Below, in pieces: positions 1 to 64,000 of a stretch of DNA of 64,000 bases; position 1 is the stretch's first letter; each line of letters starts with the position of its first letter. The stretch comes from Rhizopus arrhizus. Taxonomy: Eukaryota; Mucoromycota; Mucoromycetes; Mucorales; Rhizopodaceae. Position numbers and translations under genes: made by a program. A model generated the notes under the pieces. That model ran no database searches. It was not told the DNA's origin and saw only the letters and a list, made by a program, of their open reading frames with translations. Where the stretch lies: NCBI GenBank assembly GCA_024220505.1, contig JAKZZE010000003.1, forward strand, positions 186,001 through 250,000, in the 5' to 3' direction.

Positions 1-520
1 AACTCATAAAACGTAAATTGGTGTTTTAAATTGCATATGTTTTGTGGAAAAGAACTGGATGACTTTACTCTTTTCTCCATTCATATCAGAATCCGCCTTC
101 TTTTTTTCTTTTTTTTAAAAGAAGAGAAAAGAGAGGATAAAGTTTTATCAATTATTTTGCTTGTTTCGTATAAGCATTTGTTTTGCAAATCATAAACAGA
201 TTTCTTTTTAATACATGAAAGAAACAGATACGCATGATATTACATAGATCTTTGTAGACTATTTAAGGAATAATCTCTTATTTTCATAAGCAGGCTTCTT
301 ATCACCATTATTTACTTACACATGCAATCTGTTGTAAAAAACGGCTTGTCTGTTGGTGTGTAAATAGTTTATGCAGAAATACGTATAAATATCCCTCCTT
401 TTAAACCGTGTGACAAAAGAAAACTTATCGTGGGAAAGCAAGATTCTATTTTCCTTCAACTTTCTCACTCTCTTTTCTTTTTTCCCCTCCCCTCTTGCTT
501 TTTTTTTTTTGTAAAAGAAA
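1..520. other. Intergenic, upstream of the first gene
   Basis: No coding region is supported here. The stretch is AT-rich and has pyrimidine tracts just before the first gene at 521, as is usual for 5' leaders in this window. No RNA gene or repeat was recognised. Confidence 0.5.
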
Positions 521-1668
521 ATGATGCTTTTTAAAGTAAAAAATATAAGGACAATGATTTATTGTCAAGCTCGATTTATGACTACAACAGGTACGAATAA
601 GAGTTATTTATCATATGCAGAACAATGTCTAAAGTTCTTTCTTTTTCAGTAAGAAACTCATATAATTAAAAAAAAAGAAACCCGGATTTATTCTTATATT
701 AATATAGACAAGTAAAAATGCAGTGGGCCTTATCGGATTAGGACACATGGTAAGTAATAGAAAGGAAACTGTTCAATGTCTTAACAAAGAAAAAGGGATC
801 AGGCATGGCTAAAAATCTTGCCATGAAATCGACAAAACCAGTCTACATTTATGACATTAACCAGAAAGCCATCGAAAGATTAACTTCTGAGTTTCCACAG
901 CTCAAACCGGCCAAGGATCCTCAAGAGATAGCTCGACAAGCTTCGACAATCATCACGATGCTTCCAGAGACCTCTCATGTTGAAAAAGTATACGCAGACA
1001 TACTAAATGAGGTTGATACATCACACCTGCTGGTGGATTCAAGCACGATTGATGCTCAAGCAGCGCGTGAATTGGCCAAAAGGTTCGCTACCAAGGGCAC
1101 GCTGTTCTTTGATGCTCCTGTCAGTGGTGGTGTAGGAGGTGCTCAGGCAGGCACTTTAACCTTCATGGTCGGTTCTCCTAGTACAGAGGCCTTTGAAAAA
1201 ATCAAGCCTGTGTTGAGCTGGATGGGTAAGAATGTGACCTACTGTGGTGCAAGTGGGGCAGGTCAGATAGCCAAGGTGTGTAATAATATGTTGTTGAGCA
1301 TTCATATGATTGGTGTATCAGAGGCCTTACTTTTGGGCACAAAGCTTGGTATGGATCCAAAACTACTTACTTCCATCTTGAACACTTCCACAGGAAAATG
1401 TTGGAGTTCCGAGGTCTCTAATCCTTACCCAGGTGTCATACCTACTGCACCTGCATCAAGAGGATATCAAGATGGATTTAGTAATAAATTGATGGCAAAA
1501 GATCTTCGATTGGCCATGAAGGCTGCCTCAGATTGTGGTGTCACGCCTGAATTGGGAACCATGTCATCAAAGGTGTTTCAGACATTGGCTTCAGATAAAG
1601 AATATGATTCACTAGATTTTTCAAGCGTTTTTAAGGTACCTAAAAAGTATCATTGCAATACTATATAA
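521..1668 (+). CDS. 3-hydroxyisobutyrate dehydrogenase, mitochondrial
   Basis: This enzyme oxidises 3-hydroxyisobutyrate to methylmalonate semialdehyde with NAD in mitochondrial valine breakdown. Exons are 521-590, 724-749 and 796-1668, giving 322 residues, close to the usual family size. Joining them restores the Rossmann motif GLIGLGHMGSGMAKNL, which is split over all three exons; that fixes both introns. The substrate motif DAPVSGG and the catalytic-lysine motif GAGQIAKVCNN are intact. I chose the ATG at 521 because the first 20 or so residues (MMLFKVKNIR...) are basic and free of acidic residues, like a mitochondrial presequence; the in-frame ATG at 554 is an alternative. The second exon is only 26 nt. 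A related beta-hydroxyacid dehydrogenase activity cannot be excluded, but the fit to HIBADH is good. Confidence 0.93.
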
Positions 1669-1862
1669 ATAACTCTATTATTTTTATTATAGTGGCTTTC
1701 TAAGGGCAAATAAATAGCTACATAATAAAAAGGACTTATACATACATGCACATAAATATATATATGTTCTCTCTTTTGTCAATAAAAAAAATATAAGGAT
1801 ACAATGAAGAAGGAGGGATTGAAGCAGAGAGTCTAAAATAAGTCTACAAATTTGCAATATCT

Positions 1863-2841
1863 CTAAAGATCTTCCTTATTTTGAAGATGAATAATCCATT
1901 TAAAGTATTCATACACACTCCAACTGATAGCCGTACTTGGCATATGTGTCAACACTCTTGGTTTAAATCCTCTAAAGAATCCTTTGATTCCGTACCGTTC
2001 CATGATGATACCTGCTGCCTCTCTAAAACCAGCTACGTTTCTGATACGAGGATCGTGACTAGTGCCTCTTGTCTGAAGTAGTGTTTTCACCACATCTAAA
2101 GGTGTTGTAACAGATGATGCTATCGCTCCTGCCAATGCGCCTGCTATAATATGTGTCTTTGGATCATAGCCTTCTGATTTCAAATTCTTTCTGAAATATT
2201 CATAGGTTGCAAATTGAATGGATTGAAATGGTACTGACATGACAAGTGTGATGGGTAATGATATATAAAATGCCTTGATACCTTCTTTGGTATATACTGA
2301 TCTTGCACATTCTCTAATTGATTTGTAAGTTGAATCCTTTAATTGCATTCTCTGTTTAACCACTATATCATCGTGTTATTCGTTGCTTAACCCATAATCT
2401 ACTTACCATCGAATGGAGTCATCAATGTATCATGAGCAATCGTCGCACAAGCACCAGCAGCAGCCGATCCAATTGGATGATGTTCATTTGTTGAATTTGC
2501 TCCAAAATATTCTTTACAAAATTCATAAGTTGCAAAATGTAAAGCATGGGCAGGGCCTGCACCCAACACAACTGAATTGACACCTTTCCATAAATTCATT
2601 TTCAATGCTGATGATTTTTGTACGCTGTGCTCAGTATTTATAATCACTTGCATACGAGTCTATATTCATAAGAGAGCTGTCAGATTTTTTAGGAAAAAAA
2701 TTTTTTTTTCTTGCTTGCCTTTATACTGTCTACAGGATACATGGCACAATGTTCTGCAATACCAGCTAAAGCACCAGCAAATGCATTTTGTAGCATTGTC
2801 GTATTACTACCAAGGGATTCATAATCATAGTCTTCTTCCAT
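1863..2841 (-). CDS. Mitoferrin (Mrs3/4-type mitochondrial iron carrier)
   Basis: This is a mitochondrial carrier of the inner membrane that brings ferrous iron in for Fe-S and haem synthesis. Minus-strand exons are 2841-2719, 2659-2407 and 2362-1863, giving 291 residues. The three carrier signatures are present, PVDSIK, PFDVVK and PLDVVK, one per repeat. The segment SVPFQSIQFATYEYF is characteristic of the Mrs3/Mrs4/SLC25A28/37 group. Exon junctions fall inside the first two signatures, which fixes the models. The first intron (2718-2660) has a GC rather than GT donor (AAAG|GCAAGC) with a normal AG acceptor. Other SLC25 functions are possible in principle, but the mitoferrin match is strong. 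Confidence 0.92.
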
Positions 2842-3045
2842 ATTACACACGAAAAAAAAAAAGAAAAAAGAAAAAAAAGGTTAAAAAAAGAAAAAGGGTT
2901 TTTTTTTACATCCGAAAGTGGTCTTCCAAAAAAAAAAAAGGTAGGAGATTATGTTGATTGCCTTTTTTAGAAATCATATATTTATGTGTAAGAAAAGCCA
3001 AGTCTTTTTGTTATTGTTGATAAAGTATAGCGTAAGATATATTTA

Positions 3046-4213
3046 TTATTTAATAAAGAGAGGAGTACTTGTTCTTTTTAAAGTAGTGCATTGACTACAA
3101 TCTGTTATGGTTGATGCAACACAATTTTTTTTGTTGATCTCCTTGTATGACATACCGTGGTAACAATGATTTCCTTCTTGATCAGTCGATTTAGTACATT
3201 CTGGTGTGCTCATAATCTCTTCTTCATCCTCTTCCTCCTCTTCTTCATTTACTTTTCTTTCATCTAGAGTTCTTTCACGTTTATTATGTCGTAGTTGTCT
3301 AATGATCAAATAGGATGCTAAATACCCTATCATACTGTCTTTAGTTTTCTTATGATTATACAGTAGCAGTTATCATTTACAGTCAACTGTATAAATAATA
3401 GGCGTATTGCCACCCAAAACTTGTAATGTAAGTAAAATTCCAGTAATAATATTAGAAAAGCATACGCCAAAGCTTGAGAAAGGGATTAATAACGCATAGC
3501 GCATAATAGCAGTAAACATGTTTACCAGTAAATCAACCCATCCTTTAATAACATCTTTTGTATGCTATTACCAAGAATACGATAGTGCCTGTAGATGACA
3601 AGAACAAAGCAACTAGACAAAAATATATTTGATGTAAAATCAATAGCTGCCTTCACAATAACAATGTAAGTTGCTAACATGAAAAGTAAATACAAATGCT
3701 GCTAAACATAACAGTAGCTTACGGTATTCAGTAAGACAAACACCAAGCCTATACTTCGTATTTGACTTTCCAACTGTCAAGTTGATAAGAATAAAGACAG
3801 CAATGGCCAGTATAGGAAGTGATCCTACAAAGAGTATAGTTTTCGATCGATTATTACCCAAATAAGCTTTCCAGAGTAAAATGAATTGTAAAGAGATGTC
3901 AGCAACATTGACACATATCACAGAGAAATAAAGTCGCTGTAAATGATAAGTACATGCATAAAGTAATAGAGTCACTTACAAAGGTGCAATCAAGATTAAC
4001 AAAGGCTATTAATAAAGTAATAAACGTGGCAAAGACACCAAGAATAGCTTGAAAAAAGACAAGAATAACAATAGGTTTTCTTGACTTGTAGGCCATCCAA
4101 CCAGTAGTAAATGATTGCCAAATGAAGCATGAAAAACCAACAGAGACAAACATAATAGAAAATAATGCTTCATTAGCCAAGGTATCTTTGGAATCGTCAG
4201 ATGGAGCATTCAT
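3046..4213 (-). CDS. Seven-transmembrane protein of unknown function
   Basis: Minus-strand exons 4213-3980, 3936-3723, 3646-3526, 3472-3381 and 3338-3046 join in frame to 317 residues. The model shows seven hydrophobic segments: two in the first exon, two in the second, one in the third, one in the fourth, and one spanning the fourth and fifth. After the last segment (ASYLIIRQL) comes a cytosolic-looking tail with an acidic run (NEEEEEEDEEEI) and six cysteines. The layout resembles the uncharacterised fungal 7-TM families annotated only as integral membrane or receptor-like proteins. No ligand or G-protein motif is evident. The third intron (3525-3473) was chosen over an alternative in-frame reading because it gives a continuous seventh-helix region. 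Exon borders are reliable, the function is not known. Confidence 0.72.
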
Positions 4214-4760
4214 TAGGGTGATTAGTAAAGAGTAAAAGAAAAAGAGGAAAAAAAGAAAGAGAAATCAAACTGAATGATAAAGAATATAACAGGTACTGAC
4301 AAACACAATGCAAAAAAGATTGTCTGTTGCGTAACTGTTTTTATATACCGTGTATGTCTCTGATTTCTTGATTTCACCCTTAAAAAAAGCTTTGAACATG
4401 AAAGAGTGAAAGAGAATAAAGACAGTTGATAACTAGTATTGAACAATCAAACCGTAGCATACGCTCTGTATATGAGAATATTGTATGGCGGAGGAATGTA
4501 TTTAAACAATTGTTTCTTTTTTACATTTCATTCTCTTCTTTTTAGCGCATTGATCTAAACACATATTATCATTGGACAAAACTGTCAATAGACATAGTTG
4601 TATTCACAAAATAAACCAAAATGATTGGACATGTATTAGCATGTAAAATAAGGAGCCAGATTACACACAAATGCGCATACAAATCAAAAAATCAAGAAGG
4701 GTGCGGACTTTATTCAAAAAAGAGGGAAAAAATCCAACTTTTTTTTTAATTCGACTTTTT
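4214..4760. other. Divergent promoter region
   Basis: About 550 bp lie between the minus-strand 7-TM gene and the plus-strand NFKBIL1-like gene and should hold both promoters. It is AT-rich. No specific element could be assigned with confidence. Confidence 0.4.
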
Positions 4761-5537
4761 ATGCCAAAGAAATTAAATTATAAAAAACATAAAAAGGACA
4801 AAGAAAGAGATGAGCATAAAAGAAAGAAGAGAAAAAGACAAGAGTATGTTCCACCTGTTTTGAATGAAGAAGGTTGGACACCGAGTGATCAAGCCTATAA
4901 ACAAGATCAAGACGAATGGCGAGAACGCTTATTTGATGCCATGATGCAAGACGAAGGACAGGATGCCTATTTCTCGAATTACAACAATTATACCCCAAGC
5001 TATACTTCAAATGAAATGACGGATGAAGAGTATCGCCAATATATTGTGAATGGCATGTATCGAAAAAGACATGCAGCAGAAATCGCAGCAGAGGAAGAGT
5101 GGAAGGCAGAAAAGGAAAAGAGACGAAAGGAAAAGGCAGAGGCCAGACGAAAAGTACGAGAGGAAGAGGCTGAACGCGAGCGTGTACGTGAAGCTTATCG
5201 AAAGAAGGAAAAGGCTAAGAGATCAAGAGTGGCTCAAGAGGATTACGAAATAAAATGGCAACAGTTGGACGAGGCCAAGGTGATCAAGAGCGAGGACATT
5301 CCTTGGCCGATTGTCAATTGTGACTTTTCACTAGACTCAGTTCGATCGTTCATGACAAAAGGCACAAGTGAAGAGATCAAGAAAAATGTGCGTCGAGAAC
5401 AAAGAAAGTATCACCCTGACAAGTTTATGACAAGAGTAATGAGTCGATTTGAAGGAACAGCAGACGAAAAAGAACGCGTGCTGTCTCGTATGAATGAGAT
5501 CTCGGGTTGGTTGAATGAATTGTGGGCTTCTGTTTAA
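4761..5537 (+). CDS. NF-kappa-B inhibitor-like 1 (NFKBIL1) homologue
   Basis: Unspliced, 258 residues from the ATG at 4761. The open frame extends up to 4671, but the first residues of the proposed start (MPKKLNYKKHKKDKERD) fit a nuclear basic N-terminus better than the preceding hydrophobic run. The protein has a lysine/arginine-rich start, a central charged helix of about 100 residues (EEEWKAEKEKRRKEK...), then a tryptophan/proline motif (IPWP) and a J-like HPDKF motif in RREQRKYHPDKFM. This order is that of NFKBIL1-like proteins, nuclear factors linked to mRNA processing. Animal members also carry ankyrin repeats, which are absent here. The 3' end lies 21 bp from that of the convergent Cia1 gene. 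Confidence 0.8.
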   Translation: MPKKLNYKKHKKDKERDEHKRKKRKRQEYVPPVLNEEGWTPSDQAYKQDQDEWRERLFDAMMQDEGQDAYFSNYNNYTPSYTSNEMTDEEYRQYIVNGMYRKRHAAEIAAEEEWKAEKEKRRKEKAEARRKVREEEAERERVREAYRKKEKAKRSRVAQEDYEIKWQQLDEAKVIKSEDIPWPIVNCDFSLDSVRSFMTKGTSEEIKKNVRREQRKYHPDKFMTRVMSRFEGTADEKERVLSRMNEISGWLNELWASV

Positions 5538-5558
5538 TAAATTCTTATATACACTGCT

Positions 5559-6735
5559 TTATTCTATTAATCTCCAAATACGAACCATGCCGTCATCACC
5601 CACGGTTGCCAACCAATCACCGTGAGTTTCATTAGGAAACCAGGATACACCGTTGATATCATATACACCGTGAGCGTCTTGTTCTGTGGCTATGTTCTTA
5701 TAAATAGGACTCTCCTCATCTTCTGTAGCTTCCACATCCTATCAATCATAATTTAATATAATGATGCTTATGAGCTATTCAACGTACCTTTGCAAATATA
5801 CGAACAGAGTTATCTCCACCAACACTTGCAATATAACCATTCACTTTTGACCATGAAACAGAGTAAACACATCTATTATGATAGCCAGATAGTGTACATA
5901 TCGTTTTCCACGTCTCTTCTCCATTATGTGTTGGAATACCTTGAGGATTATTCGGTTTATACATTTTCCAAATACGCAATGTTTCATCATCAGAAGCAGA
6001 AACTAGGGATCTATCAGCACATGAACACGATCCCATCTTATTCACTTTTTACCTAAATGTTCGCCTGAGGCATCAAAATCTATGGACCAAACGGTGGATT
6101 GATGCCCAGTCAATGTATCAGCACAATACCAATCATCTTCATCCTCCTTCCAAATCTTGATTGTATCATCATAACTTGCCGATGCTAATATTTCTAATTT
6201 GGGATGCCAAACCACCATCTTGACATCCTGTGTATGTTCCTGCAAGACACTCAGACATTCAAAATCATTATCTGCCTCTACTTCCCAAATCCAAACACTC
6301 TTGTCTCTACTGCAGGTAGCCAAGAGAGCACCCGTAGCAGACCAAGCGACTGATTTTATTTCGTTTTCGTGTCCCTCAAGTGTAGCTGCACATTCCCAAT
6401 TGTCTCGGTCGTATTCCCAAATGCCAGTCGTGGCATCAAAGCTGGCTGTGGCCAATTCATTACCTGTGTTGGACCAGGCGACAGATCGGATGGTACGTTT
6501 GTGTGCACCTTCGAGTGTCTCTACACACTGCCACAGGTTAGGGTTGGTGAGTGAAAGAGGGGCCCATAAACGAACAGTTTTGTCTCCAGAGCATGTGGCA
6601 AGTAAAGTCTTTGATGGATGCCATGAGGCTTGCCAAACACGATCCTGATGTCCTATTGAAAATAAAGGTTAGATGTCGAATGAACTTAATTCAAAATATA
6701 CCTTCAAGTGTAGCTAATAACTCTAGGCGTGGCAT
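5559..6735 (-). CDS. CIA1: Cytosolic Fe-S assembly WD40 protein Cia1/CIAO1
   Basis: This is the seven-bladed WD40 component of the cytosolic iron-sulfur assembly targeting complex, which hands Fe-S clusters to apoproteins with MET18/MMS19 and CIA2. Minus-strand exons 6735-6702, 6652-6053, 6002-5788 and 5738-5559 give 342 residues, the normal family length. Typical segments are visible: [51 protein letters not shown] and the closing [17 protein letters not shown]. The first exon codes only [12 protein letters not shown], matching the conserved start. Phase agreement at every junction supports the model. No damage is seen. It is separated from the next gene by a 670-bp divergent promoter region. 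Confidence 0.95.
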
Positions 6736-7405
6736 GATATGAAGAATAATAAAAGAAAGAAAGGGTTTGGGTGATGTTTGTGCGTAAATAATTCAAACCA
6801 AGATAATATTCCGGAAAGAAAAAAAGCAGATGATAAGCCACACTGGTTTTGATACGCATACAATAAACCGCCTAAAATAAAGGGAGTAAATAAAAGGGAT
6901 TAAGAAAAGGGGTGTGAATGTCAAACAACATTCAAGTTTCCCGCTATTTTGTTCAGGTGATGTATTATTTATTTTCAGCAAACAAAACTAAAAAATTGTA
7001 GCTGTTGCAGATTATAAGGGACATATTATCAATATAAACAAAATAAGACTCCTATTTCTTATAATCCTGTCTTGGTAATAAACAAAAAAGTCTCCTTTAA
7101 TACTCATCATCCCCCCCTCCGCCTCCCTCCTCCTTTCTCTCTTTCAAAAAAAAAAAGGGGGGGGGAAGGAAGCAAAGTCATTGTTTGTTGATGTTTATTT
7201 TCATTTTATTGTTTTTCTCTTTCCATTTTCTTTTCTTTTCTTTTCCTTATTCATATGCTATCTTTAAGAGAAGAAAATGTATGTTTGATGCAAATAGCGT
7301 AAAGAAATAAACCAATAATCAAATTTATAGACAAAAGATTTCACTCAATCTCTTTGTTCCGCCCAATTCAATTCAAGTACAGAAGGGATTGAATTCTGTC
7401 GCCAG
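6736..7405. other. Divergent promoter region
   Basis: This stretch separates the start of CIA1 (minus strand) from the next plus-strand gene. It contains C-rich then T-rich runs around 7110-7190 and no supported gene. Confidence 0.4.
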
Positions 7406-8528
7406 ATGTGCATTGAAAATGGTTTCATGATACACTGTGAGCGTTTGTTTAACAATGTAAGGTATTGTGTAAATCACTAAGCGTGATATTAACCAGAGAT
7501 CATAGACGATTCATATCTATTGTTTTCGTGAAAAAAGGTCGCTGAATAAACCTGACTACAAATTTCTATTGTCTCAAAAGGGGCATTACTGGCAACTGGA
7601 GCGTTTATGTCTTGATACAGATTGGCCACAAAATATCAAGCAAAGGATTGACCAGTTGATTCATGAAAAGATGCTGATGACAGAGATAAGTGAAAGGATC
7701 AAAACTGAATTCCCTGGTGCTGCATGGGATGATCGTCCACTGCCAGATTACATTATGAATAGAATTAAAAAAGAAGAGAATGTAAAACGAGTTCAAAAGC
7801 TCATTGTTGCATCCACCCGTCTCTGCTCTCTTGCGGCTGCTAGTGAAGATTGGACGACGCGTGTGGAAAGTGAGCTAGAAAAGATGCTGTGGAAATACAC
7901 AAAGATATTAAAGGTTCCGAATGAGTTGGTAGAATCTATGGTGAATATTCAATTAGACAAGGTTTATTCAGATATCGAAAAGAGTGGGACTCGTCCTAGA
8001 GTAGAAGAAAGTAAGATGAAGAGTAGAGAAGGCCAAGATGTTCAAGTGATGTATGTACCCGACTGTACTCTCTTTGTTCGTTCTCAACATACGAGGTCTA
8101 GTAACAGTGCAGAAACTTCCTCTCGTGGTGTCAGTCATCATCCTTCTGTATCAAGACCTCTATTTCCTGAAGTGGTTGCAGCGGTCACTAACACGTCATT
8201 AACTGGATCATTCCTTGGTAATAATTCAACTCCATTTGATTTGAGTTCACCCAATACAACAATGACTGGCACTTCATCTCCTTCTGTACAGCAACGAATG
8301 GACTACAATTATCATCAATCATCTGAAAATCATCTTATTCTTTCCCCTACTCAATATCATCAAAACAATCAAGCCTATTCAAGCTTTTATTCTCCCGAAA
8401 CAAACCATACACAATTATTTCAAAGACCTCAATACATGGGATATAACCGAATGATGATGCAGCCACCAAGACGTATTCAACCCCAACAACCTCAACAACC
8501 TCAACAACCAAATCAACACTGGCCTTAA
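7406..8528 (+). CDS. Unknown protein with helical N-terminal domain and Gln/Asn-rich tail
   Basis: I do not recognise this protein. The long second exon (7581-8528) is certain coding sequence. A first exon 7406-7456 is inferred: ATG, donor AAT|GTAAGG and acceptor CAAAAG|GGG join in phase and give a start MCIENGFMIHCERLFNN. The combined product is 332 residues. Residues 18-150 are predicted helical and conserved-looking (WQLERLCLDTDWPQNIK; EFPGAAWDDRPLPDYI), followed by a low-complexity tail rich in Ser, Asn, Tyr and Gln that ends in repeated QQP units. That layout suits a transcription or RNA-related regulator, but this is only an impression. The start is the least certain part. Confidence 0.6.
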
Positions 8529-9203
8529 TATTGTATATTATTATTATTCATATCGTATTCTTATTCTTATTCTTATTCTTATTTTTACCTTCATTCTATT
8601 GATAAAATATCAAGTAGTCAATGCGTGTCTGGTTCATAGCGCGCATAGAAATCTCATCTTCAAGATTTGTTCTCTGATGTCAGTGCGATCGTGACACGAG
8701 AGTACGCAGTCGCATTTCATACATTGATTGCAGTCACTCTGTAAGATAACAAGTGAGAAAAGCAGAACCCCCTCTCTTTTGCGAATCGGGTTTGCTGACA
8801 TGTATGATGGCTTGATTGATTTTGGTCTGTGTTCAAAAGTTTAAGTTTGTTGATCGGATGCCCAACATGTCTAAAGATCAAGAAACAACGTAGGTTACTT
8901 TTCATGTTGATGACGTTTGAATGTTCTTGAGATCATCAGTTTGAGTGATTGCAACTTTTTTAAGGGTGGATGGACGTCCCATCAAAAGATGATTTAAATT
9001 CCTGTCAGCAAAAAGGAAGCTTCTCTTTTTCTAGTCTTTTATTATTTTACCTTTTTATTCTTTCTTGTGTTTGCCCTCCTCTTGTTCTATCATGTCATGC
9101 TACTGTCATAAAATAGAACTGAATTGATAGATGCAAAAGTTTTTTTTTTCTTTTTTATTAAATAAATATTTTTTTTTTGTGGGTGTTTGTGTAAACGCAA
9201 TAC
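8529..9203. other. Convergent intergenic region
   Basis: No gene is supported. It has a short tandem run of TTATTC units at about 8550-8585 and T-rich tracts near 9140-9175, consistent with 3' ends of the two convergent genes. Confidence 0.4.
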
Positions 9204-10085
9204 TTAACGATCCATTTCCAATTGAATAAAAGTAGATAGTTCACTTGTGTCTCTTTTAAGCCAATTATCTAATAATCTCTTTAATAAATGACGTTTAAAT
9301 GTAGATTTATGGATTAATAACTCGGATATTCTTTGCACTGCGCATTCTACATGATTCTCTGTTAGCAACTTGTTGACTACAGCAGCACCCATCAGATCAA
9401 AGCAAGCAGATATCGTATTGTGAATTAACTGTGATGTTTTCTTGTTGTTATTGTTTGCCATGAGCTTATATCCAGTGTATTCCAAGAATGCCTTTATGTT
9501 ATCAGCCAATGTAAATGTGACTTCACGACAATAACTAGGAAAAGATTGATCCAAACTGGACAATAAACGAACCATGAAAGCAGAAGTAACCATCTTGTTT
9601 GTATTTCTTGAATTAGCAGAAACAAAGACAGTGTGATGAAAGATGACATCGACTGCTACTCTGATCCTATTCCTAATGTCAATATCTTCAATCAACACAA
9701 ATTGATGTTTATAAGATGAGATTCCTTTGATGATATTATTATGAAGTGCTTGTTCTCTTGTCCACAACTTGTCATTATTTATTTGTAAATCATGACGATG
9801 ACGATCCTTTTCCTTTTGGCTGACACAAAATAAATGCTGTACATCTTGTATAGAAAGTTGATTGGATAAGGCTTCTAGTGAGATCAAGGCAGCTCTACAT
9901 TGAAGTTTCATACAATCATGTTCTATTTCAATTTTCCAAAGTGTGCCAATCACAGTGGAAGCAAACAATCTGAGATCAGAACTTGTTTGTACCAAAACCC
10001 ACAAATCTATTAAATCCAAAAATTGTGTGAGAATGTATAATAAAAGTTCATTTGGTAATGATAGCAATCTGCTTGAATTAGACAT
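9204..10085 (-). CDS. F-box protein
   Basis: Unspliced, 293 residues. The N-terminus (LLSLPNELLLYILTQFLDL, then LWVLVQTSSDLRLFA) is a recognisable F-box, the module that binds Skp1 in SCF ubiquitin ligases. The remaining 240 residues are helical, with no leucine-rich or WD repeats that would identify the substrate receptor class. The open frame continues upstream, but that part is a translated polypyrimidine leader (long run of Phe), so I chose the ATG at 10085, which starts MSNSSRLLSLPNE. A 5' leader tract of pure T/C, about 100 nt, immediately precedes the start codon on the coding strand. Confidence 0.75.
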   Translation of the reverse strand: MSNSSRLLSLPNELLLYILTQFLDLIDLWVLVQTSSDLRLFASTVIGTLWKIEIEHDCMKLQCRAALISLEALSNQLSIQDVQHLFCVSQKEKDRHRHDLQINNDKLWTREQALHNNIIKGISSYKHQFVLIEDIDIRNRIRVAVDVIFHHTVFVSANSRNTNKMVTSAFMVRLLSSLDQSFPSYCREVTFTLADNIKAFLEYTGYKLMANNNNKKTSQLIHNTISACFDLMGAAVVNKLLTENHVECAVQRISELLIHKSTFKRHLLKRLLDNWLKRDTSELSTFIQLEMDR

Positions 10086-11266
10086 AAAGAGAGACAGAGA
10101 AAAAAAAAGAAAGGAGAAGAAAAGAAAAGAAAAGAAAAGAAAAAAAAAAAAAAAAAAAAAAAAAAAAGAAAAAAAGGGGGATGGGAGTGAAAGGGGGTTG
10201 AAGGGTCTATAAAAAGATAAATAATATTGTATGTTATCAACACGCACTCTCTATTTCTTATTGTTTTAAATTTTTGTTATTATTATGATTCTTGCTTTAA
10301 TGTAAACATAATCATTTATAAGCTGATCAGAGTCATTGACTGTTTGTACCTATTTTTAATAATACTTTATTGCCATTTAAACTACTTGTTGCATCTCATA
10401 GAAATGATTGCTATCTTGCGAATAAACAAATACATACAATCCTCTTATTTGAATTTATAAATTATCGCATCCCTTTTTCCTATTTCATCAATTTATTACA
10501 ATAACCAAAAGAAATCGAATGCTTCACCTTTTCTTGATCCTCAGTCTTAGTCACCAACTCATTTGTCTTGATGCTATTTCATTCAATCACCGTCACACAT
10601 ACTAAACAGTGCCCTACTTGACCGTCATCTTATCCTCCCAAAGTTCATTCTAAGAAATCGTGAGATATAACATAAAAGGATTTAATTTTTACGATGTTTT
10701 ATAATGAAATTTGAATTCACTGAGGCTAATAATGATTTACTGTACGAATTATATACAACATAAACTTGAATAGACCTGAAAACAAACCCTGCACCATCCT
10801 CGGCTTATCTTTTCAAGGTTACAACGCATCCTTTTGTTATTGTAAACTCCACCCTCACTACTTTTATAAAACATTTCAAAAGGAGATAAGGTCTGCCCTG
10901 CTTAAAATTCTTGGCGATATCAGCATCATGTTTTCCTGTAGGCAATATTCATTCGTATGGCCTTGACCTCCTCCCTCCCCCTCTCCCCTCTTTTTCTTGA
11001 TGAAAAATGTATTACCAATTGTTTATTTTGTAAACATCTGTTTATGAAGTCATGGAAAAAAAAGGGGGGAGGGAGGGGAAGAAAGGCGGGGAAAAGTATC
11101 CGTTTCTTTACCAATAAAAGATCTTAAAGTGTAGGCTGAGTTACATCAAAATAATTTTATGGTTTCGCATCATGGCCGCAGAGCCGCGCTCCTTCCCTCT
11201 TTCCTTATATACAAGAATCTATTCTTTTTCTCTCCTTCTTTCTTCTTCTCTATTCATTATTAAAAT
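10086..11266. other. Divergent promoter region
   Basis: About 1.2 kb between the F-box gene and the Apd1-like gene. It contains a polypurine block (10090-10200) that is the F-box gene's leader and a second purine block at about 11052-11095. No gene or RNA was recognised. Confidence 0.4.
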
Positions 11267-12206
11267 ATGACGGCATTTATGAAGAAAAAATTGGGTGAAT
11301 TCGCTGGGTTTGGTGATCCAAAGCTACTTCCACCATCCGACTTTCTATCAGACGATTGCTCAGGTTGTTCAGATCCATGCTCTGAACACAAAGAATACCC
11401 ATCTTATTTACATATCGATCAAGACCTTCCTATCTTGGGATCTGTTAAACCCTATGGAAGACACATCATTATTTCTACCGGATTATCTGACTGGCCAAAA
11501 CATATTGAGTCTGACAGGAACACGTTTGCAGCAAGTTTATATGAAGCTGAATGCAACACAAGGTCAAAACAAACTTGGAAGAACTTGGTGACCAATTCAA
11601 ATATGCTGTCCACTTTCTCTACTTTACCGGATGCTTACGATATCTTGCTGTATCCTGACAATCTCTTGGTTTCCAATGTCACACAGAGCAGCGCTCAAGA
11701 TTTTTATGACATCTTTGTCAACGTGCCTTTACCGACTGGCCCTGTTCGGCATGAAGAAATAAAGCATGACAAGATGGGTGATATGAAAGTGCATGCATCT
11801 CCTTACAAGAATCTCTTGCTGTTGTGTTCTCATAAGAAAAGAGACAAACGATGTGGCGTGACAGCTCCGATATTAGCACAAGAGTTAGATCATGTCTTGA
11901 GAGATAAAGGATTGGATGAGTACGATGCCGGGGTTCTTTTAGTGAGTCATATTGGAGGTAACAAGACAAATCTATGCCTAAAACAAGTAATTAAATCAGT
12001 TGCTAGGTCATAAATTTGCTGGTAACGTAGTATGTTATATAAATCAAGGCACAAAGGGTATTTGGTATGGAAGAGTGAAAACGTGTCATGTTGCTTCTAT
12101 TGTAGAAGAGACAGTGATCAAAGGAAAGGTGATCAAGGACCTTTATCGTGGTGCGATGGATAATAGCTTTGAAAACCAATTTTCACGATCCATCTTGAAA
12201 TGGTAA
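11267..12206 (+). CDS. Apd1-like sucrase/ferredoxin-fold Fe-S protein
   Basis: Two exons, 11267-11957 and 12007-12206, give 296 residues. The splice restores the family motif HIGGHKFAGNVVCY. The C-terminal thioredoxin-like ferredoxin domain carries CSHKKRDKRCGVTAPIL, then the HIGGHKF motif and IWYGRVKTCHV. In yeast Apd1 the cluster is a [2Fe-2S] held by two Cys and two His from such motifs; Apd1 is linked to cortical actin and redox sensitivity. The N-terminus has a CSGCSDPCSEH cysteine cluster, as seen in many Apd1 homologues. A CIA-dependent client would fit with CIA1 lying 5 kb away, but the nearness may be chance. Confidence 0.88.
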
Positions 12207-12525
12207 AAAAAAATCAAGCAGACACAAATCATGATTTTATATAATCCAACCCTGTTTTCTCTTGGGGATCAATTCATCCCTCTCTTTTCTGTATTCTATC
12301 TCCCTTTTTGTTCCTGTTAATAAAATCAAATAAATAAAATGTTATCATAAGCATGTGTAATTAGAAAGACTTATAAAAATAGATTTGAACATGTTTTGTG
12401 TATGCAAACAAAAAGTGGAGTTTAAACAATACAACATTAATTTCTATTAAAGGAAATCAACAAAAGTTTCACACAACAATTACATCAAATCTGATTTCTC
12501 CTTTCTTTTTCTTTCTTCTTTCCTC
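12207..12525. other. Short intergenic region
   Basis: Contains the end of the Apd1-like transcript and the leader of the kinase gene, ending in a T/C-rich tract directly before the kinase ATG. Nothing else is seen. Confidence 0.4.
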
Positions 12526-14139
12526 ATGTCACTACCTTCTTCACCTGCACCTATTTATCGAGCTAGCAACTTATTTCAAACAAAAGGAAAATTAAACAAC
12601 AAAGCACTTGAAGCATTAGAACCTAATTTAAGAAGGGTGTCATCTGTACCCAACACAAAAGAATATTTTGCTAATCCACAATCACAATCCACACCCACTA
12701 CACCATCGCTACAGAAAATCATCTTACGACCTTCTTATTCATTACACAAGGAAGAAGCTCAAGTTGGACCGAGCGATTTTGAAAAGATTAGAATGTTGGG
12801 AAAAGGAGATGTTGGAAAAGTATATCTTGTCAAGCATAAATCGACCGAGAAATTGTATGCTCTGAAAGGTAAAACCTCGTTTAAAAACTATTAAAATGAT
12901 TCTCTGACTGGATTTATTGATAGTTTTGTCAAAGAAAGAGATGATCAAGAGAAACAAGATCAAAAGAGCTTTAGCAGAGCAAGCTATTTTATCCACAGCC
13001 AATCATCCTTTCATTGTTCCTCTCTATCATTCCTTTCAATCTCAAGACAATCTTTATTTTTGCTTGGAGTTTTGTGTCGGTGGTGAATTCTTTAGGGCTT
13101 TACAGAATAGGCCTGGAAGGATATTAAAAGAGAATGAAGCTAAATTTTACGCGGCAGAGGTAGTAGCCGCTCTAGAATACTTGCACTTGATGGGGATCGT
13201 GTTTAGAGACTTGAAACCAGAGAGTAAGAGGATTCATTTAAAATCAAGAGACTGATAGTTTTATTAGATATCTTGTTACATGAATCGGGTCATCTCATGT
13301 TATCAGATTTCGATCTCTCCATACAATCGTCTTCTGTTACACCACCTACCTTCGTACGACCCAGTTCTCCATTTTCTGTAAGCATCATTTTCAGCATCGG
13401 ATGATTGTACTGACTTTTTAGTTGAAGAAACAGCCAATGATAAATACTCGAATGAACCTTAGGACGAATTCGTTTGTTGGTACTGAAGGTAGGTTAGATA
13501 GAATTGATATCATCGAAAGAAAGGGACTTTACTCATTTAGGTTTAATATAGAATATTTGGCACCTGAAGTCATTCGAGGAGAAGGACATTCATGTTCAGT
13601 AGATTGGTGGACGCTGGGTATCTTTGTCTATGAGATGCTTGTAAGTTGACATGGATCACATATACAAATGACTTATATATTCATAGTGTGGATACACACC
13701 ATTTAAAGGAAGGACAAGAGAAGGCACATTTGAATTGATTTTGAATGAACCCGTTGAATTTCCAGACAATGCTTATTTTCAAACTCTCTCTGGTCACTGT
13801 AAAACATTTGTACGTAAATTGTTGAACAAGAATCAAAAGAAGCGACTTGGATCTCGTGCTGGCGCAAGTGAAGTCAAGTTTCATCCATTCTTTAATACTA
13901 TTAATTTTGCTTTATTACGCAACATGAAACCACCCATCATCCCATCCAAAGCTCAACCGATACGAGCGGTGCATTTCAATCGAATCAAGGAAAGTGTTAG
14001 TTTTGAATTAGAAAGTACATCGGATCATTCTGTAGATGATAATGATCCATTTGGTTCCTTTAGTTCAGGTAAATAACATGTTTTATTTTCCTTTGATCTT
14101 TTTTTAACCATGTCTCCTTTAGTTACTATTCAGCGGTAA
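12526..14139 (+). CDS. AGC protein kinase of the FPK1/KIN82/NRC-2 (flippase kinase) type
   Basis: Seven exons (12526-12868, 12924-13223, 13268-13377, 13422-13488, 13552-13640, 13687-14068, 14123-14139) give 435 residues. The kinase domain starts near residue 82 with the glycine loop [11 protein letters not shown], the ATP lysine in ALKVLSK, the catalytic loop FRDLKPEN, and a DFD in place of DFG (LMLSDFDLS). The insert before APE is long, and APE reads [14 protein letters not shown] and the long activation insert are diagnostic of fungal FPK1/KIN82/NRC-2 and plant AGCVIII kinases, which phosphorylate P4-ATPase phospholipid flippases. The catalytic loop starts with Phe instead of the usual Tyr/His. 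The final exon is only 17 nt, after which the protein ends VTIQR. The next gene downstream makes phosphatidylserine, the main flippase cargo. Confidence 0.9.
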
Positions 14140-14488
14140 TCATATTCAATAATGATGTAATGTAAAATCGGATAATGAAAAATAAAAAGTGCAAGCAAGA
14201 AAGAGAGGAAAAGCTTAAACAATCCTCTAATCAACAAAAGTTATTGTTGATAAAACCTTTGAACTTTTCACAGTAGTACATAACAAGACTTTTTTACCTC
14301 AAAATTTCAGTGTGTCAGCTGTAAGAAAAAAAAAAGCAGCAAATCTTTATGATCTAATCAAGCTCAGGTACTCTGAAAGTTGATCCTTTCTTACAGCCAA
14401 TCATACCGAGTTTCTGATGTTAACATAAAAGCAGCATTTTTTTTTATTTTTTTTTTTAATAATTTTGTTGCATAATACATTAAAAACC
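14140..14488. other. Intergenic region, kinase to PS synthase
   Basis: Gene-free stretch of about 350 bp in tandem orientation. It has poly-T tracts at about 14440-14458 before the start of the next gene. No other feature is supported. Confidence 0.4.
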
Positions 14489-15313
14489 ATGATTTCATCC
14501 GATAAAAAACAAAGTTCACTAAAGCCCATAGATGGTCATTTTTCTATGGTTCGGTAAAGCATCTTGGTTTTTTTTTATGTTGAATCAATTTATTAAAGTG
14601 TTTGACTGTTAGTAACTTTTACTTGGCTGATGTCATTACATTGATGAATGGTATCTGTGGCATTCAATCCATCTTGAGTTCCATGCGCTACTTAATAACA
14701 AATGATGTTCAAGATTTATATACAGCCATGCTCTTTATGCCTTGTGGTATGTTGTTCGATTTCTTGGATGGTCGTGTGGCTCGTTGGAGAAATAATTCAT
14801 CCTTGCTTGGACAAGAATTGGATAGTTTAGCTGATTTGGTATTGTTTACATAAAACTTATTGAGCTCATGAATAATATATTTTTTTTTCCTGTAGATTTC
14901 TTTTGGCATGGCTCCTGCTGCTTTAGCTTTTGCAGGTAAAGTGATGAGGATAAAAAAAGAAAGAGAGACTGACAAGGTTTATAGTCGGTATGCGTACTTG
15001 TCTTGACACTTTTGCATTATCCTACTTTGTCTGTTGTGGCATCGCACGTCTTGCACGTTACAATGCCACCGTGGCCCTGGCTCCAAAGGACGCGACAGGC
15101 AAGGTCAATTACTTTGAAGGAACTCCAATACCTACCACCTTAGCATTGGTGGCTTGTATCGCTTGCTTTGTTCGATACGATTTATACATGGATGCCTTAC
15201 CTGGTTCAGTCATTCGACTCCTTGACGGCTGGGAGCTCCATCCATTTGTTTTGGCTTATGTCTTGAGTGGAACGCTGATGATCTCAAAGACGCTTCACAT
15301 TCCAAAGCCTTGA
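14489..15313 (+). CDS. CHO1: CDP-diacylglycerol-serine O-phosphatidyltransferase (phosphatidylserine synthase)
   Basis: This integral ER enzyme makes phosphatidylserine from CDP-diacylglycerol and serine. Exons 14489-14553, 14613-14838, 14896-14935 and 14985-15313 give 219 residues. The CDP-alcohol phosphotransferase signature D-G-x2-A-R-x8-G-x3-D-x3-D is complete in [20 protein letters not shown] plus the following SLAD. The segments [16 protein letters not shown] and GMRTCLDTF...[11 protein letters not shown] are typical of the fungal CHO1/PSS group. Several hydrophobic helices follow. It is shorter than yeast Cho1 because the N-terminal extension is brief. All junctions keep phase. No damage is seen. 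Confidence 0.93.
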
Positions 15314-15821
15314 GATCTATTTGGTGTATACATATACCCTCACCAAAGAATAAATAAAATACATGTACTACGTAAAATACTACAAATAGTATAAAAAAGA
15401 TTTGAAAAAAGAAAATGATATTGAGCACAAGGAGTAGTGATTGATTAAAGTATAGATCTTTAAATTCAAAGAGGGAATATTTTATTTCCATGTGATTGAT
15501 TATCCTTTTGTTCACCTACAGTGTTTGCAGCTCAGATACCAAGATTAGCGAAAGAAGGACAAGTGAGATGGCATGAACTCTTTGAGCTATGTTTGTTTTA
15601 TTTGAAATTAAAAGAAATAGGATACATTATTTATCACAAAAGAATGTCTCTTCAATTTTGTATTTATCCAAACTATCCGTCGTATCACGCATAAAACTGA
15701 AGCCATGTCTTGTCGCATCGATAGCCTCCAAATGAAGAAAATGTCTTTAGAGATTATTATTGTCTTTGCTCGCGCCTTTGATAAAACTATCTCAGTACGA
15801 ATGCCTGTCTTGGACCAAGCT

Positions 15822-15853
<32 letters not shown>

Positions 15854-17759
15854 CCTAATTGAAATAAAAAGCAGCCTTGTCAATCTCTGTATCGACATTG
15901 CCTTTCTGCATCTCCTAATCAGTATAGACTTCATCCCATCCTTCATTATGCTGGCCAATTTGATAAATCAGGATAGAAAATTGTCACTTTAAAATCTCTT
16001 TATCATCTTTATTTCTGCATAGAATGTTTTTTGGGTTTTAGCATTGTATTGTACACCCAGTGAGAGTCTACTTTTTCTTGTCATCGCTCTTTCTGTTTAC
16101 TTGAAGGTTTTGTGAGAAGAAATGAGAATGATATATATTGGGAATGACTATTGGATATAATAAAATCATTTGAATTATTTGTTACGAATGTATCGAATTA
16201 GAAGAAATATGATATGTCTTCTAGATTGAAAAGCACTGTGTGGGCTACACGCTCAAGAAAATACAGCATTGTTGTGCCTTTGACCGACCTTTAGCGTACA
16301 ATCCATTTTTTTAAACAAATTTCTTCCTGATGCTTTGATTTATACACAGACACCTTCCATTTGCGTCGACACTTTCAGCTTTCTACCTTCTTCCCTAGGT
16401 TGCTCATGCTCTCGAAATGGTTTGATCCTATGAAGTCTGCTATGACCATCATCTTATTTACTCCTTCTCACTCGTCAGAAGCAGTCAAATAGAATTCCCT
16501 GTAGCTGTAGAAAAATAAATTAATGAAGGCCATCTATGGCTCTTCTTTAGAAGACTGACATAGAATATAACAAGCAGTGCTACGACTTTAAACATAAAAA
16601 ATATATTAGCACAAGATTAATATCCTTTTTGCTTCAGGAGAGAATGTTTTCTTTAATTTTATATTGTTATTTAATTAACAACACATTTATTTTGTTGATC
16701 CTTTTGCTTTTATATTTCTCTTAATGCGTGTTTGCTATTTCTATTTTTGTCATGTAACAAGGTTTAGCATGAACCCAGCCAGCTATTTTTAGAATTAATG
16801 TACATTTACTAATAACGGACCACTTGAATGAAAATTGTTCATCTAATAAGCGACACTGTTTTGAGCTGTTACTTGTTCATATGAGAAGAAAACCAAGGGT
16901 GAAACACTAGATACTTTTATATGAAACTCCTGCATATTTTCATCTCCAAAGCACTTTTTTATTTATTTAGAAAGTCTCATCCCTTATTCAAACGCATAGT
17001 CCTATGTTTAATGATTTAGCGCGTCTTTTTTTTTTTTTTTTTATATATATCAAACTCGAATCTACAGGCATAACTCGGTGCCAATTTGTAGAATTAATGA
17101 TCTCAAATTACTGATTTCGTTATATCCAAGCCAAGACTTTAGCTGGCTTAAATATATCTTCATCATAAATTTAAAATTATTTTCTGAAAGAAAAACAAAT
17201 GACCCATTTTCCTTAAACACCTTGAAAAGTATAAATGAAATGCCTTGAGATAACGAATTGAAACTTTATTACAACTTTTCTTATTCTCTTTGAATTCTTT
17301 ACAACACCAACTTTAGAACAATCTACTTTATTCTTAGCGTTAGCCCAGGATAGTAAGATGGAAAAAAAAAAGATCAGTAAGCTCTATTCACAATTAACAT
17401 TCCAGGTAGAACAATTGCCCATAACGGACGCGTCTTTATTGAGTTTTTTTGATAAAGTAGAGAAACTAATAAAGTGAGCAGGCATTTAATTGAAAAACTA
17501 AACATTGAACTATCACTTGTTTTTATTTTGTTTTGAATAAGCAAATTTTTAAACTCTTCTGTTTTGCATCATACTCATGATTTGGAAAATGCGCTTTGAT
17601 TTAAAATGGAAGTGAGAGAAGGTGTGTGATGAAAAAGCTTTTGGGCTATTGGGAAGGCTTGAGTAATCAGTTATCAATACATGAGTCATCATCTTCATTT
17701 TTGTTATTTTTAAGAGCAAATGCATCCATAATTTTAATCACATTATTTACAATTTCTTT
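15314..17759. other. Long gene-free region
   Basis: About 2.4 kb with no supported gene on either strand. It has a 33-nt T run near 15822-15854 and a T run followed by TATA repeats near 17024-17050. A few short open frames there are explained by these tracts. It may be decayed repeat sequence. Confidence 0.45.
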
Positions 17760-18290
17760 TGTAAACTAAGCGAGCACCAAACACGGAAAAACCCGAGAAC
17801 TAGAGACTTTGACGTCAGAAGGAGACTTAAACTTCTTTGTATGTTCAATTCTACATGCATATCTGTTCGGTTAACGAGGACATCATCTGCATAAGCAAGG
17901 GATTTCAACTAAAAGAAGATGTGAAATATCCATATGATTATCCTGGGTCATTGAGGATTTACCCTAGAGAAGTCGTTACCAGAAAGTTCACGATCATATC
18001 CTAATGCAAAAGAGAATTCGTGGAAGAGAAGATCCAGAGATGATGCACGCAGGAAGAGATCCAAAGCAACGTTGAATAATAGTAGGCAGAGTGAATCATC
18101 TTGGAAAAGATCGTGTTAGGTTATAAATGGATTCACTAAACCTATTAACGTTTATGTGAACATTGGTAGAAGAGAACAGTTGAATCATAGTAGTGATAGA
18201 TTGTGGTGGAATTCTAAAATGATGGATAATTTGAGGCAGGAACTCTGGATGAACAAGATCTACGTTTTCTCTTGATCTAGTAAAATCCCT
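17760..18290 (-). mobile_element. Decayed non-LTR (LINE) reverse transcriptase fragment
   Basis: On the minus strand, conceptual translation shows a recognisable but broken LINE reverse transcriptase. Near 17885 the catalytic motif reads LAYADDVLV. Upstream (about 18020-18110) comes LLFNVALDLFLR, matching the usual SPLLFNLALDP block, and further upstream (about 18175-18265) VHPEFLPQIIHHF followed by IQLFSSTNVHINVN. The pieces lie in different frames and contain stop codons, so this is a relic. No ends, poly-A tail or target-site duplication could be defined. Confidence 0.75.
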
Positions 18291-19394
18291 TAATAGAGGA
18301 ATATTGCTGAGATGTAATCCTTTACTTTTTTCATGTAAAATAAAAATTTGTGATTTTTAAAATTGTCCCATGTATTGAATTCTTGCAAGCGAAATTTCAT
18401 GTGCATTCAAGAAGTATTTGAGCTTTGAGTGATTTTATCAAACCAGAAGGTGCTTGATTTTGACAACATCAAGCCTCTCCCCCCTCTTTCTTATTCTCTC
18501 TAACAAGGAATATTTTCACAATGATTTTTCACAGTGATCCTCAACTTCACGTCTTCAATAACTGAATCCTTCTTTCCTTTCATCCCTCGTCTGCACTTGG
18601 ATCCGGCGATATGGATTGAATTTGGATGACATTGAGCGCATTTTAAAGAATGTAACGAGATATTTTTTATTCTCCTTGGGGTGAAGACCGGTGAATCAGC
18701 ACTTTATTAAACAAGATAGGATGGCTTTTGGTTGAATGCAATTAGGAATGATCATCCTTAATTTGAATTGTTTTCTAGATGATGAGCATTGTCTATTGTA
18801 CAAACTATATAAAAACTTTGCTTGAAATATATTTCCGAGTTCATTAAAGATTATGTTAGGAAAAAAAGTTTTTACTTTGAACTAAAAGATTGATGTTTCT
18901 CTATACAACCTTCCCCTTGGCTCTCTAGTAAATGTCCACTTAAGGGCTCTAATGTTTCTTATTTTTTAAAATTAACCGATAGGTTTTTAATTATCCAAGA
19001 AAGCAATCTTTCACGAAATCAATAGGATTTTATGAAATCTGTCTATACAGTGTGATGTTTCTGAATATTGGATGCAGCAGTAAATAATGAGTCGTTGTTT
19101 TTATAATCTACTTGACCTGTTTTCTTTTTTATTCTTTTCAGTTGCAACTAGAATATTCGAAAGTGTCTGGGATAAGTACAGTATTTCAGAAAGAGTTCAT
19201 TAAAAAGCTCATAATGCATCAACTTCACTTTTGAAACGAGAAGAGAGAAATCCTTTGACAATTAAAACTGGACATAGGAAATTTCTTTTTTTTTTATGTA
19301 TTATCAATCGAACTAGCGACAGCAATAACATGAATCCTATAAATTTCTTTCTTTTCTCTTTTCCTTTTCACTCTTTACATTTTAATTTTTAAAG
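18291..19394. other. Gene-free region upstream of SDR gene
   Basis: No coding region is supported. It may contain more of the decayed LINE at its left side, and the SDR promoter at its right side, where a T/C-rich leader precedes the ATG. Confidence 0.4.
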
Positions 19395-20433
19395 ATGACT
19401 CTTGGATTTGACGAGGAACTTCCTAACGATGTTTACCACTACAATGAAATGCGTAAAAACATGAATTGGCAAAAGTCTGGTATTGCTTCTCTTTTGAAGC
19501 CTGCACCAGTCACTCAACATTTACCTTCATTTGATGCGAATGGCAAACCTTGCTTCAAGGCCTATCGTGGCTCTGGTAAATTAGAAGGAAAATATGCTTT
19601 GATTACTGGTAAGAGGATGACAAGAAGGGCCTTGTTTATTTATTAATTACTTAATATAGGTGCTGACAGTGGTATTGGTCGATCAATTGCGACCTTGTAT
19701 GCTTTAGAAGGTGTGGCAGGTATCACAATTGTTTACCGCGATGAAAGAGAAGATGAAGATGCTACTTACACCAAGAATACGATTGAAGCACAAACCAAGT
19801 GTAAGATTCATTTGATTGCTCGTGACATTGGTTATGAAAAGAATTGTCAAGAAATCCTTGATGCTCACATGCGAATGTTTGGTCGATTGGATATTCTTGT
19901 GAACAATGCTGCTGAACAACACAAGGTCATGCGTGTTGAAGATCTTGTTTGTGCCACGGTTGAGAGAACCTTCCGAACGAATGGTAAGTGATCGTTTCAG
20001 GTTTGAACAAAGTCACTTATAATTCACAGTCTTTGGTCCTATCTTCATGACCAAGTTGGCTTGTAGTCATCTCAAGGCAGGGGGAGTGATTATCAACACG
20101 GCTTCTATTGCTGCTTATCGTGGTATGGATGTCTTGGTTGATTATTCTGCTACCAAAGGAGCCGTTGTCTCATTCACTCGTGCTCTCTCTCAACAATTAG
20201 CACCTCGTCGTATTCGTGTGAATGCTGTTGCCCCTGGACCTGTTTGGACCCCATTGATTCCCAACACGTTCACTCAAGAAGAAATTCAAAACTTTGGTTC
20301 TTTTCCTCCTTTCAAGAGACCTGCTCAGCCTTGTGAAATAGCTGCTTCTTTTGTCTTTTTAGCTTCAGACGATTCCTCCTTTATGACAGGGCAAGTTGTA
20401 CACCCCAATGGTGGTACTGTCATTAACACTTGA
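19395..20433 (+). CDS. Short-chain dehydrogenase/reductase, general-stress-protein-39 type
   Basis: Exons 19395-19608, 19660-19983 and 20030-20433 give 313 residues. The cofactor motif TGADSGIGR is formed across the first splice. NNAAEQ and the active-site YSATKGA (Tyr-x3-Lys) with upstream Ser in NTASIAAYRG are intact, and the C-terminus ends MTGQVVHPNGGTVINT. The extra N-terminal stretch before the Rossmann fold (YRGSGKLEGKYALITG) is characteristic of the bacterial YdaD/YhxC/GSP39 group of NAD(P)-dependent oxidoreductases, which fungi also contain. The substrate is not known. The three introns-in-phase exons show that the gene is settled in the host genome. Confidence 0.88.
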
Positions 20434-20685
20434 ATAAAAATTTTGAATTTTTTTAGGGGGGAGTAACACCTTCCTGTTTTTGCAAAACATTAAAAAAGAA
20501 AATCTCGAGCTTAGTTTTATTTTCTTCTCCTTAATTTTTATTTATTTTATTTCTCCTGAAAATGAGTTTACTTTCAAAGTTGTTGTTATTGTAACCCTCG
20601 TGTATACCATTGTGTGATATATAAAGCACAAGTAAAAAAAAAAGGGGGGGAAGCAGTCCATCTCTTTTTTCTTTCTTTTATATAA

Positions 20686-22309
20686 ATGATGACTACTACA
20701 ATAGAAGATAATTTGTTTAATATATTTCCTCGACAATCAATCAATCATAATACTAATTTTCGTTCATCATTAACTACACCTGATCTTCTTAATCTACCAA
20801 GAAAATACAATAACAATAACAATAATTATTATTATAAAGCAAGGGCATTTTCAGATATATTACAAGCTCAACCCACACGTATTTCTTCTTCACCAGAAGG
20901 TTTAGATTTATTTCGATAGAAAAAATAATGAATGTAAAACTAAATACTTACTTTTAGCTGAGGCTATCGATCGATGCTTTGAAAACATTCAAAAATATGA
21001 ACAAATGCTTGAACAAGTATCAGTCGCTAGTTTAGATCAAGATTTTAAAGATGAACTACAACACATCAATCGATGGTTTCAGTGTCGATCGGATGCTGAA
21101 AGAACGGCTGCACTTTACACTGTTGTTCAAAATGCTTCTCAAATACAAATACGCTTTCTTATTACTGTCTTGCAACAATTAGCTAATCAGGATTCTTATT
21201 CACTTTCTTCTTCTGCTGGTCAGGAAAATGGTAATCATCATAACAAAAAGTGTGCAAGAATTAATTGTTTCTTTTTACAAAAGTAAATTTATCTTTATTT
21301 GGTCAAAGCCGCTCTGTGATCGAAGAAGAGTCAAGGAAAAGACAATTCTATCGACAACGTAACACATTATCATCTGCACTTAGTGAACCCGGCAGTGGCA
21401 GACGCAGCACTTTATCTCAACCCTTGGGTCTATCTCATCCTGGTCCTTTGTATGAAAAAGCTTTAGCTGCTAGAGCTCAATTACAAGCTATCAACAGTTC
21501 TTCTTCTTCTTCGATGACTAATTCTACCGTTTCTTCTTCTTCTAATTCATCACTTCAAAGTAAACCCGACTTGTTTTCTCGTCCTACCACCAGATTTCGT
21601 ACAACGACAGACAAATCTCTCTTTGTTAATCAAGAATGGCCCTTCCCAGACAAGTCGTCGGAAGAAAAGGATAGTTGGAAATTTGGTTCGCTTTCAAAAA
21701 AGAAACAGGAAACATGGACGATTCAGGAAGAAAGCCCTGGATTATTGGATAATGCTCTGGAAAAGGCACATGCAAGGCTAATTAAAAATGATAAATTCAC
21801 ATCCTCCATGGCAGCATCATTTACTAAAACAACTGGTTTCGATAACAATGATATTGACAATGATAATGATAGTAACAGTGATACTCAGCAACTCACCGGG
21901 TTAGCCAGAAGACGTAAACGATCTTCACAAGCTCGTGCCTTGAAAGATAAAATTGCAGCAGAAACAGTCGATTTTGAGCTAATGAAAGGTAAGCCTAGGA
22001 AAGTGAAAAATATAAAGGGGCTTTGTTTCTGATCTTATCTGTAGATGTTCAGGCTTGGTTAAGAAGTTTGAGACTACACAAGTATGGACATGCATTCATT
22101 GGCTTAGATTGGAAACAAGTCGTTCGTATGTCAGATCAAGACATGGTGGATGCTGGTGTTAATACAATCGGTGCAAGAAGGAAGCTACTAAAAGTATTTG
22201 AAAATGTTCAACGACATTGTATCGAAAATGTAAGCATCTCTTCTATCTTAACACTCACACAGGTACTCATCTTTTTCTTTCTTTCTATTTATAGTCTATT
22301 GAATATTAA
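20686..22309 (+). CDS. VTS1: Vts1/Smaug-type SAM-domain RNA-binding protein
   Basis: Exons 20686-20899, 20958-21230, 21284-21988, 22045-22229 and 22295-22309 give 463 residues. An N-terminal helical domain (INRWFQCRSDAERTAALY, then QIQIRFLITVLQQLA) matches fungal Vts1. The C-terminal SAM domain (VQAWLRSLRLHKYGHAF ... GARRKLLKVFENV) carries the basic residues used by Vts1/Smaug to bind stem-loops in mRNAs, leading to deadenylation and decay. The middle is Ser-rich and disordered. The last exon codes only SIEY and is the weakest part; the donor of the first intron (GTTTAG) is non-typical. No damage seen. Confidence 0.87.
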
Positions 22310-22399
22310 TTTACCGCTGTGTTCCCTTTTTATTTTATTTTACTAAAAAAAGTCTTTTTTTTTTTTTTTCTTTTTTTTTTAATCCTCTCTTTCATAATA

Positions 22400-23226
22400 A
22401 TGTTAATTAAAACAGTTGCTTTGTTCATGACAATCACAGCAGTCTTTGCTTGTGAAATGGATTGTAGAAGAGGTGTCTCTCAAAATTTTGCTGATTATTA
22501 CATGCCTGTTGTTCAATCAACTGTTGACAGTTTAGAATCTCAGCTATCTTCTTCCATCCAAAGAATTTCTATTCCTTCCACAATCACCGAGCAAGTGTCT
22601 GATGAAGAAATCCTCGGTGGAGTGCAAAGTGCAATCTATCAAAACCTCAAAAACTTTGTGGGCGATGATACACTCAAGGCTAAGTTGGCTCAGGGCTTTT
22701 ATCAAGTGATTTTCAATGAGGCACTTCCCTACAAAGGAGACTGCAACAACCCAAAGAGATTGACTAGAAAGATGCCACCTGCGGGTGAAAGTTGGACAAT
22801 GGAAGAATGTAAGATGATAAAGTGGATAGGACAAGTGATATTAATGAAAAAATAGGTGAAAAGATGGATTATCGTTGTGGCAATCCACCTTCTATCTGTC
22901 ACTTTTTAGATGATGTCAAACAACGTTGTATTGGGCGCATGCGCAAACAACTTGGAGAATATGCTTCGTATGAAAATGGTACGCTTGTTAGAAGCTTAGT
23001 GAGAGATACTCGTAAATCAGTTTACAGCACATTGACTCGCAGTGAACAGTCGACTGCTGATAAATCGGTAGATGTTTATGTGACAAAACTTGTTTCGTCC
23101 ATCATCAGTACTTTAGACCAGTGGGTGACTATTGACGTTGCTCAGATCTGTGAAACACCAGAGCAAGAGGAAGCTTGTAATAATTGGGATAATGAAATCA
23201 AGAAGGAGATCTTAAAGTGGCCTTAA
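22400..23226 (+). CDS. Secreted cysteine-containing protein of unknown function
   Basis: Two exons (22400-22808, 22856-23226) give 259 residues. The start MLIKTVALFMTITAVFA is a clear signal peptide, with cleavage likely before CEMDC. The mature part is helical and has about ten cysteines spaced as in an extracellular protein (CEMDCRRG; CGNPPSICHFLDDVKQRC; QICETPEQEEAC). One potential N-glycosylation site, NGT, is present. I do not recognise a named domain; similar secreted proteins occur in mucoralean fungi. The intron is 47 nt and splits the Cys codon after MEE. The open frame continues upstream through a poly-T leader, which is not likely translated. Confidence 0.72.
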
Positions 23227-23326
23227 ATAAAGATGATTTTAAGAGGGAGCTTCAAATTAGATAAAAAAAAAATATAAAATAAGGGGAGGGGACTTTCAGT
23301 TTTTTTTTTTTTTTTGCTTATCAGAT

Positions 23327-24314
23327 ATGAGCAGTGATCATCATCAGAATAGCTTAAAACAAGCTTTATTTGCTGGTGCTTGTGCTGGTACTGCTGTAGA
23401 TACTGTTCTTTTTCCTCTAGGTACCATAAAATACTACCATAACCTATCAGCTTATCTCGCCCTTTTTATTCAGACACGATCAAGACACGATTACAATCGC
23501 AACATGGGTTCATTGCCTCTGGTGGTTTTCGAGGCATTTATTCTGGTTTATTAAGTGCTGTTATTGGAAGCTCACCTAATGGTATATACACCACAACTGC
23601 CTGCTTTCCACTCACAGTCCTCTTTCCTTAGCCTCTTTATTCTTTGTAACTTATGAAGGTGTCAAACGTGTTCTTAGTACCTCAACCGAGTATACTCCCC
23701 TTATTCATATGGCAGCAGCCTCATGTGGTGAAACGGTTGCTTGTACCATCCGAGTGCCGACAGAAGTCATCAAACAACGTATGCAGACCAAACAATTCAA
23801 CAAAACATCCGCTGCTGTCTCTCACGTCTTACGTACAGAGGGTATCTTGGGTATGTACCGAGGATTTTTATCCACTGTCAGTCGAGAGATTCCATTCACT
23901 TGTATACAATTTCCCTTGTACGAATACTTTAAGAGAACGTATGCGGCAGCCAAGGGTCGTCGCACGGAGCCTTATGAAGCTGCCATGATGGGATCTGTAG
24001 CGGGTGGTATTGCTGCAGCTGTCACAACACCTTTAGATGTTTGTAAAACACGTATTATGTTGTCTCACAAAGTAAGAATGAATGGTTTATGTAGAGTGTA
24101 CTAAAGGCGACGTGTGTAGAATCAATCTTCTGGAAAGCATTATAGCGGTATTGTATCTACCATGAAACGTATAGCAAGTGAAGAAGGAACTAGAGCTTTG
24201 TTCTCTGGTATTGGGCCTCGTGTGATGTGGATATCGATCGGTGGAAGTATATTCTTGGGTGTTTATGAGAAAGCGCTTAAAACTTTTGTACAGCTTCGTA
24301 TCTTGGAAGATTAA
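23327..24314 (+). CDS. Mitochondrial S-adenosylmethionine carrier (Pet8/SLC25A26 type)
   Basis: This inner-membrane carrier imports S-adenosylmethionine in exchange for S-adenosylhomocysteine. Exons 23327-23420, 23474-23581, 23632-24071 and 24120-24314 give 278 residues. Three carrier signatures are seen: [10 protein letters not shown] (formed over the first splice), [10 protein letters not shown] and [10 protein letters not shown]. The unusual second signature PTEVIKQR and the block [21 protein letters not shown] are diagnostic of the SAM carrier group. C-terminus [20 protein letters not shown] is typical as well. All junctions keep phase and no lesions were found. It is the second SLC25 gene in the window, unrelated in position to the mitoferrin gene. 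Confidence 0.93.
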
Positions 24315-24336
24315 AAGTCACTTTTTTTTTTTTTTA

Positions 24337-24812
24337 ATGAACACATCACTTGTAAATGCTATTCTTACATTCACTCAATTATTAAAAGAAGCCAAAACAC
24401 CTTCTGTGGCTACTTGGCAGCCTCACTTTATAACACAGTGTATTGATTGGTGTGTTTATATTGAAACTGAATTAGCTTTGTTATCTGAACAAGAATGTGA
24501 ACAGATCCTGACATTAACACAGCAGCAGACACTAGATACCATTCCTACCTTGACCGAATTATTGGATGCCTTACACTGTTTTTTTCAGTTATTATTACAA
24601 AATACTTTTCTAAGCAATTCACTGTATTTTTATATAATGAAGAACTATCAATTTCTTACTATACCAGAAAATGACATCTTGGTCAAGGTAAGCGTAAAAT
24701 AAACTGTATTAAAAGTCATTTATTTAAAATATAAAAGGATTTAACAAATTTAGCACAAGAAGCGGCTACAAAGAATATATTAAAAGAAATGCTAGATGAA
24801 TTGCATAAATAA
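24337..24812 (+). CDS. Small helical protein of unknown function
   Basis: Two exons, 24337-24687 and 24738-24812, give 141 residues. The ATG lies 22 nt after the stop of the SAM carrier gene, directly behind a T tract. The protein appears all-helical and leucine-rich (SLVNAILTFTQLLKEA; LTELLDALHCFFQLLL), without signal peptide or transmembrane-grade segment. I do not recognise the family. Its closeness to the carrier gene might reflect read-through or simply compact spacing. Confidence 0.6.
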
Positions 24813-24872
24813 ACTCAGTTTTATTGTGTGATGTGTGTGTTAAGAGAGAGAGAGAGAGGGTATTTCAATACT

Positions 24873-25477
24873 TTATTTGGTAACTAGACAAACATGTCAA
24901 CATATATAAAGATCATATCCTCGCTTAAACTTACCACCAATGACACCACAAGCCAAACGATCACCAGCGTTACCTGTTGTAGGCGACAGTTCATGTCCAC
25001 CAAGACCAAGATCATCTTCATCAGCATGGACAACAATCGTACGACTATAAAAGCGTTTAATAACAAACTATGCTTTCCATTGTTCTTTGTACCCAATGAC
25101 AGTATGAGGGCCAATCAATTTGACTTGGGAGTCTTTGATGTTCAAGCTTGCTTCGCCCGATGAACTGGCAGTGATGTTACCCAAGTCACCAGCATGACGA
25201 ATTTCTGCATCAGGTGCGCCGTGAGTCTTGCCGTGAGGATTGTAATGAGGGCCAGCAGAGATACAGCCTATGATCTTGTTAATGACATGTGACTTGTTTG
25301 TTTAACTCATGTACCATTGGTGTGATCACCAAATTCGTGAACATGGAAACCGTGCTTTCCAGGCTTCAAACCAGTAAAGGAGGCTTCAACAAGAACAGGC
25401 TCATCTTCGGTAGATTGAGAAAATTTAACAACGCCAGAAACATTGTTTCCTTTAAGTACGGCAACTGCGTTAACCAT
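24873..25477 (-). CDS. SOD1: Cu/Zn superoxide dismutase
   Basis: Cytosolic enzyme that converts superoxide to hydrogen peroxide and oxygen. Minus-strand exons 25477-25315, 25267-25093, 25044-24935 and 24883-24873 give 152 residues, the classical size. Metal ligands are in [31 protein letters not shown] and [10 protein letters not shown]; the active-site arginine and disulfide Cys are in [13 protein letters not shown]. The last exon is only 11 nt: GTAAGT donor, CTAG acceptor, adding VTK and the stop, which restores the conserved GVIGxTK end. Without that splice the frame would run on to an odd [11 protein letters not shown] tail. It is convergent with the small gene before it. Confidence 0.95.
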
Positions 25478-25727
25478 TTTTTATATTTGAGAAAAATAAA
25501 AAAGGATGAAATAAAAGCTTTCTAGTTTCATATATTCTTTTAATCTTATTTTTTTTTAACGTCATTCATGCTTCATTCTATCGTAGCATTGGCCAATTAT
25601 AATAACATGGGATCTGTTTCGGTATGTGTAAAGCTTAACTAAACTTTATGCAAAACTTTATCCACAAAAAAAAGACAAATAATGTAAATGCAACTGAGGC
25701 TATTTTTTATTGAAGAGAAAAAAGAAA

Positions 25728-27558
25728 TTACTGTTTGGCCATTGTGGTAAGGTTATATAAAGCAGGGTTATTATGAATAACCGCTGAAGTGGATGTGGTA
25801 GGGGTTGTTTGACTAGGAGATGGTTGAGAAGTGAGCAATTGATAATTTGCAAGGATATTTCTTAATTGGTTATCATTTATCACAGTATTATGACTTGTAA
25901 CAGGAGCTTGGTTTCCTACTAACTGTCCTAAAAGGGGATTACCATTCATTACTGTACTCAATAATTGTGCAATATTCGCTTGTGGCGATGATTGATTCTT
26001 GAGTGCTATAGGGACACTTAAATTTAGTTGAGGCAAAGAAGATGCAGCAGATGATGTATTTCTTAGGTTAATTCCGTTAATAAAAGTAGCTAATAGCTGA
26101 GATACAGTCGGTTGCTGCTGCTGTTGTTGTTGTTGTTGTTGTAATTGTTGCTGTTGTTGTTGTTGCTTGTATTGTGGTTGTAATAATGCTTGGTATTGCA
26201 TAGAAGTAGGAGCAGCACTAGACTGATGGTATTGCCTTACAGGATTAGGTTTAGCTTGTGATACATTATAGTTAGCTGGAAAGGTATTTGGTTCGACTGA
26301 TGAAGGTAATGCTTGAGCAGTAACTGTTGTTGGCGTATTAATGATAGAGCTAGATTGCATAACTGAGGCATGATTACTATTAAGAGTAGAAGTAGAGTTT
26401 GGATATGTGGACTTAAAGACAGAATGGGGTATTGAACGCAAGACAATTTCAGCAGCTTGTTCACTCACTATACTATCGTATTCTATCATAAAGGTTAGTA
26501 AAAGGACATTACTTTGGTTGAAGCCACTTACCATCATATCTAACACCTGTACCAACTTCATTTGGAGTAAATACTTGAATGGAAATTTTCCTTTGACTCT
26601 CGAGATCACGGTTTATTGTAGCCACAGCCTTTACACCTTCTCTTATCATTTGCTTTAAAAGGGACTCTCTAGTATTTGGGTATTGTAAATTAACTGTGGC
26701 TATAGAAATATTTTTCTTTCTAAATTGATTTTCAACAAATAAAATAAATTGTTTTGAGACATTATTCCATGCAATAATCTTAACCATTGGCACTTCAAGC
26801 TGAGAAAGATGACTATTGTCATATTTTGCTTGTGGTTGCTGACGAAGCTTTGACCACTTATGGTCTTCAAACCTTCGATGATTTTTGCCATTCGATCTAC
26901 TATTATCATTCATTATAGGATACCCTCTTTCTACCTTTTTACGGTATCTCTCTTCTTTACGAACAAAGTGAGGCTTTGTACGGCAGACTTCCAATTCTAT
27001 TAAAGAAATTAGGAGGGGAGTTTATGTCATTTGCTTTTACTTACCTAATACAAAACCTTTAAATATCTTTCCGTTCTCACATTTTACAGCATTAGCACAA
27101 GTAGAGGGACTATCAAATTGAACAAAGCCAAATGAATTTTTAAAGACAACTTCAAGCACATCACCATAGGTACTAAAATGATCCATCAGGTCTTGTTTAT
27201 CAATTCGATCGGGAATTTGGCGTATCAACATACGGGACTCAGGAGAAATATTGTTCCAATCAGCAACACCTTTCGATTCAGACAGCGCTCTTTTTTTGGT
27301 TGCCACTTGATAACGACCTGATTGGTCATCATCGTCATATTTACGTTTACAAAGTAAAGAATACTCATCAAACTCATCTAATTCTTTTTCTCGCTTTTTA
27401 TTAGCGAAATTATTTTTAGTTGGCTGCGGCTGCTGTTGTTGTTGATGAGCATTTTTTTCTTCAGTTACTGTTTCCTTAGTATTCAGGTTATTATCATTGT
27501 TGGCAAATAATGCCAAGAAAAAGTCATCTACAACTGTTGGCTTATTGTTGTCAGTCAT
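25728..27558 (-). CDS. Nab3-like RRM RNA-binding protein with Gln-rich tail
   Basis: Minus-strand exons 27558-27045, 26996-26532 and 26482-25728 give 577 residues. After an acidic/Gln start comes one RRM (SRMLIRQIPDRIDKQDL ... FKNSFGFVQFDSPSTC), then a basic linker, then an alpha/beta domain (VPMVKIIAWNNVSKQFILF ... EYDSIVSEQAAEIVLR) of the anticodon-binding-like kind found after the RRM in Nab3-type and NCOA5-type proteins. The tail has poly-Gln and Asn/Ser/Pro-rich sequence, as in yeast Nab3, which with Nrd1 and Sen1 ends transcription of non-coding RNAs. The assignment to Nab3 rather than another RRM protein is a family-level inference. All junctions keep phase. Confidence 0.75.
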
Positions 27559-28523
27559 GTTTCTTTCAATGAGGGAAGTGATGGAAATTTTAAAAAAAAA
27601 AAGTTAAAAGCTAAATACTTTTAGAATATGGTGTGTTTAAAAAAAAAGGTAAAGCTATTAAAAATAAAAATAAAAAAAAAACAGTTAAAAAACTCTTGCT
27701 TTTTTTTAAAAAAAAGAAAATAAAAGAGAACTATAGATTTTCAAAGAAAAAAATGTTTTATAAGCTGAAGTCTGGGAATGAATCAAACAATGACGTATAT
27801 TTCATTATTCGCAAGTGATTGGATATGCTTTTATTTCCTTATTTGCTCATAAACTATCCTCATCAAGGTTTCTCTTTAGAAGGCAGATTTTCTTCTGATT
27901 CTTGTAGAACAAATTTCAGAGAAAAAGATAGGTTGTAACACCTCACTTTTGCGACACAAACGCTGTTGATGAAGCATATCACTTGTTTTCATGTTAATTA
28001 GTTGATTTGGAAAGGGTAATACCCAGACAGGAATTTGGTAAATAACCTAACTCCCTTTTCAATATTGTAAAATGTATCCTAAATTTTCCTTTTTAAAGAA
28101 AAACTACACAGTCTCACTTTGGTAATTAAAGTGAACCTTTTATTAAAATAACTTTCTTTATTAATGAAAAGGCCGTTACTTTGTATGATTCGTAGTCTAA
28201 AGACATCAAATCATTTAATTTGATACAGCGATATTCTATGCTGTTCTGAATAAAGCCTTTCAGCCCCCCTTTTTTTTCTTTTAAATAAAAGTCTACTAAA
28301 TAGCAAACACTTTATTATTTTCATCCTATAAGCATGGCAATGTTAGCACCAGATCTTTTCATACCATGCTTCTCGAGATCTTTATAGTCAGTATCAATAG
28401 CAGAAAGGGAGGGTTTACAAAGAAATTTTTTATTTTAATAATTATTTCAAGCATTATTTATTTATGAAGCTGCTATTAGAAGAACAGTTTTCAATAAGAA
28501 ATAATACTGGAATAAAGTCAGTT
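27559..28523. other. Intergenic region, Nab3-like promoter to bZIP 3' end
   Basis: No supported gene. It contains A-rich runs at 27590-27735 that explain a short lysine-rich open frame. The upstream region of the Nab3-like gene and the 3' end of the bZIP gene must lie here. Confidence 0.4.
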
Positions 28524-29786
28524 TTAGTTACCTTGTTGTTCTGCTAATGATGCGTCGGTATTTATTTGGTTATCAGAAGTCTCAGTCTCTTGATTCTTGG
28601 GCATCTCCTCCTTTTCTGAATTCGATAGTTGTTGATCTGATGCTTTCCTTTCTTTAGTTTCCCTTTGCTGCTCAGTTACATCATGACTACTGCTGCTATT
28701 ACTGGATGGCTGACATTGGTGTGGTGGTGAAGTGGTTGTGAGAGAATTAGGCAGGTTACTCATGCCTAATTTCGCATTTAATTCTTCAACTTCTTTCATC
28801 AAACGATATCCTTCTGTCCCTTGCATGGCAGCTATATTCAGCTTGTTTTTCAATTCATCTACTTCCTTCAAAAGTAAAGCATTTTGTTGTTCGAGCTGAA
28901 CAATTTTTTCTTCCATCTCATGAATATGTTGCTTCTTTTTCTTGCGGCATTCTTTTGCTGCTTGTCTGTTTCGAAGTAATCGTCTCTGACGACGTTCGTC
29001 ATTTGACATATTTCGAGTGTTTTGTCTCTTGTTTCCCTGGGCGTCTTCTGGCATTGGGTGAGGTATCGATGGAGGTTGGGGAAGTTGATGAGGTGGTCCT
29101 GGAAGAGCAGTAATCACTGTGCCATTTTGAAATTGAAGCAAGTTGGATGCAAGTGCAGGAACAGCAATAGGAGCTACCATGGCTTGAGCTAGTGAAGAAG
29201 CAGTGAAATTGGCAAGGTCATGACCCTGAGCTTGGACATAGTGTTGAATGATTTGCTGCTGTTGAGATTCGCTTAATAAATGCATTCCTGGTGGAGGAAC
29301 AGGTGGCGCATTGGCGATATTTAAAATAGTAGGTGGCTGTGATTGGGCTTGTTGATTTTGCTCTCCTTCTTGCTGCTGCGACTGGACTGGTTGCTGGTCT
29401 TTGTTTGGCTGCTCTGATGGTTGCTGTGACACGATTGTTGTCTGTGGATGAGTCTGTTCTTTTTGTACTATGTATTGCACTTGTTCACTACCAGTAGGCT
29501 GCTGTACATCATTTGTGTTACTTGTTTCATTATTATTTATCGTAGCCCTTTCTGATGTATTTTCTAAAGCATTTTGGCTTTCTTTAGATTCTGTGGTAGT
29601 TGTTATTGCCGTCGTTGTACTATTGTTGCTTTCAGTAGTTTTATTTAATGCCTCTTCTGCTGGTTCATTTGATATATTGACGTTATCAAGCTTTACTATT
29701 TTAGTCTCTTTTTCAATTTCTTCTTCAGCTGGTCTCTTGAGTTCTTGTTTAATATTCTCGTTGTTTGAGAAGGTATTTTCTGTCAT
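28524..29786 (-). CDS. bZIP transcription factor, CREB/ATF type
   Basis: Unspliced, 420 residues. The DNA-binding basic region reads RRLLRNRQAAKECRKKKK (about residues 269-286), followed by a leucine zipper with heptads in EEKIVQLEQQNALLLKEVDE. The RNRxAAxECRxKKK pattern is that of CREB/ATF factors, which bind TGACGT sites. The N-terminal 230 residues are rich in Glu, Asn, Thr and Gln and likely disordered activation region; the C-terminal 90 residues are Ser/Gln/Glu-rich. No PKA-type RRPSY site was seen. Its upstream region holds several TGACG half-sites, which would allow autoregulation. The 1.9-kb upstream gap is longer than typical here. Confidence 0.92.
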   Translation of the reverse strand: MTENTFSNNENIKQELKRPAEEEIEKETKIVKLDNVNISNEPAEEALNKTTESNNSTTTAITTTTESKESQNALENTSERATINNNETSNTNDVQQPTGSEQVQYIVQKEQTHPQTTIVSQQPSEQPNKDQQPVQSQQQEGEQNQQAQSQPPTILNIANAPPVPPPGMHLLSESQQQQIIQHYVQAQGHDLANFTASSLAQAMVAPIAVPALASNLLQFQNGTVITALPGPPHQLPQPPSIPHPMPEDAQGNKRQNTRNMSNDERRQRRLLRNRQAAKECRKKKKQHIHEMEEKIVQLEQQNALLLKEVDELKNKLNIAAMQGTEGYRLMKEVEELNAKLGMSNLPNSLTTTSPPHQCQPSSNSSSSHDVTEQQRETKERKASDQQLSNSEKEEMPKNQETETSDNQINTDASLAEQQGN

Positions 29787-31587
29787 TTTTTTTTTTTCTT
29801 GTAAAATTTAAATCAAAGACGGTGACGTTGCTATAATGATGTGAGTATGAATAACACGTTTTGTTTTGTTTATGTACCTCCTGTTGATAAACCGCAAATA
29901 GAGGGATGGAAGGAAAAACAAAAAGGAATTTTTTAAGTACTTTTTATAATTTTTTTTTTGTTTTGTTAAATATATCAACTATTTCTTTACTTTTTATTTC
30001 ACTACAGTTCAAAGTTTTAATGCTTTTTTCCTTTTATTGGATAGACTTCTCAGTCGGGAATACTTTACAATCTTTTTTGTGATGACGAAAAAGAAGTTGT
30101 CGACGTAATAAGAGAAAAAAGAAGTGATGACGCAAAAAAAAAATTTTTTTCCATTGGTTTTTATGACTTCAGGAATTCGGTATTCGAATTTATCGTGACT
30201 TTTTTATGTCGTAAGATTTCTTAATCGGGATGTTCATTTGACAAAAGTGGGACAAACGGTGAGAAAATAGTTAGAAGCAAGAAATCTGAATGGTCCAGGT
30301 CATCTGTAGAGCTTAATCTTTAACCTTAATAGAAAGTCATTTGTTTGTATGCAAGATCAGTTGTCCAAAACTTTTATAATAAGTTCAGAAACTGCTTAAG
30401 TTGTTTGATCCCAATCTAAAAGAAACCTGTACTGCACAAGCTTGCCAATTTTATAAATTAAGTCAATATGGCTTAAACCAACTCAGTTATAGGCGAAAGT
30501 TATGATAAACTATTTGTTTGGTGAAAGAGACTACAGGTTCTGTTTTTTATACTATCTTCATTTTATCCTTTATAACGGTTTACTGTCTTGTCTACCTAAT
30601 GATATCATCTGTATTCAGTACATCACATACTGTTATTTCCTGCTGATGTTTCTAGCTTGATCAATGCAATTTACTATGACAGGGATGGAGTCATTAAGGG
30701 CAAGCTTCGACAGAGATTTTGATAGAATAAAAGAGATATAAGTGGTAGGATCTGACAGGCTATCCATAAAAAGACATAATTTGCCGAACAATAGTTTGTT
30801 GATATTTCTTGAGCTTGTAGTTCAATCATCGATTAAATCTGAGCCTTAAGGCTGTTGTTTTGCCATAAAAAAAAAGGATTGAATACACAAGAATTATCCT
30901 AATACATTTTGTTATAACCTTTAGCAAGGTTCCTCACTGAAAAACAAAAGCCAAGTCTTCCCCTTCAGTTTCTGAAGAATTTGGATAGTTTAAAGTAAGG
31001 AGTCATAGAGTTGCATCCTTTGATGAATATTCAAGTATTAAATTCACAAAGTGTTTAGCTGATCTTTAGAAAATAAAGGAATGCAAATAACTGGTATAAA
31101 TCTGCGCATACAAAAAAACGAATTAAACTGATATAAATACTATTATCTCTTTACATACAAGAAATTAGTTCAAGCTATGCTTAATGTACAAGACACTTTG
31201 GGAAAAATGTTGTTTGTATATCGAGTGATATTGATTTATTTAATACAGAGCAAAATATGCCAGTGCGTAAGATTAAGAAACAAAAACATTTAGCCAGGGC
31301 CTGTTTAGGTATTTTTGCGTTTTTTCTATATTAAATTAATTTATACAAAAGTGAATCAAATATTTTTTAGTGACATTCTTATCGTTTGAGGTTATTGATT
31401 ACTTTTTTATAACAGATTTACTAAAACTATTTCTTGATAGAATACTGAATTCGCATAAAATTCAATTGCTCATCCCCTGTGGTGCATAGCAAATGATAAT
31501 AGCATATTTTACATAGCCAATTTAATTAAAATCACATACAGACAAAAGCCAGCCCCTATGAATGACAACATGGTTGCTTACATCAAA
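29787..31587. other. Divergent upstream region of bZIP gene
   Basis: About 1.8 kb without a supported gene. Its left 350 bp contain the CRE-like half-sites listed separately. The rest is AT-rich, without repeats or RNA genes that I can recognise. Confidence 0.4.
29823..30132. promoter_or_regulatory. Cluster of TGACG (CRE/ATF-like) half-sites
   Basis: Upstream of the bZIP ATG at 29786 are TGACGT at 29823, TGACGA at 30083, TTACGTCG on the minus strand (30108-30101) and TGACGC at 30128. The gene codes for a CREB/ATF-type factor that recognises such sites, so self-control is plausible. The three distal sites lie within 50 bp. Binding is inferred only. Confidence 0.4.
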
Positions 31588-31598
31588 TTATATAAAAA
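31588..31598 (+). promoter_or_regulatory. TATA box of the small secreted peptide gene
   Basis: TTATATAAAAA lies about 60 bp before the ATG at 31649, at the right distance for a TATA box. A second TTTATAAAAG lies at about 31608. A strong TATA element suits a highly inducible gene. Confidence 0.5.
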
Positions 31599-31648
31599 GA
31601 GTCTTGTTTATAAAAGTCTCTATCAAAAATCATTTTAAACATCAAAAA

Positions 31649-31864
31649 ATGCATTTAACTCTTGTCTCATTTGGTTTGTTAACTATCTCTTCCCTTGTTT
31701 CTTCACTTCCTGTTGTTTCTAATAATAACATGGAGAAAAAGAGTCTCTCTTTGGACAAGAAATCTTTATCGGATTCCCTTTTACGACGGAATGATGCAGT
31801 AATGATTCCTCGTGGTGATATTGGTGGTGGTTGTCTTATTCCCTTTTTAGATGAATTATGTTAA
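31649..31864 (+). CDS. Small secreted peptide precursor (71 residues)
   Basis: An unspliced frame of 71 residues starting MHLTLVSFGLLTISSLVSSLP, a clear signal peptide. A short Lys-rich propeptide with KK, KK and finally RR (DSLLRRNDAV) follows; RR is a Kex2-like processing site. Cleavage there would release a 24-residue C-terminal peptide containing GDIGGGC and ending LDELC, with two cysteines eight residues apart that could form a disulfide. I do not recognise the family. The pre-pro-peptide layout resembles fungal secreted signalling or antimicrobial-type peptides, but no function is shown. Alternative in-frame start upstream (31562) is less likely because it would bury the signal peptide. 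Confidence 0.65.
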   Translation: MHLTLVSFGLLTISSLVSSLPVVSNNNMEKKSLSLDKKSLSDSLLRRNDAVMIPRGDIGGGCLIPFLDELC

Positions 31865-32864
31865 ATCGTTGGTCCTGGTATTGAAGGATGACGCTTAAAA
31901 CAAAGACCTTCATTTCTGATTTAATCGACAATTTCACAATTGCTGTAGTTTATTGAAAAGCATGCATATTATTTTTATAATCTATGAAATACAATAAAGA
32001 CCTTTTATTGATCTTTTTGAATTAAGTCTTCTTTTTCTAAAAGAAGTTTGCGTAAAGCTTTTTAGAACCTGTGCTAATAATCTCTGAAGCATATTGTTGC
32101 TAATGTTCTATAGGGCTTTATTTCATCCTTAGTCTATATGTCTGCATATGTGTAAAGCTACAAAAGATACAAGCAGAGGATGCCCCACCAGACAAAAGCT
32201 TGGACAATATACTTTGCAAAGGCAAGGAGTATATGATTGCACATGTGTCTTTATTAAATCCTATTAGCATGCTAAAGTTCACTTTAACCAGTTTGTGAAA
32301 CTTGAAGACTTTTTCTTGCAAGTTACTGACATCTTGTACAGAACTTTACATATTGTATATAACAGAATAGCTTGAAAGAGTAGAAAGACGATACAGATAA
32401 CTTTATTAAAGTATGTACAATAGATGAGAATGTACAAACACAATAGTCTACATATTTAACTGTTTCGTAAAAAAAAGACAATGACTGAAGTCCTACATAT
32501 TCTTTACCGTTTTCTAATCATACAATTGGCTATCTGCTGAGGATCCTTACTGAGCTTAATGTAATCTCTGAGAAAATGGTCTTGATCTTTAGTCAAAAAG
32601 CAAATATACGGTACAAAATTCAAGGCAAAATAAAAGCATACTATAGTTTCATCTTTAAATTAAGAAAAAAAAAAATATAAGCTATATTTCGCATAAAAAC
32701 ATAATAGGCTTTTTTGATGTTTATGTAAAATTAGGTTGCCCTGAAATTAGTAAGATCAAGATAGTACGTCAGTGTAAATAAAATTAAAAAGCCGAATCAA
32801 TTTCTACAGACTAAAAAAAAGCAGCACTTGTCATTTCTTTTTTCATCTTTTTCTTGTTAAAAAA
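31865..32864. other. Gene-free intergenic region
   Basis: About 1 kb with no supported coding region, repeat or RNA gene on either strand. The right end is a T-rich leader directly before the phosphatase ATG. Confidence 0.4.
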
Positions 32865-33619
32865 ATGAATACAAATACACCTTATAACCATTTACCCAAG
32901 CAACTCAAGAACCGTTACATCATCCAAAGACATGGATTTTCATTGGCCAACAATGATAAACTCATCTGTTCCAACCCGGATATCGCGATTCCTCCAACGG
33001 GTGGTCCACTTGGTACTGGTTATGGTTTACATGAAAAGGGCAAGGTTCAAGTAAAAGAAGTAAGTTGAATAGGAGAGAGAGAGAAAAGAATACGGAAGCT
33101 AATGATGCTATCTGTCAGTCGGCCACACGACTTTCAAAACATCTTTTCCCTATCCAAGAATCCTCTAAAGATCAATCTGTTGTCATGTTTTGCTCTCCTT
33201 TCAAGAGAACGGTAGAGACAGCAGAAATCATCCGATCTGTCTTGAATGAAACTGTACTTGAGGGTAAAGTACAAGAACCTGCAAGGACACTTGAGTTGAG
33301 AGAACGTTGGTATGGTCTATTTGATATGACAACAGATGAAAACTACAAGGTATGCTGGATAGACGATGATGCCTCACCCGATCACGGCGAAAATAGCCAA
33401 TACGGTATTGAATCACCCAGTAGTGTCTGTGAAAGAACGACGCGTTTCATTGTAGATGAAATTGAATCTAAAATGGAAAATAAGATTGTCATCTTGGTTG
33501 CTCATGGCGATGTCTGTCAAATCATGCTGACTGCCTTCAAGGGGATTGAGGCCTGGAGACACAGAGAGATAGAACATGTGGATACGGCTCACTGGCGGGA
33601 TACTTTGGAATTACAATAA
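32865..33619 (+). CDS. Histidine phosphatase superfamily (phosphoglycerate-mutase-like) protein
   Basis: Two exons, 32865-33059 and 33119-33619, give 231 residues. The catalytic RHG motif is in YIIQRHGFSLAN, the second arginine in SPFKRTVETAE, and the second histidine in ILVAHGDVCQIML. These mark a branch 1 histidine phosphatase. The glutamate in LELRERWYGLFD fits the general acid position. Substrate unknown; such proteins include phosphoglycerate mutases, fructose-2,6-bisphosphatases and broad-specificity phosphatases. The intron has a CTAAT branch site before its CAG acceptor, and the alternative reading through it meets a stop at once. It is convergent with the MTR3 gene, stops 10 bp apart. 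Confidence 0.85.
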
Positions 33620-33629
33620 AGCGATTTTA

Positions 33630-34547
33630 TTATAATGATTTTAATAAAGCATTTGACATGACGCTGTATATTTTAGAACAGCCATCGATGCATTGCTCCA
33701 CTGCCTTTGATGTCACGACACTATCGGATTGACCGATTTGAAGGATATAGGTAACTTCGTTCAATGAAGGCATAAAAGATAACACTAAAGATCCATCCTT
33801 TTGACTCTCTTCCTTTTCTGTACCATCCATCAAGATCTGATCCTGAGTAAACACACTTGAACAGGCCGTGACTTGATCCAACATTTCGATACCGGCATCA
33901 GCTAATGCGATACTGGAGGCAACGATAGCAGCCGCAAGACAAGAACTGGTGCCGTCACTTTCGAGCACATTGATATAAATGTCAATTGTTGATTTAGGTA
34001 GTAATTCTAATCTGACAGCGGGTGAAAGTGCTTGAATTAATATTTGAGAAAACTCTTTTTCTTCTGGATCCTATCCAAAGCGATTAGAAAAACAGAATGA
34101 ACTCGACTGGATGCTATCTTACTCTGACTGCCGATCTTCTTTTTACACAAGAGAACGGTGAAAACTTGAAGTCACAGTTTATTGTGCCATTTTGTGAAAA
34201 GGATGATTTCTTGAGTTGTCGAGGTCCATATCTACAACCAAGTTAATTTCTGCTCTTCCTCTTTTATCAAGTTTTCTTACACTGCACAAGCAACTTTTGT
34301 ATTGCCAACTTCAATATATGCAGATCCATTGGCTTGAGTGACAAGTCCAGGTTTTAAAACTGTTTTGTTATTTGGTTAGCTGAAGAAAAGTATAGAAAGA
34401 AAACTTACAAATAGCTCTCAAGTCTTCCAAGCCTCGGTTGTCCAATCTTTTTCTTTCATTATTCAAAATCTCATTTTGTGGTTCTTTTGTTTCTTTAAAA
34501 ATAGGCGGCACGCTTACTTCTGGTCCATTCACACGTCTACGATCCAT
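33630..34547 (-). CDS. MTR3: Exosome core subunit Mtr3/EXOSC6 (RNase PH fold)
   Basis: This is a non-catalytic member of the six-subunit RNase PH ring of the RNA exosome, which processes and degrades RNA in nucleus and cytoplasm. Minus-strand exons 34547-34409, 34359-34281, 34231-34123 and 34070-33630 give 255 residues. The start MDRRRVNGPE, the block GLVTQANGSAYIEVGNTKV, YGPRQ, DGTSSCLAAAIVASSIALA and the late VLSFMPSLNEVTYI all follow the Mtr3/EXOSC6 order rather than Rrp41 or Rrp46. All splice phases agree. No lesion is seen. Confidence 0.92.
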
Positions 34548-36050
34548 ACTGGCTTTTTAATTGTAGGTTTTTTTTTAAAAAAAAAGAAAAGAAAAAAGAA
34601 ATAGGATTTTGCTTTTTTTTTTTTGCTGTCACAAAAAAGGGAAAGCCTTTGACAAGACTCTCGCTAAAAATTAAATTTTCTAAAGTTTTTTTTTTAATAT
34701 TTATTTTCTTTGCAAATGATATATAATGCTTGGAAAGGCTTGGTATAAATGAGCCTTAAATTATTGAATAAAAGTCATTAGGATTTGTCAAGCTGCATTC
34801 TACAAGTCTTGTCTTTAAATGTAAACAAAAAATAGTTGCTCTCTTGAGAAAACAGTGAGTGATCTAGCAAGATATAGGATCCAGACGTCGACAGATAAAA
34901 GATATAAAATGAATGCAGTTAAATGTACTGAAGAAAAAGTCATTGTATGATTAGCATTCTACTTGTGCTAGGATAAGCATGTCTGTAGCCACTTTTTATG
35001 ATTTTCTTTCAACTACACTCACTATCCTTACTCGCTTGCTTATTTTTTCTCCTTTAGTCTAATATGAAAAAGATAAATGAATGTTTATGCTCATTAATGT
35101 GGGCTATTCTTGAAAATAAACAAACAAAAATAAAAACAAAAAAAAAAAAAAGCGTGGATGATCACATTAAACATTCTCTCCTTTTTAATAATTAATGGAA
35201 GAGCATCATCATGAAAAAAATAAAAAAGAAAGTTTCCTCCTTCTTTATTCCCTGCGTCTATGGCGCAAAAACAAAGATTGAAGGGATAATGAATAGAAAG
35301 CAACTCATAGAAAACAAACAGATTATAGCAAGGAAAAGTGGCTTTAAAAGGTTGAGAAAGATTTAGACGACAAACGAAAGGTCCTTCCCCTATAAAGCAA
35401 TAGGGTAATTGAAGTTTAAAAAGGATGGTATGCATAAAGGTATGATGAGGGAGAAAAGTTTTTTTTCTTTCTTTTCGTGCTCTTAGTGAAATCAGATTAA
35501 AAATACAAAGGGAGGAAGACAATGCCGAGCTTTTGTTTTAATTTATTTTGTGTAAAAAAAGGCTTTTTGGTTTCCGCACATACACACACACAATAGTATC
35601 AACGAGGGGTCCTTAGTTTATTGTTCTAAAAAGCCTTTTTAATCATTCATTGTACAACCTGCTTTTTATTTTTTAGATATTTGATCAAACGTGGGATAAA
35701 AGAGTGGCTCAAACGCGAATTGGGTAATGAAGGAGTGGCAATTCTTTTTTGGGGAAATAGTACAAGTCAGTGGCATGTTGCCTCAACTTAGGGAGAGAGT
35801 ATCCCTCAGTGTGTTTATCGCTTCTAGAAAAGATGATTTTATGCAGGTTGATTTCAGTGAGGGTCAATCACACTAATATCCTAAAAAAATAAACTCCCCT
35901 CGTGGTACTAGAGTGATACAACTCACTGACAAAAGAAACAAGATTGACAAAAAAAAAATAAAAAAAATCGCACTCTTTTCTTTTTCTCTCTCTTTTTTTT
36001 TTTCAATTCAATTCACACAGCCAACATTATATGTGTACATAGCCAACAGA
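34548..36050. other. Divergent intergenic region
   Basis: About 1.5 kb between MTR3 and the DHHC gene. It contains A/T homopolymer tracts, a CA-repeat (about 35579-35592) and no supported gene. A minus-strand open frame at 35094-35522 is phenylalanine-rich and looks spurious. Confidence 0.45.
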
Positions 36051-37145
36051 ATGAATTTAAAAGGAGCATTTACTATTATCATTGTTACAGCGTCAATAGT
36101 TTTCATTGCTCTTACATCACAACTATTTGCCATTTGGTCCTACCTTAGAACCACATACAATCTAGTTCAATCCATTTGCATACTTATTCCACTCAACATT
36201 TGTATTCTGATGACATTAATACATTATTTCTTTACTTGTTTTACAAATCCAGGTCGCATTCCAACACACTACGTAAGCTTATATTATTCATCACGCGAAT
36301 TGATTAATAATCTAAAAAAGAGCAGATACCAAGACAGCAAGCTTATATTGAAGTCAAAAAATCAACACATACGCCAAGGTTTTGCAAAACATGCGACAAT
36401 TATAAACCACCCAGGACACATCATTGTTCGGTCTGTAATCGATGTGTGCTCAAGATGGACCATCATTGTCCTTGGGTGAATAATTGTGTGGGATATTATA
36501 ATTACTGTCATTTTATTCGGTTTATTGTCTTTGTGGATATCACTTCAATCTACCTATTTGTACTTCTTTGCTGTAGATTAAATCAAATCATAAAGAATCT
36601 CAGTCATGTAACTAGTATATTATTATCATTCAATAAGATCGCTCATCAATCAATAGCACATAGCTTTGGATTCTATAGAAATCGGATTTCTTTCGGTCAA
36701 TTTGATATTTTTAGCCATGGTGATGATCGGAGTAGGTATATTGACAGGTTATCATGCCTACTGCATCACTACCAACACAACCACCATCGAAGGATTTGAA
36801 AAGGGTCGATCACTGACCATCAAGGGCATGGGTCGAATACAAGATGTCAAGAAGCCTTATGATCAAGGCATCTATCAAAACCTGGCTACTGTCTTGGGCC
36901 CTTATCCCATCTTTTGGTTATTACCCATGCCCATGCGTGGCTCAGGACTTGATTTTCCTATACGCTCTATCTCTGATCTAACCGAGAAATCATTTTCATC
37001 CACCACACGATTGAATCGACCCTTGTCCGTAGAGACATTTTATTCAACCAATCATGATATCACCTTACTTAAAGAAATCCCAAATATACCAGAGACACCA
37101 GGTTCAACCATCACATTCACATCCAATACGAGTACTTTGGTTTAA
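36051..37145 (+). CDS. DHHC-type protein S-palmitoyltransferase
   Basis: Exons 36051-36272, 36326-36607 and 36657-37145 give 330 residues. The enzyme attaches palmitate to cysteines of membrane proteins. Four transmembrane segments are seen: two in the first exon, one after the DHHC domain ([17 protein letters not shown]) and one at [16 protein letters not shown]. The cysteine-rich domain runs [17 protein letters not shown] ... [16 protein letters not shown], with complete zinc ligands and the catalytic Cys. The TTxE motif (TTIEGFE) follows the last helix. The acceptor of the first intron is either AAGAG or AGCAG, one codon apart. Which Pfa/Swf1 subtype it is cannot be said. Confidence 0.92.
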
Positions 37146-37287
37146 TGTTAATTTCTCCTAAATATTTTTTATATAAAAATGATCCGATTCATCATCACCT
37201 GTCTCTGTCTCTGTGCTTGTATAATTGTAATAAATTTTCTTTTTTTTTTTTTTTTTTTTTTTTTCTTCATTTTTCTTAATTTATAAA

Positions 37288-37897
37288 ATGGAAGCTTCAC
37301 TTACCAGAATACCCCATTCTAGATATTCAATAACACCACCTTCTGTTATCCGTAGGAGAAGAAATGAAGGATGGGTGACACAGATTAAACCAGTTTATAA
37401 ATTGACATGTAAACATTGTCATACGATTCTCTCTGCTCGTAGCATGAAGGACATCTTGTTATCGAATGCTCAAATTGAACTCTTCAGTACGGATACTCCC
37501 TCTGAAAGGTAAATGGGCTTATGAATTAGACTAGTAGTAATATGAATTTAGTCTACAGATATTAGATAAAGATTATGTCACAACATCTTGTTATTGCAGA
37601 ATACGTGATGTGGCATGTTTAAAATGGTAAAAGCTTAAAGATAATCGTATTGTATTCATTGTAATCCACAATACAATTAGTGGTTGTGTGATTGGATATC
37701 ATGTCATTTCACCTTGTATTCAATGTTTAGAATCCTGTAATAATGGTCACTTTTGGATGTTTCATTCAAATGCATGTGAATCCTCAGAAAGAAGAGTGAA
37801 CAGTAAAGTAGTAACCTGGCCTCATTTACAAAGACCTCACTTGGATATCGAATTCTTGAGAGGAAATCAACTTGCGTACGATCAACTCTGCAGATAA
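37288..37897 (+). CDS. FAM72 family protein
   Basis: Three exons, 37288-37508, 37552-37626 and 37681-37897, give 170 residues. The sequence follows the FAM72 pattern closely: LTCKHCHTILSARSMKDILL, then SCYCRIRDVACLKCG and VIGYHVISPCIQCLESCNN and GHFWMFHSNA. CxxC pairs suggest zinc binding. FAM72 is known in animals as a small protein that affects base-excision repair through uracil glycosylase UNG2. The function in fungi is not established. The second splice falls within the Cys codon of KCG. An endonuclease V gene, another repair enzyme, is 8 kb away. Confidence 0.9.
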
Positions 37898-38063
37898 TTT
37901 TTTCTTTTTTTTTTTTTTTTTTTTTTTTTACTCCCTTTTTCTATCAATTATATTGCATAACATGTGTAACACTTTAATACAGTCTATAATAAATAATTCT
38001 TTCTTCTTCTTCTTCTCTTTCCCTTTCTTCCCCTTTTCCCTTCCTTTCTTTTCTCTTTGCCTT

Positions 38064-39831
38064 ATGAATCGACAAAAGGCACGTCAGCGTATGAATCATC
38101 AGCATACAATGACTTCACCTTCTGCCAATCTATCTATTCCTTCAATAGAAGAATCACTTCAAAGTTGGTTAACAATCAACAAGACACCTTCCACCATTTC
38201 TTATTTACCTGATACATGTCCTTGCTGTCATCAATCTCAATGTGAGAATTTAGATTCTATCATATTCACTATAAGAAAATTAGAAGAGGAAGCTCGATTA
38301 GCAGCAGGTGGATGAATAATTTTATATAATTTTTGTTGTGTACTATTGACTAATTTGGATATCATTCGCATGTGTTTATAGAAATCGGACAAATTTTATT
38401 ATTTAAGCATGAACAACATGTCGTTGAATCAAATGAGATACAAAAGAGATATAATGAACAGGTAAGGTCATACCTCTTTGAATCTGTTCAACTCTATTCA
38501 CCCAAAATAAGTAGCTTATTCAAGCACAAGAGAAAGCAGAAAACTTGGAAAGATTACTTTATCAATCAGACACACTGATTGATGAATTAGAACAAGAAAG
38601 AAATAAACTCGCTTGGGAATATCAAAAGACACAAAAAGTACGTGCATCAAGGTAACTTGTATATGAATCAGTCAAGATGATTACAGTGACTAATACAGAG
38701 TAGGTACTCGATAAAGCTCTAACAGATATCGAACTATGTCATCAAAGATCCAACCAACTCGTCACTGAACTCGACAGCAGAACAAAAGAAGTTGAGAAGC
38801 TAAAAGTACGTCAGTTGATGATTCATGAGGCGGATATCAGAGAAGAAAATTTAAGATTGGAATTAGAAGAAGTCAAGCAAGAATTGATGGCTTCAAAAAG
38901 AGCAGAACATGCAGTAGAATCTAAATACAAGAAGCTCAAGTTGAAATTAGGTACTTTACAATTTACTCCTTAGTCTCTCCTTATTCACATTTTAATAGAA
39001 ACTATTGAAAAAGATGATGCTATGAATAACGAAAACGACTTGATCGATAAAGAGAACGATTATGAAACACAAGCAAATAAAAGAAATATGGCAGCCACCA
39101 AGGTACATAGAATAAAGATGAAGAAATGTCTTATTCAACCTTTGCAGTCAGCGATTGTTCAAAATGAAAACAACAATGATGACCCTTTGATCGAGATGAT
39201 CAAGGATTTCATTAGTAGTAATCAATCAAGTAAAGATGAAGATGATATGTGGACTAGGTTAGAAAAAGAAAACAACAACGTGGATGATACATGGTCAAAG
39301 GAGTCTTCAAGTGACACAGTGTACGACGAAACACCTTATTATCAACTATACCATCATGTTTGCATCTTATTAGAACATTTACAGCAGACGGATACCAGAG
39401 TACTCTATCAAAAACTACATCCCAGAGCACTGGATTTATCTGATTTGATCAACATGAGTAACTTTATGATTGAAAATATTTTAAAAACAGAAGTATGTGA
39501 TCTTTCTCATGCCATCAGTGTGGAAAATAACAGTGAGGAATTCTCACTTTTGATTCATATTATACAAGACATGCTGAAAGAAATGGCTCATTTACGTATG
39601 AATATCAATGATCTCGTTCAAGTAGAGTATGTTACGAAATTACCCAAAGAAGAACTTCAGTGGTTATCAACCATCTTTCAACAAAAAATCATGCAGCGTC
39701 GTCATTCGATGCCAATTCAGAAAAACAAGTTGATTCGAAACAACAGGGCATCTTCTTGTTATAAAAGAAGATTGGCTGTTGCTTATCCTAATCAAACATT
39801 AAGAAAAAAGAGATCTCTTATTATTATATGA
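38064..39831 (+). CDS. Coiled-coil protein with CC1-box-like motif (possible dynein adaptor)
   Basis: Exons 38064-38307, 38382-38461, 38515-38637, 38704-38950 and 38999-39831 give 508 residues. After a short disordered start with a CPCCHQSQC cysteine cluster, a long coiled coil runs from about residue 70 to 240. At its beginning, formed across the first splice, is ARLAAEIGQILLFKHEQ. This resembles the CC1 box (AAxxG) of BICD, TRAK/HAP1 and Spindly adaptors, which bind the dynein light intermediate chain; in TRAK/HAP1 it reads close to AARIGQxLL. The C-terminal 250 residues contain a second helical region and a basic end. The adaptor role is an inference from one motif and its context. Confidence 0.72.
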
Positions 39832-39949
39832 TTATCCTTAAAATAAATTTATTTTCTTATCCCTTCTTATGGCTACATAAACCAATCCATGCTTTTTAAA
39901 AATCAACTCAACCCTCCACTATTCCCCCCCCTTTACTATTCGTATTCTC

Positions 39950-40130
39950 TCAGTTGTCTGGAGGTTTACTAGGGGTGGCTTTTCTTTTATCGATAAACAA
40001 CTGGTCACTGGTGCTATGTCGCACTTTGCTACATTCGATTTGGCAAACTTGTTCAATCGCTTACACTCGGTTCCTTTTGGTTCACATCGCTCTCAAACGT
40101 TTGACTCTTTTATAACAAAAAAAAAAGGGT
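39950..40130 (+). mobile_element. 5'-truncated LINE 3' end with A tail
   Basis: The stretch reads on the plus strand as the last coding part and tail of a LINE: it shares the end block (TTTTATTGATAAACAGTTGG-like, then GTGCTATGTCGC and AATCGCTTACACTC) with the 3' end of the LINE at 54075-54245, and it also ends in an A run (40118-40127). Only about 180 bp remain. No coding capacity. Confidence 0.75.
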
Positions 40131-40197
40131 ATCGTCAATGACCAAACACGACCATTACTCCTGCATCGATTGCAAGTTCCTTGATTTGTTTTTTTTT

Positions 40198-40326
40198 GTT
40201 ATAATCTAAAATGAGACGATTTAATAAAATAAGTTAGACGGCTTAAAAGATAAAAGAGACTAACGTCAGATTTTTTTGAGACAAGTGAGTAAAACAAATT
40301 AGACAATACAGGTTCTTTTTGTAGAC
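40198..40326 (+). repeat. Left terminal inverted repeat of the Fanzor element
   Basis: It begins GTTATAATCTAAAATGAGAC and its reverse complement matches 42917-43044 over the full length, at roughly 85% identity by eye with one single-base gap. Shared blocks include TTTAGATTA, ATTTTATTAAATCGT, GTCTCTTTTA, CTCAAAAAA and ATTGTCTAATTTGTTTT. Confidence 0.9.
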
Positions 40327-40410
40327 ACATGTTCAAAAAAATGTTGACGAGCAATCCCTTATATTATTGTTCAAAGACTTACACTATATCTGGGATTAAT
40401 GCAGCGTTAA
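40327..40410 (-). other. Candidate omega-RNA/3' non-coding segment of the Fanzor element
   Basis: This is the non-coding stretch between the Fanzor stop and the inner edge of the TIR, read on the minus strand. In known TnpB and Fanzor loci the guide RNA scaffold comes from the region after the ORF through the element end, and the guide is the flanking sequence beyond it. Here that would be 40410 down to 40198, with a guide starting just outside at 40197. Position only; no fold was computed. Confidence 0.35.
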
Positions 40411-42552
40411 CTACAAAGGATTATTTTGTCTTTTCGTCGGTTGACTAGTACTAGCTGATGGTGATGACATATCCTTTCTTTTAGAGCCGGTGGAGAGAGG
40501 TTTTTTCGATCTGCAGAAACGTTCTGGTCTTTCACCATTTGCACGCAGGCTAAAAAGGATTTGTCTAAAGTTTAACGTAGCAGCCATATCACGATTCCAA
40601 AGACGACGAAGAGGGGCTTTATCAGTAGTTTCTATTGTGCTCATCACAGCCTTTAAACATTGTTGGTTTTTGCACCTGAGCAGAAATTATGAAAGCTTGT
40701 TATTTTTTTTCTACTTGCATATAAAAAGCACTTACCTTAAAAGGCCATGACGGTCTACAACGGGATACTTTTCTCTTTGATATGGTCTAGGATTCTGCAC
40801 TTTTTTAAACGTTTCAAGTTCACCATTTTGGCAAGAAGGGTACAGACTAGAAGTCCGGAACTCGTCAAGGAGGTACACCTGGAAGCCTTCTTTGGCTAAC
40901 ATTCTTCTCATTCCGACACCTCTAATGGGTTCATGATACTTTACCTTTCCTGCCGACCAATTACCAAGTATTAAGATAGAATCATTCCCAAACCTCTCTC
41001 TAAGCTTCTTGGCTAACCGTTTGTCTGCTTGTTGCTGATTGATGAAACTTGAGAACTTCATTTTTCTAAAGGGTAAAAAACCACCGGCACCCTGATCTTC
41101 TGCTGCAGGGCGATCTTCATTTAAGTAGTACGCTTTCATGACATGGGTGACTTTGGCTCTTTCTTGAAGATACTCGATAAACTTGTCTTTGTTGACAGTT
41201 GAAGATTTGAAATGCGACAGGGAAAGCTCGGCTGCAATCACTTCGTCTCTCTTCAAGTTGTCCCTGAGCTTCCTGAATTTTCTAGATTTAGTTTCGATTG
41301 CTTTTTGGTTGCTTGTATATCGGTAAATCATTTTATTTTCAACAGTACTCTTTTCATGCATACAGTAAAGCAAGTCTCGACGGCCAGGATCAATTAATAC
41401 ACATTTGCCAACACCAGCCAGCAACTCTTCTTTTCCCAACTTCTCAATGTACTGGAATTCTTCTGCTTTAATAGACTTTGGCTTTCCACCACTGCTGCCA
41501 CCTTTCTTCATTGTATCGTAGCTTTGCTTTAACACCGACACACCTACGCCATCTGTGTATATCGTACCTCTAAACTTCATGATCTTTCTTTCTCCTTGTG
41601 GTTTCATCGCTTTTGATCTAACATCAAGAACGGCTCCCCATACTACTTCTTTATCCAAGTGGCTGATGATGGAATTCTTCAAGATTTGAGTATTTAAAAT
41701 ATATGTATCAATCGTCATATACGATGGTATGAAGCCCTTTCTTAATGGAAAGCAATTGAATGATTTGTTTTGAAGCGCTTCGCACATGCTTGATAGTCTA
41801 TAGTACGCTTTTATGTGCTTGAGAGGGTTAGCTTTGCAGTCGTAATAGATCGAGCCTTTCGCAAATCGATAATCCGTCGAATACGAGTCAAAAAGATTAC
41901 GGATTTTATCTAAATCATTTGAGGAGAAAAACTCTTTGGGAACATCTTCAATGCTCCTTGACGATATAGCCAACTTGACCTTGCTTATCTGCTCTGTTAT
42001 TGTCTTTATAGTTGCCACAATCTCCTTCTCTGTTCCCTCGTTTTTCTTCATCTCGCTTTTCAGCGCCTTGATTCTTTCGTTCTTCTTTAAGAGCAAGTTA
42101 AGAAACATTCGAACTTTGTTTCCGAATTGAACCTTGACCCCATTCAGATAAGCAGTGACGATCTTTACCATTTCATAAGAGGCTATCTGATGAGCATACT
42201 TCATATTAATTGGCTCGTACGAACAGCACTGAAAGTACTGGTGTCGATAGTTGAGTACTAGCCCTTTGTAAGTTCTTGATTTTGTCGAAGCTTTCTGCTT
42301 GTCTGGTTTGTAGTTTTTGAGGAGTGACAAAAAGACTTCTTTAAAAAAGTCAACATTAATGAAATCCTCCAAGGGAAACGCAGGGTTATTTTCTAGTTCA
42401 TGACTAAAGATGTACTTCAAAAAGGAGAATGTATGTAACACGAGGGTATGAACATTAGCTACAAGCGTCTTGAGTAGCGGAATATATTGTGGCTTCCACC
42501 CAATACCAGCGATTGAACTTTTAACTGTTATGATTTTTAGAGGCGGTTCCAT
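40411..42552 (-). CDS. Fanzor (eukaryotic TnpB-like RNA-guided nuclease)
   Basis: Minus-strand exons 42552-40736 and 40675-40411 give 693 residues. The C-terminal half carries the RuvC-like nuclease of Fanzor/TnpB/Cas12 proteins: first acidic residue D388 in VLIDPGRRD; the block SILILGNWSAG ... LLDEFRTSSL (about 525-570); a zinc-finger region with C574, C607 and C612; and the last acidic residue D635 in LWNRDMAATLNFRQI. DEFRTS followed by a cysteine pair, and NRDxxAxxN, are typical of Fanzor1. The usual central glutamate position reads Asn (GNW), so E564 of DEFRTS may act instead, as reported for Fanzors with a shifted catalytic glutamate. The first zinc-finger Cys is replaced (YPSC). The N-terminal 350 residues include a coiled coil (150-200) and basic regions. 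The C-terminus is basic and Ser-rich, like a nuclear targeting tail. The intron separates the zinc-finger halves and restores LLRCKNQQC. No frameshift is seen, so the gene may be functional. Confidence 0.88.
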
Positions 42553-42916
42553 AAAGAAAAATAAAAGATAAATTGACAGTGTTTTTTATTACTGTTGTCA
42601 TTTGTGCTGTCATTGTCTTTTGACAACATATTGTCATTGATAGAATGGAGTTAGAACAATGAAACAATTCTATCTATAATCTTATACTATATGATATGAT
42701 GAATAATGATCAAATAGTTCAGTGCTTCATAACATAATGTCTCGATGATGAATTATAAACTCTGTCCCTCTTTGACATTATGAAGAAAGTGCTTATACTG
42801 TTGCCATTTCAGATACAGCACTACAAAGCTAATGATATGTGTGCATACAGCCAGTTGCTCGATTACATTGCACTCCACAGTAAAAGGTGGAGAATGATAG
42901 TATGATAAAAAAAATC
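42553..42916. other. Upstream region of the Fanzor gene inside the element
   Basis: This non-coding region should contain the Fanzor promoter. At 42572-42640 it has five TGTCA/TGACA motifs in both orientations. At 42725-42790 two inverted blocks, CTTCATAACATAATGTC and GACATTATGAAG, could pair. Neither feature has a known role. Confidence 0.4.
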
Positions 42917-43044
42917 GTCTACAAAAGGAATCTGCATTGTCTAATTTGTTTTGTTTACTTGTCTCAAAAAATTTGACGTTCGTCTCTTTTACCTTTTAAA
43001 GTGTCTAATTTATTTTATTAAATCGTTTTATTTTAGATTAAAAC
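42917..43044 (-). repeat. Right terminal inverted repeat of the Fanzor element
   Basis: Partner of the left repeat, ending GATTAAAAC at the outer edge. It ends exactly where the reading frame of the adjoining LINE fragment begins. The mismatches between the two ends suggest the insertion is not recent. Confidence 0.9.
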
Positions 43045-43581
43045 ACTATATTATCCACTCGAGCCAATTTGCATAGAATCATCCCAGCAAAGGTAGATGA
43101 CGACTATTGCCAATTGTACAAGCTACCAGAAACAGAGCAGCATATGCTCTTTACTTGTATTCAAAAGCAAGACTTGTGGAACGCAGCCTTCAAGAAATAC
43201 TTGTCAAATCCTAAAGATCCCAACTGTAGCTCAATATTCGAGGATTTATCCACACTTAGGTTATCCAAGTATTACATCTTACACTATCATGACAAGTTTA
43301 CAATCTATGATTTTTTTTGCTACAGTCATTCGATTCATTTGGAAAGCCCACTGGCAACAATTCTTTGAACAGACTCCTGTCGTGGATGAGATTGTCATCA
43401 ATCAAATCCAGAAGGAGCTATTGAAACTATCTGCTTACAATTCTCTATGCTAATTTCTTTTGTATTTTTATAAGTCACTGTTTAATACACTTGTATCGCT
43501 CTTAATCCTTATACTCTTTGATGAGTTTTAATAAACATTAAAATTTTCATCCATAAAAAAAAAAAAAAAAAAAAAAAAATG
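43045..43581 (+). mobile_element. LINE 3' end (zinc-binding tail of ORF2) with poly-A
   Basis: The frame reads STRANLHRIIPAKVDDDYC then PETEQHMLFTCIQKQDLW, the zf-RVT type C-terminal region of non-LTR ORF2 proteins. The frame shifts once near 43300 and continues to RFIWKAHWQQFFEQ. The unit ends in a run of about 25 A at 43556-43581. It is cut off at its 5' side by the Fanzor element's right end. Confidence 0.8.
43556..43581 (+). repeat. Poly-A tail of the LINE fragment
   Basis: A homopolymer run of about 25 A directly follows an AATAAACATT-containing 3' end, marking this as a retroposed LINE terminus and giving its orientation. Confidence 0.7.
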
Positions 43582-43760
43582 GAAATACATATAAAAAAAG
43601 TGACGTGTCGGATTAAAAAAAAAATAAGGAGTATTTTTTGTCTCTTTTTCTTTCACTTTAATATTTTTTCACCTTTTATTTGATAAAAAAAATATACACA
43701 AAAATAAATAAATACACACATACAAACAAAAAGAAAGAGAGAATAAAAAGAATATAAAAA

Positions 43761-44496
43761 ATGTCAACTGCTATTCCTTCTGCAGCCGGAACCACTCCAC
43801 AACCTTCTGCTTTACATTCCCAAATGCCACCTGGTCCACAAGGATATGCTAATGCTCAAGCTCAAGCACAGCATATCTTTAGACAAAAACAGCTTATGGC
43901 TATAAAACAGCAGCAATTTATGCAACAGCAGCAGCACTTGCAACAGCAGCAGCACTTGCAACAACAGCAACAGTTACAGCAGCAATATTTAAATCAACCA
44001 CAGGCTCAATTGATGTTACGAAAGCAACAAATGCAACAAATACAAATGCAGCAAATGCAATTATTGAGAAACCAAGAACAGCAAATGCAACAGCAGCAAC
44101 AGCAACAGCAATTACATCAAGAGCAACAACAGCAACAGCAGCAACATATGTTGTTACAACAGCAACAGCAACAACAACAACAACAACAGCAGCAGCAGCA
44201 GCAGCAGTTACTGTTACAGCAACAGCAATTACAAAGACAGCAACCACAACCACCACAAGCCTCATCTGTTGCTATCAGACCTGGTGGTGCGTCAGCTACA
44301 CCTGTTATAAAATCAGAAGATTCGCCTATTGCTATGACTATTTCTAAAGCAATGGGCTTATCAAGGTAAATAATAAATTATATTATAAAAGTTGAAATAG
44401 TCATCCTGTGAATTAGTGGAAACCAAACAAGCGGACAAGCCGTTCTTCGTTTACTTCAGTTTGCAGAACAATTGAGTCCAGGTGAACAGGTAAAGT

Positions 44497-44538
<42 letters not shown>

Positions 44539-45857
44539 TATGTCGCAGTTGATCAAAACCAATCATTTTTCAATACAGGCTGCAGATCGTTCATTTTGGG
44601 ATAATTTTGTACAAGATTTCTATACTCCCTCTAGTACTTTAAAATTGGGTTTATTAAACATGGAAACAAATGAAAGAGAAGTATTTGGTATGTAGATATC
44701 TGTAGATGTGAATATAGATACTCATAATGATACAGAGGTCAATCAATCTTTATTAGCAAGATATTTTCATACACATTACATGTGTGGCATAAGTTCAATT
44801 CAAATGACTTTGGAAAAAACAGCAGAGTATATTTTCCCTGGTGGTATTATGAATGTAGAATGCCCTAGAGTAAGCTTTGTTTATAAATATGAGAATGGAA
44901 TCATGGTAAGCTGCTACTCTTCCTTTTTTATTTGATGGCTTATGTGATGATCAATAGATTGTAGCTACTGGACATTTAATGGTTCAATTTGTCATGTCAT
45001 CAGAAGGTGTATGGAAGATTGAACATATGGATTTTTCAAGTCAAGGCTTTGAAGAATACATAAATAGAGCATCTATTCGAAGTGAACCTATTACAAATTC
45101 TAAAAAGAAAGCATCACTTCAGCATTCAGTCTTTCCTGATTCTCCTATCAATAAATGGGGTTTACCTTCTAGGGTATATCACATTTTACAGGTAAATAAT
45201 AGACATAGAGCATTTATGTATTCATCATTCACACATCATGCAGATGTCAGATGTTGCAGAAAGATTTGGTGAAGTTGTTTTCCATTCAATCGTAACAGGT
45301 TTAGGACCACAAGGTACACACATATATCAATATGATGTATTTTAAATATTAAACCGTGAATTATTATAGAGAGTTTGGGTGCCATTGCATTTCATAAACA
45401 ACAAGAATTATCTAAAGATGCTGAAGGAGAAGGTAAAGAATTAATAAAAGAAAGAAAATATAATAACAACTGATTAGATTCAAAATCACAAATGATAGAT
45501 GCTGTGTATAACATGGCACCATATAACATGGCACCATCGCCTATTGTTAAAACTCAAACAGGCGTAAGACCTCAACAACAATCATTCATACAACAACAAC
45601 AACAACAACAACAACAAGCCGCTCTAAGACAACAACAAATGCAAGCTGCTGTTTTACATCAACAATTTCAACAGCCTCCCACACCTCATTACCAATCCGC
45701 ATACCCAACTAATACTAGCAATAATAATAATAGCAACCAATTTACGAGTACACCTACCACAAGTCCAATGACACGTAAAAGAAATAGTATCGCAAGCGAT
45801 GTTAAATCACCCGTGGCAAGGAAAAGAACAAATACAGGAAATAATACCAGAAAATAA
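43761..45857 (+). CDS. LIM-domain-binding protein (LDB/PtaB/Mfg1 type) with poly-Gln region
   Basis: Eight exons (43761-44365, 44417-44489, 44579-44687, 44736-44905, 44958-45191, 45244-45313, 45370-45432, 45478-45857) give 567 residues. The first 185 residues are dominated by Gln runs. The LIM-binding domain follows: QAVLRLLQFAEQLSP, FWDNFVQDFYTPSSTLKL, LLARYFHTHYMCGISSIQM, then VWKIEHMDFSSQGFEEYI. In fungi such proteins (PtaB, Mfg1, Adn) act as nuclear cofactors with Flo8/LisH proteins in adhesion and filament growth. The C-terminus is Gln/Asn-rich and ends in a basic motif (KRNSIASDVKSPVARKR). The second intron carries a long T run (44498-44537). All phases agree. Confidence 0.9.
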
Positions 45858-45991
45858 CATTATTTATGTGTGTACAGTAAACCAAGGGAAGGGATTCATA
45901 TATGTAAACAAAATACGAGAGATTTATTATATGATTTTCTACTTAATAAAAAAAAATCCACTTTTAAAAAAAAATTATTTCTCTCTTTAAT

Positions 45992-46917
45992 ATGTCTTTG
46001 TATGACAATGATCCTTCTGGTGAGCAAAGACGTATATGGAGTGAGTAAGTAGATTGATATTCTATCCAATATAACTTACAGAAAATAAAGAGAGCAGCTG
46101 GAATTACGAAAGAAACATGAACTGAATGACAGATTGTCTTTTGACATCTCTCTCAAAGGGTTAAAATATATTGGTGGTGCAGACTTGAGTTTCCCACTCA
46201 ATGACCATGAGAATGCAGTTGCTTGCTTGATTGTCATGACGATGCCTGATCTTCAGGTAAACTGCTCTTTTGCTTTTATTTCATTTTCTAATATGGTATT
46301 ATTAGGTAGTTTATAAACGATTCTTGGAGACCAAGCTTTATCTTCCTTATATTTCTGGCTTTTTAGCCTTTCGTGAAGTAAATCCTTTACTGACCTTGTT
46401 GGATCAACTGAAGTCTGAACAACCCGACCTTTATCCACAAATCCTCTTAATAGACGGTAAATCAATCATTGATATTATCATTATTTTCATTGACCTTTTA
46501 ATACAAGGTAATGGTTTGCTACATCCACGTCGATTTGGTATTGCGTGTCATTTAGGTGTCTTGTCGGATACACCCACTATTGGAGTGGCCAAGAACTTTT
46601 TGATGATTCCTGATGAATTAGAAAGTATTACAGAGATGAAAAACAAGTGGCATGCAACACTTCAAACAAAAGGAGATCGTTTAGATCTTGTGGGTAAAAA
46701 GAATAATGTGCTGTATGGTACAGCACTAAGGACATCTAGTAAAAATCCTTTGCTGATCAGTCAAGGTCATCGTGTCTCGTTGGATCTAGCCGTTCAGGTC
46801 GTCTTGGCTACCTGTCCAAAGTATAGGATACCGGAACCTATACGAATGGCTGATTTGGAAAGTAGAGCTTATATCAGGAATAAAAAGCACCTTCAATCAT
46901 CAAAAACAATCGATTGA
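45992..46917 (+). CDS. Endonuclease V
   Basis: Exons 45992-46044, 46091-46256, 46306-46456 and 46508-46917 give 259 residues. Endonuclease V cleaves next to deoxyinosine in bacteria and inosine in RNA in animals. Visible family motifs: GGADLSF with the first catalytic Asp, LPYISGFLAFRE, the LIDGNG-LHPRRFGIACHLGV block formed over the last splice, and TIGVAKNF. ALRTSSKNPLLISQGHRVSL is the later conserved segment. The third intron (51 nt) is a multiple of three and has no stop, so retention would add 17 hydrophobic residues inside the catalytic DGNG motif. The C-terminus is basic. Confidence 0.92.
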
Positions 46918-48289
46918 AATTTTTCACATACAAACATATGCCTCTCTCTCTCTCTCTTTTTTATTTTGAACTGTGTTCACTCCTCTACTTTTCTATCTCG
47001 AAATCGGTCTATTACATTTTAAAATCCAACTGTTTCATCTTCAGTTTCACCTCTTTTTCTCTGAGTTCCAGTTCCATCATCTTCGCCTTATTTATCTTCT
47101 CCTCATACTCTTTTCTTTCCTTTTCTATTGCTTCCCTCATCTGTTCTCTTCCTTTCTCAACGGTCTGTTTCATATCCTCTACTGACTTTTCTAGTCTTTG
47201 TTTCATTACTTCTTGTGCTTCAATGGGCAAAATAGTATACGTTGAGAGGCCAGAATCAGACCTTGATCGCTTTGATGCGGTTTGTTCTGATCGAGGTCTA
47301 CCTCTTTTGCCTATTTTCGAAAGGGACACGATTAATTTTTTTATTTTATATTAAAAAAAGAATGAAGTATCTTTAATACACCCTAGTTGCCCAAGTCAGA
47401 TAAAAAAGGAATGAAAGGGATAAAAAAAACATCCTTTAGGATCAAGGACGAAAAAGTAAAAGGAAAGTAAACGAGTAAGAAGGGAAAGGCGTGTTATAGA
47501 CATCAGTATGAGTTCTGTGGCAACCAATCCAAGAGTCGTTTTTCGGGAAAAAGTGGAGCTGAGAGAGGTAAATTTGAAGATGAAAGTAATGGATCTCAAA
47601 AAGAAGTAGACATACGGTATGCCAGTGGAGAAACCAAGAGAAAACAGATTGAAAGGAGCGTAGCTTTTGAAAGGGACACAGTGTCATTCTCTTCCTAAGG
47701 CGTGATCGCACTGTGAGTATCACCACTCACTTTGTTATTTTCAGCAAAAACAGAAGAATCATCATATGGTCGGACAAACGCAGGCTTCACATCTTCAAAA
47801 GAAGAGTCTGCTATGACTACCGCAGTCTTTGCTTTTCCCATCAAGTAAAAGAATTGTTTTATCTGTTCATGTTAATCATGCTGTTTACTTACTTGACAAG
47901 CTGTCATTGCCACCGTTATTGTCAATGCTGCCATTATTGCCACTGCTATTAATGCTGCTGCTATTTCTAGTCTAGTTCGGAGCTTTGATACGAGCTAATC
48001 AACTTCTGATTTTATATCGAGCTGCGTACCATTACTGGTCATCCGACAATAGCAAAAGAGCTATTTATGGTGTTGGGTAAGTTTGGTTACTTGTTGATGT
48101 ATCGTTCAGGAGTAAACGCGCTGAGTTCCATAAACTTCCACCGAGAGCTAGAAAAAAGAAGGCATTTTTAAAAAGGATCATTGAAAAAGGCAGACAGCCT
48201 GAGCAAAAAGGCAGCGCAACTGGTCAAGTCAATAGTGACGACCAGTAACGTTCTCAACTGAAGCAAAGATTAGCATCTAGTGATCGGAT
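46918..48289. other. Repeat-like intergenic region
   Basis: Apart from a short minus-strand coiled-coil frame (separate entry), no gene is supported. A plus-strand stretch at 47540-47600 translates to a similar KVELREVNLKMK motif, so these may be two opposed fragments of one repeat. Around 48005-48250 a short basic frame (AEFHKLPPRARKKKAFLKR) looks like a relic of an element ORF. Confidence 0.4.
47012..47329 (-). CDS. Short basic coiled-coil protein or element ORF fragment
   Basis: A 105-residue frame beginning MSLSKIGKRGRPRSEQ, with a GRPR core like an AT-hook, then a coiled coil (VMKQRLEKSVEDMKQTVEK) ending in ELREKEVKLKMKQLDFKM. I do not recognise it. A similar motif lies reversed 500 bp away, in a repeat-rich area, so it may belong to a mobile element rather than to a host gene. 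No intron or promoter supports either view. Confidence 0.4.
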   Translation of the reverse strand: MSLSKIGKRGRPRSEQTASKRSRSDSGLSTYTILPIEAQEVMKQRLEKSVEDMKQTVEKGREQMREAIEKERKEYEEKINKAKMMELELREKEVKLKMKQLDFKM

Positions 48290-48835
48290 GGAGTAAAGTA
48301 CTATAGGGTAGTATCAAATGACATTTTACTTCCTCATCACATCAACATTACAGTAAAGCACGGCAGCGGTAAGATGAACATGTATGGTCGCATACCTACT
48401 CAGGGATCAGTTTAGACATGTCAGCTTTATGATGGTAACATAAACTCAACGACTTATCTTCATATACTTAGCATAATTTATAGGAATACGTTAAAGTACT
48501 ATCACTTAAAGACGTCTGATGTAAACCTTCAGAGTGATAGCGGCGTAAAGTATAAATTAAAAGTCATAGCTGTATAGATACGCGGCATCAGTGTAAGGTA
48601 TATAAATTATTGATATGCTCAAAGTCCAGATTTAAAACATATAAAGCATGTTTGGCATCAGTTCAAACTTAATCTAACACCACATGAAGTCGGAGAAAGA
48701 GGTGCCAGAAAGCTTTAGCAATTGTGGATGTAGAGCGAAATAAACTCAATGCAAATGCTTGCAAGAGGTAGATCAATAATATGCCAGCCAAAGTAGAAGC
48801 AGTTATTAAAGCAAAATCATCATTAGCTTTTTTTA
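48290..48835 (+). mobile_element. Tc1/mariner-type transposase relic
   Basis: Conceptual translation shows the C-terminal half of a Tc1-like DDE transposase: VKHGSGKMNMYGRIPTQG, then DVNLQSDSGVKYKL (degenerate QQDNxPxHT region), then WYAQSPDLKHIKHVWHQFK, the family's SPDLNPIEHxW block. Stops interrupt it and the catalytic residues are partly lost. Its right part lies inside the left arm of the inverted repeat, and a mirror copy lies at 55800-55992. Confidence 0.8.
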
Positions 48836-50035
48836 TGACTGCCTTTTCCTTTTTAAAAAACTTGTACTTAAGATGTAGTCAATCTTCTACAAAAAAAAAA
48901 ATGTAGTCAATCTCTATAATGCATTATATGCACTTTTACTTTCTTAATTAGCTTACGTGATATCAAAGTTCTGGCGAATATATACCTTAAAATAAAAAGA
49001 TATGAAGATAAATCGAACAGAGGTTGCTCGTATCTTTTCATCTACTGTACGTACTGCAAGGTAAACCATTCTAATCTTGAAATGTTAAAGCATTTTGATA
49101 AAACATGTAAAAAGGTAATTCGCTGTCTTAAACTGTGTACTATTTTATATGTGTTAATCCAGTACATTTTGTTAAAGATCAACAATATTCGTGCTGCTGC
49201 TAATGCCCTTCGCCTCTTGCTGATATCACAAGCCTCTTCCACTGCAGGCAACATAGAAATTTATACTTTTATGTAAACAAAATTAAGCAATAGTCTTGAA
49301 ACGTTTATTAAGTTTTCTATATCATCTTTTTTTTAGTCTAAATCAGCATGTCCACAAGCAGTTTATTTTTTCAGATGGTTACTTGAAAAAATGCTCCGAA
49401 CAGTCAATCATCATCAAGTTCTGGGGCCAATTGCTTGAAACGTTTTTTACGAAACGTAACCTTTTTTTGCAGTGGTAAGTCCACTAAAGAATGACAACAA
49501 ACGATGTAAGATATTAACTACATATTTCAATAGGGGTGAAACTATCCCAGAAGCATGTGCAAAAAATGAACTGTCAATGAAGATGGATTTGAGGATGATT
49601 TTTGAAGGAGAAGACATGCAGGCCTTGGATGACTTGAACGGCGAGTTTGCAAAGATCAGCGCAACAAATAAAAGAAATATTATGACGATAAGACCAAACT
49701 TGTGTTGGCAGGAAAGTGTCATTTGAACCAACTGGTCATGTCACTAGGAGGTTTGCCCGCCCAAAGCATAGGAGCAATCAAATTGCCTCTTATTCAAGTA
49801 ATGGGGCTGAATTTGCATGTTTATTCCTTGTCGCTGATTGACAAAAATGTCTATTTTTTACAAAAATTAAAGGCACTGTCTTATCCACGCTCCTTACACG
49901 AAATAAAGTCTGGTGGAATCAAAAAAGTGATTGATAGGTTTCAGCTCTTGCAAGTAAGTAGCTTGGATATTAAAAATTTGAGATTTATGTTGTGACTAAC
50001 AGTTTTTGGTTAGGATATGATGAACGATATCGACC
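48593..50035 (+). repeat. Left arm of a large inverted repeat
   Basis: This 1.44-kb stretch reappears in reverse orientation at 54556-55992 at about 95% identity by eye. The match starts within the Tc1 relic (outer edge GTAAGGTATATAAATTATTG) and fades after TTGGTTAGGA-ATGATG at about 50035. Differences include a 3-nt indel near 49605 and a 1-nt indel near 49673. It contains a degenerate copy of the family gene listed below. Confidence 0.93.
49020..49990 (+). pseudogene. Frameshifted copy of an uncharacterised repeated fungal family
   Basis: This is the left-arm copy of the gene at 54324-55560. Exon-like blocks are visible: MKINRTEVARIFSSTVRTAR at 49002-49062, LNQHVHKQFIFSDGYLKKC ... at 49337-49475, and GETIPEACAKNEL ... 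GGIKKVIDRFQLLQ at 49533-49952. A single missing base near 49673 shifts the frame after ATNK, so the product would be cut short, and the last exon present in the right copy is replaced here by unrelated sequence after 50035. I do not know the function of the family. Confidence 0.7.
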
Positions 50036-50560
50036 CGACGCCATTATTTCCACCTTCGTCCTGCATGACCTTGGCCATCCACTTGGTTTCGGTGAAGTGA
50101 AGCCCGGTAATAGCTCTACTGTCAAACGTGCTGTGAATCTTGATGTGTTTCGACTTGGTATCGTCTCCAAGAGGGCGATCGACAAATGAGGTTTGCGTGC
50201 TTGCTTGGCTTTCATGATCAACGGGTTTGTTATCTCTTTCTTCATTATCACCAAGCGTCATGATAGCTTTTATACCATGGTCGAAATTGGCTCTATGACC
50301 GTTGCCTTGTCATTGACAACCCTGCATAGCTTTGCTACGATGCGCAACTTGAACCTGCTTGCTGCCATTAGCAATTCTTTCTGGGTCAACTGCAACATGA
50401 GCCCTTCATCTGCCACCATAAACCCTGACAGTCCTGACGTGGTGCCCATGTCAGAGTATCTGAAGCAAATGAGCAAATCCTTCAAAAAATTGCGCGGCCA
50501 ATCGTCCCGTTACTAATGCGGCTACCTTTTTAATCATACCCTCTCCTTGAACACATTTCT
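50036..50560 (-). pseudogene. Degenerate coding remnant of unknown origin
   Basis: On the minus strand two frames look coding but do not join: MKDLLICFRYSDMGTTSGLS ... VIEPISTMV (50485-50270) and MTLGDNEERDNKPVDHESQ ... WMAKVMQDEGGNNGVGS (50261-50026). One shift near 50265 would connect them. I do not recognise the product. It lies between the left arm and the LINE start and may be part of a gene cut by the rearrangement. Confidence 0.35.
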
Positions 50561-50602
50561 GTCCTTTCTCTCGTTCCTCTCTCCTCTCACATACTAAATA
50601 AA

Positions 50603-51751
50603 ATGTACATTTCAGATATCTCTATTTGCAAGGTCTTAGCATTAACCGCCAACCCATACATTACATCGATATCAGTGTTTCTACGCATGATTAATGTCCT
50701 TGTCAAACCATATCATACTCCATGTACCTTGGTCTGCGAGGATCTATCCACCCACCCATTTCCGTGGTTTCGAAAATCAATAAGCTTTTTTTTTGTTTTC
50801 TGTCACAAATGCTCATGTTCCCGTAGAATGAAAGCTTCTTTAGAGCGCCTGCCTATTACGACACTTGTCCAAGCATTTATGAGAATGCCTAACGATCCCT
50901 TTAAAATCACCTACGAGAATCCCACACCAGTACCTATATGGGCACGGGCTATGCTATTCTGAGCGTCCCAAAAAATGATGACAGATTCTCTCCCCTTTCT
51001 CACCATTTTCCTTGATACCAGTCAGAAGATGAAGGCATTTATGCTGTGTGGAGTGACATGCCCACCTACTGTCGCTACTGTCATGCTGAAGGACATGCCG
51101 TCCCTGATTGTCCAAAGAAACACTCATTCTGTGTTTGTTGGAACTATCGCGCTAGTGGCCATATTACTACTGAATGCGCAAAAAGCAAGAATAAGCTATT
51201 TAAAAAGGCTAGGAAAACTCCTACTGCTCCACAGGACAGAGTCGATCAAGATGAGGTCCAGTCGAGCCAAGCTTCTAGTGATATAACTATACCTAGCATC
51301 TCCTCCCAACCTCTCACCTCGAATATAACGAGACATAAACTTCCTATTCGGAATGAATCTGGCGACGATCCAAAAATTCATTTCCTCTACTTTGCTAACA
51401 ACTGAGGAGGACTCTATCTTGGTATCCACTCAAGAGGGTTTGACGTCTGTCTTCACAACACCCGCTGATTCACAGGATAATGTTCAAATGGAAACTAATG
51501 CTGAAAGTATCGAAAATTCATATACTGTTGCAGACCTAGTTATTGTGGACCAAGCAACCAAAAATATACCTCAGCCCCAATATCAGGCTGCCATAGATGA
51601 TCACCTTAATGGTGTCCCAGCTGGATATAACTTTTGTTGTTATCCTTTAGATAACTTGGTATCAACAATACCGGAATGCAATCCTGGTGATCAGCTGCAT
51701 GGCATCACAGTGTTCAACGCTGATGGTGCACTAATCCAGTCTCAGCAATAA
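50603..51751 (+). pseudogene. LINE ORF1 (CCHC zinc-knuckle protein), broken
   Basis: Two to three frames are needed to read it. The key part, 51046-51180, shows two CCHC-type knuckles, CRYCHAEGHAVPDC and CVCWNYRASGHITTEC, as in gag-like ORF1 nucleic-acid-binding proteins of LINEs. A Ser/Thr/Gln-rich tail follows. The frame breaks near 50960 and 51400. Confidence 0.7.
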
Positions 51752-52202
51752 TGAATAATAGATCAAAAGAACTACTATTCACCATTTCTTCATTAAATTG
51801 TGATTTATCCAAGAGAATAAAAAGGAAGAAAAGAGGATGAGATTCGATAAAGAGATTGTTTTATTTAATAAGAAAATGATACTCTATTTATACTTTTCAT
51901 ACACGGATAATATTTCATGCCATGGATTAATAGTTAATGAGTATGATATAATTGATGACAAATAGATAAGGGTTATGTGTTTTTTCATTGTTATATTTGT
52001 TGTCATAAGCATTTATTCGTAGAATACTCGTATATGATTGACTGCGATTGACTCTGATTTAGTCCCTGGATTTAATATAACTTAACCGTGCAATTACGCA
52101 GCATCTTATCCTTAATGAAGATTATCCGAATTAACCTGTAGCTTATCTATTGGATATATTTTACATGTAGCTTATTAATTCTGTGTTCATATCGAGTTAT
52201 GA

Positions 52203-54061
52203 ATGATGGATACATCAAATTGTAACAGTTTGGTGAAGACCCAGGATACCCAAAAACAATCCAATTTCATATGTTACTTACGCTCTTTAAATTTCAACAT
52301 AATGGCCTTTCAAGAAACACACACCACCACATGTCATGTAAATTTCATCAATATACAATTTCAATCATCTCAATCCCTATGGACTCGCAATTATGGCTCG
52401 ATTTCCTTTTCTTCCAACTATCAACTGTCAGACGACCTGATTCCGTCAAACACACGCATTATTCTTTCCAAAACCAGCCATCCACAGAACTTTTATGCTC
52501 CTTTCCATGTATTAGTGGTTTATGCTCCAGCTTCTACAGATAAGGACAGAAAAGAGTTTTTTTTGACTCTGTGTTAGATGCTCTCAATTATGTATCTAAT
52601 GTTGACCCACACCGGATCATTATCATTGGCGATATCAATTATTCTTATCATCGTCTTAACTTGTCAACTCATGCATTTCTAAAATGGTATCATATCTAGA
52701 AGAATCCTTTTATAACGTGATGCATAGTGGGGACAATAGTAATATCCCAACATTCCGCCGCAATGATGAGATTTACTCTACAATCGATTACACCTTCATT
52801 AGTAATCAAATGCGCTCAATGCTTAGGTCTACAGATATACGCCGACTACACTCGTCATGGACTGATCATCAATTGCTCTCTCTTTCGAGTGATCTAGGCT
52901 AAACTCCCACTGGGTTTGACCTCTGGCGGGCCAACCTCATTTTGGCTCAACAGAAAGAGTACCGCATACAACTAAAGCAACGACTCACGGATATCGTATC
53001 TTCTTTGCCTAGTCAGATGACAGCACAAGAACAATGGGACTACGTCAAATCTGAGATACGGCTATTTACTCAATACTATGCAATCGACTACACCAACTGG
53101 CGTAAAAAGTCAATTAAGGTCTTACAGCGCAAGCGTAATGCTTTCCTCCGAAGCCAGCCACCTATAGCCATATGGCTATAATGTTTTCCTGTTATGGACT
53201 AGCAAATTGAATGTCTTCAACAAGAGCTAGTGGATATTGCAATATTGAAAGCAGGAATACGTTGGAGAGAACATGGAAAGAAATTGACCGGCTATCTCAA
53301 GCGGATACACCAGGCACGAACCGTAGAACAAAGCATAAACTGTTTACAAGATATTACATCTGGATCGACTATATCCTCTCGTACACAGCTCATGGAGGTT
53401 AGTCAAGCATTCTACCAAGAACTCTATTCAGTTGTTCCTGTGGATGAGCATGGCATTGATGGCTACCCGCAAGATATAGCAGATTTGCCGCAATTAACTG
53501 AAGATGATCGTCGTTACCTCATCTTCCCAATTACGATTGAGAACATGATTAAACAGTCAAAGAAAGTCAATGGGAAGCAAAGCAGATGATTCAGCATCCA
53601 TCGATGCCTTCTGTTCGCAGCCTCAGTGGACCAATTGCATACCTAAATTATTTCGGTTTTCTCTAGTACAGCGATTTCTACCGTCATTGACAATGTCATC
53701 AATTCCAACCTTTAAGCGGCCACTTTTTTGGAAAATGCCCATTTCGCCTGAAAGCAGGTCTTTATGGTATCGTCTATTCCATCGTAAACTCCATAGTTAA
53801 TCATTTTTCTCAAGATTTGACAACGGTTTGACCTCTTCACAATGTAAATTTTGTTCTGCTAATACTGAAGACTTACAACAACTCTTCGTGCGCTGTCCTA
53901 AGAAATGGAGAGTATGGATAAATGTTTTCAATTTCTTTAGTCCACACCTCACTTTCACTCAAGACGATGTATGCTCAATCCTCTGGTCTTTGCAGCGGTT
54001 TCTTTTTGTTGACAATACTGATCTCTGGACTCTCAGCTGCTGTGTGCTTTCCGTTATCTAG
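52203..54061 (+). pseudogene. LINE ORF2 remnants: endonuclease and C-terminal domain
   Basis: The endonuclease start is visible as NFNIMAFQETHTT (52300-52330, catalytic Glu) and VLVVYAPAS, then IIIIGDINYS-like sequence near 52620, and STIDYTFIS with SSWTDHQLLSL (52775-52875), holding the final Asp-His. The linker at 52942-53590 leads towards the RT, which is deleted. After it come SLWYRLFHRKL (53763-53795) and SQCKFCSANTEDLQQLFVRC (53834-53893), the zinc-binding tail. Several stops and shifts separate these parts. Confidence 0.75.
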
Positions 54062-54323
54062 AGATTTACTGTTAACAGCTTTCCTTTTATTGATAAACAG
54101 TTGGTCACTTGTGCTATGTCGCGGTTTGCCACCCTCAAAAGGGGCAGAGTCGACCTTGGCTAGCATGTTTAATCGCTTACACTCTGTTTCGCATGTTTAA
54201 TCGTTTTCAGATGTGTGACTCCTATTGTATTTTATAAAAAAAAAACTATTTATTTATAAAAAAAATAATACATGTGGAGGAAGGTAAGCAACTACAAAGA
54301 GGGAGGAAGTAACAATGACATTT

Positions 54324-55560
54324 TCAATCTTCACCAGAATTGGTTTCATCGAAATTTCCATTGTCATCATCTACCTCTTCACTGCAACTCTGCTCATCAT
54401 CTCCGGAAGAAGCAGCAGTTTCGTAACTTGTGTCATCAAAGAACACAGCCGAAATATATTCACTTAAGTTTGGCTTTTTTGAAGCTTTGTTGATACTATC
54501 GATTGAATTGATAGCGTCGGCTGTGTTCCTGTTGTACTCGTTATATAGCTGCTGGATATCATCCATCATGTCCTAACCAAAAGTTGTTAGTCACAACATA
54601 AATCTCAAATTTTTAATATCCAAGCTACTTACTTGCAAGAGCTGAAACCTATCAATCACTTTTTTGATTCCACCAGACTTTATTTCGTGTAAGGAGCGTG
54701 GATAAGACAGTGCCTTTAATTTTTGTAAAAAATAGACATTTTTGTCAATCAGCGACAAGGAATAAATGTGCAAATTCAGCCCCATTACTTGAATAAGGGG
54801 CAATTTGATTGCTCCTATGTTTTGGGCTGGCAAACCTCCTAGTGACATGACCAGTTGGTTCAAATGACACTTTCCTGCCAACACAAGTTTGGTCTTATCG
54901 TCATAATATTTCTTTTTATTTGTTGCGCTAATTTTCGCAAACTCGCCGTTCAAGCCATCCATGGCCTGCATATCTTCTTCAAAAATCATTCTTAAGTCCA
55001 TCTTCATTGCCAGTTCATTCTTCATGCATGTTTCTGGGATAGTTTCACCCCTATTGAAATATGTAGTTAATATCTTACATCGTTTGTTGTCATTCTTTAG
55101 TGGACTTACCACTGCAAAAAAAGGTTACGTTTCGTAAAAAACGTTTCAAGCAATTGGCCCCAGAACTTGATGATGATTGACTGTTCGGAGCATTTTTTCA
55201 AGTAACCATCTGAAAAAATAAACTGCTTGTGGACATGCTGATTTAGACTAAAAAAAAGATGATATAGAAAACTTAATAAACGTTTCAAGACTATTGCTTA
55301 ATTTTGTTTACATAAAAGTATAAATTTCTATGTTGCCTGCAGTGGAAGAGGCTTGTGATATCAGCAAGAGGCGAAGGGCATTAGCAGCAGCACGAATATT
55401 GTTGATCTTTAACAAAATGTACTGGATTAACACATATAAAATAGTACACAGTTTAAGACAGCGAATTACCTTTTTACATGTTTTATCAAAATGCTTTAAC
55501 ATTTCAAGATTAGAATGGTTTACCTTGCAGTACGTACAGTAGATGAAAAGATACGAGCAA
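54324..55560 (-). CDS. Uncharacterised multi-exon protein of a repeated (mucoralean-type) family
   Basis: Well-supported minus-strand exons are 55247-55110, 55050-54633 and 54572-54324, all in phase: LNQHVHKQFIFSDGY ... NLFLQW joined to GETIPETCMKNELAMKMD and then GGIKKVIDRFQLLQ joined to DMMDDIQQLYNEYNRN. A probable first exon starts at ATG 55560 (MKINRTEVARIFSSTV), but the exon between it and 55247 is unclear. The last exon codes a Ser/Asp/Glu-rich acidic tail. There are no membrane segments. I recall similar proteins as many-copy unknowns in mucoralean genomes; no function can be given. Compared with the left-arm copy, the frame is open here. Confidence 0.6.
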
Positions 55561-55992
55561 CCTCTGTTCGATTTATCTTCATATCTTTTTATTTTAAGGT
55601 ATATATTCGCCAGAACTTTGATATCACGTAAGCTAATTAAGAAAGTAAAAGTGCATATAATGCATTATAGAGATTGACTACATTTTTTTTTTTGTAGAAG
55701 ATTGACTACATCTTAAGTACAAGTTTTTTAAAAAGGAAAAGGCAGTCATAAAAAAAAGCTAATGATGATTTTGCTTTAATAACTGCTTCTACTTTGGCTG
55801 GCATATTATTGATCTACCTCTTGCAAGCATTTGCATTGAGTTTATTTCGCTCTACATCCACAATTGCTAAAGCTTTCTGGCACCTCTTTCTCCGACTTCA
55901 TGTGGTGTTAGATTAAGTTTGAACTGATGCCAAACATGCTTTATATGTTTTAAATCTGGACTTTGAGCATATCAATAATTTATATACCTTAC
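54556..55992 (-). repeat. Right arm of the large inverted repeat
   Basis: Mirror copy of 48593-50035. The two arms face each other across 4.5 kb that is largely a LINE. The outer edge falls at CAATAATTTATATACCTTAC, in the middle of the Tc1 relic sequence, so the duplication happened after that element had inserted. Confidence 0.93.
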
Positions 55993-56916
55993 TTTTTATC
56001 TATTACAAATACACCACACACCCTTTTTTTTCCTTTTACCAGTTTTGTTAGACTGCGTTGATTTTTGCTTTGTATGGGATGTTGATACCACCAAGAGTAA
56101 TTGCCCATTTAGTGCGCGAGGTTTTTGCTACAAAAGGGCTCTTTTGTATTCTTGCTGTCACTCATTTTAACAAGGTAGTATGTGGGTTACATTTTTTGAA
56201 TTTTTTTTTTCTGTGTGTAAAGGTCGTTTTCAACTATAAAGCATGCTTTCAGTAATGGATTGTGTTCAAGTCATTTTGATTGATATGTACGACATTGATA
56301 AAGAAGTCCCAAGTATATAGGATTCAAAGGTTTTAAAGCTTGTATTCTTTCAGTTTCTTGTGATACGGTTACTTTATATAATAAGAAGAAGTAGTTCCAA
56401 TGTAAAAAAATTCTTGCACTGACAGAAGTATCGCCATACTTCTTTATCACTATTCAACCATAAAAAGAAAGATACCTACGCTTACATAAACTTGCATGAT
56501 ATTTGGTTGAATAAAGTATTTGTTTCCTGATATTAAGAAAATGAGTATTGAACATTAGTGTCCTAGTATTGTTGTATTCCTAAAAAGCAAAAATCTCATT
56601 AGACAATTTTAACGGCCGGAATCTCAGAGAAAAAATCCCCAGGAATGAAATCCACCTATAAACATGGGTTTGCTCATAGATTTTGTATCCTCTTCATTCA
56701 CAAAAAAAAATCTAGATTCAATAGCGCTGTTGCCATAGCACTATTAGTCCCCATTCATACTCAAAGCTAACAAGCGTAAAAGTGTATATAGTTTTTAGCT
56801 GTCTTTATGTATAAAAATGAATTGTACATATTTTATCTTTTTTTCTGCCTTTTCCTTTTGCTGCTGGAAGCTATTTATCCAAATCGTTTAATTTTACAGT
56901 AAAAAAAAATATGGCT
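55993..56916. other. Gene-free region
   Basis: No gene is supported between the end of the inverted repeat and NDUFB7. Short AT-rich open frames here look spurious. Confidence 0.4.
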
Positions 56917-57176
56917 TTAGGCTTCCTCAGTAGCCTTGGCTTGTTGTTCCTTCATACGACGCTTAAAACTGAAAATAAACAAAAAAGAATGAGTTTTCGA
57001 AATAATCACATGTATTTTTTTTTTCTTTACTCATCGTATTGGCATTTTTCATAAGCATGACGTTCGTTTTCGCATTTCCAAGGAAGATAAAAGGTTTCGC
57101 CTCGACATTTGTTGAGAGGAATCAATAAATTAGCGCAATAGTCACGGTATTCAAGTGGGATGCGGGACTTTGCCAT
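56917..57176 (-). CDS. NADH:ubiquinone oxidoreductase subunit NDUFB7 (B18)
   Basis: An accessory subunit of mitochondrial complex I on the intermembrane-space side. Exons 57176-57031 and 56968-56917 give 65 residues from the ATG at 57176. The twin cysteine motif is complete: DYCANLLIPLNKC (CX9C) and WKCENERHAYEKC (CX9C), with the family start IPLEYRDYCA. The frame stays open upstream (SFEDGKATQKDMAKSR), which resembles the conserved segment before IPL in other NDUFB7 proteins, so an extra N-terminal exon probably exists beyond 57215; I could not fix its splice. The C-terminus is Lys/Gln/Ala-rich. This is one of the few ordinary genes in the repeat-rich half. Confidence 0.85.
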
Positions 57177-57215
57177 ATCCTTTTGAGTGGCCTTTCCGTC
57201 TTCAAAACTCTTTAG

Positions 57216-58065
57216 TTGTTTAAAATCTCGTTTAAAAGGGAAAATTCAAAGTACCTGTCATATTTATTGCAAGTAAAAAGAAATTTCTATAAACCGCATT
57301 GGAATTTAGGACATGCCTCTAAAAAAGATGAATGCTTCCATTTTTTGGACAGTCACTGTTCGGCATACCTTCAACCACAGCACCAATCAGTGACACAAAA
57401 GTTGATGGCGAACCTCTCAGAGGAACACACGATAAGCCAGCATGACCCTTCAAAGTTCTATTAAGAGTATTTTAAGGAACGATCACTAAAGGATTGGATA
57501 TACTGAACTTTATGTTTAAGACTGACTCCTTCTTACTAGGGTTCAAATTGATTGTTGTCCGATACCACATATAAAGTTCAAAAGATGGTTCAGTGTTGAA
57601 TAACCTTTAGAATAAGCAAATCTAATTTGGCATTAACAAAGTATTTACAAACCAGGCTCAAGGTTTGGGCAAAGTCAGCATTAGCAACCTTTTTGTCACA
57701 AAACTTTTTGAGTGAGAATTAATAATTACATTGACATACTTAGTAAGCCCAGTAATTGGGTGCAAGGGCTTTTCTATGTACTTGTGGTGAAAGACCTCGT
57801 GTTAAATAAATGCTCATAACTTTTCTTTAATAGCAATTCCGCTTACTGTCAAATGTTACTTCAATGAAGGCAGTGACTGTACTCGAGTTATAAGCGTTTT
57901 ATTTAAATTGCATTATCAACTTCATAAAAACCTTACTGCTCATAAACTAGTGTTTATAGAAAATTATGCTATATTAAAGAAGGTGTTATTCTTTTATTCA
58001 AGAAGACTATTACTATTGTGATTTGTCAAAAGAGTTTAAATGTTCATGTTTGCATTTGTAATCAG
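57216..58065. other. Gene-free region
   Basis: About 850 bp with no convincing gene. A plus-strand frame of 82 residues at 57216-57464 has no recognisable feature and no codon pattern like its neighbours. The left part probably holds the NDUFB7 promoter and first exon. Confidence 0.4.
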
Positions 58066-58491
58066 CTAATTTCCACTGTGAACATCAGCAGTAGCAATAG
58101 CAGCCACAGGAGAAGCATTAGGAGCAGGAGCATTAGGAGCGGGGGCAGCGGGAGCGGGAGCATTAGGAGAGGGAGCACTAGAAGCAGGAGCATCAGAAGT
58201 GGGAGAAGCAGTCTTAGGAGCAGACTCAGGAGCAACAGTAGCGGCGATAGTATTAGGGGCATTTCCTTTGTATTTCTCCTCTAAGGCAGGGCCACTATTT
58301 TCAATACCTGTCTTCGGGGTTGCAGCAACATCAATTGTACCAGCATTTGTTTGAGCATTAGTAGACGAGCCAGCAGTAGTTATACTGGAATCAGCACCAG
58401 GAGTACTAAAATCTCTTCTGACAGCAGCAGCAGAATTTTTGTCAACGAAGCAGACTAAGGCCAAAGTTGCTAAGATAAGAAGAGATCGCAT
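58066..58491 (-). CDS. Secreted Pro/Ala/Ser-rich protein
   Basis: Unspliced, 141 residues. The start MRSLLILATLALVCFV is a signal peptide; AVRRD about residue 25 may be a dibasic processing site. The mature part is Ala/Ser/Thr/Pro-rich and ends in tandem APxPNAPAP-type units (about residues 105-128), typical of cell-wall or mucin-like, O-glycosylated fungal proteins. There are no cysteines after the signal region and no GPI signal at the C-terminus. The opposite strand carries a long Ser/Arg frame over the same repeats, which is a shadow. Function unknown. Confidence 0.68.
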   Translation of the reverse strand: MRSLLILATLALVCFVDKNSAAAVRRDFSTPGADSSITTAGSSTNAQTNAGTIDVAATPKTGIENSGPALEEKYKGNAPNTIAATVAPESAPKTASPTSDAPASSAPSPNAPAPAAPAPNAPAPNASPVAAIATADVHSGN

Positions 58492-58561
58492 GTCGTGTAT
58501 AAAGTAGATTTATTTGGTTTTTTTTGTTTTGTTTTTTTTGCAAAAGAGAAAATCCACTGCT

Positions 58562-58569
58562 CTTTTATA
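58562..58569 (-). promoter_or_regulatory. TATA box of the Pro/Ala-rich secreted protein gene
   Basis: On the minus strand TATAAAAG lies about 70 bp before the ATG at 58491, a normal distance. The leader between them is rich in A on the coding strand. Confidence 0.45.
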
Positions 58570-61500
58570 TTGTCCCTTTTCTATTCACAAAGCACGGATA
58601 GCTTGATTCTTCTTATGGTAAAGCGCACGAAAGCAAAGGAAAAATGATTGTCATTATGCATAATTATTCTAAATCAACAAATGATTGTGCGCTGTTTTGT
58701 AAGCACAAACTGTACAAAGCGTATAAAGAAGCCAATGCAACTAGGAAATTAATATAAGATCTAATTAGCTCATCCTTGACAGAATCATCCTGTATCCTAA
58801 AGCATTTCGAACTTCTAAAGCTAGTCTCAATATAAAGTTTCTTGCCATACCCTAACTTCTGCAAGAATTGCATCATTGATATCGAGGAGAATATAACTGA
58901 ATCACTACAAAATATTTTAACCAATTCAAGCCAAGACAAAAAAGGCATTGAATAAATGCAGCAAACGTATAATTGTATAGATAATAATAATAAAAAAGAA
59001 GAAGAGGGAAAGGCGCCTTAGATTCATAGAAACCAAACAAATCAAGTAAACATATATGAACCATCAAAACTTTATATTGCAATGTGTTTCAGAATATCCT
59101 ATTTTCTGCAAAAGAAGGCTGTCTACTACTGCTAAAAGTTAAATGTGACGATAAAGTTATATTTTGCTATAATAGTCCACGTTGTGAAGTTTGATAAAGT
59201 AACTAAATCATAAAGATAATTATAAAATTGGCACTAATGCAATAGTACAAAGAAAAACAACTTCATCTAGTTTACTTTATTAGTGATTTTTTAACCCTTG
59301 CGCCAAAGAGTTGTTAAGTCTCAAATGTTGCAGGTTACACGATAAAGACAATTAGGAGTCTTTCGTTTGTCCAGGGATCACCAAACCCTTACTGCATACA
59401 TTTTTTAGTTCCTCATTATTACTCTTATAAAATTACAACCAACTATGGTTTATTCTCATAGTAAGATTATTTAAAATGAAGATTTGTTTCATATTAATAA
59501 TAAGTTAAATAGCTCAAATGAGGAGGAAGAGGTAGGACCGGACAGTAACTGGAAGCTTAATATAGAACAAACAATAAAGGGTAAGAGACTGAGGGTTAAA
59601 GGTTCATATGATAAGCACAAAAGCTAGTACTTGCAATAAATGAATTTGCTGAGTAATGGATTAATGTTTATTAAAGGATATGTATTTATTTTAACAATTT
59701 AAAGAGTAGTAAATTGAAATTGATAGTACAAACTTGAGTAATGCGTAGTATATTAAGACACAATAGCGATTGAGAAGCAAGTTCTTATATTAAAGCATAA
59801 CGGTATGCATTACTGACGCTGGGCATCAAATGCAAAGCACACATAATGCCACACGAATATCTTTAAACTTTGAATATTTAACATTACATAAATTCATCAT
59901 ACCCATCGGCCAATTGAAACTTTTGCTCTTTTAGTTCTGAATATAACTCGTAAATCTTGTTGGCCATGATTATTTCTGTAACATGTCAAGATCAAAGGAA
60001 AAAGCGTTATTTGCCCATTTAGCCATAAGTCTTTGCTAGTTCTTTTTTCAAACAATTCAATTCGTTGTGCTGGCTTTAGGTATCAATGCAGTCAAGATAA
60101 CATAAGAAGCCTAGGTTTGAAATAAAAGCTTTAGTAGAATGCGCCATGCAAAAAGAACTGAACAAATATTCATTTATTGCTTCTTATGTATGGTACCCAA
60201 AGTGACATTGTCTGTTTTTGATAATGAACTATTATTTTAAAGCAAGAGCTTATCAATTCATATAGGGATAACATATAGTAAAAATGAAGCGAATTTGTCG
60301 TTGATAGAGTAACTAAGAGTAGTTAAACTATAGACGAGACTACATCATCTCACTTGTTCAGAACAAACGATTTTTAAACTTGTTCTACGCTGTGGATATA
60401 CCTTACCTAATAGATACATAGCTGAAGAAATTCACCAATTGATTAGCTATGGGATATATCTGGCCTATCTGTTGGACTTCATCATGTTATTATGGTAGGC
60501 TTTATCCAGGATGGTCTTGCCATCAGTCCTTTCCGTATAAAAATAGTATCCAACTATGAAATTAATTTGAATGCTTACATAATCTAACGTATGCTTGAAT
60601 AGAATATTGTCAAAGCGAAGTACATTGGTTTATCTTTTGTGGTCTAATGTAAGAAAAAGGAATTCAAAGTTACCGACGAGCCTTACAGTATTGTACATTA
60701 TTAATGCTACAAAAGAAACGGACGATATTAATAATTTGACTGGATAAAGATATAGATGATGACCGGAAAGCATTACATCTATAATTTCATCTGTTCCTGA
60801 GGATCCTCCGTGGTTTATGCCATGAAGTGGATCCTTTTTCTCTCTTTATTGGATTTATCGTGGAACAGACTACCAATTATTCAATCTTTTATCTGTTAAT
60901 AAATATTACTAATCCCGAAGGAGGCCATAACCAATTATAGGATTTTTACTTGTAGTTTGCATATCAGAATTTTATTTTAGGTGGCCACATAATGTGGTCC
61001 ACTGGGACAATTCTTTACAATTATTTTTGGAAAAAAAAACAAATATTTATCAACTGGACTGTAATGAAATATGCATATTTTCACATATTCTTGCAGTTTT
61101 AAAAAATTTTTTTTTTTTTTTTTTTTTTTTTTCTTTTTTTTTTTCATACACACTGTATTTCTGACTTTCCAGATGCGGTTGTGCACTCGTAGGATAAAGA
61201 ACTGTATTCACTGGCCCTCCAGTATACTTTTCTTTTTTACTTGTGGGAGATACTGTGGGTTGCAGCAATGTAATTTCCGCAGCGACGTCGTTTTTTTTTG
61301 GGATGAGATTAGCCTCCACCTTCTCGTGGTTCATCCTGTTAAGTCAAGACATTAGCATTTGGCAACAGAGAGAGGCTATAATAATGATTAATAAAGATTT
61401 ATTTTATAACTTAATATATTGGATTTGTTGAATTTTGCTGCTGTAATTGTTGAATGAGAGATTTTGAATACATGAAATAGGAAGCAACAAACGCCTTGAG

Positions 61501-61896
61501 CATATTATGAGAATTGTGATATTTTCCAAGTGATTAAACAACATGTATTGCTGAATATAATGAGAATATGGCCCTTAGAGCCTACGTGCCAATATGCAGG
61601 TAAAATTGAAAGGCATTTAAGACGATAAAATTACTCTTCAGTAAACGTATGAATATGACATGAAAAAGGAGGAAAGTAAGTTTACCATAAGCTCTATTTA
61701 TTGAAGAAAGATGCGAGTCCACGAACGATGCAAATTTTTGGATGAGGAACCAACAATAATTGCTTCTCTATCAATCTGTATAAACCACAACCAAAATCCA
61801 AGGCTGCAAATGCGGCCCTCAATCGGTAAATCTATTACATTGTATTCATATTTTGAAGCATCATGATGTAGAGCATGGTCGAGACAGCCCAGAATC
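58570..61896. other. Long gene-poor region
   Basis: About 3.3 kb without a supported gene. A short minus-strand frame at 59900-59968 (MANKIYELYSELKEQKFQLA) may be a gene or element fragment. A T run of about 40 nt interrupted by one C lies at 61107-61144. Stops are frequent in all frames, as in decayed repeats. Confidence 0.45.
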
Positions 61897-63037
61897 TTAA
61901 ATATCAGCTAGTTTATTTATAGGAGCACTACCTATAGCCAGATATGAATCATGCATATACTCAAAATCATTCATGATATCAAGATTTCCTTTCAATGAAG
62001 ATAGATAATTGTCAGTCATGGTCCCTTTTGGCCTCAACTTCTGGCTCTTTCCCTTGTCAGGTTTTTTTGTTTTGCCAGTTTCCACAGGAAGTTGAGTGCT
62101 AGGTACACTTGGAGCTCTAACGATAACATTTACAACGAAATACAATGATATTGCCCCTAAAATGGTATGAGAGACAGCCAAGGTGTTCTCAACTTTAACA
62201 ATTAGTGTTTCATTCTTAGGAGTGCACGTACCACCTCGATTCATATTTACATAGAAGACAGATTCATCAATGAAAACACAGTTCTTGAGAAAATTCATAT
62301 CCGAATTCTTAACCTTTACTGCCCACTCATATCTTGCTTGAATTGTACCTTCATCATTTCCTTTGATACTATGAAATGAAGCCCTTTTAAACATGAAGCT
62401 GACGACGTCCTTTATAATGAAGTTTTAAACTGCTAATTTTCCAATTTTTAAACCTTCGAAACTAGCAGTTAACTGATCCTGGGCTTGGTCAATGTTGGTT
62501 GAGGGATCCTTATCGAGTAATACAATTAAAAGCTCCTTGAATTCTTCATGAAGTTTCTTACGATCACCTCTAGGCTCAGATACAAAGAAATAATCAGGAT
62601 CATTTTTGTACTGATTTCATCAATGTTGACCTGTTCATTCGTTGATATTGTATTTCCTAGCTATTGATGCGATTTTTTGAGAGCCTTGGCCAGCATATTG
62701 TAATAAAGATCATTCTTTCATAGTTTAAATAAGCTATATAGCTCTTTTTTTTCTTTGTTGTAATATCCATAGTGGGTTGCTCTACGTTTTGGGATCGGCC
62801 GTCTGCCATCTCGGTTTCGACATTTGATTGATAATGCAAGTACTGATCCGTCGTAACTAAAGTTTTGACTTGAACAATCATTTTGTTTACTTCCATCAAG
62901 TCCGCACCTTGCTCATCTCTCATTCCACCTTTTCCAACTTTAAAAATTGTCTTTCCAAAATTACACATCATTAAAAACGTTAAAATGTGACATGTAAAAT
63001 TCTTTACTGCAACAAGCCAAATTGAAAGAGCTGACAA
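61897..63037 (-). mobile_element. IS630/Tc1-type DDE transposase relic
   Basis: On the minus strand, blocks of one transposase are visible in order: TKKKKSYIAYLNYERMIFI (about 62740), a helix-turn-helix region now broken (62420-62640), MFKRASFHSIKGNDEGTIQ and YEWAVKVKNSDMNF, the first catalytic block NCVFIDESVFYVNMNR, HTILGAISL, and the late block DSYLAIGSAPINK, where the normal MDNAPIHK has lost the second acidic residue and His. Stops and shifts between 62400 and 62640 break it. It is inactive. It resembles the Tc1/IS630-like family common in mucoralean genomes. Confidence 0.78.
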
Positions 63038-63089
63038 GTGGTTAAAACCTTGGAAATTTAGCTATTTGAACAACCGCAGCACTCATGGC

Positions 63090-64000
63090 AATCCGTCTTG
63101 TCTTCCCATGGTATAACATGGTGGTATAATTGAAAAAACTCCACAGCGGTCATATACCTTGGCTATCCACTCACTAGCGCCAATTACTAGCTTTCTAGTT
63201 TTTTTCTGTAGCCTCCTACTTAGGCTACAGCAACGTGCTCAAGTGCCCGCTCAACGCAACTTGTCAATCGTTGGCCGCTGTTTAGTCGCCCATACGCTCT
63301 TATTTGGTCCGCTCTGGTATGCCATCCGTGTTCTTACGGACCCCAAATCTTACCTTGGTAAGGTTCGCTCAACTACAATTCAATTTCTCGCACGAAAACA
63401 CTTTACCAATGATCACGTAAGGAAGGCGGGCTTACTATTTTAGACTCTGGAACGCAACATGCAGCTCTACAACTTTGATGGTTGCAACCATTACTTCTTC
63501 CTTCCTCTGATCCATCTTATTATGACACCTTCATTAGTGATATTCTTCGACACTGCTTGCGCCTTTTCTCAGTTTCACCTTCTCATATTTTACCTCTGCT
63601 GCTTCCTGATATGCGTTCAAGTATGCTCAAGTCCTTTGGCTGTTTTAACTCACTGTTCAAAACGATGAATAAAACTAATTACAAAATTAATCGGCAAGTC
63701 TTCGATATTCTTATGGTTAGTGAACTACCACTGACTCAAGTCTGTCTTTCTCTGCTCCTGCTAAATTAAACTTTCATGGCTTTCTACTGGTCCAGAATCC
63801 TTATCAAGCATGTATATGAATTTGGTGTGGCTTGTGGTAAGTTTCGACATGGATCCCCCACATCTTCAGATCCCTTTCGCTCTAAGAACAAGAATTACTT
63901 TGAACAGCTTCAACTATGTTGTATGCAACAAACCACTTTCTTCCAGTAGTTCAAATGTCCATACAATTCAATTCACATGATCTCGTCAGTATTACCGCTT
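63090..64000 (+). mobile_element. LINE ORF2 C-terminal part, running off the window
   Basis: Reading on the plus strand in shifting frames: YLGYPLTS (about 63160), LQQRAQVPAQRNLSIVGRCL and LLFGPLWYAIRVLTDPKSYL (63219-63360), then a one-off frame change to LQLWWLQPLLLPSS. These are the typical post-RT blocks of mucoralean LINEs. The RT core itself is not upstream of 63090; instead the DDE relic lies there. The element continues past the right edge. Confidence 0.75.

Follow-up and report, generated by a model that had tools for sequence, protein, structure and literature searches.

A Fanzor1 gene as the sole gene of a Tc1/mariner-type element in Rhizopus arrhizus, and a possible role for the nuclease in keeping element copies

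Main finding

The window analysed here, a stretch of 64,000 nucleotides of Rhizopus arrhizus DNA, contains a genuine Fanzor1 gene that is the sole gene of a non-autonomous Tc1/mariner-type element; the element has inverted-repeat ends and TA target sites, it occurs in young, near-identical copies in the same genome, and a mariner transposase is found in elements with the same ends. We propose that the element is moved in trans by such a transposase, that its Fanzor is guided by an omega RNA to recut emptied sites, and that the window copy itself is inactive, a model that as a whole we consider fairly likely. The features of the window on which the analysis is based are collected in the table.

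Features of the Fanzor1 gene and its surroundings within the window (positions are those of the window).
Feature	Position	Strand	Remarks
Fanzor1 exon 1	40736..42552	-	ATG at 42552; residues 1-605, then codon 606 up to its second base; matches PpFz1 and SpuFz1 (phmmer)
Intron	40676..40735	-	60 nt, GTAAGT...CAG
Fanzor1 exon 2, including stop codon	40411..40675	-	contains C607, C612 and R634-D635
D388 codon (RuvC-I, VLIDPG/IDPG)	41389..41391	-	D in 61 of the 63 relatives covering the column (66 in total)
E564 codon (alternative RuvC-II glutamate, DEFRTS 563-568)	40861..40863	-	E in 49 of 53 covering (66 in total)
Y571 codon (first zinc ligand position)	40840..40842	-	C in the 7 other full-length copies
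D635 codon (RuvC-III, NRD in NRDMAATLN)	40588..40590	-	D in 35 of 37 covering (66 in total)
Right-end (gene 3' side) terminal inverted repeat	40198..40326	.	outermost bases and TA duplication replaced by A-run (gene orientation)
Left-end (gene 5' side) terminal inverted repeat	42917..43048	.	88-89% complementary to the right-end repeat
TA target site at left end	43049..43050	.	flank is ATA in gene orientation
3' end of LINE-like repeat	43051..43554	+	at least 34 further long matches at 88-96%
Poly(A), 25 nt, closing the LINE tail	43555..43579	+	L003 has 31 nt, L006 has 34 nt
Predicted omega RNA region	40198..40410	-	by analogy with SpuFz1 (PMC10432273)
Predicted guide	around 40178-40197	-	just beyond 40198..40410, by analogy with SpuFz1

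The gene in the window and the state of this copy

The gene runs on the minus strand from 42552 to 40411 and its spliced product counts 693 residues. The original prediction had its extent, frame and single intron exactly right, the two exons being 42552-40736 and 40675-40411, and D388 in VLIDPG, DEFRTS at 563-568 and D635 in NRDMAATLN were all found where it had placed them; the intron lies inside the zinc finger, again as predicted, and splits it between its two cysteine pairs, at a position that is identical in all 8 full-length copies (length 59-60 nt). The D-E-D triad (D388, E564, D635) is present, the frame is open and the splice sites are intact. E564 is separated by six residues from zinc-finger position 571, the spacing that marks an alternative RuvC-II glutamate, and the R-D pair of RuvC-III is R634-D635. 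The DPG of RuvC-I (VLIDPG, D388) matches the fingerprint described in PMC10711439, and the TDG motif of the WED domain, described in the same source, is T333-D334-G335 (D in 63/64 and G in 64/65 of the relatives covering these columns, with T333 nearly invariant).

In phmmer comparisons with solved or characterised Fanzor1 proteins, the window protein matched PpFz1 with an E-value of 3.2e-149 and SpuFz1 with 5e-42, and the bilobed Fanzor fold with its RuvC core was recovered by Foldseek against solved structures. The protein database yielded 66 relatives, the nearest named one being P0001, a Rhizopus arrhizus/oryzae protein that aligns at 99% along 83% of the query. A Fanzor domain was absent from the results for exon 1 and for the spliced protein in a local copy of Pfam, the only match on the spliced protein being weak and unrelated (E 2). 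A lack of any Fanzor match or of a RuvC-like core had been named as grounds for abandoning the family claim; the comparison with solved Fanzors was positive on both, even though Pfam contributed no Fanzor match. Membership of the Fanzor/TnpB family is thus supported by phmmer, motifs and fold comparison, and the assignment to Fanzor1 is rightly based on sequence, motifs and fold: with at least 83 matching stretches in the same genome (fragments included), the 66 relatives and an E-value of 3e-149, the locus is confirmed as a genuine Fanzor1 far beyond chance. It is a further member of an already known group, Fanzor1 having been listed from the genus Rhizopus in 2013.

The zinc-finger region is present, as had been claimed, but it is not complete in this copy, which had been overlooked: the window copy reads Y571-P-S-C574...C607...C612 and retains three of the four cysteines, the first one missing. 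Column 571 holds a cysteine in 50 of the 54 relatives that cover it, and C571Y is private to the window copy among the 8 full-length copies; Cys 571 is found in all 7 others, so that the C4 zinc finger is complete at the family level. Because it is complete in the rest of the family, we take Y571 as a private mutation in a family member, one that weighs against the function of the window copy and not against its Fanzor descent. Being a single-base change, C571Y may also be a sequencing or assembly error.

The genome (50.3 Mb) holds 8 full-length copies including that of the window, which lies on contig 23, with a protein identity of 98-100%; the frame is open in 7 of them, L007 having a stop at 532. 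At the gene-3' end of the window copy the last few bases and the TA are lost and an A-run is found instead, while L002-L008 and L011 retain both. This eroded end is the place where, in SpuFz1, the scaffold meets the guide. The working nuclease that the original prediction implied at this locus is contradicted by C571Y and by the damage to the end at which the guide would join the guide RNA: with one zinc ligand gone and its guide-side end eroded, the window copy is probably no longer active, and as a tool it would be of little use.

The Tc1/mariner-type element around the gene

The original prediction had missed the enclosing TA-flanked inverted-repeat element with its seven other full-length copies. 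The terminal inverted repeats are about 130 bp long and 88-89% complementary. The complete ends in other copies read CAGTG or TAGTG at one side and CACTG or CACTA at the other, with TA outside; in the window's family TA was found outside 15 of the 17 counted gene-3' ends and 11 of the 12 gene-5' ends (26/29 overall), and the window copy retains it at the gene-5' end only. Between the ends there is no open reading frame of at least 100 amino acids except the Fanzor frame, and a transposase is absent inside the window element, which is a Tc1/mariner-type, non-autonomous element with Fanzor1 as its sole gene.

Two segments of contig 23 that share the outermost ~40 bp of these ends contain a Fanzor fragment of 251 nt at 91% and a DDE_3 transposase, which Pfam matched in two pieces (3.1e-13 and 6.2e-5). 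Window-type ends around both a DDE_3 transposase and a piece of Fanzor are seen in L049, L050 and L066. In the assembly L050 (C23:1658816-1665826) forms a near-perfect palindrome whose arms measure 3.2 kb; its DDE part is interrupted by one stop and its N-terminal part lies in a different frame. L050 and L066 are bordered by CA instead of TA. No intact transposase with window-type ends was seen among the elements inspected. Since elements with the same ends carry a DDE_3 transposase, we infer that a mariner enzyme is the likely mover of the window element in trans.

Among the 11 older or partial copies that were checked, L011 and L014 have no gene-5' end, and the gene-3' end is wholly or partly gone from L009, L016 and L018; one-sided truncation was rejected as a general rule, both sides being affected. 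Right ends without a nearby Fanzor among the matches listed were found at L057/L068 (C14:280119-280301) and L065 (C41:971383-971567), and these lone ends resemble the 'ghost' elements described for Spizellomyces (PMC10432273). A stretch of 138 bp with two mariner-like ends and TA flanks (L064, C39:228960-229097) is MITE-like. Elsewhere in the window, an open frame at 46324-46917 matches Endonuclease V (Pfam 1.7e-46) and is unrelated to the Fanzor finding.

A one-sided flank motif

In Fanzor and TnpB systems the TAM sits just outside the gene-5' end of the element, and it adjoins the guide in the empty site. Within the window's family the triplet flanking the gene-5' end (in gene orientation) is ATA in 10 of the 12 counted insertions, and TTTATA is found in 7/12, compared with 1.3% of the TA sites in about 200 kb of genome; at the gene-3' flanks, turned round, ATA occurs in 4/17 and TTTATA in 2/17. 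The second Fanzor family of this genome, treated below, shows TATA at 6 of 6 gene-5' ends versus 1 of 7 gene-3' ends. Pooled over both families, ATA borders 16/18 gene-5' and 6/24 gene-3' ends (one-sided Fisher 4e-5), for samples that are small and in which the two ends were in part read from different copies. In these counts the six fusions to a LINE tail were taken as one (gene-5' side), the duplicates L016/L020, L018/L030 and L011/L027 were counted once, and six ends of 20 further stretches were used (L052, L053, L057, L061, L063 and L065); the counts are without L068, L067 (no end), 12 stretches of unclear side or kinship, the eroded right end of the window copy, L049 and L050.

The gene-5' flanks without ATA are those of L009 (CTA) and L004 (TAA). 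The gene-5' flanks of the youngest type (L002 and the LINE fusion) have ATA but not TTTTATA, and the four LINE copies that were read show a single-base difference from the fusion at this spot. Contrary to the trend, the uncounted L049 has TTTTATA outside its presumed gene-3' end, as judged from the direction of its Fanzor fragment. The motif is taken as a putative TAM footprint: PpFz1, a close relative of the second family, requires an ATN TAM (PMC11423790), and this measured ATN fits the ATA observed here. The asymmetry fits a nuclease that re-cuts the sites vacated by its element, with repair restoring the element.

A second Fanzor family and the apparent retention of the nuclease

The second family comprises seven copies (L021-L026 and L028) at 41-42% identity to the window protein, in elements of about 5.1-5.2 kb with different CAGTG ends and TA outside; both ends are visible in 6 of the 7, L021 being without a full gene-5' end. 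The protein of L022 aligns with PpFz1 gaplessly over 698 residues, the FRI insertion included. A DDE_3 and helix-turn-helix transposase region is present (one copy tested); it is ended by a TAG in the four copies that were translated, and TTTTAG is found there in 7/7, although this TAG may lie in an intron. In 6 of the 7 copies the Fanzor frame stays open as far as the usual exon end, and in L026 it is open for 596 codons. The mean dN divided by the mean dS is 0.39 for the Fanzor of this family (21 pairs), and in the window's family the 40 distinct changes in exon 1 comprise 26 nonsynonymous and 14 synonymous ones (ratio 0.48, p 0.03). In the second family the nuclease seems to be retained where the transposase is not; the same argument was made by Bao and Jurka for another family (PMC3627910).

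The candidate omega RNA

By analogy, an omega RNA should be encoded in 40198-40410, and the location given in the original prediction is right on that ground; the three folding tests on the right end of the window's family, which gave no more than the shuffled controls, and the lack of an Rfam match for the putative guide RNA did not add to it. Alignment folding of the right ends (identical rows collapsed to 8 distinct ones, the window end and L008 left out) gave a z of about 0 against 200 column shuffles, and single-sequence folding gave z -0.77 and -0.07 for the window's family and 0.29 and -0.30 for the second family (two sequences each). Neither stability nor covariation above shuffles was found at the right end, in tests that are weak for short AT-rich RNAs, and with z near the shuffled controls right-end folding was rejected as support for the omega RNA. 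The terminal repeat is long enough for a whole scaffold, and in principle the other end could encode one; because the ATA motif is mainly one-sided, the gene-3' end is argued to be the one used.

A cut-and-copy model and its alternatives

TnpB of IS200/IS605 works by cut-and-copy. By the model that we favour, a transposase of the mariner kind would mobilize the element in trans, and an omega RNA would be transcribed from the gene-3' end with the host DNA just beyond that end as its guide. When the transposase excises a copy and the empty site reseals, Fanzor with its omega RNA would recognize the resealed site by ATA (often TTTTATA) on the left and by the guide match; it would cut the empty site, and repair from another copy would reinstate the element, so that cut-and-paste is turned into cut-and-copy. 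That insertions beside a TAM are the ones kept would be most simply accounted for if Fanzor cuts the vacated site again and repair restores the element. That Fanzor acts as a copy-keeping nuclease for Tc1/mariner elements, with the one-sided ATA in two families as its trace and L021 possibly as a repair scar, is a reading that we put forward tentatively. The right end folds no better than shuffled sequence, which counts against the model, as do the deviating flanks of L009, L004, L049 and the youngest type, the CA outside L050 and L066, and the absence of an intact transposase among the elements inspected.

At the gene-5' end of L021 the outer dozen bases are missing and the truncated end is joined at TAA: the flank reads ...TTACTATAGGAGCCTAA and then the element, while the opposite flank begins with TAGGAGCCTAA, so that 11 bases of the empty site are found on both sides (C2:768410-772837 with L071). 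This junction may have arisen when the empty site was cut within its guide-side part and then repaired by copying on the right and by end-joining on the left; fragment capture at any staggered break would look alike, and it is a single case. A long word of the gene-3' flank repeated at the gene-5' side lies at the junction in L021 alone (11 nt); the repeated flank words of 8-10 nt in other copies were read as chance.

Tc1/mariner elements favour AT-rich targets. The flank motif could accordingly be a target preference of the mariner enzyme, ATA/TTTTATA being what it selects and Fanzor1 a passenger gene of no use to the element. TTTATA does occur in 2 of the 17 gene-3' flanks turned round, to which the uncounted L049 end would add a third, and the asymmetry could also come from a transposase that distinguishes the ends; the two terminal repeats of the second family differ slightly and would allow this. 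In the window's family, however, the ends are nearly symmetric and the motif is still mostly one-sided, and two families with different ends agree in the side of the Fanzor gene on which the motif is concentrated. The agreement of the motif with the ATN measured for PpFz1, and a dN/dS of less than 1 for Fanzor in elements whose transposase is broken, also argue against a useless passenger, which we consider rather unlikely. According to PMC10432273 it is not known what Fanzor does for the element that carries it.

Cut-and-copy did not predict the LINE tail of about 500 bp that is common to 6 of the 8 young copies (the window copy, L003 and L005-L008) at 100% (rounded) identity. The tail lies beyond the gene-5' repeat, and in three copies it finishes in poly(A), followed by unrelated DNA; it was rejected as host flank, the sequence being common to several copies. 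Nothing beyond the tail is common to all six, and L005, L007 and L008 share an inverted-repeat insert there, with 133 bp more in L007 and L008. It is conceivable that the young copies spread as RNA, LINE machinery mobilizing a chimera of mariner-Fanzor and a 500-nt LINE tail by means of that tail and its poly(A), and both the near-identity of the six tails and the poly(A) stretches of 25, 31 and 34 nt speak for this. Yet the fusions of the 4 copies that have an A-tract showed no target-site duplication, the longest word shared by their two sides being 4-5 nt, and on the opposite side all fused copies except the window (5 of 6) have the precise mariner end followed by TA, which random 5' truncation would not lead one to expect. 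Moreover, L004 is a mosaic: its gene is young, its left end is older, and its LINE tail is of another, older type, and this points to gene conversion between copies at the DNA level. We consider spread as RNA unlikely, somewhat more so than a passenger gene; conversion between copies, one-sided repair or LINE-driven mobilization could each explain part of the fusions. The window copy, for its part, has an open frame, the triad and intact splice sites, as an active or host-adopted RNA-guided nuclease would, but the substitution seen in only 1 of the 8 copies at a position where 50 of 54 relatives have cysteine, together with the eroded guide-adjacent end, argues against activity, and the seven scattered copies at 98-100% identity favour a transposon over host adoption; on these sequences we hold either reading of this copy to be highly improbable.

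Comparison with known systems and implications

Among the closest known systems, PpFz1 of Parasitella parasitica (PDB 9cf0-9cf3; PMC11423790) differs from the window protein by an FRI insertion of ~100 residues in RuvC, where the window protein has a short stretch and the alignment breaks at residues 481-491. It is the second family that bears the FRI in this genome, L022 having aligned through that of PpFz1. SPu-1/SpuFz1 of Spizellomyces punctatus (PMC3627910, PMC10432273) is alike in that a sole-gene Fanzor1 lies between inverted repeats with TA duplications and in many similar copies; its terminal repeats measure 30-33 bp versus ~130 bp here. It also shares a constant dinucleotide directly beyond the gene-5' end, CA in its case (PMC10432273); the flank motif of the window's family is ATA/TTTTATA. 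The elements PUl-1, PUl-4 and PGv-1 of Bao and Jurka (2013; PMC3627910) likewise have mariner ends with TA duplications that enclose Fanzor1, in some cases together with a mariner transposase, and differ from the window element in their hosts. The same authors listed 4 Fanzor1 families for Rhizopus oryzae (PMC3627910), one of which may be the window's family. The proposed role resembles that of TnpB of IS200/IS605, which cuts the vacated site so that repair restores the copy (PMC10432273), with the differences that the mover here would be a DDE cut-and-paste mariner enzyme and that the role is read solely from the flanks.

That one genome has FRI-lacking as well as FRI-bearing families is relevant to the FRI, a cyclophilin-binding domain reported in PMC11423790 from Parasitella and Rhizopus alone. 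With two Fanzor-mariner families, young intact copies, ATA that flanks mainly the gene-5' end and a close relative of solved structure whose measured TAM matches, the idea of cut-and-copy becomes testable in a eukaryote.
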